This document shows, piece by piece, positions 1-64,000 of a stretch of DNA of 64,000 nt. The stretch is taken from the NCBI GenBank assembly GCA_030697165.1, contig JAUYQQ010000011.1, positions 124,001-188,000 of the forward strand. The letters are read 5' to 3'. Origin of the DNA: Acidobacteriota bacterium (GTDB lineage Bacteria; Acidobacteriota; Vicinamibacteria; Vicinamibacterales; UBA2999). The notes under the pieces are model-generated. The model was not told where the DNA came from and did not search any database. It was given only the letters and a program-made list of their open reading frames with translations. Numbering within the stretch: the stretch's first letter is position 1; the number at the start of each line of letters is the position of its first letter. A program made the translations under genes and the position numbers.

Positions 1-269
1 CGCTGCGCGAGAAGTATTTCATCTCGGGCGAGATCAACACCAAGGTCGCCAACATGGGAATCGCCGAGGTAACAATCCAGGAGTTGGCGAAGCGCTACGC
101 CCACGGCAACGTCTACACGCTTGACGGCGTATCGGCGGAGTTCGACGACTGGCACTTCAACGTCCGCCAGTCGAACACCGAGCCGCTGCTCCGCCTGAAT
201 CTCGAAGGCCTGACGCCCGAAATCATGGAGCAGCGCCGCGACGAGATTCTTGGGATTATTCGAGGATAG
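1..269 (+). CDS. Phosphomannomutase/phosphoglucomutase, C-terminal end only
   Basis: This is the 3' end of a gene that begins before the window; the reading frame is open from base 3. The visible 88 residues match domain IV of the alpha-D-phosphohexomutase family. The motif RQSNTEPLLRLNLEG near the end is the conserved phosphate-binding loop that holds the sugar phosphate. Such enzymes interconvert mannose-6-P/mannose-1-P or glucose-6-P/glucose-1-P in the cytoplasm and feed nucleotide-sugar synthesis. The catalytic serine and metal loop lie outside the window, so the substrate cannot be decided here. The stop (TAG) is followed within a few bases by a REP-like palindrome. Confidence 0.85.
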   Translation, partial: LREKYFISGEINTKVANMGIAEVTIQELAKRYAHGNVYTLDGVSAEFDDWHFNVRQSNTEPLLRLNLEGLTPEIMEQRRDEILGIIRG

Positions 270-272
270 CGC

Positions 273-302
273 GCCCTTCGACTCGCTACGCTCGCTCAGG
301 GC
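273..302. repeat. REP-like palindrome (CCCTTCGAC...GCTCAGGG core)
   Basis: GCCCTTCGAC and GCTCAGGGC form the two arms of an imperfect palindrome four bases after the phosphohexomutase stop. The same core (CTTCGAC / GCTCAGG) recurs at 13151-13173 at the end of uvrB and at 38599-38646 inside era, so this is a dispersed element. Confidence 0.6.
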
Positions 303-329
303 ATTCGACGGTTGGCTTGCCATGAGCGA

Positions 330-360
330 ACCTGTCGGTTCGCAAAGCGAACGGACAGGT
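330..360. repeat. Perfect-arm hairpin downstream of tRNA-Gly
   Basis: ACCTGTC-G-GTTCGC, an AAA loop, then GCGAAC-G-GACAGGT: 13 of 14 arm positions pair. It lies 8 bases beyond the 3' CCA of the minus-strand tRNA-Gly, where it could help end or process that transcript. There is no T-run, so it is not a classical intrinsic terminator. Confidence 0.45.
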
Positions 361-368
361 GAGTCGAA

Positions 369-443
369 TGGAGCGGGAGACGGGGATCGAACCCGCGACA
401 TCGAGCTTGGGAAGCTCGCGTTCTACCGCTGAACTACTCCCGC
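369..443 (-). tRNA. tRNA-Gly (anticodon CCC)
   Basis: Read on the minus strand, the 75 nt begin GCGGGAG and end CTCCCGC-T-CCA, giving a complete 7-bp acceptor stem with an encoded CCA. The anticodon stem CGAGC/GCTCG closes the loop TTCCCAA, so the anticodon is CCC. The T arm carries GGTTCGATCC. It reads GGG codons, which suits a G+C-rich genome. The gene stands alone, not in an rRNA operon. Confidence 0.96.
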
Positions 444-454
444 TCAGCGAAGCT

Positions 455-463
455 ATTCTAGCA
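455..463 (-). promoter_or_regulatory. Extended -10 promoter for tRNA-Gly
   Basis: On the minus strand TGC-TAGAAT is an extended -10 element ending 12 nt before the tRNA 5' end, so transcription would start about 5 nt before the mature tRNA. No convincing -35 is present. The tRNA-Val gene at 5426 has the closely similar TGC-TATGAT at the same kind of distance, which supports both. Confidence 0.45.
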
Positions 464-555
464 GACCCTATCGGCCCCACGTGCAGCCTTGGGCGGCGAG
501 CCCTACGACGGGCGAAGCCCGAGCCCCAGGAAGTGAGCGAAGCGAACAACCCCTA

Positions 556-572
556 CGAGGCTGAAAGCCTCG
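556..572. repeat. Small GAA-loop palindrome at a gene 3' end
   Basis: CGAGGCT-GAA-AGCCTCG, a perfect 7-bp stem with a 3-nt loop, 8 bases beyond the stop of the outer-membrane protein gene at 580. It belongs to the stem-(TAAA/TGAA)-stem class also found at 23048, 37791, 43378, 55825 and 56450. The bases between it and the tRNA-Gly promoter (464-555) hold two more short G+C-rich stems (for example CGGGC-GAA-GCCCG) and no gene. Confidence 0.45.
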
Positions 573-579
573 CCCTCAC

Positions 580-1245
580 CTACTGGATCGAAATTCCCAC
601 GCTAATCGTCACCATCTGCGTCCGCTTGGCCGAGGGCAGCGTCTCGGTGGCGCCGCGCGAGCCCAGCTTGGTGAAGCGCACGTCAAAGCCGGCGCCCAGG
701 TGCGGTTTCATGAACCACCGGGCTCCCCCGCCGAAGTTGATGGCGCCGTTCCACGCCTCGGGCACCGCCTGGGCCGGCTGCGTGCCGAACGCCTCGGCGC
801 TGCTCGCCACTTTTGAGCGGCCATACCCGGCACTGAGATAACTCCACCCGAGCTTGTGCCCGAAGTTGATCGAGACTTGCGGCAGCAGGCTCGTAATCTG
901 CGTCGTCACGATCGTCGTGGTCGGCACCGTCGTCTCGGTGGTGCCGCTCGTGGTGGTCGAGGTGAGGGCGTCGCTCGTGCTCTTGCCCGTGTGCATCGAC
1001 ACGCCCAGGCCGAGGGTCATGATGCCCAGCTTCAGGGGATACACGGTGGCGCCGCCGGCCACGCCCCAGGCCCGGCCGGGCAGGGGTGTCACCTCGGGAA
1101 CCGTGGGCACCCAGCCCTCGGCGGTCGGCAGGCCCACCAGGCCGCCGTGAAGATCAATCGCGAACCACGGCAGCCGTTCAGGGGTTTGGGCCGCTGCCGG
1201 GGCCGACACGAGCAGCGCCAGCAGGCACATTGCGCCGAGCCGCAT
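580..1245 (-). CDS. Predicted secreted outer-membrane beta-barrel protein
   Basis: The 221-residue product has a clear Sec signal peptide ([20 protein letters not shown], cleavage after AQ). A Gly/aromatic-rich body with alternating hydrophobic residues follows (GWSYLSAGYG, GGGARWFM) and the protein ends in a strand-like VTISVGISIQ. This is the general look of a small outer-membrane beta-barrel. A Thr-rich loop lies near residues 90-115. No named family was recognised. The ATG at 1245 overlaps the deoC stop by one base (TGATG); a TTG one codon upstream is an alternative. It is co-transcribed after rpiB-like and deoC, but a shared function is not evident. Confidence 0.65.
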   Translation of the reverse strand: MRLGAMCLLALLVSAPAAAQTPERLPWFAIDLHGGLVGLPTAEGWVPTVPEVTPLPGRAWGVAGGATVYPLKLGIMTLGLGVSMHTGKSTSDALTSTTTSGTTETTVPTTTIVTTQITSLLPQVSINFGHKLGWSYLSAGYGRSKVASSAEAFGTQPAQAVPEAWNGAINFGGGARWFMKPHLGAGFDVRFTKLGSRGATETLPSAKRTQMVTISVGISIQ

Positions 1246-2111
1246 CAATAGCCGCTCGCCTTTCCTGCCCCGGCTTCACCGCGGGACTCCTTGACGATCC
1301 GGACGCCGGCGCTCGCGCCGATGCGCGTGGCGCCGGCCGCTACCATCGCCTTCATCTGTTCCAGGTCGCGGACGCCGCCCGACGCCTTCACGCCCATGTC
1401 GTCGCCGACAATGCGGCGCATCAGGGCCACATCCGCGGCGGTGGCGCCGCCGGGGCCAAAGCCGGTCGAGGTCTTGACGAAGTCGGCGCCGGCGGCCTTC
1501 GACAGCGTGCAGGCCGTGATCTTCTCTTCGTCCGTGAGCAGCGCCGTCTCGATGATCACCTTGCTGCCTGCGCCGGCGGCATGGCAGGCCGAGACCACCC
1601 CCCGTATGTCGTCGCTGACGAGCCGGATGTCTCCAGACTTGAGCGCGCCGACGTTGATGACCATGTCGATTTCGGACGCGCCATCGAAAATCGCCCGCCG
1701 GGCCTCGAACTGCTTCACGTCCGGCGTGGTCGCGCCGAGCGGGAACCCCACCACCGAGCACACCGCCACGCCAGACCCGCGCAGCAGGCTGGCCGACAGC
1801 GCCACCCACGTCGGATTGACACACACCGTGGCGAACTTCCACTCGGCCGCTTCCTTGCAGAGCTGTTCGATCTCCTTCGCCGTGGCGTCGGGCTTCAGCA
1901 AGGTGTGGTCAATCAGTCCCGGCAGCCCCTGCGCGCCGCCGTCGGCCGCATGCAAACCCAGCCGGGTGGCGCCGGCGTCGAGAACGTGCTGCACCCGATC
2001 TGGGCAACAGTCGAACGTGAAGCCGTGGCAGGCGCACCGCGTCGGCGCCACCGCACCGGCACGCGCCAACTCCTCGAGAATCAGTTCGATGACACGGCGA
2101 TAATCGGTCAC
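1245..2111 (-). CDS. deoC: Deoxyribose-phosphate aldolase with N-terminal extension
   Basis: DeoC cleaves 2-deoxyribose-5-phosphate to glyceraldehyde-3-phosphate and acetaldehyde in deoxynucleoside breakdown. The class I TIM-barrel core runs from about residue 64 ([12 protein letters not shown]). It has the Schiff-base lysine K213 in DFVKTSTGF and the partners D149 (EIDMVIN) and K242 (VKASGG). The 288-residue protein is longer than the usual 220-260. The extra N-terminus has a short amphipathic helix ([17 protein letters not shown]) and a Cys-rich stretch (CACHG...CCPDR). Such a helix resembles the encapsulation peptides of microcompartment cargo, but no shell gene lies in this window. The ATG overlaps the upstream rpiB-like stop (ATGA). 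Confidence 0.93.
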
Positions 2112-2737
2112 TGCGTCTTCTCCAGCGCGCGAATCTTGGCCAGGCGGCGAAGGTAGCGCGCCTCGCCCATCGGCGTGCCCAGCCAGGTGTCGACAATGGC
2201 CTTGGCCTCGTCCACCGACACGAGGGTCGCGCCGAGGGTCAGGACGTTGGCGCCGTTGTGCTCGCGGGCGTAGCGAGCCAGGGTCTTGTCGTTACACATG
2301 GCGGCGCGGACGCCATCAATCTTGTTGGCGGCAATCGCCGAGCCAATCCCGGCCCCGTCAATGACGATGGCGGCGTCCACTTCCTTGCGGGCGACGAGCC
2401 GGGCGGCCTGCGCGGCAATGTCCGGATAGTCCACGGCGTCTGGGCCGTCGGTACCCACATCGAGCACGCTCAGCCCTTTCTGGCGCAGGTAATCGCGCAA
2501 CGCCCCCTTGAGGGCGACGCCGCCGTGGTCGCTGCCGATCGCCAGGGCGCGAACAGCGGCCACCGGCGCCAGTCCATCGAGGCTGGCGTCGGCCACGCCG
2601 CGGTGCACCGTAATCCGGCGCGCCGCCAACGTGTCGGCCGCCAGCGGCGTGACGTGCCCGCCCGGCTTCAGCGTGACGCTGGAACCAAGCTCCAGGCTTC
2701 GCGCATCGGTCTCGGTGATGATGTCAAAGGCCTTCAT
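2108..2737 (-). CDS. RpiB/LacAB-family sugar-phosphate isomerase with N-terminal extension
   Basis: Residues 63-209 match the RpiB/LacA/LacB fold: [44 protein letters not shown]. Classical RpiB interconverts ribose-5-P and ribulose-5-P through a catalytic cysteine in the motif CGTGxG. Here that position is Asp127 (IDGAGIG), so activity or substrate may differ. An extra ~60 residues at the N-terminus ([12 protein letters not shown]...[12 protein letters not shown]) recall the start of EutT-like microcompartment proteins. It heads the rpiB-deoC-OMP operon and shares a 30-bp divergent gap with hpt. The gene symbol is withheld because of the active-site change. Confidence 0.82.
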
Positions 2738-2767
2738 GCATTCCCGTTCGTGTTAGTCTTTTCCGCC

Positions 2768-3289
2768 ATGCCGAGTGCCACCCCCGCTGTCTTGATCGAC
2801 CAGGAAGAACTGTCGGCGCGCATTGCCGATCTCGCCCGCGAAATTCGCCAGGACTTTCCGTCCGGGCAACTGCATTTCGTCTGCGTCCTCAAGGGCGCCT
2901 TCCTCTTCCTCGGCGACTTGATTCGTGCCATGGAGGGCCACGTCACCATCGACTTCATGGCCTGCTCCAGCTACGGTTCCGGCACCAGTTCCACCGGCGA
3001 AGTCCGCCTGTCGAAGGACCTCGACTCGGGGCTCGAAGGCCGCGACGTGATCATCGTCGAGGACATCGTCGATACCGGCCTGACCCTGCACTACCTGCAG
3101 GACATTCTCCAGGCACGCGGACCGCGATCGCTGCGTACCGCCTGCCTGCTCAGCAAGCCCTCACGCCGCAAGATCGAGGTCAAGGTCGACTACATCGGCT
3201 TCACCATCGAAGATCGTTTCGTCGTCGGTTACGGCCTCGACTACGCCGAGCAGTATCGCAACCTGCCCTACATCGGCATCCTGGAATAG
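2768..3289 (+). CDS. hpt: Hypoxanthine(-guanine) phosphoribosyltransferase
   Basis: The 173-residue protein is of normal length for bacterial Hpt. The PRPP-binding motif [14 protein letters not shown] is near residue 100, the [11 protein letters not shown] loop near residue 45, and the [20 protein letters not shown] tail is characteristic. It converts hypoxanthine or guanine plus PRPP to IMP or GMP in purine salvage. ATG 2768 is chosen because homology starts just after it; the open frame runs further upstream only across rpiB. It faces the next gene tail to tail with a 3-nt gap and no terminator. Confidence 0.95.
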
Positions 3290-3292
3290 TTA

Positions 3293-4696
3293 CTACTGCA
3301 CGGCCTTCCTTACGAGGTCCGCCGCCTGGCGGGCCTCGCGCAGCACGGTGGCCTCGTCCATCGTCAGCATCGTGCGGTCGCGCATCAGCACCTTCCCGTT
3401 CACGATGGTCGTCTCGACGTCGTCGCCGCGCGACGCGTAGACCAGCTGCGACACGGGATCAAATAGCGGCGTCTGGCGCGGCCGCGACATCCCCACCACA
3501 ATCAGGTCCGCGCGCTTGCCGGGCTCGAGCGAGCCAATCCGCGCCTGCTGGCCGAGCACGCGGGCCCCGCCGATGGTGGCCATCTCCAGGGCCTCGGGCG
3601 CACTGATCACGCGCGGGTCCATGGTGACCAGTTTCTGCTGGAAGGCGGCCTGCCGCATGGCCTCGAACATGTCGAGGTCGTTGTTGCTGGCGGCGCCGTC
3701 GGTGCCGAGGCCGACGTTGACGCCGGCCTGGCGATAGCCGACCACCGGCGCGGTGCCGCTGGCGAGCTTCATGTTGCTTTCGGGGTTGTTCGAAATGCCC
3801 ACGTTGCGAGCCTTGAGCAGCGCGATCTCGTCGGCGTTGATCCACACCCCGTGGGCGCCAATCGTGATCGGCGCCCAGAACTTGAGGCGGTCGAGCAAGG
3901 CGACCGGGCGCTGCTGGTGCCGATCGTGCGACTGTCCAATCTCAGCCGCCGTCTCCGCCAGGTGGATCTGGATGGGGATATTGAGCCGCTTGGCCAGGTC
4001 GCTGGTGGCGGTCAGCGTCGCCGCGTCCAGGGTATAGACGGCGTGCGGCGCGATCGACGGCGTGATCAGATCGTCCTGCGCGAACTCGCGGGCAAACGCC
4101 TCGGTACGCTTCAAGGCGTCGGCCGGCGTCTTGGCGTCGGGCACGGGGAACTCGATCACCGTCTGCCCCAGCACACCGCGGACACCGGCCGCCTTGGTGA
4201 CGCGCGCGACCTCTTCCTCGAAGTAATACATGTCGGCAAAGGTGGTGGTGCCCGACTGAATCATCTCGAGCAACGCGAGCCGAGTACCAATGCGCACGAA
4301 CGCGGGCGAGACCGTCTTGGCCTCGGCCGGGAAGATGTACTTCTGCAGCCAGTCCATGAGGGCGAGGTCGTTGCCGAGCCCGCGGTACATGACCATGGCC
4401 GCGTGGGTGTGCGTGTTGATCAGCCCCGGCATGACCACCTTGCCGGTGGCATCAATGGTGTCGGCGCTGCGGTAGCGGGCCGCGATGGCCGCCGGCGTAT
4501 CGACGGCGACGATCTGTGTGCCGTTGATGGCGACGGACCCGGGATCCAGAATGCGCCGGCTGCCATCGACCGTGACGACGATGCCGTTGGCGACGATCAG
4601 CGACACGTCGGCCGCCTGCCGGGCCGACAAGGCCGGGAGGAGCACGGCGGCGGCCAGGATCAGGGCCAGCCCGGTAACCAGGAAGCGTGCGCGCAT
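3293..4696 (-). CDS. Secreted amidohydrolase of the MtaD (MTA/SAH deaminase) type
   Basis: This 467-residue metal-dependent amidohydrolase has the zinc ligands expected of the cytosine-deaminase/MtaD branch: PGLINTHTHAAM (HxH), IQIHLAETAAE, GAHGVWIN and GLGTDGAASNNDLDMF. The family deaminates 5-methylthioadenosine, S-adenosylhomocysteine or adenosine-like substrates. The unusual part is a Sec signal peptide or anchor at residues 1-28 (LVTGLALILAAAVLLPALSA), which predicts a periplasmic enzyme although family members are normally cytoplasmic. Its neighbours hpt, upp, deoC and rpiB-like suggest nucleoside scavenging. The exact substrate is not established. Confidence 0.82.
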   Translation of the reverse strand: MRARFLVTGLALILAAAVLLPALSARQAADVSLIVANGIVVTVDGSRRILDPGSVAINGTQIVAVDTPAAIAARYRSADTIDATGKVVMPGLINTHTHAAMVMYRGLGNDLALMDWLQKYIFPAEAKTVSPAFVRIGTRLALLEMIQSGTTTFADMYYFEEEVARVTKAAGVRGVLGQTVIEFPVPDAKTPADALKRTEAFAREFAQDDLITPSIAPHAVYTLDAATLTATSDLAKRLNIPIQIHLAETAAEIGQSHDRHQQRPVALLDRLKFWAPITIGAHGVWINADEIALLKARNVGISNNPESNMKLASGTAPVVGYRQAGVNVGLGTDGAASNNDLDMFEAMRQAAFQQKLVTMDPRVISAPEALEMATIGGARVLGQQARIGSLEPGKRADLIVVGMSRPRQTPLFDPVSQLVYASRGDDVETTIVNGKVLMRDRTMLTMDEATVLREARQAADLVRKAVQ

Positions 4697-4767
4697 GCAG
4701 GGGAATTGTACGTGATGCAGGTCAAAGTTGCGCCTGAACTCCTGATCTCCTGTTAAGCTCTTCCCCC

Positions 4768-5388
4768 GTGTTGCACCTGGTCACTCACCCACTGGTTCAT
4801 GACTGCCTGGCGGAGCTGCGCGACGCGCGCACAGCGCCCGAGCGCTTCCGGGCCCTCGCGAACCGCATCAGCGTGCTGCTGGGCGCCGAGGCGTTGCGGG
4901 ATGTCCCCATGGCCGACGCGATTGTCGAGACGCCACTCGGGCCCTCGCCCTGCCGCCGGCTGGCCGCTGACGTCGTGATGGCCCCGGTGCTGCGGGCCGG
5001 CCTCGGCATGCTGCCGGGCCTGCTCGAACTCGTGCCCAACGCCCGGGTCGGCCACCTGGGGCTCCAGCGCGACGAGCGCACGGCGGTGGCATCGCAGTAC
5101 TACGCCAAGCTGCCGCCAGGCATCGAGAACAGTTACGTGCTGCTGATCGACCCCATGCTGGCCACCGGCGGCAGCGCCGTCGCGGCGCTCGACGTGCTGA
5201 CGCGGGCGGGCGCGCGCCACCTGCGGCTGGTGTGCATCGTGGCGGCGCCCGAGGGTGTGGCGGCGGTCGAGAAGGCCTACCCGGCGGTTCCCATCTTCAC
5301 GCCGGTGGTCGATCGCGAGCTCGATGCCCACAAGTTCATCGTGCCCGGACTGGGCGACTTCGGCGATCGGCTGTTCGGCACGGTCTGA
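4768..5388 (+). CDS. upp: Uracil phosphoribosyltransferase
   Basis: The 206-residue protein aligns along its whole length with Upp. Features are VMAPVLRAGLGM, the PRPP loop LLIDPMLATGGSA near residue 130, and the uracil-binding end FIVPGLGDFGDRLFGT. It makes UMP from uracil and PRPP in pyrimidine salvage. The start is GTG 4768, or TTG one codon later; no ATG is available. The 71-bp gap to the divergent amidohydrolase gene shows no convincing consensus promoter. Confidence 0.95.
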   Translation: MLHLVTHPLVHDCLAELRDARTAPERFRALANRISVLLGAEALRDVPMADAIVETPLGPSPCRRLAADVVMAPVLRAGLGMLPGLLELVPNARVGHLGLQRDERTAVASQYYAKLPPGIENSYVLLIDPMLATGGSAVAALDVLTRAGARHLRLVCIVAAPEGVAAVEKAYPAVPIFTPVVDRELDAHKFIVPGLGDFGDRLFGTV

Positions 5389-5403
5389 GCCGGCCGGGCC
5401 TTA

Positions 5404-5412
5404 TGCTATGAT
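5404..5412 (+). promoter_or_regulatory. Extended -10 promoter for tRNA-Val
   Basis: TGC-TATGAT, an extended -10 with five of six consensus bases, ends 13 nt before the tRNA 5' end. It mirrors the element before tRNA-Gly. A -35 is not evident. Confidence 0.5.
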
Positions 5413-5425
5413 CCTTGGTCTGGCC

Positions 5426-5500
<75 letters not shown>

Positions 5501-5516
5501 TTCACCCACCTTCATC

Positions 5517-6698
5517 TTGAGCCCTCGCCTCCGGTCGATTGCCACCGCGGGACTCTTAGCCATTGTGGCGTTTGGGCTGTACGCCATACGCATCGGCAGC
5601 TCGCCACTTTCACCCGCTGAAACGGAGCTATTGCACCACGCGGCCACGGCCGGCATCGGGGCCGACGGTTATCCCCTCTTCTTCCGCGTGAGCGACGATC
5701 GTTGGCTGCAGCCGGTGGCGGTGTACTCCACGGCGCTGATGCGCCTGGTCGCGTCACCAGAGACCGCGGGGCGCCTGGCGGCAGCCGGGGTTGGCGCCCT
5801 CAACGTCGCGTTGCTCTTCGTGCTGTGTCGGCGGATCCTGTCGTCAGCGCCGCTGGCCGTCGGCGCGGCGCTGCTCCTGATGATCACGCCGGCCCATTTC
5901 GTGTTCGCGCGGACAGGCGTTGACGCGATCTATCCCCTGCCATTCGTCCTCGGGTGGTTGCTGGCAATCGTGGCCTATTTCGACGGCGGCGATCGGCGAC
6001 AGGCGGCTGCCGGGGGGCTGGCACTAGGGCTCGGGGCCTTCACCCATCCGTCTGCGCCGTGGACGATGGGCTCTCTCTTGCTCGTCACGCTGCTGGCCAT
6101 CTGGCTGAGCGGACGTCGCGGTGCGGTGAACATGGCTGTTCCGGCTGGGGCATTTCTGGCTCCGCTCCTCGTCGCGGCCGCCTGGTTCGCGGCCAACCCC
6201 AGTGCCTACCCCGACACGTTCGGCCGCTGGGCAATCCACGCCGCCCACCTGCGCTCGCCTCTTGATGGCGTCCTGGCGTTCGTGAACTGGAACACCTTGG
6301 GCACGCGCCTGTCGCTCTACTGGGGATTCTTCGATCCGTCGTGGCTGTTCTTCGACGGCCCAGCTTCGCCGGCGTTGCCCCTGCGTGGCACATCGCCGTT
6401 CCTGTTCGCCACCGCGGTCGCGTTCGTTGCCGGCGTGTCCCAGCGGCTGCGCGGCGGGTTTACGCCGGTGACTCTGCTCTTGCTGGCAGGCGTGGCGGTC
6501 GCTCCGCTGGCGGCTTCGACTTTCGGCTCACCGCATGCCATCGCCGACTTCCTGGTGATGGTGCCACTGGTCGTCGTGCTGGCGGCCTGCGGTGTGGCCG
6601 GCTGGTTGGCGCGTGGCGATGCCTGGTCGCGGACCCTGGTCTGGGGTGTGATTGCAGCGTGGGTGATTGACGCCGCCTGGTCGGTCGCGTCGGCCTAG
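5517..6698 (+). CDS. Multi-pass membrane protein, GT-C (ArnT/PMT-like) glycosyltransferase family
   Basis: This 393-residue hydrophobic protein has about 9-10 predicted membrane segments. After the first helix (ATAGLLAIVAFGLYAIRI) the outer loop holds SPAETELLHHA and DDRWLQPVAVY. Acidic residues in such a loop are typical of lipid-linked-sugar GT-C transferases of the ArnT/dolichyl-mannosyltransferase kind. Acceptor and donor are unknown. TTG 5517 is the first usable start after tRNA-Val; upstream codons would run through the tRNA. Its 3' end overlaps the convergent gene at 6695 by 4 bp. Both share a LSLYWxFFxPxxLF signature, so they are probably paralogs. Confidence 0.65.
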   Translation: MSPRLRSIATAGLLAIVAFGLYAIRIGSSPLSPAETELLHHAATAGIGADGYPLFFRVSDDRWLQPVAVYSTALMRLVASPETAGRLAAAGVGALNVALLFVLCRRILSSAPLAVGAALLLMITPAHFVFARTGVDAIYPLPFVLGWLLAIVAYFDGGDRRQAAAGGLALGLGAFTHPSAPWTMGSLLLVTLLAIWLSGRRGAVNMAVPAGAFLAPLLVAAAWFAANPSAYPDTFGRWAIHAAHLRSPLDGVLAFVNWNTLGTRLSLYWGFFDPSWLFFDGPASPALPLRGTSPFLFATAVAFVAGVSQRLRGGFTPVTLLLLAGVAVAPLAASTFGSPHAIADFLVMVPLVVVLAACGVAGWLARGDAWSRTLVWGVIAAWVIDAAWSVASA

Positions 6699-7642
6699 CG
6701 CGCTTCAAACAGCGCAAATGATCTCGTGCCATCCAGCTCGGAGACCACGTGGATGGGCTGCCAGCGTTGCGCGCCGGGCAGCAGCCCCGCGCACTCCGGG
6801 TCGGCCAGCGCGCAGGCCAGGAGGGCCCCCGCGGGTGCGGGCGAAGGCAGTTGCTGGCCATACGTGTGCAGCCGGCCGATCACGTCAGGCCGGCCCCCGG
6901 CTAATGCGAAGAACCGCCAATAACGGTCCGCATGCTGGATGGCGGCGTTGACGTACACCGGCGGTGCGTCGCCAGTCCCTGCTCTCGCAATTGCGGTCAC
7001 GAACAACTCGCGGGTGTTGCCGCCGAACGCCGGTCCCGCCGCGACCCGGTAGCGGCCCATGTAGTCGCCGTAAAAGACCGCGAACTGCAGCGGCACCGCT
7101 CCCACCAGGACGAACGCCACGATCGCCCCCCCGCGCCTTGCTGCCGTCAGGAGCCACTCCACGCCGTAAACGGCAACGAGCGCGCCAAACGGGACCACGA
7201 ACATCACCCGATTCATTTCGATCGCGCCCGATGCCACCGCGGCCACGGGTGCCGTGACCAGTCCTGCCAGGACCACCAGATCGAGCTCGCGGCGGCGCCT
7301 CGCCAGGTGCCAGACGCCGAACGGGATAAGCAGCGCGAAGCTCAACGGAAACAGGCCCGTGTGCCGCGTCGAGTTGATCAGGCTGGGGTCGCCGAGCAGA
7401 AACAGGTACTCGGGACTGAAAAACGACCAGTAGAGGCTGAGCGCATTTTTCACCGAGGTCAACCCGGCGCCGACGGTCGCGCCGGTGGCGGCGACACTCT
7501 TGCCAAGTTCGTACGCGCCCACCACCTGCCGCATCCGCTCCGGGTGCGTGACATACCAAGTCGCCATGGGCACCAGGGGCACGGCAAAGGCCACCGCCGC
7601 GATCGTCACGGCGGCGACCAGAAGCAGCGTCGCCCGGCGCAT
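6695..7642 (-). CDS. GT-C-like membrane protein, apparently lacking the catalytic N-terminal half
   Basis: The 315-residue protein has 6-7 predicted helices and a soluble C-terminal ~110 residues. LSLYWSFFSPEYLFLLGDPS aligns with LSLYWGFFDPSWLFFDGPAS of the convergent neighbour. Its N-terminus corresponds to about residue 200 of that neighbour, so the first helices and the acidic loop expected of a GT-C enzyme are absent. The ATG directly follows the stop of the sigma-54 regulator gene with no gap. It may be a truncated paralog, a partner subunit or a diverged domain; no function is assigned. Confidence 0.6.
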   Translation of the reverse strand: MRRATLLLVAAVTIAAVAFAVPLVPMATWYVTHPERMRQVVGAYELGKSVAATGATVGAGLTSVKNALSLYWSFFSPEYLFLLGDPSLINSTRHTGLFPLSFALLIPFGVWHLARRRRELDLVVLAGLVTAPVAAVASGAIEMNRVMFVVPFGALVAVYGVEWLLTAARRGGAIVAFVLVGAVPLQFAVFYGDYMGRYRVAAGPAFGGNTRELFVTAIARAGTGDAPPVYVNAAIQHADRYWRFFALAGGRPDVIGRLHTYGQQLPSPAPAGALLACALADPECAGLLPGAQRWQPIHVVSELDGTRSFALFEAR

Positions 7643-9028
7643 CTAGACGCCGCCCGGCTTCGGGGCGTATTTGTCGATCAGGCGATACAGCGCGCGGCGG
7701 CTGATGCCCAGCCGGCGCGCCGCCAGCGACTTGTTGCCGCCGGCGCGGTCGAGTGCGACCGCGACCGCGTCGGCATCCGGCGGCGGGCCCACTGGTTCGT
7801 CATCGGGGACCGCCACCGGCACGGCCGCCGGACGCTCGCTGAGCGAGCGGGCCAGGTCGCCTTCCGTCAACAAGTGCCCTTCGCATAACAGGCAGGCGCG
7901 CTCGATGACGTTGCGCAACTCGCGCACGTTGCCCGGCCAGGGCCACTGCACCAGCCGCTCTTCAGCCTCCTCGGTCAGCCCGGTAATCGCCTTGTCGAAC
8001 TCCAGCGAGAAGCGACGGACGAACGCGGCTGTCAGGTACGGGATGTCTTCGGGCCGCTCGCGCAGCGGCGGCACCGTGATCTCCACCACGTTGAGGCGGT
8101 AATACAAGTCGCTGCGAAAGCGGCCCGCCGCGATCTCGGCATCGAGCTGCCGATTGGTCGCGGCGACCACGCGCACATCAACCTTCTTCAGTTCGACCGA
8201 GCCCACGCGCTGTAACTCGCCATTCTCGAGCGTCCGCAGCAACTTGGCCTGGGCGCCGGGCGGTAACTCCCCGGCTTCGTCCAGGAACACCGTGCCGCCA
8301 TTGGCGGCCTCGAACACCCCCGTCTTGTCGGCCGTAGCACCCGTAAAGGCGCCCCGCACGTGCCCGAACAGTTCAGATTCGAACAACGTCTCGACCACCG
8401 CCGAGCAGTTGACGGTGATGAGCCTCTTGGCGCTGCGTGGTCCCAGCGTGTGTAGCGCCCGGGCCACCAGTTCCTTGCCGGTGCCGGTCTCGCCTGTGAC
8501 GAGCACCGTCCGGGCATGCGGCGCCAGCCGGCTGATCACGCTGAACAGTTCACGCATCGCCGGAGAACGGCCGATCATGCCGCACACTTCGAGGCGCGCG
8601 GCCAGCGCGGCGTCGCTGTCGAGCACCGACGTGCGGTCCTGGAACTGCTGCCGCATGGCGCCCATCAACGCCCGCACCCGCGGCAAGTCGAGGGGTTTCG
8701 AGAAGTACTCGGTCGCGCCGAGCTTGATCGCCTCCACGGCGTCCTCGACGCTGGCCGCCCCGCTCATGAGCGCGATCTGGGAACTCGTGCCGCCGGCCCG
8801 GACCGCGCGCAGCACCTCCAGGCCGTTCACGCGCGGCATGTGGAGATCGAGCAGGACCAAATCCATGTGCCGGCGATGCAGCATCTGGAGTGCGGCCGCG
8901 CCGTCGGCGGCCTCGAGGACCTCGAAGCCCTCGCGGTTGCCGATGTCGCTCAGCAACTGGCGGATCTGCTGGTCGTCATCGACCAGCAGCAGCAAGGGAC
9001 GCGGGGCGGTAGTGGTGGCTGCGCGCAT
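7643..9028 (-). CDS. NtrC-family sigma-54-dependent response regulator
   Basis: The 461-residue protein has three clear domains. The receiver (1-125) has acidic residues VDDD at 16-19, phospho-acceptor Asp61 (LVLLDLHMP) and YFSKP. The AAA+ domain has Walker A GETGTGKE, the sigma-54 contact loop GAFTGA, LFLDEAGELP and RxDLYYRLNV. A Fis-type helix-turn-helix (NKSLAARRLGISRRALYRLI) ends the protein. It activates RNA polymerase-sigma54 promoters after phosphorylation. ATG 9028 is chosen because the receiver homology starts there; the open frame extends upstream without homology. No sensor kinase is adjacent, so it is an orphan. Confidence 0.93.
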   Translation of the reverse strand: MRAATTTAPRPLLLLVDDDQQIRQLLSDIGNREGFEVLEAADGAAALQMLHRRHMDLVLLDLHMPRVNGLEVLRAVRAGGTSSQIALMSGAASVEDAVEAIKLGATEYFSKPLDLPRVRALMGAMRQQFQDRTSVLDSDAALAARLEVCGMIGRSPAMRELFSVISRLAPHARTVLVTGETGTGKELVARALHTLGPRSAKRLITVNCSAVVETLFESELFGHVRGAFTGATADKTGVFEAANGGTVFLDEAGELPPGAQAKLLRTLENGELQRVGSVELKKVDVRVVAATNRQLDAEIAAGRFRSDLYYRLNVVEITVPPLRERPEDIPYLTAAFVRRFSLEFDKAITGLTEEAEERLVQWPWPGNVRELRNVIERACLLCEGHLLTEGDLARSLSERPAAVPVAVPDDEPVGPPPDADAVAVALDRAGGNKSLAARRLGISRRALYRLIDKYAPKPGGV

Positions 9029-9120
9029 ATGGGATGGTGGGCCAAGGGCCAATCGGCGGCGATTCGCCCTCGGACGCCATTCTAGTCTAGCGGGATTGAC
9101 CGCGTGGCGCGGTAGTGGTC

Positions 9121-9678
9121 TTAGCTGGCCTTCTTGATCTCGTTCAGCAGCGCCTGGAGCGCCCGCGCGTACGCGGCGTCGGCCGCCGCGTGGGCCTTCA
9201 TGTACTCGGCTTCCGACATCTTGTCTTCGCGCCAGTTGCCATCGAAGCGCATGGACTTGGCCGCCAGGTCGTGCGAGTCGGCGGGCCCCTGCTTGACGGT
9301 GGGTTTGGCCCTGAGCCCGTCGGCGCCAACATCGGTGACGAAGTTGCGCGACTCGACGACCGAGGCGCTGTTGAGGTCCAGGTAGACCTCTTTGTAGTCC
9401 TTGCCGATCAGTTTCTCGTTGACCACGGCCGGCGCAGTCGTCCGGGCCCACACCACCATCAAGGTGCCGGGGAAATGCAGGGCGCCCACGAACTCTTCGA
9501 GGGTGTCGGGCATGCGCGCAGCGATGCTGTCGAGCTTCTTATCGGTCAGCAGCTGAGCTAGCTCTTTGGCGAGCGCGGCAGACTGGGGTTCTTGGGCGAA
9601 CGACGGCGTGGCGAAGGCCGTAACGAGCAACGCTGGGACGACGAGGAGGCGAGCGAGGGACCGGGACACAGATTTCAT
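9121..9678 (-). CDS. Secreted protein of unknown function
   Basis: The 185-residue protein begins with a good signal peptide (RLLVVPALLVTAFATPSFAQ). The mature part is soluble and mixed alpha/beta with no cysteines. Its C-terminal helix contains a tail AYARALQALLNEIKKAS. No family was recognised. ATG 9678 is preferred because it gives a compact signal peptide; an in-frame ATG lies three codons upstream at 9687. It is followed by 92 nt without a gene before the sigma-54 regulator start at 9028. Confidence 0.6.
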   Translation of the reverse strand: MKSVSRSLARLLVVPALLVTAFATPSFAQEPQSAALAKELAQLLTDKKLDSIAARMPDTLEEFVGALHFPGTLMVVWARTTAPAVVNEKLIGKDYKEVYLDLNSASVVESRNFVTDVGADGLRAKPTVKQGPADSHDLAAKSMRFDGNWREDKMSEAEYMKAHAAADAAYARALQALLNEIKKAS

Positions 9679-9728
9679 GTCCCCCATTTAACACACTTGT
9701 CGCGCCGAAGCCTAGGGCGAAGGCGGAT

Positions 9729-10166
9729 TCAGCCGATGAAAAGCGATTCTTCCTCGTCAACCACCGGCCGGCTGGCCTGCCGCCGGCGCGAGGCTTCGCG
9801 CAGGCCGCGGAACGAATCGATTAAGGCCGAGACCCCGGCGAAGATCGCCATGCCCTGCTTGGCCGGGCCGATGACAAACGACTGCGCGGCGGCCAGCGTC
9901 TGGTCCACGCGCTCCGTCAACTCGGCAAACACCTGGTCGAACCGCTCGACCTGTCTGGCGGCCAGGGCGGCGGTCCGGGCCGCCTCGGTCGTCACCGCGG
10001 TGAGGTTCGCCAGCAAGGGCTTGACGTCCCGCTCGAGCTGCGTCGCGAGCTGGTCGACCCGCCGGGCGAGGCGGATCCCGGCGACGATGGCGGCGACCTG
10101 GATCACCGCCATCAGCAGCACCGCCAACGCGATGACGCCGAGAAAGAGCTCGCCGGTGTCGCTCAC
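9729..10166 (-). CDS. DUF948-like membrane-anchored coiled-coil protein
   Basis: The 145-residue protein has one N-terminal membrane helix (LFLGVIALAVLLMAVIQVAA). Then follows a long helix with heptad-like hydrophobics (RRVDQLATQLERDVKPLLAN...QVERFDQVFAELTERVDQTL) and a charged tail. This is the DUF948/YtxG layout. Its start overlaps the ytxH-like stop by 4 bp, and in many genomes the two families are adjacent. It closes the uvrB-mla operon, so an envelope role is likely but unproven. Confidence 0.7.
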   Translation of the reverse strand: MSDTGELFLGVIALAVLLMAVIQVAAIVAGIRLARRVDQLATQLERDVKPLLANLTAVTTEAARTAALAARQVERFDQVFAELTERVDQTLAAAQSFVIGPAKQGMAIFAGVSALIDSFRGLREASRRRQASRPVVDEEESLFIG

Positions 10167-10435
10167 GCCTGATCGCCCCGTTCGCGGGCCTGGTGAAAGG
10201 CCTCGCGGCCGCGATCGACCGCGGTGACGAGGTTCTCGCGCTGGCGCTCGTAGTACTCGCGGCCCTGGTCCATGGCCTCCCGCGCCTTGTCTTTGCTGTC
10301 GCGCGCCTTCTTGCCGAGGTACTCGCGCGTCTCTTCGCCAGAGGCCGGCGCAAACAGGATCGCCATGGCCGCACCCGTCAGGGCACCGGCCACGAACGCA
10401 ATCATCATGCTGCTGCCGTGGTTGTCGTTCGACAT
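10163..10435 (-). CDS. YtxH-like small membrane protein
   Basis: The 90-residue protein has the YtxH signature: a Gly/Ala-rich membrane helix (IAFVAGALTGAAMAILFAPA) ending in APxSGEETRE, followed by a charged helix rich in Lys, Asp, Arg and Glu. YtxH proteins are common next to DUF948 proteins and in stress-linked operons; their molecular role is not settled. It overlaps the downstream gene by 4 bp (ATGA) and lies 8 nt after mlaD. Confidence 0.78.
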   Translation of the reverse strand: MSNDNHGSSMMIAFVAGALTGAAMAILFAPASGEETREYLGKKARDSKDKAREAMDQGREYYERQRENLVTAVDRGREAFHQARERGDQA

Positions 10436-10443
10436 GGGACTCC

Positions 10444-11484
10444 TTAAAAAATGCTGACTTTCACGTTGAGATACTTCTTCGGGTCCTTCTTGATCTCGGC
10501 GATCAGCGCCTTGATCTCGGCCACCGCTCCGTTCATGTTCTCATATAACTGTTTGTCGTGCAGCAGCTGGCCGGCCGTGCCCTGGCCATCGTTGAGCTGC
10601 TGCAAAACCGTGTCGAGGCGCGCAGTCATACTGTCAATGCGCTGGTACAGCGCATCGTCGTTCAGGAGCTTGCCGGCAGTGCCCTCGCCGCGATTGAGCC
10701 GGCCGGTCATCGCCTCGAGGTTCGAGGACGTCTGGTTCAGGCTCTTGGCGAGCGCGGGGTCGTTCATCAACTGGCCGAGGCTGCCCTCGCCGCTGCGCAG
10801 CTTGCCGGTAATCACGTTGAGGTTGGCCAGCGAGGCCTCGAGCTCGTTGTACATCTTGGGGTCGTTGGCGAACTTGCCGATCGTGCCCTTGCCGTCGGAA
10901 ACGTTTCGCGCCACGCGTTCGGCCGCCTGCACGAAGCTCTCGAACTCCCGGTAAATGGTGTCGTCGGTGAACAGCTTGCCAACGGTGCCCTTGCCGGCGC
11001 GGAGGTCCGAAATCAAGAGCTTCGCCTCGTTCAGGCCGGCGGTGGCCTCGGTGGTCAGTTGCGCGATGCTGCCCTCGGCGACACCCGAGTTGACGTAGCC
11101 CCATTCCGGGACGGGCGTGCCGCCGATGCCGGCCGAGATGTCCACCGCGCCTTCGCCGAGCAGGGAGATGCTGCCGAGCACGGCATTCGAGCGGTCGGTC
11201 ACGAGCGCCTGGTACTCGTTCTTCACGGTGAACCAGACCTCGACGCCGGTGTCGGACAAGATGACCCGGTCGACCGTGCCGACCTGGACACCAGCCACTC
11301 GCACCGGCGACCCCGCCATCAACCCGGCCACGTTGCCAAAGCGGGCCTTCAGCGAGTAATTCTGCCACGGCATGCCGCTCCCGCCGCCGACGGCGAAGAT
11401 TAACATGCCCGCCATGATCAGCGCGAAGACGGCGATGATGCCGAACTTCAGTTGGGCCCAGGCGAGTGAATGAGTGCGCGGCAT
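10444..11484 (-). CDS. mlaD: MlaD/MCE-family lipid-transport protein with a five-fold 34-residue repeat
   Basis: The 346-residue protein has an N-terminal anchor (FGIIAVFALIMAGMLIFAVG) and one MCE domain at about 45-125 (VAGLMAGSPVRVAGVQVGTV), the unit that forms a lipid-conducting ring with MlaFE. Beyond it, from about residue 165, five consecutive 34-residue repeats occur. Each begins GxGTxGKL-x-x-D and ends in a helix. This is much longer than the ~180-residue E. coli MlaD and may form an extended helical tube in the periplasm. It lies directly after mlaF and mlaE. The transport direction is not determinable. Confidence 0.88.
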   Translation of the reverse strand: MPRTHSLAWAQLKFGIIAVFALIMAGMLIFAVGGGSGMPWQNYSLKARFGNVAGLMAGSPVRVAGVQVGTVDRVILSDTGVEVWFTVKNEYQALVTDRSNAVLGSISLLGEGAVDISAGIGGTPVPEWGYVNSGVAEGSIAQLTTEATAGLNEAKLLISDLRAGKGTVGKLFTDDTIYREFESFVQAAERVARNVSDGKGTIGKFANDPKMYNELEASLANLNVITGKLRSGEGSLGQLMNDPALAKSLNQTSSNLEAMTGRLNRGEGTAGKLLNDDALYQRIDSMTARLDTVLQQLNDGQGTAGQLLHDKQLYENMNGAVAEIKALIAEIKKDPKKYLNVKVSIF

Positions 11485-11499
11485 GGTGCTGTGGTCCCC

Positions 11500-12351
11500 T
11501 TACGAAAGAAACGTCTGCATGTACTCGTCGGTCGAGGCCCGTAACTCGTCGGCCGAGCCTTCGAAATGGATGGTGCCGTCCTTCAGCATGACGAAGTCGG
11601 CCTGGCTGATCTTCGCCTGGTCGGCGGCGGTAATCTCCAGCTCGCCGCTGCTGCTGCGCGAGGCCGCGTGGGTCGAGACGTAGAAGGCGTCGCGCAGCTG
11701 GTGGGTCACGATCACCGAGGTCACGGCCTCGAGATCCCGGAGCTTGATGATCTCGGCGTCGATGGTCAGCGAGGTGATCGGGTCGAGACCGGTGGTGGGC
11801 TCGTCGTACAGCAACAACGTCGGCTTCGCGGCCATGGCGCGGGCAATCGCCACGCGGCGGCGCTGGCCGCCCGACAGTTCCGACGGCTGCTTGTCGATGT
11901 GCTCGGCGAGACCGACGAAGCCGAGGACCTCTTCCACGCGCTGGCGCACTTCCGGCAGCGGCAGCGTGGTCTCTTCGTAGAGCTTGTAGCCGACGTTCTC
12001 GCCGACCGTGAACGAGTCGAACAACGCGCCCTCCTGGAACACCATGCCCATGTGGTGGCGCACGCCCATCAACTGCTGTTCGGTCATCTGGTCGACGCGG
12101 TGGCCGAGCACCCAGATCGTGCCGGAATCGGGCTTGAGCAGCCCCAGCATCAACTTGAGGATGGTCGACTTGCCGGCGCCGCTGGCGCCGAGAAAGATCT
12201 TAGTGTGGCCGGCGCGCACGTCGAAGGTGACGTCCTTCAGGATGACCTTCTCGTCAAAGGCCAGGCACACCTTGTCGAACAGCACCACCGGGGCGTGGGG
12301 CTCGGCCAGCTCGACCGCGACACCGAATTCATCGAGGCTCTTGTGACGCAT
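11500..12351 (-). CDS. mlaF: ABC transporter ATPase of the Mla lipid transporter
   Basis: The 283-residue ATPase has Walker A GASGAGKST, the Q-loop MVFQEGALFDS typical of MlaF, signature LSGGQRRR, Walker B LLLYDEPTTGLD and the switch VTHQL. It powers phospholipid movement between inner and outer membrane with MlaE and MlaD. The ATG at 12351 is the one that overlaps the mlaE stop (TGATG) and precedes the domain. A 25-residue insertion after the switch (STHAASRSSSGELEITAADQ) lengthens the C-terminus. Confidence 0.93.
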   Translation of the reverse strand: MRHKSLDEFGVAVELAEPHAPVVLFDKVCLAFDEKVILKDVTFDVRAGHTKIFLGASGAGKSTILKLMLGLLKPDSGTIWVLGHRVDQMTEQQLMGVRHHMGMVFQEGALFDSFTVGENVGYKLYEETTLPLPEVRQRVEEVLGFVGLAEHIDKQPSELSGGQRRRVAIARAMAAKPTLLLYDEPTTGLDPITSLTIDAEIIKLRDLEAVTSVIVTHQLRDAFYVSTHAASRSSSGELEITAADQAKISQADFVMLKDGTIHFEGSADELRASTDEYMQTFLS

Positions 12352-13132
12352 CAGAAGAAGATCGAGATTAACAGCCGGGTCAGGAAAAAGTCGACAATCA
12401 GTACCACCACAGACGCCGCCACCACCGCGTTGGTCGTCGAGCGGCCAACCCCCTGGGTGCCGCCGCTCGTGCGCAAGCCGACGTGGCAGCCGATGGTCAC
12501 GATGACGAAGCCGAGGAAAAACGGCTTGATCAGGCCCATCCAGACGTCCTGGATGTACAGCCCTTCCACCACCGAGCTCCAATAGACGCCCGACGGCACG
12601 CGCAACTGCGTCAGCGCAATCAACCACCCGCCCGTCAAGCCCACCGCATTGGCAACCACCGTCAGGATCGGGCACATGATGAACCCCGCGAGCACGCGCG
12701 GCACCACCAGCTTGCGAATCGGGTCGGTGCCGAGCGCGCGCAGGGCGCTGATCTGCTCGGTCACCATCATCGAGCCGAGCTCCGCGGCAATGCCCGAGCC
12801 GACGCGGCCGGCCAGCATCAGCGCGGTCAGCACCGGGCCGAGCTCCTTGATCATCGAGGCGCTGACCAGGCGGCCGACAAAGGGCCGGGCGCCAAACTGG
12901 TCGAGCGTCATGCCCGACTGCAGGGCCAACACGGCGCCCGTGAAGAAGCCGGTCAGGATCACCACCGTCAGTGAGCCGAGACCGATGACGTCGATCTGCT
13001 CCATGACGTCGCGGGCATAGAACGGCCGCGACATCGCCCCCTTGATGGCGGCGAGGCACAACTTGAAGTATTCCTGGACCTCGAGCAGGGCGTTCTTGAG
13101 CCACTCGAGCAGCCAGGCTTGCCGCGCGTTGC

Positions 13133-13136
<4 letters not shown>
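12351..13136 (-). CDS. mlaE: Mla-type ABC transporter permease
   Basis: The 261-residue protein is a typical MlaE permease with five to six helices. Conserved segments include [40 protein letters not shown] and the cytoplasmic [20 protein letters not shown]. It is the membrane subunit of the MlaFED lipid transporter. Its start overlaps the uvrB stop by 4 bp, and the start region lies only 15 bp from a REP-like palindrome in the uvrB tail. Confidence 0.93.
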
Positions 13137-15169
<2,033 letters not shown>

Positions 15170-15187
15170 GGTGGCGTGTGCCAGAGC

Positions 15188-15214
15188 CCACCTTCGCGCT
15201 CCGCGCTACGGTGG
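15188..15214. repeat. Inverted repeat upstream of uvrB
   Basis: CCACCTTCGCGC-TCC-GCGCTACGGTGG, with a single unpaired position region, lies in the 64-bp gap between the VWFA-protein stop (15234) and the uvrB start (15169). It could end the VWFA transcript, but a T-run is lacking. Confidence 0.45.
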
Positions 15215-15233
15215 ACAAGCACACCATCGTACC

Positions 15234-16151
15234 CTAATTCTGCGAGGTCTTGTATGGGGCGAAATAGCCCTTGCGGGCGCGGACGCGGGTGTCGGGCCGC
15301 TTCATCTTGATCTCGACCTTGCGCCATGCGCCGTCAGCAGTGGTGTTGTCCGACAGATAGCCAAGGTGGTACTGCCCGGCGATCTCGGCGAGCACCTGGT
15401 CATACGCCTCCTCGACGCCCTTCATGCTCGAGGGAAAGAATGCCTGTCCGCCGGTGACCTCGGTCAACTGCATCAAGGTCATCTGCAGCAGCTGCCGCGA
15501 CGAGCCGGTGTTGCCGACGAAGCCAATGGCGTAGACCGTGACCGGCGACGCCCGCAGCAGCGTCAGGGTTTCACCGAAGCTCAGCACCGACCGCGAGTCG
15601 GCGCCGTCGGTGTACATCACGAGCACGCGGCGGCCCTCCTGCTGGTCGACCCCGTCCAGGAAGGTGCCGAGCGCGTCGTACAGCGCCGTCCAGCCCTCGG
15701 GCTTGCGCTGGCGGATGCGCTCGACCAGCCGCGGAAAATCGCGCTGCGGATAGCGCGTGATCCGTACCTGCGTGTCGAAGTCGACCAGAGTGATGTCTTC
15801 GGCGTGCGGCAACAGGTTCAGGAACTTGATCGACGCGCCTTGCGCGAGCTTGAGGTCGGTTTGCATGCTGCCGCTGGCGTCGAGCATCAGCCCCACGTGC
15901 AGGGGCGGCGCCGTGTCACCGTCGCCGACCGCAAAGTAGTTCAGCTCCTCGGGACGGCCGTCTTCAACCACCTCGAAGTCGTCGCGGCTGAGGTCAGTGA
16001 CCAGGTTGCCCCGGCGATCGACCACGGTGACGCCGAAGGACACCAGCTCAACACCTGAGCGGAAGCTCTGCTGGCCGCCCGCCTGCCCGCCCACCGCGGC
16101 GGTAAAAGCGGCCACCAACACCACGAAGCCCGCGGCGATCGCCTGTCGCAC
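15234..16151 (-). CDS. VWFA-related protein of the acidobacterial type, secreted
   Basis: The 305-residue protein has a signal peptide (AIAAGFVVLVAAFTAAVGGQ). A beta-rich lead (VVDRRGNLVTDLSRDDFEV) follows, then a von Willebrand factor A domain with the metal-adhesion site DASGSM, a conserved Thr in WTALYDAL and YTDGADS. The combination LVTDLxxDDFEVxEDG plus VWA plus YxLGYxS near the end is the layout of the acidobacterial VWFA-related family (TIGR03436), a lineage marker. Its ligand and role are unknown. Confidence 0.85.
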   Translation of the reverse strand: MRQAIAAGFVVLVAAFTAAVGGQAGGQQSFRSGVELVSFGVTVVDRRGNLVTDLSRDDFEVVEDGRPEELNYFAVGDGDTAPPLHVGLMLDASGSMQTDLKLAQGASIKFLNLLPHAEDITLVDFDTQVRITRYPQRDFPRLVERIRQRKPEGWTALYDALGTFLDGVDQQEGRRVLVMYTDGADSRSVLSFGETLTLLRASPVTVYAIGFVGNTGSSRQLLQMTLMQLTEVTGGQAFFPSSMKGVEEAYDQVLAEIAGQYHLGYLSDNTTADGAWRKVEIKMKRPDTRVRARKGYFAPYKTSQN

Positions 16152-16179
16152 GCCGCCATGCTACCAAAGCCGGCAGGGA

Positions 16180-16185
16180 TATACT
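16180..16185 (+). promoter_or_regulatory. Possible -10 element before the DHH gene
   Basis: TATACT lies 9 nt before the GTG start at 16195, so a transcript would carry almost no leader. No clear -35 is present and no Shine-Dalgarno is visible, which fits a near-leaderless mRNA. Confidence 0.3.
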
Positions 16186-16194
16186 CAAGGCATC

Positions 16195-17598
16195 GTGCGT
16201 TGTCTGGCGGTCTGTCACACGGAGTTGGTGGTCCGGCTCCTGGAGGCAGTCCTCACTCCGAACTCGGAGCTCGACGTCTTAGTGGAAAGCCGGGCGCTCG
16301 CCCGCCACTTCGAAGATTCGGAACTGCCGGTGTCGGTGGCCGATCCGGCGAGAGTCGACAGCTACGTCAAGGCGGGCCTGTCCCCTGTCACCCCGGTCTT
16401 TGTTGAAGATAACGGCCGCAAGGGCCTGCGCAAGGTGCTTGAAGCGTTGCGCGGCGCGGGCGGCACGCTCATCTACGTGCTGGGCACCAGCCTCGCCGAC
16501 GTGCGCCGTGCCGAAGAACTGCGCGACGACTTCCCCGAAGTGACGACCCTGACCCTCGCCGAGCTGCTCGGCCCCCCGCTGCTCAGCGAGTTGGGCCGTT
16601 CGGTGACCCGGCAGCGGGTCCAGCAGTACCAGCGCTACATGGCCGACGCCGACCGGGTGCTGATCCTCACGCACAACGATCCCGACCCCGACGCCTTGGC
16701 CAGCGGCCTGGCGCTGCGGACGATTCTCCGCCGCACGAGGCAAACCGCGGTGGTCGCCTGCCTCCAGCCGGTGACGCGGCCCGAGAACCTGCGGATGGTC
16801 AAGCTGCTGGACCTCAAGATCGAGACGATCACCCCCGACCAGTTCAAGGACTTCGACAAGATTGCGCTGGTCGACGTCCAGCCGCATTACTTCCCGGGGC
16901 TGCTGCCGCACGTCGATCTCGTGATCGATCACCACCCCGAGCAGCCGGGCTACAACGCCATTTTCAAGGACATCCGCCCCGACTACGGCTCGACCTGCAC
17001 GATCCTCACCGAGCACCTGCGCGCCGTCGACATGGATATCTCGGAGCGGACGGCGACGGCGATGCTCTACGCCATCAAGTCGGACACCCTGTTCTTCAAC
17101 CGTCACGCCAACCGCGCCGACCTCGACTCGTTCTCGCACCTGTACCCGCTCGCCGACTCCACGATGATCCGCAAGATGGAGGGCGCGGAAATCACCGCCG
17201 AGCGGCTCGACTACCTGATCAAGGGCTGGCAGCAGGGGCGCATGATGGAACACGTGTTCTGCGCGTTCCTCGGCGAGCCGCCGCGCGACGACTTCATCCC
17301 GTACGTGGCGGACTTCTACCTGCAGCTGGAGAACGTCCAGTGGACGGTGATCAGCGGCGTGGTGAACGACACCTTCGTGGTGTCGGTGCGCAACCTGGGC
17401 TACTCGCGTAACGCCGGCGACTTCGTGCGCCGCTGGTTCAACGACATCGGCAGCGCCGGCGGCCACCGCACCATGGCCAAGGCGGTGGTGCCGCTCGAGG
17501 CGTTCCAGAAGAAGTTCGGAACCTACGAAGGCAGCCGCATCAACCAGCGGATGCTGGAACTGGTGCTGGAGTTCCTGCACGAGACCCGGGACAAGTAA
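16195..17598 (+). CDS. DHH/DHHA1-family phosphoesterase with an extra N-terminal domain
   Basis: The 467-residue protein has a DHH domain from about residue 155: THNDPDPDALASG, ALVDVQP and VIDHHPEQPG. These are the metal-binding motifs of RecJ/NrnA-like phosphoesterases. A DHHA1 tail near 410 contains GSAGGHRTMAKA. Such proteins degrade short oligonucleotides or cyclic dinucleotide products. The first ~140 residues look like a Rossmann/RCK-type nucleotide-binding unit (ELDVLVES, GTLIYVLGTSLADV), an uncommon fusion. GTG 16195 is chosen as the only start consistent with the domain boundary. The stop is followed at once by a heptamer array. Confidence 0.82.
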   Translation: MRCLAVCHTELVVRLLEAVLTPNSELDVLVESRALARHFEDSELPVSVADPARVDSYVKAGLSPVTPVFVEDNGRKGLRKVLEALRGAGGTLIYVLGTSLADVRRAEELRDDFPEVTTLTLAELLGPPLLSELGRSVTRQRVQQYQRYMADADRVLILTHNDPDPDALASGLALRTILRRTRQTAVVACLQPVTRPENLRMVKLLDLKIETITPDQFKDFDKIALVDVQPHYFPGLLPHVDLVIDHHPEQPGYNAIFKDIRPDYGSTCTILTEHLRAVDMDISERTATAMLYAIKSDTLFFNRHANRADLDSFSHLYPLADSTMIRKMEGAEITAERLDYLIKGWQQGRMMEHVFCAFLGEPPRDDFIPYVADFYLQLENVQWTVISGVVNDTFVVSVRNLGYSRNAGDFVRRWFNDIGSAGGHRTMAKAVVPLEAFQKKFGTYEGSRINQRMLELVLEFLHETRDK

Positions 17599-17691
17599 CC
17601 AGTAGCCAGTAGCCAGTAGCCAGAAAGAGACGAGCACTTCTGGCATCTGGCTACTGGCTACTGGGATCTGGCTACTGGCATCTGGCTACTA
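17599..17691. repeat. Inverted heptamer array (CCAGTAG / CTACTGG)
   Basis: Arm 1 (17599-17623) is CCAGTAG repeated three times plus CCAG. A 16-nt spacer follows, then arm 2 (17640-17691) carries the reverse-complement unit (CTGGCTA, with CTGGCAT and CTGGGAT variants) about seven times. The whole fills the gap between the convergent DHH and PLP-enzyme genes and contains the TAG stop of the latter. It could fold into one long hairpin and act as a two-way terminator. Confidence 0.85.
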
Positions 17692-18852
17692 CCCAAGCGC
17701 CTGTTCCAGATCGGCGATCAGATCCGTCGCGTCTTCGAGACCGATCGACATCCGGATCATCCCCTTCGACACGCCGGCCGCCACCAGTTCCTCGTCGGTG
17801 AGGCCGTACTGCGATGTCAGGATCGGCAGGCTGCAAATGCTCTCGACGCCGCCCAGGCTGGCGGCCCGCTTGATCACCGTCAGCCTGTCGAACACCCGGA
17901 AGGCCGCGTCCCGGCCGCCCTTCACGTCAATCGTGACCACCCCGCCGAACCCGCTCATCTGCCCGACGGCGATGGCGTAATCCGGGTGCGACGCGAGGCC
18001 CGGATAGTAGACCCGCTCCAGCGCCGGATGGTGCTCGAGGTGCTGCGCGATGGCCAGGGCGTTGGCGTTGTGTTGCGCGACGCGCAGCGGCATGGTCTTC
18101 ATGCCGCGGCCAAGGGCAAACGCCGGGAGCGGGTCCATGATGCCGCCCAGCAGGCGGCGGGCCTTGGCCAGGGGCGCGACCATCGCCTTCGCGCCCGACA
18201 ACGCCCCGCCGGTGACATCGCTGTGACCATTCAGGTACTTGGTGGCGCTCTGCATCGACAGGTCGATGCCCATCGACAACACCGGCTGGTTGAGGGCGCT
18301 GGCGAAGGTGTTGTCGATCACGGACAGCACGCCGGCCTTCTTGCACGCGGTCGCGACCTTGCGCACGTCGACGCAGCGCAGCGTGGGGTTGATCGGCGAC
18401 TCGAACCACACCATCCGCGTCCTGGGGCCAATCACCGTCGCCAGGTCGGCAAGCTGCTCGAGGGTGATGAAGCGGCGCTCGACGCCGAACTTCACCATCA
18501 GGTCCTCGATGACGTGGAACGTGCCACCGTAGATGGCCGCGCTGCACAGGATCTCGTCCCCCGGCTTGAGCAGGGTCAGCAGCGCCGTCGAGATCGCCGC
18601 CATGCCGGAACTGAACAACAGCGCCGCTTCCGCGCCGTCCACCGCCGCGATCTTCTCCTCGACCGCCACCACGGTCGGGTTCTCGTAGCGCGAATAGAGA
18701 TAGCCGTTCAGCTTCCCTTCCTGGTACTTGATGACGTCGGCCACCGAGTCGAACACGAACGTGCTCGTCTCGTAGATGGGGACGGTCAGTGACGGCGTCG
18801 CGCCGGTATCGATCCGTTCGCCGGCATGAATAAGGTGGGTGGCTGGCTTCAT
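17689..18852 (-). CDS. Cys/Met-metabolism PLP enzyme (cystathionine gamma-synthase/lyase type)
   Basis: The 387-residue protein spans the trans-sulfuration PLP family: YSRYENPT, SSGMAAIS, the PLP-stacking region and the Schiff-base lysine in SATKYLNGHSDVTGG, with SLGGVES near the C-terminus. Members make or cleave cystathionine, or release methanethiol from methionine; sequence alone does not separate these. ATG 18852 starts the conserved MKPATHLIHAG. The longer frame upstream translates a repeat (SVSSVSSV) and is rejected. Both ends of the gene abut tandem arrays. Confidence 0.9.
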   Translation of the reverse strand: MKPATHLIHAGERIDTGATPSLTVPIYETSTFVFDSVADVIKYQEGKLNGYLYSRYENPTVVAVEEKIAAVDGAEAALLFSSGMAAISTALLTLLKPGDEILCSAAIYGGTFHVIEDLMVKFGVERRFITLEQLADLATVIGPRTRMVWFESPINPTLRCVDVRKVATACKKAGVLSVIDNTFASALNQPVLSMGIDLSMQSATKYLNGHSDVTGGALSGAKAMVAPLAKARRLLGGIMDPLPAFALGRGMKTMPLRVAQHNANALAIAQHLEHHPALERVYYPGLASHPDYAIAVGQMSGFGGVVTIDVKGGRDAAFRVFDRLTVIKRAASLGGVESICSLPILTSQYGLTDEELVAAGVSKGMIRMSIGLEDATDLIADLEQALG

Positions 18853-18863
18853 GTAACGAATCT

Positions 18864-18970
18864 TAGCCACAGAGGACACAGAGGACACAGAGAAAACTCT
18901 TCTAAATGCGATCAAGCTTCGAGTGAGCTGACACGCCTTTCAAGAAGTCACTCTGTGTCCTCTGTGGCTA
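18864..18970. repeat. Inverted 9-nt array (CACAGAGGA)
   Basis: Arm 1 (18864-18892) is TAGC + CACAGAGGA x2 + CACAGAG. Arm 2 (18951-18970, CTCTGTGTCCTCTGTGGCTA) is its reverse complement, with a 58-nt spacer lacking a gene. Arm 2 supplies the TAG stop of the patatin-like gene at 18968. The spacer is visibly less G+C-rich and could also carry the promoter of the PLP-enzyme gene. Confidence 0.85.
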
Positions 18971-20395
18971 GTACTCGTCGGTGTCGCGGCTCACTTGCGT
19001 CATGCGGTCGCCTGAGGCGCCGACAACCGGTTCGATGAACTGGCGGTAGGCGTCCTCGAAGCCACGCTCCATCAGTTCGTCGAGCGTCTGCACCCGGTCC
19101 GACTTCTCGTCGTACGCGCCGGTGAGATCGAGCGGCCGGATCGGGTTGTGCGCCGGACGAATCACGTAGACGCCCTGGAAGCGGTGATGCAGGTGGCGCA
19201 CGGCGTCACTGAGGGCCGCGGTTTCCGCCGAAGCCAGCTGCTCGCCGACGCGGCCAAACCCGTCGAGGCGTGGCGGCCGCAGCTCATGGGGGCCGGGCGG
19301 ATCCGGCGTGGCGGCGATAATGACGACCTGTTCCGCTCCGGCGGCCGCCGCCTCTTCGAGCAGGCGCGCCAGGCACGCCGGCCGATCGACCAGCCGATGG
19401 GTCTCACCGCGCCAGTAGGAGTCAGGCGCGAACTGGACCAGTCGCGGATCGCTCACGCCCGGCAGGCTCATCGCCGCGGCCAGCACATCGGCCGTAAAGG
19501 CCTGCGTGCCGCTCGACAGGTCGTGCGCCTCCGCGCGTCGCGACGACACGCCACCAGGCGGCGGAAACAGCGCCTTGCGGAAGGGATCCCGAACCAGGCC
19601 GAACACCAGGTCGCGGTGGGCATCCATGTCGTGCACCACGAGCAATAACTCGCGGAAGCCCGGCTGGCCCAGGTTCTCGGCCAGCAACTCGGCATACCGC
19701 CGGCTGAGATCCCTGGCGTCGGGCGTCTTGATCGCGGCGCCGCCCTTCAGCAGACGCCACACGGTTTCGGTGGCCTGCCGCACCGCCACGCCCGCATCAA
19801 TCGGCGAGCCCAGTAGCGCCCATGCCCGCCCGCCCGCCGTACGCCGATGCAGGGGCGCCCGCCACCACGTCAGCCACGCGCCGACCGCCAGGGTTACCAC
19901 CGCTGCCGCTGACAGCAACGCCGCCAGCCGCGGCACCCACGTCGGTAACGCCGCCGGCGAGAACGCCGAGGTCAGCGTCTCGATGAACGACTGTACAAAG
20001 CGCGCGCCGGCATCGAGGCCGGCCATCCCGAGCATCAGGGCAATGGGGTACACGATCAGGCCCAGCACCAGCACCGCCGCGGGAACGGCGAGCACGACCA
20101 CCAGCGCGGCGGCCAACCATCGAAGCACGCGGAATGGCCACCGCCAGCGATACAGGATGGCAACCGGCGGCGACCGCCAGAAGCCGCCGGCCTCCCAGAG
20201 CTGCGCGCTGCCATCGACCGCGGCCAGCACGGCGGCCATGGCGCCCATGCCGCGGCCACCCACGATGTCGATCTTGACGCCGGCCTCCTGAATGGCGCGC
20301 ATGGCACCGGCGTGGTACGCGCCGTCAGCCCCCGTTCCGGTGAACAGGAGCGCGGTACGGCGTTCGGGGGAATACGAGTCGCGTGGCTCGCTCAC
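18968..20395 (-). CDS. Patatin-like protein lacking the catalytic serine, with membrane segments
   Basis: The 475-residue protein starts like a patatin phospholipase: LLFTGTGADGAYHAGAMRAI (residues 17-36) is the oxyanion-hole glycine loop. Then IVGGRGMGAMAAVLAAV stands where patatins have GxSxG, so the nucleophile Ser is replaced (GRGMG). The later DG dyad position reads LVDRP. Two or three membrane helices (residues 90-185) are inserted in the middle, which is not normal for the family. It is therefore probably a non-hydrolytic or re-purposed patatin homolog. It may be co-transcribed with greA, 12 nt upstream. Confidence 0.72.
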   Translation of the reverse strand: MSEPRDSYSPERRTALLFTGTGADGAYHAGAMRAIQEAGVKIDIVGGRGMGAMAAVLAAVDGSAQLWEAGGFWRSPPVAILYRWRWPFRVLRWLAAALVVVLAVPAAVLVLGLIVYPIALMLGMAGLDAGARFVQSFIETLTSAFSPAALPTWVPRLAALLSAAAVVTLAVGAWLTWWRAPLHRRTAGGRAWALLGSPIDAGVAVRQATETVWRLLKGGAAIKTPDARDLSRRYAELLAENLGQPGFRELLLVVHDMDAHRDLVFGLVRDPFRKALFPPPGGVSSRRAEAHDLSSGTQAFTADVLAAAMSLPGVSDPRLVQFAPDSYWRGETHRLVDRPACLARLLEEAAAAGAEQVVIIAATPDPPGPHELRPPRLDGFGRVGEQLASAETAALSDAVRHLHHRFQGVYVIRPAHNPIRPLDLTGAYDEKSDRVQTLDELMERGFEDAYRQFIEPVVGASGDRMTQVSRDTDEY

Positions 20396-20407
20396 GGCCG
20401 TCGCCTG

Positions 20408-20869
20408 CTAGTCGTCGTGAATGGTGACGAGCTTGAGGATCTCAAACTTGCGCGTGCCATTGGGGGTGGACACGCTCAGCTCGTCGCCTTCCTCTTTGTT
20501 GAGGATGGCGCGGCCAATCGGCGAGGAGGTGGAAATCAGGCCCTTCTCCGCTTCCGCATCCTCGGGCATCACGAGCTGGTAAACCATCTCTTGATCGCCT
20601 TCGCGAAGCGTCACGACCGACCCAAATCCCGCCTTGCCGTGCGGAATACGATCCATGTTCATGAGCGCAATTTCACTCATGCGCCGCTTCAGCATGGCAA
20701 TGCGCGCGTTGACGAGGGTCTGGCGCTCTTTCGCGGCTTGATACTCCGCGTTCTCGCGTAGGTCGCCGAGCTCGCGTGCGCGCTGGATCTCCTTGGGGAG
20801 TTCCATGTGCAGCTCACGCTCATAGGCGTTGAGCTCATCTTCAAACCGCTTAAGGAGTTTTTCCTTCAT
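20408..20869 (-). CDS. greA: Transcription elongation factor GreA
   Basis: The 153-residue protein has the N-terminal coiled coil with the acidic tip GDLRENAEYQAAKERQ, which reaches into RNA polymerase to trigger cleavage of backtracked RNA. The C-terminal FKBP-like domain follows (SPIGRAILNKEEGDE). Length and motifs are normal for GreA. It is divergent from the RNA methyltransferase gene across a 53-bp gap. Confidence 0.93.
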   Translation of the reverse strand: MKEKLLKRFEDELNAYERELHMELPKEIQRARELGDLRENAEYQAAKERQTLVNARIAMLKRRMSEIALMNMDRIPHGKAGFGSVVTLREGDQEMVYQLVMPEDAEAEKGLISTSSPIGRAILNKEEGDELSVSTPNGTRKFEILKLVTIHDD

Positions 20870-20922
20870 CGCGTAAAGACCGACTGTAGCACAATTGCCC
20901 GGAGCCTCCGGCGCACCCGCCC

Positions 20923-21735
20923 ATGACCGTCATCACCAGCCGCCACCACCCCATCGTCAAGCAGTTCCGCGACGCCGCCCGCGGCGGCGACCTCATGCTG
21001 CTGGACGGATGGCACCTGCTGGCGGAAGCCGTGGGCGCGGGCCTCGTGGTCGAGACGCTTGCGCTCTGCGGTCCGCCGACCGCCGACGAGCAGACGTTGC
21101 TCGATCGAGCGCGCCGCGGACACACCCGCGTCGTCGAGGTGTCGGGCGCGGTACTGAACGCGCTGTCGCCGGTCAACTCGCCCACGGGCGTCGTGGCCAC
21201 CGCGCGCAAGCCGGCCATTGACAGTGCAGCCGTGCTGGCGCCGCCACCCCCCCTGGTTATCGCCGGCTTCGGACTGCAGGATCCCGGCAACGCTGGTGCG
21301 GTGATTCGATCCGCGGCCGCCGCCGGGGCGACCGGCGTGGTCTTCGATGACCTGAGCGCGGACCCCTGGAGCTGGAAAGCGCTGCGCGCGTCGATGGGCG
21401 GCGTCTTTCACCTGCCGGTCGTGCGCAGCCGCAATCCGCTCGGGCATGCCGACGAGTGGCGGGCCGCCGGCGTGACGTTGATCGCGGCCGTGCCGCGCGG
21501 CGGCGTCCCGATGCACGAGATGAACCTCACCGGCCCAGTCGCGGTCCTGATGGGCGGCGAGGGACCGGGGTTGCCAGCCGAGGTGCTGTCGGCGGCTGAC
21601 GCTCGCATCTCCATCCCGATGGCCGGCGCCATGGAATCACTGAATGTGGCCGTGGCGGCCGCGCTGATCCTGTACGAAGCCCGGAGGCAGCGCGCGCTTG
21701 GCGCGCCGAAGCCCTTCGGCGAAGGCGGCCAATGA
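20923..21735 (+). CDS. SpoU/TrmH-family RNA 2'-O-methyltransferase
   Basis: The 270-residue protein has an N-terminal substrate-binding domain (ITSRHHPIVKQFRDAAR, LLDGWHLLAEA) and the knotted SPOUT catalytic domain. In the latter GLQDPGNAGAVIRSAAAAGA, LMGGEGPGLP and ISIPMAGAMESLNVAVAAAL are motifs 1-3. It transfers a methyl group from SAM to a ribose in rRNA or tRNA; the target base cannot be told. Its stop overlaps rarA by 4 bp. Confidence 0.9.
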   Translation: MTVITSRHHPIVKQFRDAARGGDLMLLDGWHLLAEAVGAGLVVETLALCGPPTADEQTLLDRARRGHTRVVEVSGAVLNALSPVNSPTGVVATARKPAIDSAAVLAPPPPLVIAGFGLQDPGNAGAVIRSAAAAGATGVVFDDLSADPWSWKALRASMGGVFHLPVVRSRNPLGHADEWRAAGVTLIAAVPRGGVPMHEMNLTGPVAVLMGGEGPGLPAEVLSAADARISIPMAGAMESLNVAVAAALILYEARRQRALGAPKPFGEGGQ

Positions 21736-23057
21736 GCCTGTTCGACGACCCGCCGGCCCCGGTTGACCCGAAGACGGTGCCGCTGGCCGAACGGATGCGC
21801 CCGCGCACGCTCGACGAGATCGTCGGGCAGGACGACGTGATTGCGGCCGGCCGGCCGCTGCGCGAGATGATCGAGCGCGACCTGCTGCAGTCGATCATCC
21901 TGTGGGGCCCGCCGGGCACCGGCAAGACCACGCTCGCCCGCCTGATCGCCGATCTCACCAAGGCCGAGTTCATTGCCTTCAGCGCCGTACTCGCCGGCAT
22001 CAAGGAAGTGAAAGACGTAATGGCCACGGCCGAGCAACGGCGGCGCATGACCGGCCGGCGCACCATCGTGTTCGTGGACGAGATTCACCGTTTCAACAAG
22101 GCGCAGCAGGACGCATTCCTGCCGCGCGTCGAGAGCGGCGACATCGTCTTGATCGGCGCCACCACCGAGAACCCGTCGTTCGAGGTCAACGCCGCCCTGC
22201 TCTCGCGCTCGAAGGTCTTCGTCCTGAAGCTCCTGAGCGAAGACGCCATCGTCACCATCCTGAAGACGGCGCTGGCGGATCCCGAGCGCGGCCTCGGCAA
22301 GCAGAATCCCGAAGCCGACGATGACGCGCTCAGGGCGATTGCGCGGTTTGCGAACGGCGATGCCCGATCGGCCCTGAACCTGCTGCAACTCACCGTCTCG
22401 TCGGCCAACAACCCGGCCGGACGGCCGCGCCTCGACAAGGCGCTGCTAGAGAAGACACTGCAGAACCGCACGCTGCTCTACGACAAAACCGGCGAAGAGC
22501 ACTACAACCTGATGTCGGCGTTGCACAAGTCCATGCGCAACAGCGATGCGGATGCGTCGATCTACTGGCTGGCGCGCATGGTGGAGGCCGGCGAGGACGC
22601 GAAGTACATCGCGCGACGGCTGATCCGATTTGCGTCCGAAGACATCGGCAACGCCGATCCCCAGGCGCTGACCATCGCGGTCGCGGCGAAGGACGCCGTC
22701 CACTTCATCGGCATGCCCGAAGGCAACACGGCGCTGGCGCAAGCGGCGATCTACCTGGCCACCGCGCCCAAGAGCAACGCCGTCTACGCAGCGTACGGCG
22801 CGGCCGCCGAAGCGGCCAAGAACGACGTCGCCTCACCCGTGCCGCTACATCTGCGCAACGCGTCAACGAAGCTGATGAAGCAGTTGGATTACGGCAAGGG
22901 CTACCAGTATGCGCACGACGAGCCCGATGCTGTAGCGAGCATGGATTGCCTGCCGGACAACTTGAAAGGCCGCGAGTTCTACAAGCCGACTGACTACGGC
23001 TTTGAAAAAGAGATCAAGAAGCGTCTGGCCTGGTGGAAGTCGCGAAGGTCCGGCTAA
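21732..23057 (+). CDS. rarA: Replication-associated recombination protein A (MgsA/RarA)
   Basis: The 441-residue AAA+ ATPase is related to clamp loaders. Features are PRTLDEIVGQDD, Walker A GPPGTGKTT (about 58-66), Walker B FVDEIHRFNK, the sensor GATTENPSFEVN, and the C-terminal tetramerisation domain ending AWWKSRRSG. It acts at stalled replication forks. It overlaps the upstream methyltransferase gene (ATGA). Its stop TAA lies inside a CCGG palindrome. Confidence 0.94.
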   Translation: MSLFDDPPAPVDPKTVPLAERMRPRTLDEIVGQDDVIAAGRPLREMIERDLLQSIILWGPPGTGKTTLARLIADLTKAEFIAFSAVLAGIKEVKDVMATAEQRRRMTGRRTIVFVDEIHRFNKAQQDAFLPRVESGDIVLIGATTENPSFEVNAALLSRSKVFVLKLLSEDAIVTILKTALADPERGLGKQNPEADDDALRAIARFANGDARSALNLLQLTVSSANNPAGRPRLDKALLEKTLQNRTLLYDKTGEEHYNLMSALHKSMRNSDADASIYWLARMVEAGEDAKYIARRLIRFASEDIGNADPQALTIAVAAKDAVHFIGMPEGNTALAQAAIYLATAPKSNAVYAAYGAAAEAAKNDVASPVPLHLRNASTKLMKQLDYGKGYQYAHDEPDAVASMDCLPDNLKGREFYKPTDYGFEKEIKKRLAWWKSRRSG

Positions 23058-23103
23058 GGCCGGACGCCACATCCCCAGATGTAGCATCCGGCTTTAGCCG
23101 GAT
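23048..23103. repeat. Pair of inverted TAA-loop palindromes at the rarA 3' end
   Basis: Unit 1 is GTCCGGCTAAGGCCGGACGCCACAT shortened to its core TCCGGC-TAAG-GCCGGA (23048-23072). Unit 2 (23079-23103) is the same unit in reverse (ATCCGGC-TTTA-GCCGGAT with GATGTAGC). Each unit is a palindrome and the two form a larger inverted repeat. The rarA stop codon is the TAA of unit 1. Related units lie at 37791, 43378 and 56450. Confidence 0.8.
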
Positions 23104-23105
23104 TA

Positions 23106-23150
23106 TTACGGCAACGCGAAGGCGTGGACCTTGCCTGGCCGATCCCCGCC
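23106..23150 (-). pseudogene. Remnant of a PQQ-dehydrogenase C-terminus
   Basis: Minus-strand reading gives GGDRPGKVHAFALP followed by TAA. The intact PQQ dehydrogenase next door ends AGISKGKVHGFAVP followed by TAG. The match at the very C-terminus, with a stop at the same place, indicates a fossil 3' end of a paralog. It lies directly after, and in frame with, the TGA stop of the CaCA exchanger gene, so the exchanger sits between two copies of the same tail. Confidence 0.6.
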
Positions 23151-24239
23151 TCAAGATGGGGTCTCTCGCGAGCGTTGCTGCGCCCAGAGCACCAGCAGCG
23201 TGACGCCGGTCAGCGGCAGCACGAACCCCAACATGGTCGACCCAAAGCTGCGGAGCGCGTCGTGCTGGGTGGCGGCTAGGCTCAGATAGGTTACGTAGAC
23301 CACGTAGTAACCCAGGAACAGCGCCCCCTCCCAGCGCTCGATGCGGTACCCGGTGGCGAAGATCGGCAGGCAGGCAAAGGCAACCGCAATCATCACCGGG
23401 ACGTCGAAAAACACCAGCGCCGGTGCCACCGAGAGCCCGCCCGGTGTGACAAGAGCGGCGATTCCCAGGATGCCCAGCAGATTGAACACGCTGCTGCCGA
23501 CAACATTGCCGACGGCGATGTCACGCTCCCCGCGCATCGCCGCCACCACGGACGTAGCCAGTTCCGGGAGGCTGGTGCCCGCGGCCACGAACGTCAGGCC
23601 GATGACTGCCTCGCTGATCTCCAGCGCGCGAGCGATGGCCACGGCGCTGTCCACCAGCCACGTCGCGCCCAGCACCAGCAGGCCCAATCCTCCGAGTACG
23701 AAGACGATCTGCACCGGCAGGCGTGCCAGCCATCCCAACGTGGCGACGCCGAACCCCTTCTCATACTCGGCCTGCACGGCCGCGGCCTCCCGCCGGCCCT
23801 GCCGGATCACAAACACGGTGTAGGCGACTAGACCTCCGACCAGCAGCAGCCCATCGAACGGGCCGATTCGCCCATCCTGCGCCATCACCAGGACCAGCAC
23901 GGACAGCCCGACCACCAGCGGCACCTCGAAGCGCACCAGCTGCTGTTGCACCAGCAGGGGGGCGATCAGCGCGGCCAGCCCGAGCACGACGAGCACGTTG
24001 AAGATGTTGCTCCCCACGACATTGGCGACGGCGAGGTCGGCCTGCCCGGCAAGTCCGGACTGCACGCTCACCGCCAGTTCCGGCGAGCTGGTGCCGGCGG
24101 CGACCACGGTCAGGCCGATCACCAGCGGGGAGATGCCGAAGCGCAGTGCCAGCCGCGACGCCCCGCGCACCAGCAGTTCGGCCCCCATCACCAGCCCCGC
24201 AAGACCCGCCACCAGAAACAGCCAGACCGTCAGTTCCAC
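23151..24239 (-). CDS. CaCA-family sodium/calcium exchanger (YrbG-like)
   Basis: The 362-residue membrane protein has the two inverted alpha repeats of the CaCA superfamily. Repeat 1 is VVAAGTSSPELAVSVQSG...NVVGSNIFN (about 45-85) and repeat 2 is FVAAGTSLPELATSVVAA...NVVGSSVFN (about 220-260). The paired Glu residues bind the cation, and about ten helices are expected. It exchanges Ca2+ (or K+) against Na+ or H+ at the inner membrane. The gap to the PQQ gene is 29 nt. Confidence 0.9.
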   Translation of the reverse strand: MELTVWLFLVAGLAGLVMGAELLVRGASRLALRFGISPLVIGLTVVAAGTSSPELAVSVQSGLAGQADLAVANVVGSNIFNVLVVLGLAALIAPLLVQQQLVRFEVPLVVGLSVLVLVMAQDGRIGPFDGLLLVGGLVAYTVFVIRQGRREAAAVQAEYEKGFGVATLGWLARLPVQIVFVLGGLGLLVLGATWLVDSAVAIARALEISEAVIGLTFVAAGTSLPELATSVVAAMRGERDIAVGNVVGSSVFNLLGILGIAALVTPGGLSVAPALVFFDVPVMIAVAFACLPIFATGYRIERWEGALFLGYYVVYVTYLSLAATQHDALRSFGSTMLGFVLPLTGVTLLVLWAQQRSRETPS

Positions 24240-24268
24240 GGTTTCTCCCTCAGCGACGTGGCCAGTGC

Positions 24269-25984
24269 CTAAGGCACCGCGAAGCCGTGCACTTTACCCT
24301 TGCTGATCCCCGCCATCACCGCGATGTACTGCTTGCCCTCCAGCTCGTAGCTGATCGGCGTCGCGACGCCCTGGCCCAGCTGCGCTTCCCACAGCGTCTT
24401 GCCGCTCAGCGGATCGAGTGCGAAGAACTTGCCGCCCCCGTTGCCGACGAAGATCAGCTGCCCGGCCGTTGACAACGCGCCGCCGGCGGGCTGGAATGGA
24501 ATTTTCCACGCGGCCTTCTGCCCAACCGGATCCCACGCCACGAAGAAGCCGCCAGGAGGCGGCGCCTTCGGGTCTGGCGGAGGCGGCGGAACGGGCTTGC
24601 TGCCCGCGGGCGTGCCGCGGCGAATGCCGAGGTTCCACTGCCCTTCCTTGAACTCGAACTTCTCTTCCATCGCAAATGCCGAGCTGGTTTCCTGGCCAGG
24701 GTAATAAACGAGCCCCGTGGTCGGGTTGAACGCCATGGGCGGCCAGTGGTGCGCGCCGACGGGCGACGGCGACAGTCGCACCGGCGTGAAGCGGTAGCGA
24801 GCCGCCTCGGTTTCGATCGGCCGGCCGGTGTCCATGTTGATGGACGTCGCCCACGAGGTGTAGACGTACGGCGCGCCCGAGATCAGCTTGCCGGTGGCAC
24901 GATCCAGCACGTAGAAGAAGCCGTTCTTCGGCGCCTGCATCAGCACCTTTCGTACCTGCCCGGCAATGGTCAGGTCGGCCAGGATCATCGGCTGCGCCGA
25001 GTTGTAGTCCCAGTTGTCGCCGGGCACCGTCTGGTAATGCCACACGTACTTGCCGGTGTCGGCATTGAGCGCCACGATCGACGCCAGGTACAGGTTGTCG
25101 CCGCCGCCGGGGCTGCGGTGATTCGCGTTCCACGGCGAGCCGTTGCCCGTGCCGACGTAGACCAGGTTCAGCTCGGGGTCGTAGGCAATACCGTCCCACG
25201 GCGTGCCGCCGCCGCCGAACTTCCACCACTGGCCGGTCCAGGTCTTCGCCGCGGCCGCCATCGACTCGTCTTCGAAGGGCTTCGATGGATCGCCGGGAAT
25301 CACATACCACTTCCAGGCCTGCTTGCCGGTGGCGGCATCGTAGGCGGCCAGGAAGCCGCGCACGCCGTACTCGGCGCCGCCCTGCCCAATCACGACCTTG
25401 CCCTTGATGATGCGCGGGGCGCCGGTGATGGTGTAGTCGGTGCCGGGAGGGGTCGTTTGCACCGCCCACACCGGCGCGCCGGTCTCCGCATCCAGCGCGA
25501 CCAGGCGGCCATCAAGCAAGCCGACATAGATGCGACCGTCGTAGATGGCTGCGCCACGGTTCACCGGGCCGCAGCACGGGCGCGGCCCCATGGCGTCGAA
25601 GCCGCCGCGCACCAGTGCCGGGTCGTACTTCCACTTCACCTTCTTCGTGCGCAGATCGATGGCGTAGACCTGGCTCCAGGTTGACGTGCCGTAGAGCACG
25701 CCATCGAACACCAGCGGCGTGGTCTCGAGCTTGCCGTCCGACCCGACTTCGACCGCCCAGCTTTCCGCCAGCCTGGTCACATTGCTCTGATCGATCTGCT
25801 TGAGGGGACTGTGGTGCGTTTCCGCGTAATCGCGGCCGTAGCCGACCCAGTCGCCGTCGGCCGGCTTCAACAGGGTCGCATCGGTGACCTTCGGTGCCGC
25901 CTGTTGCCCCTGGAGGGCCGTAACCGCCACGCATCCAACCAGGCCGGCTGCCACCCAGCCCGCCCAACGCCTTGTCACGCTCAT
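24269..25984 (-). CDS. Periplasmic PQQ-dependent alcohol dehydrogenase, single-domain
   Basis: The 571-residue protein has a signal peptide ending ALQGQQ, then an eight-bladed propeller of the quinoprotein methanol/ethanol dehydrogenase type. PRPCCGPVNRG holds the adjacent-cysteine disulfide over PQQ and PGDNWDYNSAQP holds the catalytic Asp. The residue two after that Asp is Asn, not the extra Asp used for lanthanides in XoxF, so a Ca2+ site is inferred. No C-terminal cytochrome c domain is present (no CxxCH), so electrons need a separate acceptor. A Pro-rich loop (KPVPPPPPDPKAPPPGG) is inserted near residue 465. Confidence 0.9.
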   Translation of the reverse strand: MSVTRRWAGWVAAGLVGCVAVTALQGQQAAPKVTDATLLKPADGDWVGYGRDYAETHHSPLKQIDQSNVTRLAESWAVEVGSDGKLETTPLVFDGVLYGTSTWSQVYAIDLRTKKVKWKYDPALVRGGFDAMGPRPCCGPVNRGAAIYDGRIYVGLLDGRLVALDAETGAPVWAVQTTPPGTDYTITGAPRIIKGKVVIGQGGAEYGVRGFLAAYDAATGKQAWKWYVIPGDPSKPFEDESMAAAAKTWTGQWWKFGGGGTPWDGIAYDPELNLVYVGTGNGSPWNANHRSPGGGDNLYLASIVALNADTGKYVWHYQTVPGDNWDYNSAQPMILADLTIAGQVRKVLMQAPKNGFFYVLDRATGKLISGAPYVYTSWATSINMDTGRPIETEAARYRFTPVRLSPSPVGAHHWPPMAFNPTTGLVYYPGQETSSAFAMEEKFEFKEGQWNLGIRRGTPAGSKPVPPPPPDPKAPPPGGFFVAWDPVGQKAAWKIPFQPAGGALSTAGQLIFVGNGGGKFFALDPLSGKTLWEAQLGQGVATPISYELEGKQYIAVMAGISKGKVHGFAVP

Positions 25985-26014
25985 GAGGAAATCTCCCGCG
26001 CGAATTGTGCCATA

Positions 26015-26280
26015 GGTCGGGCGGGTAGGGCTGGTCGGGCGGCGTCGGGCTGGTTGGCATTTCTCGAAACGCGTGGGTTACTTGAAGAGCGACGCTTGGA
26101 CGACAATCGACGTCGAAGTCCGCAAGACGGCGGCTCCGCTCCTGGGCCTCGCGAGGCAGCAGTCAAGCGCCCGCACCTGACGCTCCCACCCGCCGCACCA
26201 GCCCAACCCTACCAGCCCCACCTGCCTTGCCCGCCCTACGCCGCCCGACCAGCCCTACCCGCCCCACCTGCCCTACCAGG
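26015..26280. repeat. Large inverted 9-nt array (GGGCTGGTC / ACCAGCCCT type)
   Basis: The left arm (26015-26058) carries GGTCGGGCGGGTAGGGCTGG-like units. The right arm (26186-26280) carries reverse-complement units with period 9, such as ACCAGCCCT, ACCCGCCCC and ACCTGCCCT. The 127 nt between them hold no supportable gene. The right arm runs into the last codons and TAG stop of the esterase gene. The same unit set recurs at 27021, 27638 (inside mutL) and 52208. Everything between the PQQ gene start and 26272 is this element. Confidence 0.75.
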
Positions 26281-26989
26281 TAACTCCCGCAAGAAACTCG
26301 TTCAGGGCGGAGATCACAGTGTCCGGGACGTTGTGGCCGCCGTCGAACGGAACCCACGTGACGTTCAGGCCGGCCGCCTTGACCCGCGCCTGGAACCTCT
26401 CCATCGTCGCAAACGGCAGGACGCCGTCCCTGCGGCCGTGGGCAATGAAGACAGGCATCATCCGGCGGGCAGCGAACCCCTCGGCCCAGGCGGCCTCGTT
26501 CACGGTGGTGCCACCGAGCAGCACCAGCGCCGCCAACGGTTGATCGGTCTGGAAGGCAATCTCGGCACTGAGCATCGCTCCCTGCGAAAAGCCGCCGAGG
26601 ATCACCGCGCCCGGTTCCTTCTCGATCAGGTTGCGCACCAGCCGCGAGGCCACCTTGATGCCGCCCGGATTGGCCGTCGAGAAGTCAGGGAAACGTTGCC
26701 CCGCGGGAATGTGCCCTTCGATGTTGAGCCACCACCAGCCCCGCCCGCCCATTGGACCTCGCAGCGGACCCTGTGGCAGTACCAAGCGCCCCTGTTGCGG
26801 GACCTGGAGCGTGTGCTCGAACTGCAACCAGTCGCCGCCCCTCGAGCCGTAGCCGTGCAGCAACACGAGCGAGGGCGGCCCCTCGCCGCCGCGGACAATG
26901 GCGTCCAGGGGCGCGACCTGCAGCCATAGCCAGAGGCCGGACAGTGACACCGAGGCGACGAGAGCGAGCAGAAGTAGCCAGCGTTTCAT
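26273..26989 (-). CDS. Alpha/beta-hydrolase, carboxylesterase/phospholipase type, membrane-anchored or exported
   Basis: The 238-residue protein has an N-terminal hydrophobic segment (LLLLALVASVSLSGLWLWL). The hydrolase core follows: oxyanion region VLLHGYGSRGGDW, nucleophile elbow GGFSQGAML (Ser about 145), catalytic Asp in AHGRRDGVLP and His in DGGHNVP. This is the small carboxylesterase / lysophospholipase-like group. The natural ester is unknown. The extreme C-terminus FLAGVTW is partly encoded by the adjoining array. Confidence 0.82.
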   Translation of the reverse strand: MKRWLLLLALVASVSLSGLWLWLQVAPLDAIVRGGEGPPSLVLLHGYGSRGGDWLQFEHTLQVPQQGRLVLPQGPLRGPMGGRGWWWLNIEGHIPAGQRFPDFSTANPGGIKVASRLVRNLIEKEPGAVILGGFSQGAMLSAEIAFQTDQPLAALVLLGGTTVNEAAWAEGFAARRMMPVFIAHGRRDGVLPFATMERFQARVKAAGLNVTWVPFDGGHNVPDTVISALNEFLAGVTW

Positions 26990-27020
26990 TAGCCCCCTTG
27001 TGGGCCCACTAAAGTGCGCC

Positions 27021-27064
27021 CCTACGCTCCTGACCCGCCCGACCAGCCCTACCCGCCCTATCTA
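27021..27064. repeat. 9-nt array at the mutL 3' end
   Basis: CTGACCCGCCCGACCAGCCC-type units run from 27021 to the mutL stop (27062). It shares its unit with the arrays at 26015-26280 and 52208-52283 but is present in one orientation only. The rest of the mutL-esterase gap (26990-27020) shows nothing else. Confidence 0.65.
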
Positions 27065-28819
27065 GATCCTGTCGAAGTTCTTCTCGATCTCGCGACGGGT
27101 GATGCGCAACATCACCGGCCGTCCGTGGGGGCACACCGTCGAGTACGCGGTGGCGCGCAGCTCTTCGAGAATGTGATGCATCTTCTCGAGCGTCAGCGGG
27201 TAGTTGGCCTTGACGGCGGCGTGGCAAGCGGTAGTGGCCGCAATCTGCTTGATCGATTCCTCAAGTCGTAATCCGCGGTCGAGGCCTTCGAGGTCATCAG
27301 CCAGCGCGCGCAAAGCTGCCTCGCACTCATCGCGCGGCAGCAGCGCCGGCATGGCCGTCACCTTGATGCTGTCGCCGCCGAACTCCTCCACCTCGAAGCC
27401 GAACTTCGCCAGCGCCTCGGCTCGCGCAACCAGGGCATTGCGCTCGGCGGCCGGCAACTCGAGGATCATCGGCACCAACATGCCCTGGCTCTCGAGATTC
27501 TCGGTGGTGAGCCGCTGCATGATGCGCTCGAACAGCACGCGCTCGTGCGCCACGTGCTGGTCGATGATGCACAACCCCTCGTCGTCCATCGCGATGATGA
27601 AGGTGTCGCGGAACTGGCCGAGCGCGATCATGGGCCTTACGGCTGGTGGGGCAGGTTGGGCGGGTGGGGCCGGTAGGGCGGGTGCAACAGCCCCCCCACC
27701 AGCCCCACCAGCCTGACCCGCCCCGGTAGGCGCCCACCGGCTGGTAAAGCTCGCGCCAGCCAGCGCGCCGGGAATGGACGGCTGCAATGGCCGGCCCGCC
27801 AACACATCCGAGGTGTGAAGCGTCAGCTCGGGGGCGGGTCCTTTGCCGAGCGCATCGCCCAACGCGTGGCGCACCATCTGGTGCACCATCGACTGCTCGC
27901 GAAACCGCACCTCGGCCTTGGTCGGGTGCACATTCACGTCCACGCGGTCGGGCGGGATGTCGAGGAACAAGTGCACTTCGGGGCTGCGTTCCTTGTTGGT
28001 GGCGACGCTGTACGAATCCAGAATCGCGTGGGCGATCGTGCGGTCCTTCACGATCCGGCGGTTGACGAACACATGCTGGGGGCCGCGCACCGGGCCCTGC
28101 TCAGCCAGGGCGGCAATAAAGCCGTGCAGGCGCAGCCCCCCAAACTCGCGATCGACGGCGACCAGATCCTGGCGATCGCCGTAAAGCTGATAGAGCCGGT
28201 CCGACAAGCTTGCCACCGGCGGCACCGCCAGGACCTTCCGCCCGGTGCTGATCAGCGTGAAGCCGACCTCTGGGTAGCAAAGCGCCAGCTGCGTGACGAA
28301 CCGCGAGACCTGCGCGGCCTCGGCCGCGTCGGACTTCAGGAACTTCCGGCGCGCCGGCAGGTTGTAGAAGACGTCGGCGACTTCCACCAGCGTGCCTTCC
28401 GGGCCGCCCGACTCGACCACCGACTCGATAATGCCGGCGTTGACGCGGATCTCAGTACCGCTGTCGCTCCCCCGCGCGCGCGTGCGCAGGCGGAAATGCG
28501 ACACCGAGGCCATCGATGGCAACGCTTCCCCGCGGAACCCCAGGGTGACGATCGCGCCCAGGTCGTCGGCACGCTTGATCTTGCTGGTGGCATGGCGCTC
28601 GAGGCAGAGCCGCGCATCGTCCGGATCCATGCCGATGCCATCGTCCTCGACCCGAATCAGCTTCTTGCCGCCGTATTCCACGGTGATGGTGATTCGTGTC
28701 GCCTTCGCGTCGATGGCGTTCTCGATCAGTTCCTTGACGACCGAGGCCGGCCGCTCGACCACTTCACCGGCCGCAATCTGGTTGGCCAGGTCTTCGGGCA
28801 GACGCGTGATCCGGCCCAC
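27062..28819 (-). CDS. mutL: DNA mismatch repair protein MutL
   Basis: The 585-residue MutL has the GHKL ATPase N-terminus: IAAGEVVERPASVVKELIEN, DDGIGM, TLGFRGEALPS. Its C-terminal domain carries endonuclease-type motifs DQHVAHERVLFE, ACHAAV and CPHGRP, so it likely nicks DNA as in most bacteria without MutH. The linker near residues 365-395 is a Gly/Ala/Pro stretch encoded by a tandem array. GTG 28819 is the start because IxRLPxDLxNQIAAGEVV begins there. It overlaps the corA stop by one base (TAGTG). Confidence 0.94.
   Translation of the reverse strand: MGRITRLPEDLANQIAAGEVVERPASVVKELIENAIDAKATRITITVEYGGKKLIRVEDDGIGMDPDDARLCLERHATSKIKRADDLGAIVTLGFRGEALPSMASVSHFRLRTRARGSDSGTEIRVNAGIIESVVESGGPEGTLVEVADVFYNLPARRKFLKSDAAEAAQVSRFVTQLALCYPEVGFTLISTGRKVLAVPPVASLSDRLYQLYGDRQDLVAVDREFGGLRLHGFIAALAEQGPVRGPQHVFVNRRIVKDRTIAHAILDSYSVATNKERSPEVHLFLDIPPDRVDVNVHPTKAEVRFREQSMVHQMVRHALGDALGKGPAPELTLHTSDVLAGRPLQPSIPGALAGASFTSRWAPTGAGQAGGAGGGAVAPALPAPPAQPAPPAVRPMIALGQFRDTFIIAMDDEGLCIIDQHVAHERVLFERIMQRLTTENLESQGMLVPMILELPAAERNALVARAEALAKFGFEVEEFGGDSIKVTAMPALLPRDECEAALRALADDLEGLDRGLRLEESIKQIAATTACHAAVKANYPLTLEKMHHILEELRATAYSTVCPHGRPVMLRITRREIEKNFDRI
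27638..27726. repeat. Inverted 9-nt array inside the mutL linker
   Basis: GGCTGGTGGGGCAGGTTGGG-type units on the left face CCCACCAGCCCCACCAGCC-type units on the right, as an inverted pair. They use the same unit family as the arrays at 26015, 27021 and 52208. Read in the mutL frame they encode the low-complexity linker (GQAGGAGGGAVAPALPAPPA). The 9-nt period keeps the frame open. Confidence 0.7.
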
Positions 28820-29784
28820 TACCACCACCCCGACTTGCGGAACCACGCGAACAGCCCGGCGCTCGACAGCATCATCACCAGGATGATCTCCCAGAACAGC
28901 CACTCAGGCCGGCCGAAGAACGTCGGCAACGGCACGTTCATGCCGAACAACCCGGTGATCACGGTCATCGGACCGAACAGCGTGGCGATCACGGCCAGCA
29001 CTTTCGAGACGTCGGCCAGGCGATTGGAGACGCTCGCCAGGTGCGCATCGAGAATGCCGGTGACCCGATCGTGAAACATGATGCCGTCGTCCGCCATGCG
29101 CGCGAACTGATCGTAGACGTCCCGGAACCGGTAGGCCATTTCCTGGTTGATGATCTCGAACTCGCGCCGGGCCAGCCGCCCCACCGCATCGCGCTGCGGC
29201 ACCAGGATGCGCCTGAGCGCCGTGATGTCGCGCTTGATGGCCAGGATGTCGCCGACCGTGGCGGACGCCGTGTCCTCAATCACGCGATCTTCGATGTCGT
29301 TGAGCCGCTCTTCGACCTCATCCACTTCCGGCCGGTAGTGGTCAACCATGGTGTCCACAATCCGGTGAAACAGCGCGACCGGGCCTTCGGCCAGCACGTG
29401 GTCGGTCCGGCCGCACAGCTCGCTGACGTGCTCGATGCTGCGCCGCTTGCCGTCGTGCACGGTGACGAGGAAGTTGGCGGAAAGAAAGAAGTCGGTTTCG
29501 TGCGTCTCGAAGCGATGCTCCGCGGCATCGAAGTTGATGCCGTGCAGCACGACGTACAGATACTTGCCGTAGCTTTCAACCTTCGGGCTGGTCTCGCGCT
29601 GCACCGCCGCCTCGACAGCCAGCGGGTGGAGGCCGAAGTCGCTTCGCAGGACCTCGGCGTCCGCCTCCGTGGGTTCACTGACATCCGCCCACACCACGAC
29701 CTCGCTGCCAGAGGCGAGCCAGGCCGGGTCGAGGCGGTCGACCTGTTCGGTGCAACCGCCTCGGTGGACGAAGTAGCGAATCAA
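28819..29784 (-). CDS. corA: CorA-type magnesium/cobalt transporter
   Basis: The 321-residue protein has a long cytoplasmic funnel domain (helices around VDHYRPEVDEVEERLNDIED) and two C-terminal helices. The selectivity motif GMN is in GLFGMNVPLPTFF. TTG 29784 (LIRYFVHRGG) is preferred because it overlaps the ppdK stop as TTGA and gives family length; the longer frame upstream is inside ppdK. It sits between ppdK and mutL in a tightly coupled chain. A second Mg2+ transporter, MgtE, is 7 kb upstream on the same strand. Confidence 0.9.
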   Translation of the reverse strand: MIRYFVHRGGCTEQVDRLDPAWLASGSEVVVWADVSEPTEADAEVLRSDFGLHPLAVEAAVQRETSPKVESYGKYLYVVLHGINFDAAEHRFETHETDFFLSANFLVTVHDGKRRSIEHVSELCGRTDHVLAEGPVALFHRIVDTMVDHYRPEVDEVEERLNDIEDRVIEDTASATVGDILAIKRDITALRRILVPQRDAVGRLARREFEIINQEMAYRFRDVYDQFARMADDGIMFHDRVTGILDAHLASVSNRLADVSKVLAVIATLFGPMTVITGLFGMNVPLPTFFGRPEWLFWEIILVMMLSSAGLFAWFRKSGWW

Positions 29785-32579
29785 TCCCCGACCTTGACGC
29801 TCAGCGCGGCCTGTGCCGCCGCCAGCCGCGCCACCGGCACGCGGTACGGCGAGCAGCTCACGTAGTCGAGGCCGACCTGGTGGAAGAAGTGGATCGACGA
29901 GGGATCGCCGCCGTGCTCGCCGCAAATGCCGAGCTTCAGCGACGGGTTGGCGACGCGGCCCTTGGCCACGGCCATGGCGACGAGCTGGCCCGTGCCGGCG
30001 GCATCGAAGGTCGCAAACGGATCGCGCTCCAGGATCTTGCGATCCTGATAGACCCGCAGGAACTTGCCGACGTCATCGCGCGAGAACCCGAAGGTCATCT
30101 GGGTCAGGTCGTTGGTGCCGAACGAGAAGAACTCGGCCTCCAGCGCCACCGCGTCGGCGGTCAGCGCGCCCCGCGGCACTTCGATCATGGTGCCGACCAG
30201 GTACTTGATCTTGATGCCCTGCTCCTTGAGCACCTGCCCCGCCACGCGGTGGACCACGGCCTTCTGGTCGCGCAACTCGCGCACGTCGCCGACCAGCGGA
30301 ATCATGATCTCGGGGACGATCTTCAGCCCCTCCTTGTTGAGCTTGCAGGCCGCTTCCATGATGGCGCGGGTTTGCATTTCAGTGATCTCGGGATAGGTGA
30401 TGCCGAGACGCACGCCGCGGTGGCCGAGCATGGGGTTGAACTCGTGCAGCTGCTCGACGCGCGACAGCAGCGCCTTCTTCTCTTCCAACTCCTTGCCCTT
30501 GACGCCCTTGGTCTCCAGTACGGCGACCTCCACCATCAGGTCCTCGCGCTTGGGCAGGAACTCGTGCAGCGGCGGGTCAATGGTGCGGATGGTCACGGCC
30601 GTGCCCTTCATGGCCTTGAACACGCCGTAGAAGTCCTCGCGCTGCATCGGCAGCAGTTCGTCGAGCGCCGCGCGACGATCGGCCTCGGTCTCGGCGAGGA
30701 TCATCCGCTGGACGATGGGAATGCGGCCTTCGCCGAAGAACATGTGCTCGGTGCGGCACAATCCGATGCCTCGGGCGCCGAAGGCATAGGCGATCTCGGC
30801 CTGATCCGGCTGGTCGGCGTTGGCGCGCACGCCCAGGCGGCGGAACCGATCGGCCCATTCGAGCAGCGTGTGGAAGCGCTGGTAGATCGGCGAGTCGGCC
30901 GGCTTCATCTTGCCGGCAATCACCTGCAGGATCTCGCTCGGCTGTGACGCCACCTTGGCGAGCTTGACCTCGCCCGACAGGCCGTCGAACGCGACGTAGT
31001 CGCCCTCTTTGACGGTCTGGCCGTTGACGGTGAACGACTTGCCATGCTCGTTGATGCGCAGTTCGCCGGCGCCGACAATCGACGGCTTGCCCATCTGGCG
31101 ACCGACGACGGCGGCGTGAGAGGTCATGCCGCCGGTGGCGGTGAGAATGCCCTGCGACACCCACATGCCATGAATGTCGTCGGGCACCGTTTCACGACGG
31201 ACCAGGATGACCGGCTCGCCCTTGTTCGACCACTCGACCGCGGTCTCCGACGAGAACACCGCCTTGCCGCACGCCGCGCCGGGTGAGGCCGGCAAACCGC
31301 GCGTCACGACCGCAATGCTCTTCCATTCCTTCTGGTCGAAGCCGGGCGCGAGTAACTGCGACAGCGCTTCCGGATCGACCAGCAGGATCGCTTCCTTCGG
31401 CGTGACCAGCTTCTCTTTCGCCATGTCCGTGGCAATCACGACCGCGGCGTAGCCGGTGCGCTTGCCGCTGCGCGTCTGCAGCATGTACAGCGTCTCGTCC
31501 TGGATGGTGAACTCGAAGTCCTGGATGTCTTTGTAGTTGCGCTCGAGGCGCGTGGTGATGTCGCGCAGCTGCTTGTACGCCTTGGGCATCACGCGCTCGA
31601 GTTCCTTGATCGGCTGCGGCGTGCGAATGCCGGCGACCACGTCCTCGCCCTGCGCGTTGATCAGGAACTCGCCGAAGAACTCCTTGGCGCCGGTGGCGGG
31701 ATTACGCGTAAAGCCCACGCCCGTGCCCGAGCGATCGCCGGTGTTGCCGAACACCATCATCTGCACGTTGACGGCGGTGCCGATCGAGTCCGGGATGTCA
31801 TAGATGCGGCGGTATTCCTTCGCCCGCGCGTTGTTCCACGATCGGAACACGGCGTTGCGCGCGCCGCGCAACTGCTCCATCGGGTCCTGCGGGAACGGCT
31901 TCTTGGTCTTGTCCTTGACGATCTTCTTGAAGGCCGCTACGACCTCGCGCAGGGCCGTCTCGTCCAGGTCGGTATCCATCTGCGCGCCCTTGGCGTGCTT
32001 GACGGCTTCGAACTCGTGCTCGAACGCTGCCTTCGGAATCTCGAGCACGACGCTGCCGAACATCTGCATGAAGCGGCGATAGCTGTCGAAGGCAAAACGG
32101 CCGTTGCCGGTCCACGCCTTCAGGCCCTCGACAGTATCGTCGTTCAGGCCGAGGTTGAGAATGGTGTCCATCATGCCGGGCATCGAAAACTTCGCGCCCG
32201 ACCGCACCGACACGAGCAGCGGCTTCTTGGCCGACCCGAGGGTGGCCCCGGCCGCCTTCTCGAGCTTGCGCAGCTCCTTGACCATCTCGGTCTCGATGTT
32301 CGCCGGCAGCTTGTTGCCGCTCGCGGAGTAGATGTTGCAGGCATCAGTGGAGATGGTGAACCCGGCCGGCACCGGCAATCCGGCCCTGGTCATCCCGGCC
32401 AGGCCCGCGCCCTTGCCGCCGAGCGTGTCCTTCATCGACCGATCGCCGTCAGCCTTCCCGTTGCCGAAGAAATACACGAATTTCTTGCTGGTGCCTCGGG
32501 TGCCTTTGGTGCCTCGGGCCGTCTTCGTGGCCTTGGTGACCTTCTTCTTCGCGTCCTTCGTGGTTCTCTTCTTCGCCAT
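29781..32579 (-). CDS. ppdK: Pyruvate, phosphate dikinase
   Basis: The 932-residue enzyme interconverts pyruvate + ATP + Pi and PEP + AMP + PPi. Order of domains: an ATP-grasp region from about residue 33 (FVYFFGNGKADG, GGKGAGLAGM), the swivelling phospho-His domain (GGMTSHAAVVGRQMGKPSIVG shortened around TSHAAV), and the PEP-binding barrel with FGTNDLTQM and GICGEHGGDP. The first 32 residues (rich in Lys, Thr, Arg) are an extra basic tail ahead of the family start and are encoded by 9-nt repeats. It lies 9 nt after glyS. Confidence 0.95.
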   Translation of the reverse strand: MAKKRTTKDAKKKVTKATKTARGTKGTRGTSKKFVYFFGNGKADGDRSMKDTLGGKGAGLAGMTRAGLPVPAGFTISTDACNIYSASGNKLPANIETEMVKELRKLEKAAGATLGSAKKPLLVSVRSGAKFSMPGMMDTILNLGLNDDTVEGLKAWTGNGRFAFDSYRRFMQMFGSVVLEIPKAAFEHEFEAVKHAKGAQMDTDLDETALREVVAAFKKIVKDKTKKPFPQDPMEQLRGARNAVFRSWNNARAKEYRRIYDIPDSIGTAVNVQMMVFGNTGDRSGTGVGFTRNPATGAKEFFGEFLINAQGEDVVAGIRTPQPIKELERVMPKAYKQLRDITTRLERNYKDIQDFEFTIQDETLYMLQTRSGKRTGYAAVVIATDMAKEKLVTPKEAILLVDPEALSQLLAPGFDQKEWKSIAVVTRGLPASPGAACGKAVFSSETAVEWSNKGEPVILVRRETVPDDIHGMWVSQGILTATGGMTSHAAVVGRQMGKPSIVGAGELRINEHGKSFTVNGQTVKEGDYVAFDGLSGEVKLAKVASQPSEILQVIAGKMKPADSPIYQRFHTLLEWADRFRRLGVRANADQPDQAEIAYAFGARGIGLCRTEHMFFGEGRIPIVQRMILAETEADRRAALDELLPMQREDFYGVFKAMKGTAVTIRTIDPPLHEFLPKREDLMVEVAVLETKGVKGKELEEKKALLSRVEQLHEFNPMLGHRGVRLGITYPEITEMQTRAIMEAACKLNKEGLKIVPEIMIPLVGDVRELRDQKAVVHRVAGQVLKEQGIKIKYLVGTMIEVPRGALTADAVALEAEFFSFGTNDLTQMTFGFSRDDVGKFLRVYQDRKILERDPFATFDAAGTGQLVAMAVAKGRVANPSLKLGICGEHGGDPSSIHFFHQVGLDYVSCSPYRVPVARLAAAQAALSVKVGD

Positions 32580-32588
32580 GTGCGATTT

Positions 32589-34769
32589 CTACTCCTGCTT
32601 GTCCGCTTCGGGAACGATTTCTGAAACATCTGCCAGTTGAAGGATCGAACCCTCCAACCGCTTCAACAGCCGAAGCCGCGCGTCACGCAGCTTCAGGTCG
32701 TCGGCCATCACCATCACATCGTCGAAAAACTTCGCCACCGCCGGGCCGGCCTTGGCCGCCTCGGCAAACGCCTGGCGGTAGCCGCTGCCAGCGGCGACCG
32801 CACCTGCAATCACGGGGGCCAGACGATTGATCTCAAGCTCGAGGGCCAGTTCGGACGGGTCGGTCAGCGTCCCGCCCAGGCTCGGCGCGGCCTCATCGAG
32901 GTTCCTGGCGATGTTCTTCACGCGCTTGAAGAGCACCGCCAGTTGCTTGAAGTCCGGCGATTCCGTGAACTCAGGCAGGGATTCCAACTTGCGGCGTGCC
33001 ACGAGCGGGCTGACGTTTGCCGGCGCCCCATGGGTCACTGCCCGCACGTTGCGGGTGTCAGAGCCGCGCTGCTCGAGCACGAAACGTACGCGGTCGATCA
33101 TGAACGACCAGAACGCATCGTCCAGGCCATCGGTCTTCACCAGCTGGCCGAGCGTCAGGCTCAAGTCGAGCCCGGTCAGCTCGGGCAGGTCCACGAGGAT
33201 GCGCACAAGGCCCTGGGCCGCGCGGCGCAGACCGTATGGGTCGCGCGACCCGGTCGGCCGCTCCCCCGCCGAGAACATGCCGGTCACGGTATCGAGCTTG
33301 TCGGCCAGAGCCACCGCCGCCCAGGTGACGGCGGCCGCGCCGAGCTGTTCCCTGGTCGGCGGCGCGGTCGCCTCCACGCTTACCGGCAGGTAATGGAAGT
33401 AAATCGCCTTCCAGACTTCTTCGGGCCGGCCGTCTTCGCGCGCGTAGATGCCGCCCATGACACCCTGCAACTCGGTGAGCTCGCGCACCATGTCGGTGGC
33501 GAGATCCGCCTTGCACAGGCGTCCGGCCTCGGCCGCGTGGTCAGCGAGATCGGGGCGGCCCAGCACGTCGGCACAAATCCAGCGCGCCAGCGCTTCGACG
33601 CGCGTGGCCTTCTCCTGGTAGCTGCCCAGCTTCTTGTGGAACAACACCGTGCTCAGGCGATCGGTGTACGCCGCCAGCGGCTGTTTGCGATCGGCATCAA
33701 AGAAGAAGCGCGCATCGCGCAACCGCGCCGTGAGCACGCGCTCCATGTTGTGCGCGATCACGTCCGGCTGCTCGGGCTGCATGTTGAGCACGGCCAGGAA
33801 CACCGGCATCAGCTTGCCGTGGTCGGTGTTGACCGGGAAGAAATGCTGGTGGTGAATCATCGTCGTGGTCAGCACCTCTTCGGGGAGCTTCAGGAACTCA
33901 TCCGCAAACGTGCCCGACACCACGACCGGGTACTCGACCAGGTCCGGCACTTCCTCGAGCACGCCCTGGCCGACCAGGGCGCGGGCGACGCGGCCGCCGC
34001 GGCGGCGCGCTTCGGCGTCGAGCTCGCGGACAATGCGGTCGTGCCGTTCGCTGCGCTCGAGCACGACGAAGTTCTCGCCCAAGCGCTTGCGGAAATCGTC
34101 GAAGTTCTTGACCTTGATGGCCCGGCCCGGCCGGCCGCTGGTGGTCAGGAACCGATGGCCATAGGTCGACGCACCGGCGCTGATATCGAGGACCCGCGAG
34201 TCGTGAGCCGCTGCGGTGCGGCCGATGATGAACGGGACGACCCGGCCCCCGTAGAGATACAGGATCCAGCGAATGGGCCGGCCGAACGGCAACTCGCCCT
34301 TGCCGTCGGTCAGGGCCGCGTCCCATCGCATTTGTTTCGGGAACGACAGGGCTCGCAGCACGCCCGCGAGAACGTCGGGCAGCACGTCACTGGCCGTCTT
34401 GCCGCGCTGGTGCTTGCGCACGCCGATGTACTCGCCCTTCGGCGTCGTGATGCGCTCAATCTGATCGTCGGCGACGCCCTGCTTCTTCGCAAAGCCGGCG
34501 CCGGCCGGGGTCAACCCCCCGTCCTTGAACGCGGCCGAGACGGGCGGCCCCATCACCAGCTCTTCGAGGTCGGACTGGCGCTCGCCGATCCTGCCAGCAT
34601 GGGCGATGAGCCGACGCGGCGTGCTGTAGGTCCGCACCGGCTCGTCGATCGACAGCCGCGCTTCTTTCAGCTTGGCCTCGAGCGCCTGGCCGATCTGCGC
34701 GGTCAGCCCGGGCAACCAGCTGGCCGGAATCTCCTCCGTGCCAATTTCAAGCAGCAGTTCGCGCTCCAC
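32589..34769 (-). CDS. glyS: Glycyl-tRNA synthetase beta subunit
   Basis: The 726-residue GlyS has the expected LLLEIGTEEIPASWLPGL start, the segment GVMGGIYAREDGRP, and a C-terminal DALR-like anticodon-binding part (DDVMVMADDLKLRDARLRLL). It forms the alpha2beta2 GlyRS with GlyQ and charges tRNA-Gly, one of which is at 369. It lies 1 nt after glyQ. The 757-codon open frame on the opposite strand is only a composition shadow. Confidence 0.95.
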   Translation of the reverse strand: MERELLLEIGTEEIPASWLPGLTAQIGQALEAKLKEARLSIDEPVRTYSTPRRLIAHAGRIGERQSDLEELVMGPPVSAAFKDGGLTPAGAGFAKKQGVADDQIERITTPKGEYIGVRKHQRGKTASDVLPDVLAGVLRALSFPKQMRWDAALTDGKGELPFGRPIRWILYLYGGRVVPFIIGRTAAAHDSRVLDISAGASTYGHRFLTTSGRPGRAIKVKNFDDFRKRLGENFVVLERSERHDRIVRELDAEARRRGGRVARALVGQGVLEEVPDLVEYPVVVSGTFADEFLKLPEEVLTTTMIHHQHFFPVNTDHGKLMPVFLAVLNMQPEQPDVIAHNMERVLTARLRDARFFFDADRKQPLAAYTDRLSTVLFHKKLGSYQEKATRVEALARWICADVLGRPDLADHAAEAGRLCKADLATDMVRELTELQGVMGGIYAREDGRPEEVWKAIYFHYLPVSVEATAPPTREQLGAAAVTWAAVALADKLDTVTGMFSAGERPTGSRDPYGLRRAAQGLVRILVDLPELTGLDLSLTLGQLVKTDGLDDAFWSFMIDRVRFVLEQRGSDTRNVRAVTHGAPANVSPLVARRKLESLPEFTESPDFKQLAVLFKRVKNIARNLDEAAPSLGGTLTDPSELALELEINRLAPVIAGAVAAGSGYRQAFAEAAKAGPAVAKFFDDVMVMADDLKLRDARLRLLKRLEGSILQLADVSEIVPEADKQE

Positions 34770-34770
34770 G

Positions 34771-35658
34771 TCAGGCTCCCGGCTCGGCCGCCACAGGCTG
34801 CTGCTGGGCTGCGTATTCTTTGCAGATGGCGATGGCGAGCTGGCGCACCCGCAGGATGTAGGCCGTGCGCTCGGTCACGCCGACGCTCCCGCTCGAGTCG
34901 AGCAGGTTGAACAGGTGCGAGCACTTCAAGCAGTACTCGAGCGCCGGCAACAGCAGGCCGCCCTTGAACAGTTCCTCGCCGAACTTGAAGCACTCGTCGA
35001 ACTGCTGGCGATGGAACGACGAGAAGCGCTCGCGCGCGATCCCGGTCCCCTGGTTGAAGGCGTACTTCGACTGCTCCACCTCTTCGCGCAGGCGCACGTC
35101 GCCGTACGACTTGCCGCCGCCCCACGCGAGGTCGAACACGTTGTCCACCTTCTGCAGGAACATGGCGATGCGTTCGAGGCCATAGGTGATCTCGGCCGCG
35201 ATCGGCGACAGGTCGGTACCGCCCACCTGCTGGAAGTAGGTGAACTGCGTAATCTCCATGCCGTCGAGCATGACTTGCCAGCCAATGCCCCACGCGCCGA
35301 GCGTCGGCGACTCCCAGTTGTCTTCTTCGAACCGGATGTCGTGCTGGCGCGGGTTGATGCCGACCGCCTCGAGGCTGTCGAGATAGATCTGTTGGACCTC
35401 GTCGGGCGACGGCTTGAGGATGACCTGCAGCTGGTGATGCTTGAACAGCCGATTCGGATTCTGCCCAAACCGCCCATCGTCGGGACGCCGCGACGGCTGC
35501 ACGTAGGCGACGTTCCACGGCGTCGGCCCGAGCACGCGCAGCAGGGTCTCGGGGTGCGAGGTGCCGGCGCCCACTTCGAGGTCGAGCGGTTGCTGGATCA
35601 GGCAGCCCTGCGAGGCCCAGAAATGCTGGAGCTTGAGAATGAGGTCCTGGAACGTCAC
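34771..35658 (-). CDS. glyQ: Glycyl-tRNA synthetase alpha subunit
   Basis: The 295-residue GlyQ carries the class II catalytic core: [50 protein letters not shown] and [20 protein letters not shown]. These bind glycine and ATP. It is adjacent to glyS, as in most bacteria with the two-subunit enzyme. It follows recO by 6 nt. Confidence 0.97.
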
Positions 35659-35664
35659 GGGATT

Positions 35665-36309
35665 CTACGAACGCCGCAGTTCGTTCAACACGCGAACGGA
35701 CCGGGGTTCCCTGTCGAGGTGCATCGTAATCAGCTTCCGGTGAATCAGTTCAATCTCTCGCAGGACCCGGCTGGTGGCGCCCAACGAATCTACATCGCGC
35801 GGGCCGATGCGCCGCACGCCGTCCAGGAACAGGGCCGCCCCGCTCGACAGCCGCAGGTCGGACGGATACACCCCCTGCAGCCGCAACAGCCAGCACTCGA
35901 AGTACCGCGCGAGCGCCTCGACCGGCGTGCCAGTGACCAGCGCTTCGAGCGCCGAGGTACCCAGCCGATACAGCCGTTCGTCCACATCCGCGTCGGCCGC
36001 CCACTCGTCGATCAACTCGGCGAAGTAGTGGCTGTAACCGAGCGCTTCCGGGCTGGGCGACGACAGCGGCGACCGCACCGGTTCCGCGTAGTTCAACCCG
36101 ACCAGCTCGCGACGCTCTTTCTCGAAGTACGAAACGCGCACTTCCGTGAGCGGCTCGAGCGCGGCGCCAAACCGTTTGCGCGACTTTCTCGCATTGGGTG
36201 CCACGCCCCGCTTCTTGCCCCGATCGCGCGTCAAAAAGACCACGATGCGGTCGGCTTCGCCCAACTTATAGGTGCGGAGGACGAGGGCCTCGGCCGTGTA
36301 CAGAGGCAT
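35665..36309 (-). CDS. recO: DNA repair protein RecO
   Basis: The 214-residue protein starts with an OB-fold (LYTAEALVLRTYKLGEADRIVVF) and continues into the helical RecO domain (YSHYFAELIDEW...RYFECWLLRLQGVYP). It helps RecF and RecR load RecA on SSB-coated DNA. No Cys zinc cluster is seen, and the protein is shorter than E. coli RecO. ATG 36309 is taken at the OB-fold start; the open frame upstream belongs to the mgtE region and has no homology. Confidence 0.88.
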   Translation of the reverse strand: MPLYTAEALVLRTYKLGEADRIVVFLTRDRGKKRGVAPNARKSRKRFGAALEPLTEVRVSYFEKERRELVGLNYAEPVRSPLSSPSPEALGYSHYFAELIDEWAADADVDERLYRLGTSALEALVTGTPVEALARYFECWLLRLQGVYPSDLRLSSGAALFLDGVRRIGPRDVDSLGATSRVLREIELIHRKLITMHLDREPRSVRVLNELRRS

Positions 36310-36337
36310 GCCGTAGCCGCCTATTGTACTCGGAGGC

Positions 36338-36400
36338 AACCACGATGACGCGAAGCGCACGAAGATTGGCCTTCTTCGTGTTTTTCGTGACTTCGTGGTT
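36338..36400. repeat. Inverted 9-nt array (CTTCGTG unit) after mgtE
   Basis: Arm 1 (36338-36365) is AACCACGATGACGCGAAG-like and arm 2 (36371-36400) carries TTCTTCGTG, TTTTTCGTG and ACTTCGTGG units. The arms pair imperfectly across a 5-nt spacer. It ends one base before the mgtE stop and fills the mgtE-recO gap. Confidence 0.7.
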
Positions 36401-36401
36401 T

Positions 36402-37769
36402 CTATTGGATCAGATACCGCAGGAATATCGTGGCCAGCCCCAGGAACGAGGCAAACCCGACGACGTCGGTGAAGGTGGTGATGAAGACCGACGACCCCAG
36501 GGCCGGATCCACCTTCATGGCCTTCAGCCCGAGGGGCACGAGCACGCCGGCCGTGGCCGCGACAAACATGTTGCAAACCATGGCCATGCCCAGCAGCAGC
36601 GCCAGAATCGGGTCGGCCTTGGTCGCCCAGGCCACACCGGCCGCGACAATGCCAAGGGCGAACCCGTTGCCCAGGCCGATCAACGCCTCTTTGGCCAGGA
36701 CCTTCTTGCCCGATTCCCAGCTGAGCTCGCCGAGCGCCAGGCCGCGGACAATGACCGTCAGCGTCTGGGTGCCGGCGTTGCCGCCCATGCCGGCCACGAT
36801 CGGCATGAAGATGGCCAGCGCCGTCACCTGCTGAATGGTGCCCTCGAAGAGTGCCACCACCGAGGCGGCGAGAAACGCCGTCACCAGATTCGCCAGCAGC
36901 CACGGTAGCCGCTTGGGAAACGCTTCCGAGGCCGGGGTCGTGACCCGCTCGTCACCCGACACGCCGGCCAGGCGCAACAGGTCTTCGCTGGCCTCGTCCT
37001 TGATGACGTCGATGACGTCGTCCACGGTGACCACGCCGACGAGCTTGCTTTCTTCGTCGACGACCGGCACGGCCAGCAGGTTGTACGACGCCACCTGCCG
37101 CGCGACCTCTTCCTGGTCGGTATCGACGCGGACGCTGGTGACTTCCGGCGTCATGATGCGCTTGAGCGGCGTCTCTGGCGAGACCAGCAGCAACCGGCGC
37201 AGCGAGGTCACCCCCACGAGGTGACGCCGGGCGTCGACGACGTAGAGGTAGAACACCATCTCGACATCGCGAGCGCCCTGCAGCGCGGTAATGGCTTCGG
37301 CCACCGTCAGGTCTTCGCTGCAGGCGAACACCTGGGGGTTCATGATGCGGCCGGCCGTCTGCTCGCCGTATTCGAGCAGGCTTTCGACCTGGCCCGACTC
37401 GCGGCGCCGCATCAACTCCAGGACTTCGGTCGACAGCTCATCAGGCAAGTAGTCGATCAACGCCGCCGCGTCGTCCGAGGCAATTTCCTGCAGCAGCCTG
37501 GCGATCTCTTCGGCGGACCGGCCGGTCAGCAGCTTGGCGCCCTCTTCGGGGCCCATTTCGCTGACGGTTTCCATGGCGAGGCGGCCGCTGCGCTCGGCCA
37601 GCAGCGAGAACACCGCATGCCGCTCGGTCTCGAGCAGCGCGGCGAACACGGGCGCCAGGTCGGCCGGGTGTTGTTTCTGGAGCAGGTTCAGGAGATTGGC
37701 CGTCGCGCCAATGCGGAGCAGCCGCTTGACAGAGTCGAGGACGACGTCGATTCGGCGGGACACGGCCAT
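36402..37769 (-). CDS. mgtE: Magnesium transporter MgtE
   Basis: The 455-residue protein has the full MgtE layout: an N-terminal helical domain (HPADLAPVFAALLETER), two CBS domains (TAGRIMNPQVFA, VVDEESKLVGVVTVDDVIDV) that sense Mg2+, and five C-terminal helices with MPIVAGMGGNAGTQTL as the pore signature. It is a Mg2+ channel that closes when cytoplasmic Mg2+ is high. No M-box or other Mg2+ riboswitch is visible in the 80-nt leader, which is occupied by palindromes. Confidence 0.95.
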   Translation of the reverse strand: MAVSRRIDVVLDSVKRLLRIGATANLLNLLQKQHPADLAPVFAALLETERHAVFSLLAERSGRLAMETVSEMGPEEGAKLLTGRSAEEIARLLQEIASDDAAALIDYLPDELSTEVLELMRRRESGQVESLLEYGEQTAGRIMNPQVFACSEDLTVAEAITALQGARDVEMVFYLYVVDARRHLVGVTSLRRLLLVSPETPLKRIMTPEVTSVRVDTDQEEVARQVASYNLLAVPVVDEESKLVGVVTVDDVIDVIKDEASEDLLRLAGVSGDERVTTPASEAFPKRLPWLLANLVTAFLAASVVALFEGTIQQVTALAIFMPIVAGMGGNAGTQTLTVIVRGLALGELSWESGKKVLAKEALIGLGNGFALGIVAAGVAWATKADPILALLLGMAMVCNMFVAATAGVLVPLGLKAMKVDPALGSSVFITTFTDVVGFASFLGLATIFLRYLIQ

Positions 37770-37790
37770 GCGATTCGAGCAAATTTAGCA

Positions 37791-37853
37791 CGGTCCGCCT
37801 AAAGGCGGACGCCACATTGATACCCGGTCCGCCTAAAGGCGGACGCTACATTA
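37791..37853. repeat. Two direct copies of a TAAA-loop palindrome
   Basis: CGGTCCGCC-TAAA-GGCGGACGCCACAT (37791-37817, split here at the loop) is followed after 7 nt by a second copy (37825-37853) that ends GCTACATTA. The last TTA is the era stop codon on the minus strand. The pair fills the mgtE-era gap. Confidence 0.85.
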
Positions 37854-38795
37854 CTTTCCCTTACGGCGGGCAGGCAGACCCAGTGTGTCGAGCATGCGCT
37901 CGTCCTCACGCCAGCCTTCGCGGACCTTGACGTGCAGATCGAGGAACACCCGCGCGTCGAAGAACGCCTCGAGCTCCTTGCGCGCCGCCGTCCCAATCTC
38001 CCGGATGCGCGCGCCGGCGCGGCCGATCAGGATCGGCTTCTGGCTGTCGCGCTCGACCAGGATGGTGCAAAAGAACCGCATCAGCCCCTTGGCGTCGGCC
38101 TCTTCGAACTTATCGACCACCACGGCCGTGGAGAACGGCAGTTCGTCACGCGTTTGTTGCAGCACCTGCTCGCGAATCAGCTCGGCCACGAAAAACCGCT
38201 CCGGCTGATCGGTGAGGTAGTCGTCCGGATAGATGGGGTCGCCCTCGGGCAGGTGCGACAGCAACACCCTCTCCAGCCGATCGACGTTCTCGCCGGTCAG
38301 CGCCGAGACCGGCACCAGGTCCGCAAAGCCCACGGCCTTTTCGTACTCGGCCAGCCGCGGCAACAGGGACGCCTTGTCCGCAATGTCGACCTTGTTGAGC
38401 ACGAGGACGCGCGGCACCTTCGACCGGCGAATGACATCCATCAGGAAGTCGTCACCCGCCCCACCTGGCTCGCTGCCATCGACGACGACCGCGATCACGT
38501 CCACTTCCTTGAGCGTGTCGAGCGCGGCATCCACCATGCGCACGTTCAAGCGATGCAGCGGCTTGTGCACGCCAGGAGTATCCAGGAACACGACCTGACC
38601 TTCGCCCCCCGACTCCGCTCGGGGCGACCCTGAGCCTGTCGAAGGGTCTGGATAGTTCTTAACGCCGACAATTCGATTGCGGGTGGTCTGGGGTTTGTCG
38701 GAGACGATGGCGAGTTTCTGGCCGACCAGCTTGTTGAGCAACGTGGACTTGCCCGCATTCGGGCGGCCGATCAGTGCCACAAAGCCGGCCTTCAA
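37851..38795 (-). CDS. era: GTPase Era with an in-frame palindromic insertion
   Basis: Era is an essential GTPase for 16S rRNA maturation. The 314-residue protein has G1 [19 protein letters not shown]3 DTPGVH, G4 NKVD and a C-terminal KH domain ([19 protein letters not shown]). Between RIVGVKNYP and QVVFLDTPG, in the turn before G3, there are about 15 residues ([17 protein letters not shown]) absent from E. coli Era. They are encoded by a 48-bp REP-like palindrome. The gene overlaps the upstream corC-like gene by 4 bp. Confidence 0.95.
38599..38646. repeat. 48-bp palindromic element inserted in era
   Basis: The element starts CCTTCG and ends CGAAGGG, with inner pairs (CCCCCCGAC/GCTCGGGG and ACCCTGAGC/TCGAAGGGT). 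At 48 bp it is exactly 16 codons, so the era frame is kept. It shares its core with 273-302 and 13151-13173. Confidence 0.75.
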
Positions 38796-40033
38796 CGCAC
38801 CGCCTCGCGCTCGCCGGCATCTTCGTCCTGGCGTCGCAGGCGGACGCGGGTGATACGGCGCTGTTCGGTCTCGAGAATCTCCACGTCGAGGCCGTCGAGG
38901 TCAAAGTGCTCGCCGACGGCCGGCACGCGGCCGAGCCGTGACAACAGGAAGCCGCCAACGGTCTCGAAGCCCTGGCCTTCGATGGTCACCCTCATGAGGT
39001 TGGCCATCTCCTCGACGTGGGTGCTGCCGCTGAACACGAACTGGCCGCCGCCCTCATCGAGGATCCGCTCGACTTCCACATCGTACTCATCGCGGATCTC
39101 GCCGACGATCTCTTCGAGCAGGTCCTCGACCGTCACCAGGCCCGCGGTGCCGCCGTACTCGTCGACCACGATGGCGCTTTGCAGACGCTTGCGCTGAAAC
39201 TCCTTCAGCAGTTCAGGTACCCGGTTGGTTTCGGGCACGAAGTGCGCCGGACGCGTGAACGGCAGGATCGGGCCCGAAGTGGGCGCGCCGCGCATGATCA
39301 GATCCTTCAGGAAGATGAAGCCGGTGACGTTATCCAGCGAGTCCTTGAAGACGGGAATGCGCGAGTACTGCTGTTCGCGAAACAGCGTGTAGAGCTGCTC
39401 GATGGTCGCCGATTGGTCGATGCCGATGATGTCGGGCCGCGGCGTCATGACCTCGCGCACCATCGTTTCGCGGAAATCCGCCAGGTTACGCAGCAGCTCA
39501 CGGGCCTGCCCGTCCTGGGCCGCTTCGACCTCGGCCTGCACCGGCGTCCTCTCCGTGGTGGGCGGGTCGGCGTGGCCGTTGCCGTTCGCCGCCGGTGCCC
39601 GGCGCCGGCTGGTGCCCACGCGCAGCAGTGCCGCCGTCAACGGGCGCAGCCCCTTCGCCACGACGTCAAACGAGGGCAGCAACACATCGAGCACACGTTC
39701 CGGGTCTCGCCGCACGATCAGCAGCGGGATCAGGTGCTCGCAGCTCAGCATGACGCCAATCACCGAGAGCACCAGCAGTGGGAAGCCGGCTGGATCGACG
39801 CCGGTCACCCGCGCGAGTAGCGCCGTTGACAGGACCGTGATGATCGAAAACAGGATGCGAACGGGAATGAACAGGCGGCGCGGGTCGTCCAGGTACCACC
39901 CGAGCGCGTCATCCCGGTCGGTGCGTTCGGCATGGATCCGGAGCGATAACCGCATCAGGGCGTTGAAGCCCGCCGACACCGTACCCAGGTAGGTGGCGGC
40001 ACACCCCAGCAGAAACAACAGCAGCGGTGTCAT
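38792..40033 (-). CDS. CorC/HlyC-type transporter-associated protein (CNNM/CBS family)
   Basis: The 413-residue protein has three or four N-terminal helices of the DUF21/CNNM kind, then a CBS pair ([36 protein letters not shown]) and a C-terminal CorC_HlyC domain ([35 protein letters not shown]). Family members affect Mg2+/Co2+ efflux. ATG 40033 overlaps the ybeY stop (ATGA). The order phoH-ybeY-corC-era is a widespread conserved cluster. Confidence 0.9.
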
Positions 40034-40521
40034 CGGGCCCGTTCTATGAGTCCTTCGCGCAAACCCGCCTTCTTGCGCAGCCGCGCTTCGGCGCGCGCCA
40101 TCTTGCCACCGTCGGTGTCGTGATCGTAGCCCAGCAGGTGCAACAGGCCGTGCAGCGCGAGCACCCGCAGCTCGGTGCTGACCGGATGCCCGGCTTCGCG
40201 CGCTTGTCGCGCGGCCACGCCGGCCGCGATGACGATATCGCCCAGGAACGACGCCGGGTTCATTTTCGTGTCCGCGCCAGGCGAAAATGAACCCGGCGTC
40301 CTGGCCGGAAACGACAGCACATCGGTTGCTGCGTCCTTGCCACGGAACTGTCGATTGAGCGCGCGCATGCGGCGATCCGACACCACGGCAATGCTCACGT
40401 CGCCCCGCGCCGACGCCGGCGCCCATTTCGCCAGCCAAGGGCCCAGCCCCCGTGTGGACAGGGTCCCGGAATCCGGCGAGGCGACACTAACGTGCAGACG
40501 GGCCGCTGCCATATGCGTCAT
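40030..40521 (-). CDS. ybeY: Endoribonuclease YbeY with an in-frame palindromic insertion
   Basis: The protein has 163 residues, or 160 from the ATG at 40512. YbeY matures 16S rRNA and takes part in ribosome quality control; the zinc site HGLLHLLGYDHDTDG is intact. Between TDVLSFP and LGDIVIA, normally a short loop, it has ARTPGSFSPGADTKMNPASF, most of it encoded by a 51-bp inverted repeat. Its start overlaps the 3' end of phoH by 26-35 bp. Confidence 0.93.
   Translation of the reverse strand: MTHMAAARLHVSVASPDSGTLSTRGLGPWLAKWAPASARGDVSIAVVSDRRMRALNRQFRGKDAATDVLSFPARTPGSFSPGADTKMNPASFLGDIVIAAGVAARQAREAGHPVSTELRVLALHGLLHLLGYDHDTDGGKMARAEARLRKKAGLREGLIERAR
40250..40300. repeat. 51-bp perfect inverted repeat inside ybeY
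   Basis: The arms GACGCCGGGTTCATTTTCG (40250-40268) and CGAAAATGAACCCGGCGTC (40282-40300) match over all 19 bases, with a 13-nt loop. The length is exactly 17 codons, keeping the ybeY frame. Its sequence is unrelated to the CTTCGAC family seen in era. Confidence 0.92.
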
Positions 40522-41446
40522 ACGCTTTCACAATTGCCTGCACGAGCTTGTGCCGCACGACATCCTTGTCGTCGAAATAGATGAACGAAATGCCGTCGAC
40601 CTTCCCCACCACTTCCATGGCCTGCACCAGGCCCGACATGCGCCCGATCGGCAAGTCGATCTGGGTGACGTCGCCGGTCACGATGGCCTTCGAGCCAAAG
40701 CCCAGGCGTGTCAGGAACATCTTCATCTGCTCGCTCGTGGTGTTCTGCGCTTCGTCGAGAATGACGACCGCGTCGTTCAGCGTGCGGCCGCGCATGAAGG
40801 CGAGCGGCGCCACCTCGATGGTGCCGCGCTCGAGCAGGCGATCCGCCTTCTCGACGTCGAGCATGTCGTAGAGGGCGTCGTAGAGCGGGCGGAGATACGG
40901 ATTGACCTTCTCCTGCAAATCGCCGGGCAGGAAACCGAGCTTCTCGCCAGCCTCGACCGCGGGACGCACCAGCACGATGCGGCTGACCTTCTTGGCAATC
41001 AGGTAACTCACGGCCTGGGCCATGGCCAGGTAGGTCTTGCCGGTGCCGGCCGGGCCCACGCCGAAGACGATGTCGTACTGGTCGATGGCGTCGAGATACC
41101 GGCGCTGGTTGGCCGACTTCGGGGCAATGCGCTTCTTGCCGGCCTGGCGCAGCTGGCCGTCCTTCAGGAAGTGGTCGCGCAGATCGATGGCGCCATCGTC
41201 CACCAGCAGTTGCGATGCCGTCTTCACGTCGCGGTCAGAAATGGAATGCCCGTCGGCGATCAGGCCGCCAAGCTGTTCGATGAGGCGCGCCACTTTGGCG
41301 GTATCCGCCGGCATCCCTTCGACCAGCAGTTCGTGGCCCTGGGTCCGGATGCGGACGTTGAGGAGGTCTTCGAGCTGCCGGAGGTTGACGTCGTAGGCCC
41401 CAAACAGGGTCGACATGCCCGTCTCGGGGACGGCTACCTTGCGCAT
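40487..41446 (-). CDS. phoH: PhoH-family ATPase
   Basis: The 319-residue protein has an N-terminal KH-like part (LEDLLNVRIRTQGHELLVEG), then the PhoH core: Walker A GPAGTGKTYLAMA, RPAVEAGEKLGFLPG, Walker B VVILDEAQNTT and TGDVTQIDLP. It is a predicted RNA-linked ATPase next to ybeY, an arrangement conserved widely. The 111 nt upstream of its start are noticeably A+T-richer and contain an imperfect GTTTAAC/GTTAAC repeat at 41476-41493, a plausible promoter region for the phoH-ybeY-corC-era chain. Confidence 0.94.
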   Translation of the reverse strand: MRKVAVPETGMSTLFGAYDVNLRQLEDLLNVRIRTQGHELLVEGMPADTAKVARLIEQLGGLIADGHSISDRDVKTASQLLVDDGAIDLRDHFLKDGQLRQAGKKRIAPKSANQRRYLDAIDQYDIVFGVGPAGTGKTYLAMAQAVSYLIAKKVSRIVLVRPAVEAGEKLGFLPGDLQEKVNPYLRPLYDALYDMLDVEKADRLLERGTIEVAPLAFMRGRTLNDAVVILDEAQNTTSEQMKMFLTRLGFGSKAIVTGDVTQIDLPIGRMSGLVQAMEVVGKVDGISFIYFDDKDVVRHKLVQAIVKAYDAYGSGPSAR

Positions 41447-41557
41447 CGACGTGGTACTAATTCAGCTATCTCCTTGTTTAACAGACAGTTAACTGCGTTT
41501 ACCGAGCCTACTCGCGCCCGCAGGTGTGGTTAAGGCTATCACTCTCCTGCGGCTTTG

Positions 41558-41592
41558 GGCACCTCAGGCACGCGAGGCACCTGAGGCACCCT
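41558..41592. repeat. 9-nt array after aspS (GCACCTCAG unit)
   Basis: Units GCACCTCAG, GCACGCGAG, GCACCTGAG and GCACCC, period 9, with CCTCAGG/CCTGAGG able to pair. It ends five bases before the aspS stop. Confidence 0.65.
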
Positions 41593-41596
41593 AAAG

Positions 41597-43363
41597 CTAT
41601 GCAATCGGCCTGATGTGCAACTCGCGAATCTGGCGCGGGTCGACAGTTGAGGGCGCGTCGCACATCAAGTCAACCGCCTGCGTCGTCTTGGGGAACGGAA
41701 TCACCTCGCGGATCGAGGTCTCGCCGGCCAGCAAGGCGCAAATGCGGTCGAGGCCGAGCGCCAGGCCGCCGTGCGGAGGCGTGCCATATTCGAGCGACTC
41801 GAGAAAGAAGCCGAAGCGGTTCTTGGCATCTTCTTCAGAGAGGCCGAGCAGGCGGAACACGTCGGCCTGCGTCTCGCGGTCGTGGATACGGATGCTGCCG
41901 CCACCGAGCTCCCAGCCGTTCAGGATCACGTCGTAGGCCTTCGCCAGCACCTTGCCGGGGTCCGATTTCATGAGGTGCAAGTCTTCTTCACGTGGCGCGG
42001 TGAATGGGTGGTTCACCGAGTCCCAGCGCTTCTCGTCGGCGTTCCAGCCAAACAACGGGAAGTCGGTGACCCAGGTCAGCTCCCACTTGCCTTCCGGAAT
42101 CAGGTTCTGCTTCCTCGCGACTTGGAGCCGCAGTTGGCCGAGCACCTTCGAGGCCGCCTCTGGAGCGCCCGACGCGAGCACCAGCAGGTCGTCCTTCGTC
42201 GCGCCCGACGCCTCGAGCACCTTGCGCGCGCCGTCGTCGCCAATCGCCTTGGCCGACACCTGAACGCCCTCGGCCGTGTAGCGGGTGTAGATCAACCCGG
42301 CGGCGCCCAGCTGCTTGGCCTGCTCCACCAGGTCGTCCACTTCACGGCGCGAGAACTTGGCCGCGCCCGGGATGACAAAGCCCCGGATCGTGCCGCCGTG
42401 CGCCACCGCCTCGCGGAAGATGCCGAACGGCGACTCGGTGAACAGCGGCCCGAAGTCCTGGATCTCCAGGCCGAAGCGCAGGTCGGGCTTGTCGTTGCCG
42501 TACTTCGCCATCGCCTCTGCGTACGGCATGCGCCTGAACGGACGCGGAATGTCGACGCCGATTTGCTTGAAGCACGCGGCGAGCGCGCCTTCAACGATCT
42601 CGAACACCATGGCCGGCGTGGCAAACGACATCTCGAGGTCGACCTGCGTGAACTCGAGCTGCCGGTCGGCGCGCAACGCCTCGTCGCGGAAACACCGGGC
42701 GATCTGCACGTAGCGATCGAAGCCGGCGATCATCAGGATCTGCTTGAAGATCTGCGGCGACTGCGGCAGCGCGTAGAACTCGCCCGGGTGCACGCGGCTC
42801 GGCACCAGGAAGTCGCGCGCGCCCTCGGGCGTTGACTTGGTCAGGATCGGCGTCTCGATTTCGTAGAAGCCGTGCTCGTCGAAATACTTGCGCAGCGCGA
42901 TGGTAATGCGATGGCGCAACGCGAGGTTGTGCTGCAACTGCGGCCGGCGCAAGTCGAGATAGCGATACTTCAGCCGCGTCTCTTCCGAGACGTTCTGATC
43001 CTCGGCGATCGAGAACGGCGGCGTCTTGGCCTCGTTCAGGATGCGCACCTGCCGTGCGCGCACTTCCACTTCACCGGTCGGCAGCGACAGGTTCACGGTC
43101 TCGGGCGAGCGGCGCTCCGCCTCGCCGAGAATGGCGACGACGAACTCCGAGCGCAGCGGCTTGGCCTTCTCGAGCAGGGCCGCGTCGCCTTCGATGATTA
43201 CCTGCGTGAGGCCGTGCCGATCGCGGACGTCGAGGAACATCAACGCCCCCATGTCGCGGACGCGGTGTACCCATCCCAGGAGGACGACGTTCTGGCCGAC
43301 GTCGGCGGGGCGAAGGGCGCCACAAGTGTGCGTGCGAGCGAGGGATCCGAGCTGTTCAGCCAT
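41597..43363 (-). CDS. aspS: Aspartyl-tRNA synthetase, bacterial type
   Basis: The 588-residue class II enzyme has an N-terminal OB-fold (VLLGWVHRVRDMGALMFLDV), motif 2 region RCFRDEALRADRQLEFTQVD, the bacterial GAD insertion (about 290-420) and motif 3 GLALGLDRICALLAG. It charges tRNA-Asp; whether it also charges tRNA-Asn was not judged. It lies 22 nt after hisS, a gap holding a TAA-loop palindrome. Confidence 0.96.
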   Translation of the reverse strand: MAEQLGSLARTHTCGALRPADVGQNVVLLGWVHRVRDMGALMFLDVRDRHGLTQVIIEGDAALLEKAKPLRSEFVVAILGEAERRSPETVNLSLPTGEVEVRARQVRILNEAKTPPFSIAEDQNVSEETRLKYRYLDLRRPQLQHNLALRHRITIALRKYFDEHGFYEIETPILTKSTPEGARDFLVPSRVHPGEFYALPQSPQIFKQILMIAGFDRYVQIARCFRDEALRADRQLEFTQVDLEMSFATPAMVFEIVEGALAACFKQIGVDIPRPFRRMPYAEAMAKYGNDKPDLRFGLEIQDFGPLFTESPFGIFREAVAHGGTIRGFVIPGAAKFSRREVDDLVEQAKQLGAAGLIYTRYTAEGVQVSAKAIGDDGARKVLEASGATKDDLLVLASGAPEAASKVLGQLRLQVARKQNLIPEGKWELTWVTDFPLFGWNADEKRWDSVNHPFTAPREEDLHLMKSDPGKVLAKAYDVILNGWELGGGSIRIHDRETQADVFRLLGLSEEDAKNRFGFFLESLEYGTPPHGGLALGLDRICALLAGETSIREVIPFPKTTQAVDLMCDAPSTVDPRQIRELHIRPIA

Positions 43364-43377
43364 TGTTCTTCAGTCGC

Positions 43378-43395
43378 CTCCGGCGTTAGCCGGAG
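43378..43395. repeat. Palindrome supplying the hisS stop codon
   Basis: CTCCGGC-GTTA-GCCGGAG. On the minus strand the loop gives the TAA stop of hisS, so the protein ends SG-stop, as rarA does at its own palindrome. Confidence 0.75.
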
Positions 43396-44723
43396 ATTGC
43401 CTTCTTCAAATACGCGGCCACATCGGCCCGCGGTCGTGGTTCGTCCTGCCGCGTCGCCAGTGTGCGAAGACTCACAGTACCTGCTGCGAGCTCCGGTTTG
43501 CCAATGACCGCTGCAAATGGAATGCCTCGCGCCTGCGCATACTGGAACTGCTTGACGAGGGCGCCCTTCTGGTTGTCTTCGGCCGGCGCCTCGGGATACA
43601 GCTCGACCCGCAACCCGGCCGCCCGCAACTCGGTCGCCAGCCCCAGGTACAGGTCGGTGCGATGGGCGAACCACTGCACGACCATCACGTCGGCCGATGA
43701 CGCCACCAGGGACGCGGGAAACATGTTCCGCTCGCCCATCACGACCAGGATCCGTTCGAGGCCCAGGGAGATGCCGCAGGCCGGCACGTCCTCGCCCGAG
43801 AACATGCCGATCAGGTTGTCGTAACGCCCGCCACCACCCATGCTTCCGGCAAGGTCGGGGACCCGAATTTCGAAGATGGCGCCGGTGTAATACGACAAGC
43901 CCCTCGCGAGGTAGCTATCAAGGACCAGGAAAGGCCCGGCACTGGTGCAGTCGGTCAGCGCGAAGAGCTCCCCAAGTTCACGAATCGCGGTCTTGCCTTC
44001 GTCATTCAAGTGCTCGGCGAACCCCCCGAGCGACTGCCTGGTCATGGTGCCAAGCAACGCGCCGAGTCTGTCGGCGGCTTCCGGAGGCAGGCCGCGCTCC
44101 GCAAACTCCTTCTTCACGCCGTCAACGCCAATCTTGTCGACCTTGTCCATGGCGACAAGCGCTGGGCCATGCCGTTCCGGCGCAATGCCGGCGTGCGTCA
44201 ACACGGCGTTCAGCAGCTTGCGGTGGTTGACGACGATCTGGAAGTCCTTGAAACCCAGCTTGAGGAACACATCGGCCGCCGCCGCCAACAACTCGGCCTC
44301 CACTACCATCGAGGTCGAGCCAATCGCGTCCACGTCACACTGGTAGAACTCGCGGAAGCGGCCCTTCTGGGGCCGGTCGGCACGCCACACGGGCTGCACC
44401 TGGTAGCGCTTGAAGAACTTCGGCAGCTTGCTCCGGTACTCGGCCACCACGCGCGCCAGCGGCACGGTCAGGTCGTAGCGAAGCGCGAGGTCGGCCTGCC
44501 CTGTTTCGGCGCCTTCGCCGCGCTTGAGAATCTTGAAAATGAGTCGATCGCCCTCTTCGCCGTACTTGCCCTGCAGCGTTTCGAGGTTCTCGACCGACGG
44601 GGTCTCGAGCGGCTCGAACCCGTACTGCTGGTAGACGTCGGCGATCACGCCGATCACGTGACGGCGCCGCCGCACGTCTTCCGGCAGGAAGTCGCGCATC
44701 CCACGGGCAGGTCCGGTGTTCAC
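43386..44723 (-). CDS. hisS: Histidyl-tRNA synthetase
   Basis: The 445-residue enzyme has RGMRDFLPED at the start, motif 2 VWRADRPQKGRFREFYQCDVD, the histidine-binding LDSYLARGLSYYTG and GGGGRYDNLIG, and a C-terminal anticodon-binding domain ending AAYLKKAISG. GTG 44723 overlaps the carbonic-anhydrase-like stop as GTGA and places RGMRDF at residue 8, normal for HisS. The open frame further upstream is not homologous. Confidence 0.95.
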   Translation of the reverse strand: MNTGPARGMRDFLPEDVRRRRHVIGVIADVYQQYGFEPLETPSVENLETLQGKYGEEGDRLIFKILKRGEGAETGQADLALRYDLTVPLARVVAEYRSKLPKFFKRYQVQPVWRADRPQKGRFREFYQCDVDAIGSTSMVVEAELLAAAADVFLKLGFKDFQIVVNHRKLLNAVLTHAGIAPERHGPALVAMDKVDKIGVDGVKKEFAERGLPPEAADRLGALLGTMTRQSLGGFAEHLNDEGKTAIRELGELFALTDCTSAGPFLVLDSYLARGLSYYTGAIFEIRVPDLAGSMGGGGRYDNLIGMFSGEDVPACGISLGLERILVVMGERNMFPASLVASSADVMVVQWFAHRTDLYLGLATELRAAGLRVELYPEAPAEDNQKGALVKQFQYAQARGIPFAAVIGKPELAAGTVSLRTLATRQDEPRPRADVAAYLKKAISG

Positions 44724-45259
44724 TTGAATCCTAACGGCTTGGAGGGCCGGGTCTCGGTTGAGTAGTCGAGCCGGTACTTCACGTAGTTGTCGGCATACCA
44801 GCGGATCTCGGCGACTTCCTCGTCGGTCAGCTGCCGCTTCACCTTGCCGGGTCGCCCGATCACGAGCGACCGCGCCGGGATGCGCGTGCCCTCGGTCAGC
44901 AACGTGCCGGCGGCAATCACGCAATCCGACTCGATGTGCACACCGTTCAGCAGCACCGCCGCCATCCCCACCAGCACGCGATCCTCGATCGTCGCCCCGT
45001 GGACGACCGCCGAGTGCCCCACCGTGACCTCATCGCCGATGATCGTCGGATGCGTCTCGCGCATGACGTGGATCATCGTCAGATCCTGGATATTGGTCCG
45101 CTTGCCGATGCGGATGTGGTTCACGTCGCCGCGGATGACCACGTTCATCCACACCGAGGATTCGGCGCCAATCGCCACATCGCCGATCACCTGGGCGCTC
45201 TGGTCGACGTAAGCGCTCTTGTCAACGGTGGGCGCGAGGCCTTTGAAGGTTCGGATCAT
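44720..45259 (-). CDS. Gamma-carbonic-anhydrase-like left-handed beta-helix protein
   Basis: The 179-residue protein is built of hexapeptide repeats (VIGDVAIGAESSVWMNVVIR). It has the zinc-ligand histidines in MIHVMRETHPTIIGDEVTVGHS shortened to HVMRE and GHSAVVHG. It matches the YrdA/PaaY/CaiE-type gamma-CA family. Hydration of CO2 is possible but many members lack shown activity. It is translationally coupled to hisS and lies 15 nt after dcd. Confidence 0.87.
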   Translation of the reverse strand: MIRTFKGLAPTVDKSAYVDQSAQVIGDVAIGAESSVWMNVVIRGDVNHIRIGKRTNIQDLTMIHVMRETHPTIIGDEVTVGHSAVVHGATIEDRVLVGMAAVLLNGVHIESDCVIAAGTLLTEGTRIPARSLVIGRPGKVKRQLTDEEVAEIRWYADNYVKYRLDYSTETRPSKPLGFK

Positions 45260-45274
45260 GAGGTCCGGCCGACC

Positions 45275-45829
45275 TCAGATCTTTGGCAGCGTGACGCCGC
45301 GCTGGGCTTGGTACTTGCCCTTCTTGTCCTTGTACGAAATCTCGCAGGGCTCGTCGCTCTGAAAAAACAGCACCTGCGCAATGCCCTCGTTCGCGTAAAT
45401 CTTCGCCGGCAGCGGCGTGGTGTTCGAGATCTCGATCGTGACGTGGCCTTCCCACTCGGGCTCGAACGGCGTGACGTTCACGATGATGCCGCAGCGGGCG
45501 TAGGTGGACTTGCCCAAACACACCGTCAGCACGTCGCGCGGAATGCGGAAGTACTCGACGGTAGAAGCCAGCGCAAACGAGTTCGGCGGAACGATGCACA
45601 CGTCGCCGACGATGTCGACAAACGACCTCGGGTCAAAGTTCTTGGGGTCCACCACCGTGTTGTAGACGTTGGTGAACACCTTGAACTCGTTGCCGACCCG
45701 GCAGTCGTAGCCGTACGACGAGACGCCGTACGACACGACCCCGGCGCGGACCTGCCGGTCCTCGAACGGCTCGATCATGCCGTGCTCGAGCGCCATCTTG
45801 CGGATCCACCGATCTGCCTTAATCGCCAT
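45275..45829 (-). CDS. dcd: dCTP deaminase
   Basis: The 184-residue protein is a trimeric dUTPase-fold enzyme: [32 protein letters not shown] (catalytic Glu) and [20 protein letters not shown]. It makes dUTP from dCTP for thymidylate synthesis. ATG 45829 starts [11 protein letters not shown] at the usual family boundary; the longer frame would translate the heptamer array. Confidence 0.94.
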
Positions 45830-45840
45830 ACGTTTCTCTC

Positions 45841-45924
45841 GGGAACCGGCAGTCGGCAGTCGGGAGTCGATCCGAAAAGCGAACTCCCGGCTCCCGACTC
45901 CCGACTCCCGACTCCCGGCAGGTT
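45841..45924. repeat. Inverted heptamer array (AGTCGGG / GACTCCC)
   Basis: The left arm (45841-45869) has GGCAGTC, GGCAGTC and GGGAGTC units. After ~13 nt the right arm (45883-45918) has CTCCCGG and CTCCCGA x3 units, the reverse complement. It fills the dcd-ndk gap and ends one base before the ndk stop. Confidence 0.85.
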
Positions 45925-46335
45925 CTAGAGCTCCATTCCGCGGAAGAAGTAACCGAGTTCGAACGCCGCCGTCTCCGGGGCATCCGATCCGTGCGTCGCG
46001 TTGTTGTCGATCGACGCGCCGAAATCCTTGCGCATGGTGCCGGCCTCGGCCTTGGCCGGGTCGGTCGCACCCATCAGGTCGCGCCACTTCTTGATCGCAT
46101 CCGGCGCCTCGAGGCACAGGACGACGCAGGGGCCCGACGACATGAAGTCGGTCAGCCCGCCGAAGAAGGGCCTCGCCTTGTGGACGTGGTAAAAGCCTTC
46201 GGCCTCGCCCTTGCTCATGTGAATCATGCGCATCCCGCGGACGGTAAAGCCGGCCCCTTCAATGCGCGCGAGGATCTGCCCGGCGACGTTCTTCTTGACC
46301 GCATCCGGTTTAATGATGGCAAACGTTCTTTCCAT
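45925..46335 (-). CDS. ndk: Nucleoside diphosphate kinase
   Basis: The 136-residue Ndk has [10 protein letters not shown] at the start and the phospho-histidine motif [12 protein letters not shown] near residue 115. It equilibrates NTP and dNTP pools from ATP. It ends at the array preceding dcd, another pyrimidine nucleotide enzyme. Confidence 0.97.
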
Positions 46336-46362
46336 ATCCGACCAATTGTATCTGAAACCTCG

Positions 46363-47508
46363 TCATTGCCGGGGCAAGGCCCGGGAGGGATAGCACCCCA
46401 GGACCTTGAGAAACACCGTCCGGGCCGCCAGGCCCGCCAGCGCGGCCTGCACCCGGGGTTCGCTCAGGTGCCCCTCCACGTCGATGTAGAACACATACTC
46501 CCAGGGCATGCCGGGCCGGGGCCGCGACTCGAGCTTGGTGAGGTTCAACCCCTCCTCCGCGATGATGTTCAGGCAGCGAACCAGGGCGCCGTGCTCGTGG
46601 CGGGTCGACAAGACCATGGATACCTTGGCGGCAATCCGCGGATCGCAGTCCTCCGGCTGGGCCGAGACCACGACAAAGCGGGTGTAGTTGACGGCCTGGT
46701 TGGCGATCTCGCGCTTCAGCACGTGGAGCCCGAAGTGCACGCCGGCCTCTTCGCTGGCAATGGCCGCCTCGGTCGGGTCCTTCAGGTCACGCACGTGGCG
46801 GGCCGCTAGGGCGGTGTTCGCGGCCGCCACGCCTTCACACCCCGGCAGCCCCCCCAGGAACTCGCTGCACTGCGACAGCGCCTGCGGATGCGAGTGAATG
46901 CGGCGGATGGACCCGAGCGGCACGTCGGCCACGCCGAGCAGGCAATGGCGAACATCGACAATCTCCTCCCCGACCAGGGAGAGGTTGTAACGCAGCAACA
47001 GGTCGTAGGCCTCGTAGACCGACCCCGCAGTCGTGTTCTCAATGGGCAACATCCCGCGATCGACGTGGCCTTCGATCACGGCCTCGAGCATCTCCCTGAA
47101 GGTGGCGTAGGCCTTCAGCCCGACGGCCCGGCTCGTCACACCAAAGTGCTGCAGCGCCGCCTGGTGTCCGTAGGCGCCCTCGGTACCCTGGAACCCCACC
47201 CGTAGTTCCGTCTGGGCCGCATCGGGCGTCGCGTGCAGCTCGTCGTGCTGGCGCCGGACCGAGTCGTCCAGGATCTCGCGGAAGATGCGCCGGACAAACG
47301 CCGGGTCGAGACCCAGCCGCTCGCCGACGGCCGAGCGGTGCTGCAGCAGCGCCGTTTCCCGGTCGGCGTCGCGCACCGGGCCATCGCCATCGGCCTTGAC
47401 CCGCGCAATGTCGCGCGCCAGCCGCGCCCGTTCACCGAGTGCCGACACCAGCACGGCATCGATATCGTCCAGGCTCTTCCGAAGTGCCGCAAGATCCTGG
47501 CTGGTCAT
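46363..47508 (-). CDS. pheA: Chorismate mutase / prephenate dehydratase
   Basis: The 381-residue fusion makes phenylpyruvate from chorismate. An AroQ-type mutase domain occupies about residues 1-95 (LRKSLDDIDAVLVSALGERA). The dehydratase domain follows (GTEGAYGHQAAL, PIENTTAGSVYEAYDLL, NYTRFVVVS). A C-terminal ACT domain has LTKLESRPRPG, the ESRP motif for phenylalanine feedback. The ATG abuts the sucD stop. Confidence 0.94.
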   Translation of the reverse strand: MTSQDLAALRKSLDDIDAVLVSALGERARLARDIARVKADGDGPVRDADRETALLQHRSAVGERLGLDPAFVRRIFREILDDSVRRQHDELHATPDAAQTELRVGFQGTEGAYGHQAALQHFGVTSRAVGLKAYATFREMLEAVIEGHVDRGMLPIENTTAGSVYEAYDLLLRYNLSLVGEEIVDVRHCLLGVADVPLGSIRRIHSHPQALSQCSEFLGGLPGCEGVAAANTALAARHVRDLKDPTEAAIASEEAGVHFGLHVLKREIANQAVNYTRFVVVSAQPEDCDPRIAAKVSMVLSTRHEHGALVRCLNIIAEEGLNLTKLESRPRPGMPWEYVFYIDVEGHLSEPRVQAALAGLAARTVFLKVLGCYPSRALPRQ

Positions 47509-48381
47509 CTACGTCATCACTTCAACTAGAGCCTGGCCCATGTCGGCCGGGCTCTTGACGACCCGCACGCCCGCGGCGGTGAGCGCGGCCATCTTCTCGG
47601 CCGCCGTGCCCTTGCCGCCGGCGATAATCGCCCCGGCATGGCCCATCCGGCGCCCTTCGGGCGCGGTCTGGCCCGCGATGAAGGCCACGATCGGCTTCTT
47701 GAAGTTCACCTTGATCCACGCAGCGGCCTCTTCCTCGGCCGAGCCGCCAATCTCGCCGATCATGATCACCGCATCGGTTTCCGGATCCTTTTGGAACAGG
47801 TCCAACGCGTCGATATGCGTCGTCCCGATCATCGGGTCGCCGCCAATGCCAATGCAGGTGCTCTGCCCCAGGCCCTGGCGCGTGAGCTGGTCGATGGCCT
47901 CGTAGGTCAGCGTGCCGCTCTTCGAGACAATGCCAATGCGGCCTTCCTTGCAAATGTTGGCCGGAATAATGCCGGCCTTGCCCTTGCCAGGCGAGATGAT
48001 GCCCGGGCAGTTCGGCCCGATCAGGCGCGTGCCGGGATAGTCCTTCATGAACGTCATCGCCTTCAGCATGTCGACGACCGGAATGCCTTCGGTGATGCAG
48101 ACGACCAGGCCGATGCCGGCCTCGGCCGCCTCCATGATCGCGTCGGCCGCAAACGGCGGCGGCACGAAAATGACCGAGGCGTTGGCGCCGGTTTCCTTCA
48201 CCGCGTCGGCCACCGTGTTGAACACCGGCCAGCCTTCGTGCGTGGTGCCGCCCTTGCCGGGCGTGACGCCACCGACGACCGTGGTGTGGTACGCCGCGGC
48301 GGCCTTGGCGTGGAACGTGCCCTCACGACCGGTGATGCCCTGGACGATTAACCGCGTGTTGTTGTCGAGTAGAACTGCCAT
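47509..48381 (-). CDS. sucD: Succinyl-CoA synthetase alpha subunit
   Basis: The 290-residue subunit has the CoA-binding Rossmann part ([18 protein letters not shown]), the ligase part with [13 protein letters not shown], and the phosphorylated His in [14 protein letters not shown]. With SucC it makes ATP or GTP from succinyl-CoA in the TCA cycle. It overlaps sucC by one base (TAATG). Confidence 0.97.
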
Positions 48382-49559
48382 TAGCGACCTCCCGCAGTCT
48401 TGCTGGCCAGGGCCACGACCTTGTCGGCCGCCTCGCTCATCGTGTCTGCGGTCGCAAAGTTCAGTCCGCTTTCGGCGAGCATCTTCTTTCCTTCCTCGAC
48501 GTTCGTTCCCTTCATGCGAATCACAATCGGCACCGGCACGCCCAACTCCTTGACGGCCGCGATCACCCCGGCCGCCAGCACGTCGCAGCGCAGGATGCCG
48601 CCGAAGATGTTGATCAGCACGGCCGTGACGTTCTTGTCCGACATCAGGATCTTGAACGCGTTGCGAATCTGTTCGGCGTTGGCGCCACCGCCGACGTCGA
48701 GGAAGTTGGCCGGCGAGCCGCCGGCCAGCTTGATGATGTCCATGGTGGCCATGGCCAGGCCGGCGCCGTTGACCATGCAGCCAATGGTGCCGTCGAGGCG
48801 GATGTAGTTCAGCGAGAACTTCGAGGCTTCGACCTCCAGCGGATCCTCTTCGCTGATGTCGCGCAGTTCGCGGATGTCGGGCTGCCGGTACATCGCGTTG
48901 TCGTCGAAGTTCATCTTGGCGTCGAGCGCCAGCAAGTCGCCGCTCTTGGTCACGATCAGCGGGTTGATCTCGAGGATCGACGCGTCGGTGGCCAGAAATG
49001 CAGCGTAGAGGGCCATCATCATCTTGACGCCCTTCTTCAGCGAGTCGCCGGCCAGGCCGAGCGCAAACCCGAGTTGCTGGGCCTGGAACGCCTGCAGACC
49101 GACGCCCGGGTGGATGAACACCTTGAAAATCTTCTCCGGCGACTCCTCGGCGATCTTTTCGATCTCCACGCCGCCCTCTTTGCTGACCATGAGGACAATG
49201 CGCTGGGTCGAGCGGTCAACGACGAGGCCGAGATAGAGTTCCCGGTCGATGGCCAGGCCTTCTTCCACGAGCAGGCGCGAAATCTTCTGGCCGTCGGGAC
49301 CCGTCTGGTAGGTCACGAGCGTCTTACCAAGCAGCTCGCGCGCAACCGTCTCTGCCTCGTCGGCCGACTTGGTGAGCTTGACGCCCCCGGCCTTGCCGCG
49401 GCCGCCGGCATGAATCTGCGCCTTGACCACCGACACGGGGCCGCCCAAGCGCTTGGCAATGTCACGAACTTCTTCGGGCGTGAACGCCACCTCCCCGCTG
49501 GGAACCGGGACGCCGTACTTGGAGAGAACTGCTTTGGCTTGGTACTCGTGGATTTTCAT
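48381..49559 (-). CDS. sucC: Succinyl-CoA synthetase beta subunit
   Basis: The 392-residue subunit has an ATP-grasp domain ([39 protein letters not shown]) and a C-terminal ligase domain with [18 protein letters not shown] and [11 protein letters not shown]. It binds the nucleotide. It is divergent from sdhC across 59 bp, so both halves of this TCA block could share a regulatory region. Confidence 0.97.
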
Positions 49560-49618
49560 GTGAAGGCGACCAGTTTAATACATTCGGGGTGCTAACATTA
49601 GAAACCGAGTCCTCCTCA

Positions 49619-50293
49619 ATGACACCCCAGAAGGCGTTTTCTTCATCCGTCGGCTCGAAATTCCTGATCGCCCTCACCGGGCTGTTTCTGTTCCTGTTCC
49701 TCGTGAGCCACCTGGCCGGCAACCTGCTGTTCATCGCCGGCCCCGACCAGTTCAATCACTACGGGCACGCGCTCATCAGCAACCCGCTGATTCTGTTCGC
49801 CGAAGCCGGCCTGGTCGCCATCTTCCTCGTGCACATCTTCAAGACGGTCGTCGGGTTTGTCGCCAATCGTGGCGCCCGGCCCGCGCGGTATGCCGCGAAC
49901 AGGTGGGCCAGGACCAAGAACGATCGCAGCCGCAAGAGCCTGTCGTCGACGACGATGATCCTGACCGGCAGCATCACGCTGCTGTTCGTGATTACCCACC
50001 TGGTGACGTTCAAGTTCGGCGCCTACTACGAGACCGCCGACGGCGTTCGCGACCTCTATCGCCTGCAGCTGGCGATCTTCAGCGACCCCACCTACGTCCT
50101 TTTCTACCTGGTGTGCATGGCCGTGATTGGCTTCCACCTGTGGCACGGCATCTCGAGCGCCGCGCAGTCTTTCGGGCTCGACAGCCCCCAGTGGACACCC
50201 CGCATCATCTGGACCGGCCGGTTGCTGACCGCGGTCATCACCGCCGGCTTCGCCCTGCTGCCGGTCTACACCTTTGTCGTGGGGCGCAACTGA
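49619..50293 (+). CDS. sdhC: Succinate dehydrogenase cytochrome b subunit, single-subunit (type B) anchor
   Basis: The 224-residue protein has five predicted membrane helices. Histidines in helices ([33 protein letters not shown]) could ligate two b hemes. This is the fused SdhC of Bacteroidota/Acidobacteriota complex II rather than separate SdhC and SdhD. It passes electrons to the quinone. ATG 49619 is preferred; a GTG ten codons upstream is less likely. SdhA follows after 1 nt. Confidence 0.9.
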
Positions 50294-50294
50294 T

Positions 50295-52208
50295 ATGGTT
50301 CTCGATTCCAAGACGCCGAGCGGCCCGATTGGCGACAAGTGGGACCGCCGCAAGTTTGAAAACAAGCTGGTCAACCCGGCCAACCGCCGCAAGTTCCAGG
50401 TGATTGTCGTCGGCACGGGCCTGGCGGGCGCCTCGGCGGCGGCCTCGCTCGGCGAACTGGGCTACCCGGTGAAGGTGTTCGGCATTCACGACAGCCCGCG
50501 CCGCGCCCACAGCATTGCCGCCCAGGGCGGCATCAACGCCGCCAAGAACTACCGCAACGACGGCGACAGTATCTATCGCCTGTTCTACGACACCATCAAG
50601 GGGGGCGACTACCGCGCCCGCGAAGCCAACGTGTATCGGCTGGCCCAGGCGTCGGTCAGCATCATCGACCAGTGCGTGGCCCAGGGCGTGCCGTTTGCCC
50701 GCGAGTATGGCGGCCTGCTCGACAACCGCTCGTTCGGCGGCGCCCAGGTGTCGCGCACCTTCTATGCGCGCGGCCAGACCGGCCAGCAACTGTTGCTCGG
50801 CGCCTACCAATCGATGATGCGGCAGGTGGATGCCGGCACGGTCACGCTCTACCAGCGCCGCGAGATGCTCGACCTGGTGGTCGTCGACAACCAGGCTCGA
50901 GGCATCGTGTGCCGCAACCTGGTGACCGGCGAGCTCGAGTCGCACACCGCCGACGCCGTGCTGCTCTGCACGGGCGGATACGGCACCGTGTTCTACCTGT
51001 CGACCAACGCGGTGAACTCCAACGTGACGGCCGTCTGGCGCGCGCACAAGAAGGGCGCGTTCTTCGCCAATCCCTGCTTCACGCAGATTCACCCAACCTG
51101 CATTCCGGTCAGCGGCGATCACCAGTCGAAGCTGACGCTGATGTCTGAAAGCCTGCGCAACGACGGCCGCGTGTGGGTACCGAAGTCACAAGGCGACAAG
51201 CGCCCGCCCGCGCAGATTCCCGACGCCGAGCGCGACTACTACCTCGAGCGGCGCTACCCGGCGTTTGGCAACCTGGTGCCACGAGACGTGGCCTCGCGCG
51301 CGGCCAAGGCCGTCTGTGACGAGGGCCGCGGCGCCGGCGACTCGGGCCTGAGCGTCTACCTGGACTTCGCCGACGCCATCAAGCGCAGCGGCGTTGACAC
51401 CATCAAGGCGCGCTACGGCAACCTGTTCGACATGTACACCCGGATCACGGACGAGAACCCGTACCAGGTCCCCATGCGCATCTACCCGGCCGTGCACTAC
51501 ACGATGGGCGGCCTGTGGGTGGACTACAACCTCCAGTCCACCATTCCCGGCCTGTTCGTGTTGGGCGAGGCCAACTTCTCGGACCACGGCGCCAACCGCC
51601 TGGGAGCCAGCGCGCTGATGCAGGGCCTGGCCGACGGCTATTTCGTGGCGCCCTACACGGTGGCCAATTACCTCGGCGGCGCGACGCTGGCGCCAGTGGC
51701 GGCCTCGCACGACGCGTTCGGCGCCGCCCAGGCCGACGCACAGGCCCGCATCGACAAGGTGCTGCAGGTCAAGGGCAAGCGCACCGTCCGCGAGTTCCAC
51801 CGAGCGATTGGCGCCATTTGCTGGGACCACGTCGGCATGGCGCGCACCGAAGCCGGGCTGTCGGGCGCGATCAGCCAGATTCGCACCCTGCGCGACGAGT
51901 TCTGGCAGGACGTCACCGTGCCGGGTGCCCCCAACAACCTGAACCCGGGCCTCGACTACGCCGGCCGCGTGGCCGACTACATGGAGTTTGCCGAAGTGCT
52001 GGCGCTCGACGCCCTCGAACGGCGCGAGTCGTGCGGCGGCCACTTCCGCGAAGAGTTCCAGACCCCCGACGGCGAGGCGCTGCGCAAAGACGACGAGTTC
52101 TCGTATGTGGCAGCGTGGGAGTTCAAGGGCGTCGGTGCCCGGCCCGAGCTTCACAAGGAACACCTGGTATTCGAAGAAGTGCATCCGACGCAGCGGAGCT
52201 ACAAGTAG
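50295..52208 (+). CDS. sdhA: Succinate dehydrogenase flavoprotein subunit
   Basis: The 637-residue subunit has the FAD site [20 protein letters not shown], the histidyl-FAD region [23 protein letters not shown], and the catalytic Arg region [11 protein letters not shown]. It oxidises succinate. Length and sequence fit the type B complex II that pairs with a single five-helix anchor. The TAG stop is followed at once by a tandem array. Confidence 0.96.
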
Positions 52209-52283
52209 GGGCGGGTAAGGCTGGTGGGGCTGGTGAGGCTGGCAGGGGCACCCGCCCGACCTGCCCGACCCGCCCGACCAGCC
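52208..52283. repeat. Inverted 9-nt array between sdhA and sdhB
   Basis: GGGGCGGGTAAGGCTGGTGG-type units face CACCCGCCCGACCTGCCCGA-type units. It uses the same unit family as 26015, 27021 and 27638. It separates sdhA from sdhB within one operon, so a folded RNA here could change their ratio. Confidence 0.75.
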
Positions 52284-52296
52284 AAAGGTTTCTTAT

Positions 52297-53043
52297 ATGT
52301 CTATGACGGTGAAGTTGAAGGTGTGGCGCCAGGCCGGCCCCGGCCAGCCAGGACGGATGGTCGACTACGTCGCCGACAACGTGCATGCCGACATGTCGTT
52401 TCTCGAGATGCTCGACGTCGTGAACGAGGATCTGATCCGCAAGGGCCAGGACCCGATCGCGTTCGACTCCGATTGCCGCGAAGGCATCTGCGGCAGCTGT
52501 GGCCTGGTGATTGACGGCGTGGCGCATGGCCCCGACAAGGGCGCGACCACCTGCCAGGTGCACATGCGGCGCTTCAAGAGCGGCGAAACCATCACCATCG
52601 AGCCGTTCCGCGCCAAGGCCTTCCCCGTCCTGAAGGACCTGGTGGTGGACCGCTCGGCCCTCGACCGCATCATCGCCGCCGGCGGCTACGTGTCGATGAA
52701 CGTCGGCGGCGCGCCCGACGCCAACAGCCTGCCGATTGCCAAGGCCGTGGCCGACCACGCCATGGATTCGGCGGCGTGCATCGGCTGCGGCGCGTGCGTG
52801 GCCGCCTGCAAGAACGCCGCGGCCCATCTCTTTACCTCCGCCAAGATCACCCACCTGGGCCTCTTGCCCCAAGGCGAAGCCGAACGCGACCGCCGCGTCG
52901 TCCGCATGGTGGAACGGATGGATGGCGAGGGGTTTGGCAACTGCTCGAACGAAGGGGAATGCGAAGCGGTCTGCCCGAAGGAAATCCCGATCTCCAATAT
53001 TGCCAGGATGAACCGGGATTTCCTGAAGGCGCTTATTCGTTAG
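52297..53043 (+). CDS. sdhB: Succinate dehydrogenase iron-sulfur subunit
   Basis: The 248-residue subunit has all three clusters: the plant-type 2Fe-2S site [10 protein letters not shown], the 4Fe-4S site [11 protein letters not shown] and the 3Fe-4S site [16 protein letters not shown]. It carries electrons from SdhA to SdhC. Its 3' end overlaps the convergent mdh by 4 bp. Confidence 0.96.
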
Positions 53044-53972
53044 ACGCCGATTACGTCGACCAATTCCTTCACGGCGCCGGCCGACTTGTTGAACGCGGCC
53101 TGCTCCTCGGCGGTGAGCTTGATCTGGATGATCTGCTCCACGCCCTTGGCGCCGAGCTTCACCGGCACACCCACGAACAGGTTGTGGATCCCGTACTCGC
53201 CCTGCAGGTAGACCGAGCACGGCATGATCTTCTTCTGATCCTTCAGGATGGCCTCGACCATGAGCGCGGCCGACGCGCCGGGCGCGTACCACGCGCTCGT
53301 GCCAACCAGCTTGGTGATTTCGGCGCCACCGTTGGCGGTGCGCTCGCAAATCGCGGCAATTCTGTCAGCCGACAACAATTCCGTAATCGGGATACCGGCG
53401 ACCGTGGTGTAACGCGGGAGCGGCACCATGGTGTCGCCATGGCCGCCCAGGACGAACGACGAGACGTTCTCGATCGAAACGCCCAGTTCCATGGCAATAA
53501 ACGTGCTCATGCGGGCCGAGTCGAGCACGCCGGCCATGCCGATCACGCGCTCGCGCGGGAACTTACTGAGCTTGAACACGGCCTGCGACATGGCGTCGAG
53601 CGGGTTGGCCACCGGCACGATGATGCAGTTGGGCGAGTGCTTGACGATTTCGGCCGTCACGTCCTGCATGATCTTGTAGTTCACGTTCAGCAGGTCATCG
53701 CGGCTCATGCCCGGCTTGCGGGGCATGCCCGAGGTGATGACGACGACGTCGGAGTTGGCGCTTTCCGAAAAATCCTTGGTGCCCACGCCGACGACGCGCG
53801 ACGCCGAGCCTTCAATCGGGCACGACTCGTAAATGTCGAGGGCAACACCCGCGGCCTTCGTCTCGGCAATGTCCACGACGACGACATCCGCCAGCTCTCT
53901 TTGCGCAATCGAACGCGCGACGGTTGCGCCGACATTGCCCGCACCACCAACGACCGTAACTTTCCGATTCAT
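53040..53972 (-). CDS. mdh: Malate dehydrogenase, LDH-like type
   Basis: The 310-residue protein has the NAD motif [13 protein letters not shown], substrate Arg region [19 protein letters not shown], and the catalytic His in [13 protein letters not shown]. It oxidises malate to oxaloacetate and completes the sucCD-sdhCAB-mdh TCA block. It is divergent from serA across 269 bp. Confidence 0.95.
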
Positions 53973-54043
53973 GAATGCACTCCGTTAGGTCAGATTCCCT
54001 TTATTCATCCGCGCACCATCCACAGTTTCTGTGGAAAACCATG

Positions 54044-54072
54044 TTGAAAACTGCGCGTGAACACCGTGTAAT
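54044..54072 (+). promoter_or_regulatory. Sigma-70-type promoter upstream of serA
   Basis: TTGAAA, a 17-nt spacer and TGTAAT match five of six bases at both hexamers. It lies in the A+T-richer mdh-serA gap and points to serA, with a leader of about 160 nt that contains an 8-nt array. A second -10-like TATTAT lies at 54221-54226, near the ATG. Confidence 0.5.
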
Positions 54073-54128
54073 GCCCGCGTTCCGGAACAAATCAGCGAAT
54101 TGCACCACGAATGGTGCGTCCGTCGATT

Positions 54129-54211
54129 TGTCCTTACAGGAGATCAAGAGATCACGAGATCAGCAACTTCCGAAAACCAAATCACAAGATCACAAAATCA
54201 CCAGATCACCA
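54129..54211. repeat. 8-nt array (AGATCAC unit) in the serA leader
   Basis: GAGATCAA, GAGATCAC, GAGATCAG, then AAGATCAC, AAAATCAC, CAGATCAC and similar. It is in one orientation and is the one array that lies upstream of a gene rather than at a 3' end. Confidence 0.75.
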
Positions 54212-54241
54212 AAGACAAGATATTATAGCCACTCCCAACAC

Positions 54242-55819
54242 ATGCTGATTGTCATAGCTGACGACCTCCCCAAGTCCGCCGTCGAACTCCTCAAAGCCGA
54301 GGGCTGGACCGTTGATGCCCGTTCAGGGCGAACCCCCGAACAGTTGAAGGGCGACCTGCCTGACGCTGACGCTATCGTGGTCCGCAGTGCCACGAAGGTG
54401 ACGGCCGATATTATTGCCGCCGCCCCGAAGCTGCGCGCGATCGCCCGCGCCGGCACCGGCGTTGACAACGTCAACGTCGAAGCGGCCAGCGGCCGCGGCA
54501 TCGTGGTGATGAACGCGCCGGGCGCCAACAGCATCAGCGTGGCGGAACTGGCCATGGCGCAGTTGCTGTCGCTGGCCCGCAAGCTGCCGGCGGCCGACGC
54601 GTCGATGAAGCAAGGCAAATGGGACAAGAAGTCGTTCTTGGGCGAGGAAGTGCGCGGCAAGGTGCTCGGCCTGGCCGGCCTCGGCCGCATTGGCCAGGAG
54701 GTCTGCCGCCGGGCCAGGGCTTTTGAAATGACGGTGATTGCCCACGACCCGTTCATCTCGGCCCAGGTCGCCGCCGACCTCGGCGTGGACCTGGTCACGT
54801 TCGACGAGTTGTGCGCGCGCGCCGACTTCCTGTCGCTCCACATGCCGGCGACGCCGCAAACACGGCACATCTTTAACGCCGCCCGCTTTGCCGCCTGCAA
54901 GAAGGGCCTGAAGCTAATCAACACGGCCCGCGGCGAGCTGATCGACGAAGCCGCCCTGGCCGAAGCCATCACGAGCGGCCAGATCGGCGGCGCCGCGCTG
55001 GACGTCTTCACCGCGGAGCCGACCACGGATCACACTCTGCAGCAGCTGCCGCAAGTCGTGGCCAGCCCGCATATTGCCGCGTCCACGCGTGAAGGTCAGG
55101 AACTGGTGGGCGTCGAAACCGCGTCGGCCCTGCGCGACTTCCTCAAGACCGGCGTCATTCGCAACGCCGTCAACTTCCCGTCGGTGGCACCCGAAGAGTT
55201 CCAGCGCCTGCAGCCGTTCATGAAGCTCGGCAAGCAACTGGGCTGCCTGGTCGGACAGATGGGCGAAGCGCGGATTGAAAGCCTGGGCGTCCGTTACTAC
55301 GGCGATCTCGCGTCGGGCCAACACCCGCTGATCGTGAACGCGGTGCTCGTGGGCTTGTTCCAGGCGATCCTCTCCGACACGGTGACCGAGGTCAACGCCC
55401 GCGCGGTGGCCACGGCCCGCGGCATCGACCTGGTGGAGTCGTCCAGCACGCGCGCGCGCGCGTACCGGAGCCTGCTGTCGGTCAAGATGATGACCAGCGA
55501 CGGCGAGCGGTGGGTCGAAGGCACGGTCGCGGGCAACAGTTCGCGCCTGATTCTGCTCAACGGCGTGCCGATCGAGGCACCACTGACCGGCACCCTGCTC
55601 CTGCTGGCCAATCACGACCAGCCCGGCGTGATCGGCGAAGTCGGCACTATTCTCGGCAAGCACGGCATCAACATCGCCAACTTCGCGCTGGGCCGCAGCG
55701 GCACGGGCGCCGTCGGCGCCGTGAACGTGGATGAACCGGGCGAGCAGATTGGCGAAGACGTGCTGACGGCAATTCGCGCAGTGAAGCCGGTGAAGGCCGC
55801 CTGGCTGGTTCGCGTCTAG
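54242..55819 (+). CDS. serA: D-3-phosphoglycerate dehydrogenase
   Basis: The 525-residue protein is the long type: catalytic and NAD domains (RAGTGVDNVNVEAA, LGLAGLGRIGQEVCRRARAF, NTARGELIDEAAL, SPHIAASTREG), an intervening ASB domain (about 315-450) and a C-terminal ACT domain (HDQPGVIGEVGTILGKHGIN) likely sensing serine. It starts serine synthesis from 3-phosphoglycerate. ATG 54242 begins the conserved MLIVIADDL; upstream codons are in the repeat. Confidence 0.95.
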   Translation: MLIVIADDLPKSAVELLKAEGWTVDARSGRTPEQLKGDLPDADAIVVRSATKVTADIIAAAPKLRAIARAGTGVDNVNVEAASGRGIVVMNAPGANSISVAELAMAQLLSLARKLPAADASMKQGKWDKKSFLGEEVRGKVLGLAGLGRIGQEVCRRARAFEMTVIAHDPFISAQVAADLGVDLVTFDELCARADFLSLHMPATPQTRHIFNAARFAACKKGLKLINTARGELIDEAALAEAITSGQIGGAALDVFTAEPTTDHTLQQLPQVVASPHIAASTREGQELVGVETASALRDFLKTGVIRNAVNFPSVAPEEFQRLQPFMKLGKQLGCLVGQMGEARIESLGVRYYGDLASGQHPLIVNAVLVGLFQAILSDTVTEVNARAVATARGIDLVESSSTRARAYRSLLSVKMMTSDGERWVEGTVAGNSSRLILLNGVPIEAPLTGTLLLLANHDQPGVIGEVGTILGKHGINIANFALGRSGTGAVGAVNVDEPGEQIGEDVLTAIRAVKPVKAAWLVRV

Positions 55820-55824
55820 GGACT

Positions 55825-55850
55825 CGGGCGGGCTGAAGCCCGCCCCTACG
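55825..55850. repeat. Palindrome between convergent serA and the PilP-like gene
   Basis: CGGGCGGGCT-GA-AGCCCGCCC followed by CTACG. It begins 5 nt after the serA stop and overlaps the stop of the opposite gene, so it could end both transcripts. Confidence 0.6.
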
Positions 55851-56394
55851 GAAGCCTGATTGTTTGCGTGATGCCGGCAGCGTCCATGATGACGATGCCG
55901 GTTTCTTCGACCTTGATGATCGTGGCGCCACTCGGCAGCCTGTCGCCGGTCTTCACAAATACCAGGGCACCGTTGTCGTTGACAATGGCCGTCAGCACGC
56001 TGAGGTCACCCTCCTGGCTCGCCGCGATCCCCGACAACTTGATCTGAGGCGCCGGTGGCGTGTACGGCTCCGGCTCCGGCACCGCCGCGGCCAGCGGCGC
56101 GGCGGTCGGCTCATCGCCTAACGGCGCGGCGACGGGCGCGCGGCGCGCTCCGAACACGAACGGGTTTCTTCCGCCGCCCGGGACACGAGCCGGCTGGGTG
56201 TCCAAGCGCTCCCGGAGCTTGCGGGTATGCGGCGCGACACTGGCCTGACTGCCGAGCGGCCGCGGTCCGGAACGGGCGCGACCGTCCACCGCGGCGGGCT
56301 CCTGCTGGGAGGACGCCGTCCCCGCCAGCCACCCAGCCGTCAGGCTGAGGACGCCGACCAACAGCACGGTTCCGGACGTGAGGTTTTTCAACAT
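55846..56394 (-). CDS. Membrane-anchored periplasmic protein with a PilP/GspC-like C-terminal domain
   Basis: The 182-residue protein has one N-terminal helix (SGTVLLVGVLSLTAGWLAG), a disordered Arg/Pro/Ala-rich middle with RNPFVFG, and a small beta-rich end (IKLSGIAASQEGDLSVLTAI...LVFVKTGDRLPSGATI). The sequence NPFxF before a domain with GIA...GD.L..G..I resembles PilP and GspC homology regions of type IV pili and type II secretion. No other pilus or secretion gene is nearby, so it is an orphan; the family call is tentative. Confidence 0.6.
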   Translation of the reverse strand: MLKNLTSGTVLLVGVLSLTAGWLAGTASSQQEPAAVDGRARSGPRPLGSQASVAPHTRKLRERLDTQPARVPGGGRNPFVFGARRAPVAAPLGDEPTAAPLAAAVPEPEPYTPPAPQIKLSGIAASQEGDLSVLTAIVNDNGALVFVKTGDRLPSGATIIKVEETGIVIMDAAGITQTIRLP

Positions 56395-56449
56395 GGCTTC
56401 GCCGCAGCGACTTCCCTATTAGACCAAATTCGAGTGCCGCCCGCGAGAT

Positions 56450-56476
56450 CGGTCCGGCTCAAGCCGGACGCCACAG
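56450..56476. repeat. Palindrome in the kdsB upstream gap
   Basis: CGGTCCGGCT-CA-AGCCGGACGCCACAG, the same unit as at 23048 and 37791, in the divergent gap between the PilP-like gene and kdsB. A second small pair CCACAG/CTGTGG spans 56471-56496. Confidence 0.65.
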
Positions 56477-56496
56477 TGGCACACAAACCGCTGTGG

Positions 56497-56502
56497 TATG
56501 AT
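56497..56502 (+). promoter_or_regulatory. -10 element immediately before kdsB
   Basis: TATGAT lies 5 nt before the GTG start, so transcription would begin at about the start codon. No -35 of quality and no Shine-Dalgarno are seen. If real, the kdsB operon mRNA is leaderless. Confidence 0.35.
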
Positions 56503-56507
56503 TCGTC

Positions 56508-58935
<2,428 letters not shown>

Positions 58936-59766
58936 GTGCAGGCGGTCGCGCCGGTCAGCGCCGGTTCCGTGACGTTTGGCACGGGCCACCCGCTGGCCTT
59001 CATCCTGGGACCGTGCGTGATCGAAAGCGAAGGGCACGCGGTCGACGTGGCGGTGTTTGTCGCCGATGTCGCCAAGCGGCTCGGGGCGCCGGTGGTGTTC
59101 AAGGCGTCGTTCGACAAGGCCAACCGCACCTCGCTCACCTCGTACCGCGGCCCCGGCCTGACCGAGGGCCTCAAGGTCCTGGCCAAGGTGAAGGCGCGCA
59201 CCGGACTGCCGATCCTCACTGACATCCACGACCTCAGCCAGGTGGCACCGGCGGCCGAGGTCGTCGACATCCTGCAGATCCCGGCGTTCCTGTCGCGCCA
59301 GACCGACCTGCTGGTCGCCGCCGCGAAGACCGGCCGGGTGGTCAACGTGAAGAAGGGCCAGTTCCTCGCGCCGCGCGACATGCGTCACGTGGTGGCGAAG
59401 CTGGCCGATTCGGGCAATCGGCGGGTGCTCGTTACCGAACGGGGCGCGTCCTTCGGCTACAACAACCTGGTGGTCGATCCGCGGGCGTTCCCGATGCTGC
59501 GCGAGCTGGGCTACCCGGTGATCTTCGACGTGACGCACAGCCTGCAGCTGCCGGGCGCGGGCGACGGCGTGACCGCGGGTCTCGCCCAGTACCTCGAGCC
59601 GATGGCGCAGGCCGGCGTCGCCGCCGGCGTGGACGGCGTGTTCATGGAAGTGCATGAAGAGCCCAGCCGCGCCAAGAGCGATGCCGCCAACGCCCTCCGC
59701 CTCGACCAGCTCGAGCCGCTCATGCAGCGGCTGGTGGCCCTTGATAGGATCGTCCGGCATGCCTGA
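58936..59766 (+). CDS. kdsA: Kdo-8-phosphate synthase
   Basis: The 276-residue TIM-barrel enzyme has GPCVIESEGHAVDVAVF, FKASFDKANRTS, GPGLTEGLKVLAKVK and FDVTHSLQLPG. It condenses PEP with arabinose-5-phosphate, the product of the next gene. GTG 58936 directly follows the pyrG stop. Confidence 0.95.
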   Translation: MQAVAPVSAGSVTFGTGHPLAFILGPCVIESEGHAVDVAVFVADVAKRLGAPVVFKASFDKANRTSLTSYRGPGLTEGLKVLAKVKARTGLPILTDIHDLSQVAPAAEVVDILQIPAFLSRQTDLLVAAAKTGRVVNVKKGQFLAPRDMRHVVAKLADSGNRRVLVTERGASFGYNNLVVDPRAFPMLRELGYPVIFDVTHSLQLPGAGDGVTAGLAQYLEPMAQAGVAAGVDGVFMEVHEEPSRAKSDAANALRLDQLEPLMQRLVALDRIVRHA

Positions 59767-60715
59767 CCTGTCACTCGCGCGCAAGGTGCTCGAGACCGAA
59801 GCCGCCGCGGTGCTGGCGCTGGTCGATCGCCTCGACGAGCGCTTCGCCCGCGCGGTCACGCTCGTCCGCGATTGCCGCGGCCGGGTGATCGTCACGGGCA
59901 TGGGCAAGTCCGGGATCATCTGCCGCAAGATTGCGGCGACGCTGGCCAGCACCGGGACGCCGGCCTTCTTCCTGCATCCGGCGGAAGCCGTACACGGCGA
60001 CCTCGGCGTGATCCGGGCCGATGATGTCGTGATCGCCATGTCGTACAGTGGCGAGACCGAGGAACTGACGCGGGTGCTCGAGACGTTGAAGCGGATTGGC
60101 GCGCCGCTGATCGCACTGACGGGGGATCTCAAGTCGACGCTCGCCAGGGCCGCCGACGTCGCGCTCGACTGCCGCGTCTCGGAAGAAGCGTGCCCCATGA
60201 ACCTGGTGCCGACCGCCAGTACGACGGCCGCCCTCGCGATGGGAGACGCCCTGGCCATGGCGGTGCTCGTGGAGAAGGGCTTCAGGCCCGAAGACTTCGC
60301 CAACCTTCACCCCGGCGGCAAGCTGGGCAAGAAGCTGATGCGCGTGGCGCAACTGATGAGCGCCGGCGACGCGCTGCCCGTCGTGCAGTTGCACACGGTC
60401 ATGAAGGACGTGATCTACGAGATGTCGCGCAAGGGACTCGGCATGACCGCGGTGGTCGAGAAGGACGGCACGCTCGCCGGCATCATCACCGATGGCGACC
60501 TGCGGCGGAAGATGGCGTCGGCCAACGTCATCGAGCTGACCGCTCGCGATGTCATGAGCGTGAACCCGGTGACCATCGCCAACGACACCATGGCGGTCGA
60601 AGCGCTCGCGATCATGGAACAGCGCAAGATCACCTCGATCGTGGTCGTCGATGCCGCCCGCCGCGTCGAGGGCGTCGTGCACCTGCACGACCTGTGGCGA
60701 ACGGAAATGGTGTAA
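59759..60715 (+). CDS. kdsD: Arabinose-5-phosphate isomerase
   Basis: The 318-residue protein has a SIS domain (VIVTGMGKSGIICRKIAATL, SYSGETEELTRVL, HPGGKLGKKL) and two CBS domains (GLGMTAVVEKDGTLAGIITD, VMSVNPVTI). It makes arabinose-5-P from ribulose-5-P for KdsA. ATG 59759 overlaps the kdsA end by 8 bp. kdsC, the Kdo-8-P phosphatase often adjacent, is not here. Confidence 0.95.
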   Translation: MPDLSLARKVLETEAAAVLALVDRLDERFARAVTLVRDCRGRVIVTGMGKSGIICRKIAATLASTGTPAFFLHPAEAVHGDLGVIRADDVVIAMSYSGETEELTRVLETLKRIGAPLIALTGDLKSTLARAADVALDCRVSEEACPMNLVPTASTTAALAMGDALAMAVLVEKGFRPEDFANLHPGGKLGKKLMRVAQLMSAGDALPVVQLHTVMKDVIYEMSRKGLGMTAVVEKDGTLAGIITDGDLRRKMASANVIELTARDVMSVNPVTIANDTMAVEALAIMEQRKITSIVVVDAARRVEGVVHLHDLWRTEMV

Positions 60716-61941
60716 TGGCCGGCGTGGGCGACTCGCTTCCCTTCCTGGGCGCGCTGGTGGCGCTGCTCGTTGGCCTGGCCGTGGGCAAGGCGTGGGAACG
60801 TTACAAGCTGCGCGACGGCCGCTGGATCGATCGGCGGCGGGCGCGCGACTCCCATCACTATGTGCTCGGCCTGAACTTCCTGGTGTCGAACCAGATCGAC
60901 CTCGCGATCGAGGAACTGAGCCAGGCCACGCGAGTCGACGCCGACGCGCTGGAGATTCACCTGATCCTGGGCAACGTCCACCGCGAACGCGGGCAGGTGG
61001 CCCGCGCCATCCAGGTGCACCAGGCCCTGTTGCAGCGGCCCAAGCTGACCAAGGTCGAACACGCCTACATCCTGTTGTGCCTCGGCCTCGACTTCAAGCG
61101 CGGCGGCTTCGTCGATCGCGCGCTCGAGGCCTTCAACGAAGTCGTGCGGATGGATCCGAACAACCAGTACGCCCTGCTCTACCTGCAGAAGCTGCATGAA
61201 GAGCAGCACCAGTGGGCCGACGCGCACCGCATTCGCAAGCAGTTGGTCGCGCTGAGCGGCCCCGATACCCAGCCTCGCAACCAGGCGATCCTGGGCTTTC
61301 TCGAGAACGCGCTCGGCAGCGAGGCGCTCGGCGTCGGCGATCGCGGCCGGGCGGCCCGCCACTTCGAGGAAGCCATCGACCTCGATGCCGGCACGGTGCC
61401 GGCGTTCCTCAACCTGGGCGACGTCCGGCTGATGCAAGGCGACGTGGCCGGCGCGGAGCACGCGTGGGACCGGCTGATGACCAGCTCGCCGGAGCGCGCC
61501 TACCTGGCCTTCGGCCGGCTCGAGAAACTGTACGAGCAACTGGGCCAGCCACAGAAGTTCGAGGAGCGGTGCCTGCGGCTGGTCGCCGCCAACCCCCAGG
61601 ATTGGCGCGCGCGCCTGGCGCTTGGCAACCACCTGGCCAAGCGCGGACGCGACCGCGAGGCGTTTGATTACCTGCTGGCCGCGCTCGAACACAATCCGCA
61701 TGGGCTGACGGTGCACCAGGCGGTGTGGAGCGTGCTGCTCAAGCTCGATCTCGGCCGCACGCTGGTGCAGCGCTACATCGAGTCGGCGCGGTCATCGGTG
61801 TTCTTCCTGGACCCGCATGTCTGCGTCAAGTGCCACTACCGCAGCACCGAGCTGCTGTGGCAGTGTCCGCACTGCCACGAATGGAATTCGTTTATCGAAG
61901 AGCGCATCGCCCCCGCCCAGGAGGCGACCGTCGAGATGTGA
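60715..61941 (+). CDS. lapB: LapB/YciM-like TPR protein with rubredoxin-type zinc end
   Basis: The 408-residue protein has an N-terminal anchor (LPFLGALVALLVGLAVGKAW), about nine TPR units (LGLNFLVSNQIDLAIEELSQ, AFLNLGDVRLMQGDVAGAEH) and a C-terminal metal site CVKCHYRST...CPHCHEWNSF. This is the LapB layout. In E. coli LapB guides LpxC to FtsH and so limits LPS synthesis. The ATG overlaps the kdsD stop (TAATG), tying it to Kdo synthesis. Confidence 0.9.
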   Translation: MAGVGDSLPFLGALVALLVGLAVGKAWERYKLRDGRWIDRRRARDSHHYVLGLNFLVSNQIDLAIEELSQATRVDADALEIHLILGNVHRERGQVARAIQVHQALLQRPKLTKVEHAYILLCLGLDFKRGGFVDRALEAFNEVVRMDPNNQYALLYLQKLHEEQHQWADAHRIRKQLVALSGPDTQPRNQAILGFLENALGSEALGVGDRGRAARHFEEAIDLDAGTVPAFLNLGDVRLMQGDVAGAEHAWDRLMTSSPERAYLAFGRLEKLYEQLGQPQKFEERCLRLVAANPQDWRARLALGNHLAKRGRDREAFDYLLAALEHNPHGLTVHQAVWSVLLKLDLGRTLVQRYIESARSSVFFLDPHVCVKCHYRSTELLWQCPHCHEWNSFIEERIAPAQEATVEM

Positions 61942-62550
61942 CTAGCGGCTCTTGCCTTCGGTGAACAGCGCAATCAGCTTGTCGACCTGCGCGTTGGTCT
62001 CGTCAAAGGTGCCGTCGGTCTTAATCACGTAGGTGGCCTTCTCGACCTTCTTCTCAATGGGCCACTGTGCCGCCAGCCGGCGTTCCGCGTCTTCCTTGGT
62101 CAGCTGATTGCGCTCCATGACCCGCGACAGCTGCATGGCCCGAGGGCAAGCGACCACGATCACGTCAGAAAACTGCTGCTCCCGGCCGGTCTCGTACAGG
62201 AGCGGGATATCCGCCACGGCAAACGGCGTCTTCTTGGGGAGGGCGGCGAAGTACTTGTCGATGGCCTTCTGGACGGCCGGATGGATGATGGCCTCCAGAT
62301 CCTGGCGGGCGCGCTTGTCCTTGAAGATGATCTGCCCGACGCGGATCCGGTCCATGGTGCCGTCGCGGCGAATGACATCGGGCCCGAATCGCTGCCTGAT
62401 GGCCGCCAGGGCCGGGGTGCCGAGGGCCACCACTTCGCGGGCGAGGACATCCGCATCCACAATCGGCACGCCGGCCGCGCGCAGGCGGTCGGACACGTAA
62501 GTCTTGCCGGTGGCAATGCCACCCGTGAGCGCTATCTTTCGGATCGCCAT
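61942..62550 (-). CDS. coaE: Dephospho-CoA kinase
   Basis: The 202-residue P-loop kinase has LTGGIATGKTYVSDRLRAAG, VDADVLAREVV, and the lid helix region RVMERNQLTKEDAERRLAAQ. It completes CoA synthesis. It abuts the convergent lapB end without a gap. Confidence 0.94.
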   Translation of the reverse strand: MAIRKIALTGGIATGKTYVSDRLRAAGVPIVDADVLAREVVALGTPALAAIRQRFGPDVIRRDGTMDRIRVGQIIFKDKRARQDLEAIIHPAVQKAIDKYFAALPKKTPFAVADIPLLYETGREQQFSDVIVVACPRAMQLSRVMERNQLTKEDAERRLAAQWPIEKKVEKATYVIKTDGTFDETNAQVDKLIALFTEGKSR

Positions 62551-62563
62551 AACGCGTGGGCGG

Positions 62564-63505
62564 CTAGGTTGCCCGCCCTTTATCCTTCCGCAGCTCCGCT
62601 GCAGTCACCGTGTTCCGCAGAACCATTGCAATCGTCAGCGGCCCCACGCCGCCCGGCACGGGCGTCAGCGCGCCGGCCACCTCTGCCACCTCAGGATGCA
62701 CGTCGCCAACCAGGACACTGCCCTTCTCGTCGAACTGCGCGCGCTTGCGGCTGCCCTCGGCAAACAAGCGCTCGACCTCGGCGCGATCGGTCAGGCTGTT
62801 GATCCCCACGTCGATCACGGTCGCCCCCGGCTTGACGTAGTCGCGGGTCACAAACGCCGGCCGGCCAATCGCCGCCACCAGGATGTCGGCGGAGCGGGCC
62901 ATCGCCGGCAGGTCGACCGTGCGCGAATGACACACGGTCACGGTCGCATCCCGGTGCAGCAGCAACAGCGCCATCGGCTTGCCGACAATGTCGCTGCGGC
63001 CAATGACCACGGCGTGCTTGCCGCGCATCGCGATGCCCTCGCGCTCGAGCAACTCGATGCAGCCAGACGGCGTGCAGGCCACCAGGCTGTGGCGCTTCTG
63101 GACCAGCAAGCCGATGTTGATCGGATGGAACCCGTCGACGTCCTTGAGCGGATCCACCGCATCGAAGATCTGCTGCTCGGCCTCGTCGCCCATGCCCGCC
63201 GGCAGCGGCGACTGCACCAGGATCCCGTCCGTGCGGTCATCGTCATTGAGGCGCCGCACGAGGGCAAGCGCGTCGGCGACGCGGGCCGTGTCTTCCAGCC
63301 GGAACAACTCGGCCCGGCAGCCGGCGGCGGTCACGGTCTTCAGCTTGTTCCGGACGTAGACTTCCGAGGCCGGGTTGTGGCCGGCCAGCACTACGGCCAG
63401 TCCCGGAGACCGGCCGTGGCGCTGTGCAAACGCGGCGATCCGCGGCGCCAGTTCGTCGCGAATGCCTGCGGCACAGGCGGCGCCATCTAAACGTCGTGCG
63501 GCCAG
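62564..63505 (-). CDS. folD: Bifunctional methylenetetrahydrofolate dehydrogenase/cyclohydrolase, start codon probably CTG
   Basis: The core from GTG 63391 (275 residues) has the active Lys/Tyr in SEVYVRNKLK, QSPLPAGM, IGRSDIVGKPMALLL and PVPGGVGPLTIAMVL. Family homology clearly continues upstream in the same frame (LDGAACAAGIRDELAPRIAAF, HGRSPGLAV), back to CTG at 63505. No ATG, GTG or TTG exists in that stretch. A good Shine-Dalgarno (GGAGAGAAGG) precedes the CTG by 8 nt, and the CTG is 3 nt after the permease stop. Start at CTG gives 313 residues. FolD makes 10-formyl-THF for purine and formyl-Met synthesis. Confidence 0.88.
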   Translation of the reverse strand: MAARRLDGAACAAGIRDELAPRIAAFAQRHGRSPGLAVVLAGHNPASEVYVRNKLKTVTAAGCRAELFRLEDTARVADALALVRRLNDDDRTDGILVQSPLPAGMGDEAEQQIFDAVDPLKDVDGFHPINIGLLVQKRHSLVACTPSGCIELLEREGIAMRGKHAVVIGRSDIVGKPMALLLLHRDATVTVCHSRTVDLPAMARSADILVAAIGRPAFVTRDYVKPGATVIDVGINSLTDRAEVERLFAEGSRKRAQFDEKGSVLVGDVHPEVAEVAGALTPVPGGVGPLTIAMVLRNTVTAAELRKDKGRAT

Positions 63506-63508
63506 GAG

Positions 63509-64000
63509 TTAGCCCTTCTCTCCGGAAGCCTTGGTCACGCCGAAGCCGACGGCCCACACCGCGACCGACACGGCGAGCATCTGCAGGCCGAAGGTGTCGG
63601 CCTCGTCGGCCGTGACGCCGATCTCGTGCCACTTCGCCGTGGTCTCGTTCGTGATGCCGAACTCGGTCATGTAGCCGAGGATCACCATGCAGACGGCATT
63701 GAAGATCAGCAGCAGGCCCAGCGTGTAGATGAAGTTGCCGAGCGACTGCATCGCCGTGCGCGCCGACGCTTCCGCGGCATTGACCAGCGGGCTGTGCGTG
63801 CGGCCGTAGAACCAGTAGATCACCATGCCGATGTCGAGCCACACCAGGAAGCGCACCCAGGTCAGGATCGGCAGGCTGAGCATCAGGTACGAGCACGACA
63901 GGATGCCGAGCACCGGGATGACCGGACCGAACGGCACCTTGAACGAGCGCTTGGCGTCGGGCCGCTTCACGCGCAACACGAGCACCGCGGCGCAGACCAC
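63509..64000 (-). CDS. APC-superfamily amino-acid permease, C-terminal part (gene continues past the window)
   Basis: The visible 163 residues hold the last four or five helices. The segment RVKRPDAKRSFKVPFGPVIP before LGILSCSYLMLSLP is typical of the cationic amino acid transporter (CAT/YfnA) branch of the APC superfamily. After WLDIGMVIYWFYGRTHS two further helices (FIYTLGLLLIFNAVCMVIL and LQMLAVSVAVWAVGFGV) extend beyond the usual end. The substrate is unknown. The stop lies 3 nt before the inferred folD start. Confidence 0.85.
   Translation of the reverse strand: MVCAAVLVLRVKRPDAKRSFKVPFGPVIPVLGILSCSYLMLSLPILTWVRFLVWLDIGMVIYWFYGRTHSPLVNAAEASARTAMQSLGNFIYTLGLLLIFNAVCMVILGYMTEFGITNETTAKWHEIGVTADEADTFGLQMLAVSVAVWAVGFGVTKASGEKG

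What the first reader, a model, noticed from the sequence alone, without database searches (positions are those of the whole stretch)
26015..26280. Four sites sharing one G+C-rich 9-nt unit, including a 266-bp inverted array
The units at 26015-26280, 27021-27064, 27638-27726 and 52208-52283 are recognisably the same family (ACCAGCCCT/ACCCGCCCG/ACCTGCCCT), three within 1.7 kb and one 24 kb away. The same unit appears in intergenic, operon-internal and coding contexts, so the element seems to move or be copied between sites.
Basis: seen in the sequence. Interest (0 to 1): 0.5.

Follow-up and report, generated by a model that had tools for sequence, protein, structure and literature searches.

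The report
Spreading nine-base repeats in an acidobacterium
A nine-letter, partly variable DNA word is repeated in short runs at about fifty places in this bacterium's genome, often right behind stop codons or inside genes without breaking them, and the sister genomes compared mostly lack it, or carry a different word, at the same places.

Summary
The window has four arrays of one unit, GGGC-N-GGT-N / ACC-N-GCCC-N ("F1"): 10 exact two-unit matches, 0 in controls. The genome has 73 exact three-unit hits (control 0), in at least 48 loci. F1 is patchy in the order (24 of 149 genomes) and nearly absent elsewhere in the phylum. Of 48 loci 25 lie inside ORFs, in frame, mostly as x-A-G or P-A-x linkers (MutL, MetRS, TilS, Der, E2, ABC-F), in codons the genome rarely uses, so the unit is imposed at DNA level. 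Intergenic arrays often touch a stop codon. Where two arms face each other the G-rich arm comes first (17 of 17 loci); such pairs fold into strong hairpins. At orthologous places in sisters F1 is absent in 17 of 18 comparisons; several of those gaps carry arrays of other 7-9-nt units. So arrays come and go at preferred sites. Whole-array copying is not shown for F1 (it is for another small family in this genome). No reverse transcriptase was found; the Y1-transposase loci examined have no F1 beside them. Closest known: GGGNATC heptamers of Xanthomonas and Nostoc. New variant of a known kind; how arrays are seeded is unknown.

The parts
26015..26054 (-). F1 arm, G-rich on +, first arm of the inverted pair, in the gap upstream of the PQQ-dehydrogenase gene (24269-25984, -)
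   Evidence: gap without F1 in the 4 sisters with both flanks (G026, G071, G133, G150)
26190..26279 (+). F1 arm, C-rich on +, overlapping the stop end of the Abhydrolase_2 gene (26273-26989, -): G-rich on that gene's sense strand
27021..27061 (+). F1 arm of three exact units (27033-27058), 3 nt from the mutL stop, G-rich on the mutL sense strand
   Evidence: absent in 5 of 5 sisters with both flanks
27638..27726 (.). F1 inverted pair in frame inside the linker of mutL (27062-28828, -), residues 369-396, between DNA_mis_repair (220-327) and MutL_C (403-543); encodes GAGQAGGAGGGAVAPALPAPPAQPAPPAV
   Evidence: folded RNA z -5.27
52208..52284 (.). F1 inverted pair filling most of the sdhA-sdhB gap, first unit directly after the sdhA TAG stop
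   Evidence: G026 has GGTGCCTNG units here, G083 a short other repeat, G015 no gap; z -2.43
17594..17690 (.). same architecture, other unit: heptamer CAGTAGC/GCTACTG inverted pair filling a convergent gap
   Evidence: AACCAAT-type inverted array in G071 at the same gap, by eye other repeats or plain hairpins in G063, G083, G150, 8 nt in G026; z -5.85
45849..45919 (.). same architecture, other unit: GGGAGTC/GACTCCC heptamer inverted pair between genes of one strand
   Evidence: z -6.10
54138..54216 (.). 8-nt AGATCACA-type array; related sequence of 42 nt in G083 and 77 nt in G015
32490..32518 (-). second nonamer family (GGTGCCTNG, 'F2' here), in frame near the start of the pyruvate phosphate dikinase gene 29781-32579; not seen in the 6 sisters with both flanks
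41558..41591 (.). second nonamer family (GGCACCTCA), intergenic; absent in G083 and G015

Best explanation
F1 is a lineage-restricted, dispersed short-unit tandem repeat of the same kind as the GGGNATC heptamers of Xanthomonas and Nostoc, but with a 9-nt unit that keeps the reading frame. Shown: a genome-wide unit with six near-fixed, one mostly fixed and two free columns; arrays of 3-8 units here (up to 13 in relatives); G-arm-then-C-arm order where two arms face each other; placement at stop codons or, in frame, in loops and linkers; absence or replacement by arrays of another unit in sister genomes. Inferred: new arrays are seeded at tolerated sites by a host process that needs no element-encoded protein (most likely template switching or repair synthesis between repeat-rich sites), then lengthened and shortened by slippage, partly in two-unit (18-nt) steps, while selection removes arrays that damage promoters, start sites or folded domains. 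The effect on the host is probably small: hairpins between operon genes and longer Ala-Gly or Pro-Ala linkers. What keeps most columns fixed while two stay free is not explained.
For: Dispersal. Lineage restriction: 24 of 149 genomes of the order; 9 of 396 of the phylum, only 2 of them outside the order, with 1 and 4 hits, the second also with 4 control hits. Placement: of 48 loci 25 coding, 17 between genes of one strand, 3 divergent, 3 at contig edges; distance 0 or -1 nt to a stop at L018, L019, L041, L045, 52209 and 26211. DNA-level origin of coding arrays: in x-A-G arrays Gly is GGT, which is 8.7% of Gly codons in the C15 sample; unit column 1 is A in 134 of 137 coding units. In-frame gain: 13 extra residues in a loop of L015 against 8 of 8 sister proteins of 41-89% identity. 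Unit turnover at one site: sdhA-sdhB; a gap with F1 in G015 and GGTGCCTAG units in G000; the mutL linker. Local growth: in four other genomes neighbouring units agree more than in a pooled shuffle (column 4, 87 of 159 against 63.4; column 9, 78 against 59.1), in G000 only column 9 (77 of 194 against 65.3). Two-unit step in G000: column 9 agrees more at lag 2 (z 2.9) and less at lag 1 (z -2.1); column 4 z 1.7 and -1.5; elsewhere lag 2 z 1.7 for both.
Against: Simple slippage from one seed should give near-identical neighbouring units and mutations in all columns; in G000 column 4 agrees between neighbours no more than at random (76 of 194 against 74.2), while the fixed columns differ in few units (in part by construction, because arms were picked by matching those columns). 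F1 arrays share no haplotypes between loci, so no direct trace of copying exists for this family. The stop-codon strand rule holds for F1 (8 of 9 within 15 nt, counted by eye) but not for all array families together (12 of 18 G-rich against 83 of 138 ordinary stops). Two arrays lie 6 and 26 nt upstream of a start codon on the 'wrong' strand (L025, L049). Reversed-pattern control hits are not zero everywhere: 5 in G015, 2 in G123, 1 in G090.
Confidence: 0.55

Rival explanations
1. F1 units are binding sites. A DNA- or RNA-binding host factor reads GGGC-N-GGT-N, and selection keeps the read columns while columns 4 and 9 drift freely; arrays are operators, nucleoid sites or mRNA 3'-end stabilisers.
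For: Two free columns among fixed ones, in coding and noncoding arrays (column 4 does not differ between the two, p 0.31; columns 8 and 9 differ slightly, p 0.015 and 0.029). Constant G-first order. Strong hairpins in the inverted pairs (z -2.4 to -8.6).
Against: F1 absent at the same sites in most sister comparisons, so the sites are dispensable; arrays in unrelated genes; the same gaps carry other units in relatives; sister genomes with no or few hits (G026, G063, G133 0; G071 1; G083 2).
Confidence: 0.15
2. Non-autonomous elements moved in trans by REP-associated Y1 transposases (RAYT/TnpA-REP).
For: All 11 genomes with 8 or more F1 hits have Y1_Tnp genes, against 85 of 138 others (one-sided Fisher p 0.006; cut-off chosen after the fact, two families tried).
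Against: None of 20 Y1_Tnp loci from 8 genomes has an exact two-unit F1 match within about 2.5 kb; 13 of the 20 come from genomes that carry F1 (7 are from G026, which has none), and they are 3 of 6 such genes of G000 and 4 of 5 of G015. By eye several lie between inverted sequences or REP-like palindromes of their own.
Confidence: 0.1
3. Arrays written by a reverse transcriptase from a short RNA template with mutagenised adenines (as in diversity-generating retroelements): the template GGGCAGGTA would have A exactly at the two free columns.
For: The G strand of F1 has no A at a fixed column, and in G131, G057 and G104 A is the commonest base at column 4 of the G strand.
Against: No RVT_1 match in G000; 2 of the 11 F1-rich genomes have one. 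Other array families have fixed A columns (GGGATCA).
Confidence: 0.04
4. Ordinary low-complexity protein linkers and terminator hairpins that resemble each other by base composition or codon usage.
For: Many coding arrays sit in linkers, where Ala/Gly/Pro repeats are common.
Against: Same DNA unit inside and outside genes, with codons the genome avoids (GGT 8.7%, GCT 3.2%); 73 against 0 reversed controls. Repeats that I read as collagen-like T-G-P, which give the same pattern in viral contigs, have G at column 4 (19 of 24 stretches), rare in F1 (16 of 252 units in G000).
Confidence: 0.04

Closest known systems
GGGNATC / GGGGA(C/T)T heptamer repeats of Xanthomonas and Nostoc (PMC4692102; abstract and four sections read)
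   Same: G-rich short unit with variable positions; dispersed at many loci; tandem units; convergent inverted pairs; position near the upstream stop on the sense strand; function unknown
   Different: F1 unit is 9 nt and also lives in frame inside ORFs (25 of 48 loci against 7-11% intragenic in Xanthomonas); sister sites mostly lack F1 (17 of 18) where 83% of Xcc repeats are found in the same context in Xac; several unit families coexist in one genome and replace each other at the same gap
Tandem repeats of Borg elements (PMC9879509; start of abstract and passages seen)
   Same: 43-65% in ORFs, frame-keeping units there, disordered regions, fast turnover
   Different: Borg units are perfect; F1 is one degenerate unit shared across a chromosome, with inverted pairs
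TAACTGA heptamers of Beggiatoaceae (PMC4679880; start of abstract and passages seen)
   Same: One short unit in many intergenic sets, found in distant groups, some overlapping stop codons
   Different: Related to the start codon downstream, one indirect repeat only, not G-rich
Cyanobacterial STRR and small dispersed repeats (Elhai and co-workers 2008; recalled, not held)
   Same: Heptamer arrays and tiny dispersed elements, some nested
   Different: Not compared here
Rickettsia palindromic elements (recalled; only a search listing seen)
   Same: Small repeats tolerated in frame inside conserved genes
   Different: Recalled as single palindromes of about 100-150 bp, not tandem nonamers
REP/REPIN with RAYT transposase (search listings)
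   Same: Short dispersed intergenic hairpins
   Different: Tandem nonamers; no F1 next to the 20 Y1_Tnp loci looked at

Membership tests
GGGNATC-type G-rich repeats | dispersed tandem arrays of a short G-rich unit with conserved G-tract and free positions | tested here: met
GGGNATC-type G-rich repeats | convergent inverted pairs (G-rich arm first) | tested here: met
   20 arm pairs at 17 loci G-first, 0 C-first; the loci of other genomes were hand-picked, some because hits on both strands were listed
GGGNATC-type G-rich repeats | heptamer unit | tested here: not met
   9-nt unit; GGGANTC and GGGATCA heptamers exist elsewhere in the same genome
GGGNATC-type G-rich repeats | about 90% intergenic | tested here: not met
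   25 of 48 inside ORFs
GGGNATC-type G-rich repeats | next to the stop codon, G-rich on the sense strand | tested here: met
   8 of 9 F1 arrays within 15 nt of a stop, counted by eye, L044 (read as a signal peptide) left out; small number; not significant over all families
GGGNATC-type G-rich repeats | same loci kept in close relatives | tested here: not met
   F1 present in 1 of 18 comparisons, plus a contig-edge case in G015 mutL and one shared coding site with G071
GGGNATC-type G-rich repeats | G-quadruplex formation | not testable with these tools
   G-tracts present; needs CD spectroscopy
REP/RAYT | elements flank the Y1 transposase gene | tested here: not met
   0 of 20 loci with an exact two-unit F1 match, 13 of them from F1-bearing genomes
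REP/RAYT | 20-40 bp palindrome with GTAG-type foot | tested here: inconclusive
   one single-arm array does not fold (z 0.67) but inverted pairs do; GTAG arises in the array whenever column 9 is A on the G strand; no foot was tested
Retroelement-written repeats (DGR, retron) | reverse transcriptase in the genome | tested here: not met
   RVT_1 absent from G000, present in 2 of 11 F1-rich genomes
Borg-type tandem repeats | perfect repeats | tested here: not met
   degenerate unit shared by 48 loci
Cyanobacterial STRR/SDR | unit and nesting rules of the original description | not tested
   paper not held

The most novel reading that the evidence does not exclude
These genomes possess an unrecognised process that writes or polices short DNA words: each lineage keeps its own lexicon of 7-9-nt, often G-rich units with fixed and free columns, places them as inverted pairs at gene ends and (if the length is a multiple of three) in protein linkers, and exchanges one word for another at the same site. 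In the window's genome the free columns of F1 differ between loci, and between facing arms, as if drawn anew, which plain copy-paste does not give; a sequence-reading factor or a degenerate-templated synthesis would remain to be found.
Probability: 0.16. Interest if true: 0.75.

Novelty: new variant of a known kind. Interest (0 to 1): 0.5.

Why it matters
It shows a DNA-level repeat entering conserved housekeeping proteins without breaking them, and gap sites that stay hot while the unit changes between sister species. That makes an old puzzle, where bacterial heptamer-type repeats come from and why they sit behind stop codons, testable with closely related genomes.

Tried and rejected
Rejected: (1) fold-back origin of inverted pairs: in 20 arm pairs the variable columns of the arms match no better than shuffles (lowest p 0.124). 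(2) Whole-array copying of F1: longest shared haplotype 7 symbols against a null mean of 7.3. (3) Reverse transcriptase: RVT_1 absent from G000. (4) RAYT: associated across genomes but no F1 beside the 20 Y1_Tnp loci looked at. (5) A strand rule at stops for all array families: not significant. (6) Phage carriage: 24 viral stretches match four units; 19 of 24 have G at column 4 and read to me as collagen-like T-G-P repeats, 5 have other units. (7) Known RNA families: only two tRNAs in the window. (9) Literature: the listings showed no description of this unit or of such arrays in Acidobacteria; subscription journals are mostly not held.

What was left out of counts: F1 arms of fewer than three units in register (so 26015-26054 is not in the arm table); two-unit sites beyond the first 100 of 139 listed, so 48 loci is a lower bound; in the sdhA-sdhB survey 30 loci (the best of 138 matching genomes) were read, the sdhA stop was located in 24 of 30, and arrays were judged by eye; gene calls come from my own codon model, checked by Pfam on 18 of the 25 array-bearing proteins plus MutL and neighbours; L037:6646 is a weak F1 case that stays in the 48.

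Full report
What was checked. The four sites of the finding exist. The unit is best written GGGC-N-GGT-N (other strand ACC-N-GCCC-N); I call it F1. The exact two-unit motif occurs 10 times in the window and never in the reversed window or in 50 Markov resamplings. In the whole genome (5.39 Mb, 23 contigs) three exact units occur 73 times against 0 for the reversed pattern and two units 139 times against 4. The '266-bp array' is really two arms around about 135 bp without units.

Which organism. F1 occurs in 24 of 149 genomes of the order, very unevenly (110, 80, 73, 42, 30 and 24 hits in the richest, 0 in 125), and G026, G063 and G133 of the same genus have none; the reversed pattern hits 3 of 149 genomes (5, 2 and 1 times; the 5 in G015). 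Of 396 genomes of the phylum 9 match; only two lie outside the order, with 1 and 4 hits, the second with 4 control hits too.

Anatomy. I read about 307 kb around F1 sites of this genome, 18 hand-picked F1 loci of four relatives, and an unbiased 400 kb of contig C15. In G000 there are 58 arms of three to eight units in register, in 48 loci; other genomes reach 13 units. Column counts over 252 units: columns 1, 2, 3, 5, 6, 7 are 97-100% fixed, column 8 85% (31 of 38 exceptions C to T), while column 4 is C 123, A 93, T 20, G 16 and column 9 is C 123, T 67, G 32, A 30. The fixed columns look somewhat better than they are, because arms were picked by them. Where two arms face each other within 260 nt the order is always G-rich arm then C-rich arm: 20 arm pairs at 17 loci in five genomes, none the other way (binomial p 1.5e-5 for 17 loci). 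The arms are not copies of each other in columns 4 and 9. As RNA the inverted pairs fold better than shuffles (7 of 7 pairs tested, two of them heptamer pairs, z -2.4 to -8.6); the one single arm tested does not (z 0.67).

Placement. With a codon-model gene caller, 25 of 48 loci are inside ORFs, 17 between genes of one strand, 3 between divergent genes, 3 at contig edges. Six arrays touch or overlap a stop codon (distance 0 or -1 at 52209, 26211, L018, L019, L041, L045). Of nine F1 arrays within 15 nt of a stop, eight are G-rich on the sense strand (counted by eye; p 0.02). For all short-unit arrays of C15 together this rule is not significant: 12 of 18 against 83 of 138 control stops.

Inside genes. 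In all 15 loci classed G-sense the peptide is x-A-G; of the 10 loci classed C-sense, 7 show P-A-x and 3 another frame. The proteins are ordinary: MutL, and, among 18 others scanned against Pfam, TilS, Der/EngA, methionyl-tRNA synthetase, a 2-oxoacid dehydrogenase E2, two ABC-F-like ATPases, a P-type ATPase and a serine/threonine kinase. Several arrays fall between annotated domains: MutL 369-396 between domains ending at 327 and starting at 403; MetRS 547-566 before the tRNA-binding domain (579-670); TilS 249-259 between 204 and 425; E2 73-164 between the lipoyl (2-71) and catalytic (171-399) domains, though a weak E3-binding match (104-136) lies within. Two lie inside a domain match (L012 residues 65-75, L050 residues 99-115). 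The unit is imposed at DNA level: Gly is read as GGT, 8.7% of Gly codons in the C15 sample, and Ala often as GCT (3.2%); column 1 is A in 134 of 137 coding units. Column 4 has the same composition in coding and noncoding arrays (p 0.31); columns 8 and 9 differ slightly (p 0.015, 0.029).

Gain and loss. Both flanks of the four window F1 sites could be matched in 18 site-by-sister comparisons; F1 is there in one (a degraded array in the G083 mutL linker) and absent in 17. In G015 the mutL contig ends inside an F1-like linker. In a MutL tree the five closest genomes form a supported clade in which three carry the linker array and two do not; a single origin is not ruled out. The L015 gene (FG-GAP repeats) has 13 extra residues, about the length of its array, that 8 of 8 sister proteins lack (41-89% identity). 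One coding array (L029) has an F1 counterpart in G071.

The unit is not the constant; the place is. The sdhA-sdhB gap carries F1 in G000, GGTGCCTNG nonamers in G026, GGGATTC heptamers in G089, other short inverted arrays in several more (for example G009, G007, G139), and is 36 nt or less without an array in 12 of the 30 loci read (by eye). A gap next to L015 carries F1 in G015 and an inverted GGTGCCTAG array in G000, both close behind the stop. The convergent gap at 17594-17690 has CAGTAGC heptamers in G000, AACCAAT heptamers in G071, plain hairpins in G083 and G150, and 8 nt in G026. The mutL linker of G071 and G063 holds repeats of other units.

A lexicon of units. In 400 kb of C15, 40 clusters of period 6-10 were found against 0 in one Markov-resampled copy; 28 are intergenic. 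Families seen in G000 include GGTGCCTAR (9 nt), GGGATCA and GGGAGTC (7), GTGATTTG (8), CACGGAAA (8), AAGTTGA (7) and CTGGCTA (7). For the AAGTTGA family a 33-nt core recurs with 0-1 mismatch at five separate loci and never within 5 mismatches in the reversed sequence, inside matches of 66-84 bp at 87-94% identity: direct evidence that some of these elements are copied.

Mechanism. For F1 in G000 there is no haplotype sharing between loci; neighbouring units agree at column 4 no more than at random and at column 9 slightly more (p 0.03), with a weak two-unit periodicity (column 9, lag 2 z 2.9). In the four other genomes neighbours agree clearly more than in a pooled shuffle, as local growth would give. 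I therefore favour seeding at tolerated sites by host repair or template switching, then length change in one- and two-unit steps, with selection deciding where arrays survive. These steps are inferred. A reverse transcriptase is unlikely (RVT_1 absent from 9 of 11 F1-rich genomes, G000 included). Y1 transposases are present in 11 of 11 F1-rich genomes and 85 of 138 others, but none of 20 such loci, 13 of them in F1-bearing genomes, has F1 near it. The fixed and free columns remain unexplained; Xanthomonas heptamers likewise show high conservation at positions 1-4 and 6.

Known relatives. The nearest described kind is the GGGNATC repeat of Xanthomonas and Nostoc: inverted pairs, a place behind stops on the sense strand, no known function. 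F1 differs by its 9-nt unit, its life inside ORFs, its poor conservation between sisters and its coexistence with several other unit families. I file it as a new variant of that kind, not as a member.

Noticed in passing
L012:2711-2793, L050:6162-6244, L211:19443-19525, L222:13480-13545, L028:4628-4697: AAGTTGA-type element with a non-periodic 33-nt core, copied to five separate loci with 0-1 mismatch in the core; a very small mobile element candidate.
   Followed up: partly
L010:3811-3870 (TilS gene): A GGTGCCTGA nonamer array followed by a GTCCGGCTTCAGCCGGAC palindrome lies in frame inside tilS; the other rows of the alignment are shorter there (6 sisters, one of them poorly aligned).
   Followed up: partly
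L036:1565-1670 and 1960-2091, L039:3493-3535: A REP-like palindrome GTCCGGCTNNAGCCGGAC adjoins nonamer arrays at several places.
   Followed up: no
L021:10699-10790 and L043:1-152: Two contigs of the assembly end in F1 arrays next to poly-C or poly-G, as if hairpins break the assembly.
   Followed up: no
L230, L231, L237: Y1 transposase (RAYT-like) genes lie between complementary inverted sequences of roughly 20-25 nt (by eye).
   Followed up: no
L032:1936-2072, L221:9212-9387, L227:4304-4474: Another dispersed repeat of about 140-175 bp, GC-rich with internal inverted parts, 78-86% identical.
   Followed up: no
L093, just upstream of the SdhB match (MAG titled Mucilaginibacter): ATCTCAA-type heptamers sit in the gap before sdhB in a Bacteroidetes record too (by eye).
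   Followed up: no
window 18868-18892: CACAGAGGA nonamer x2.8 upstream of a minus-strand gene; a similar CACAGAGGACACAGA stretch in G150.
   Followed up: no
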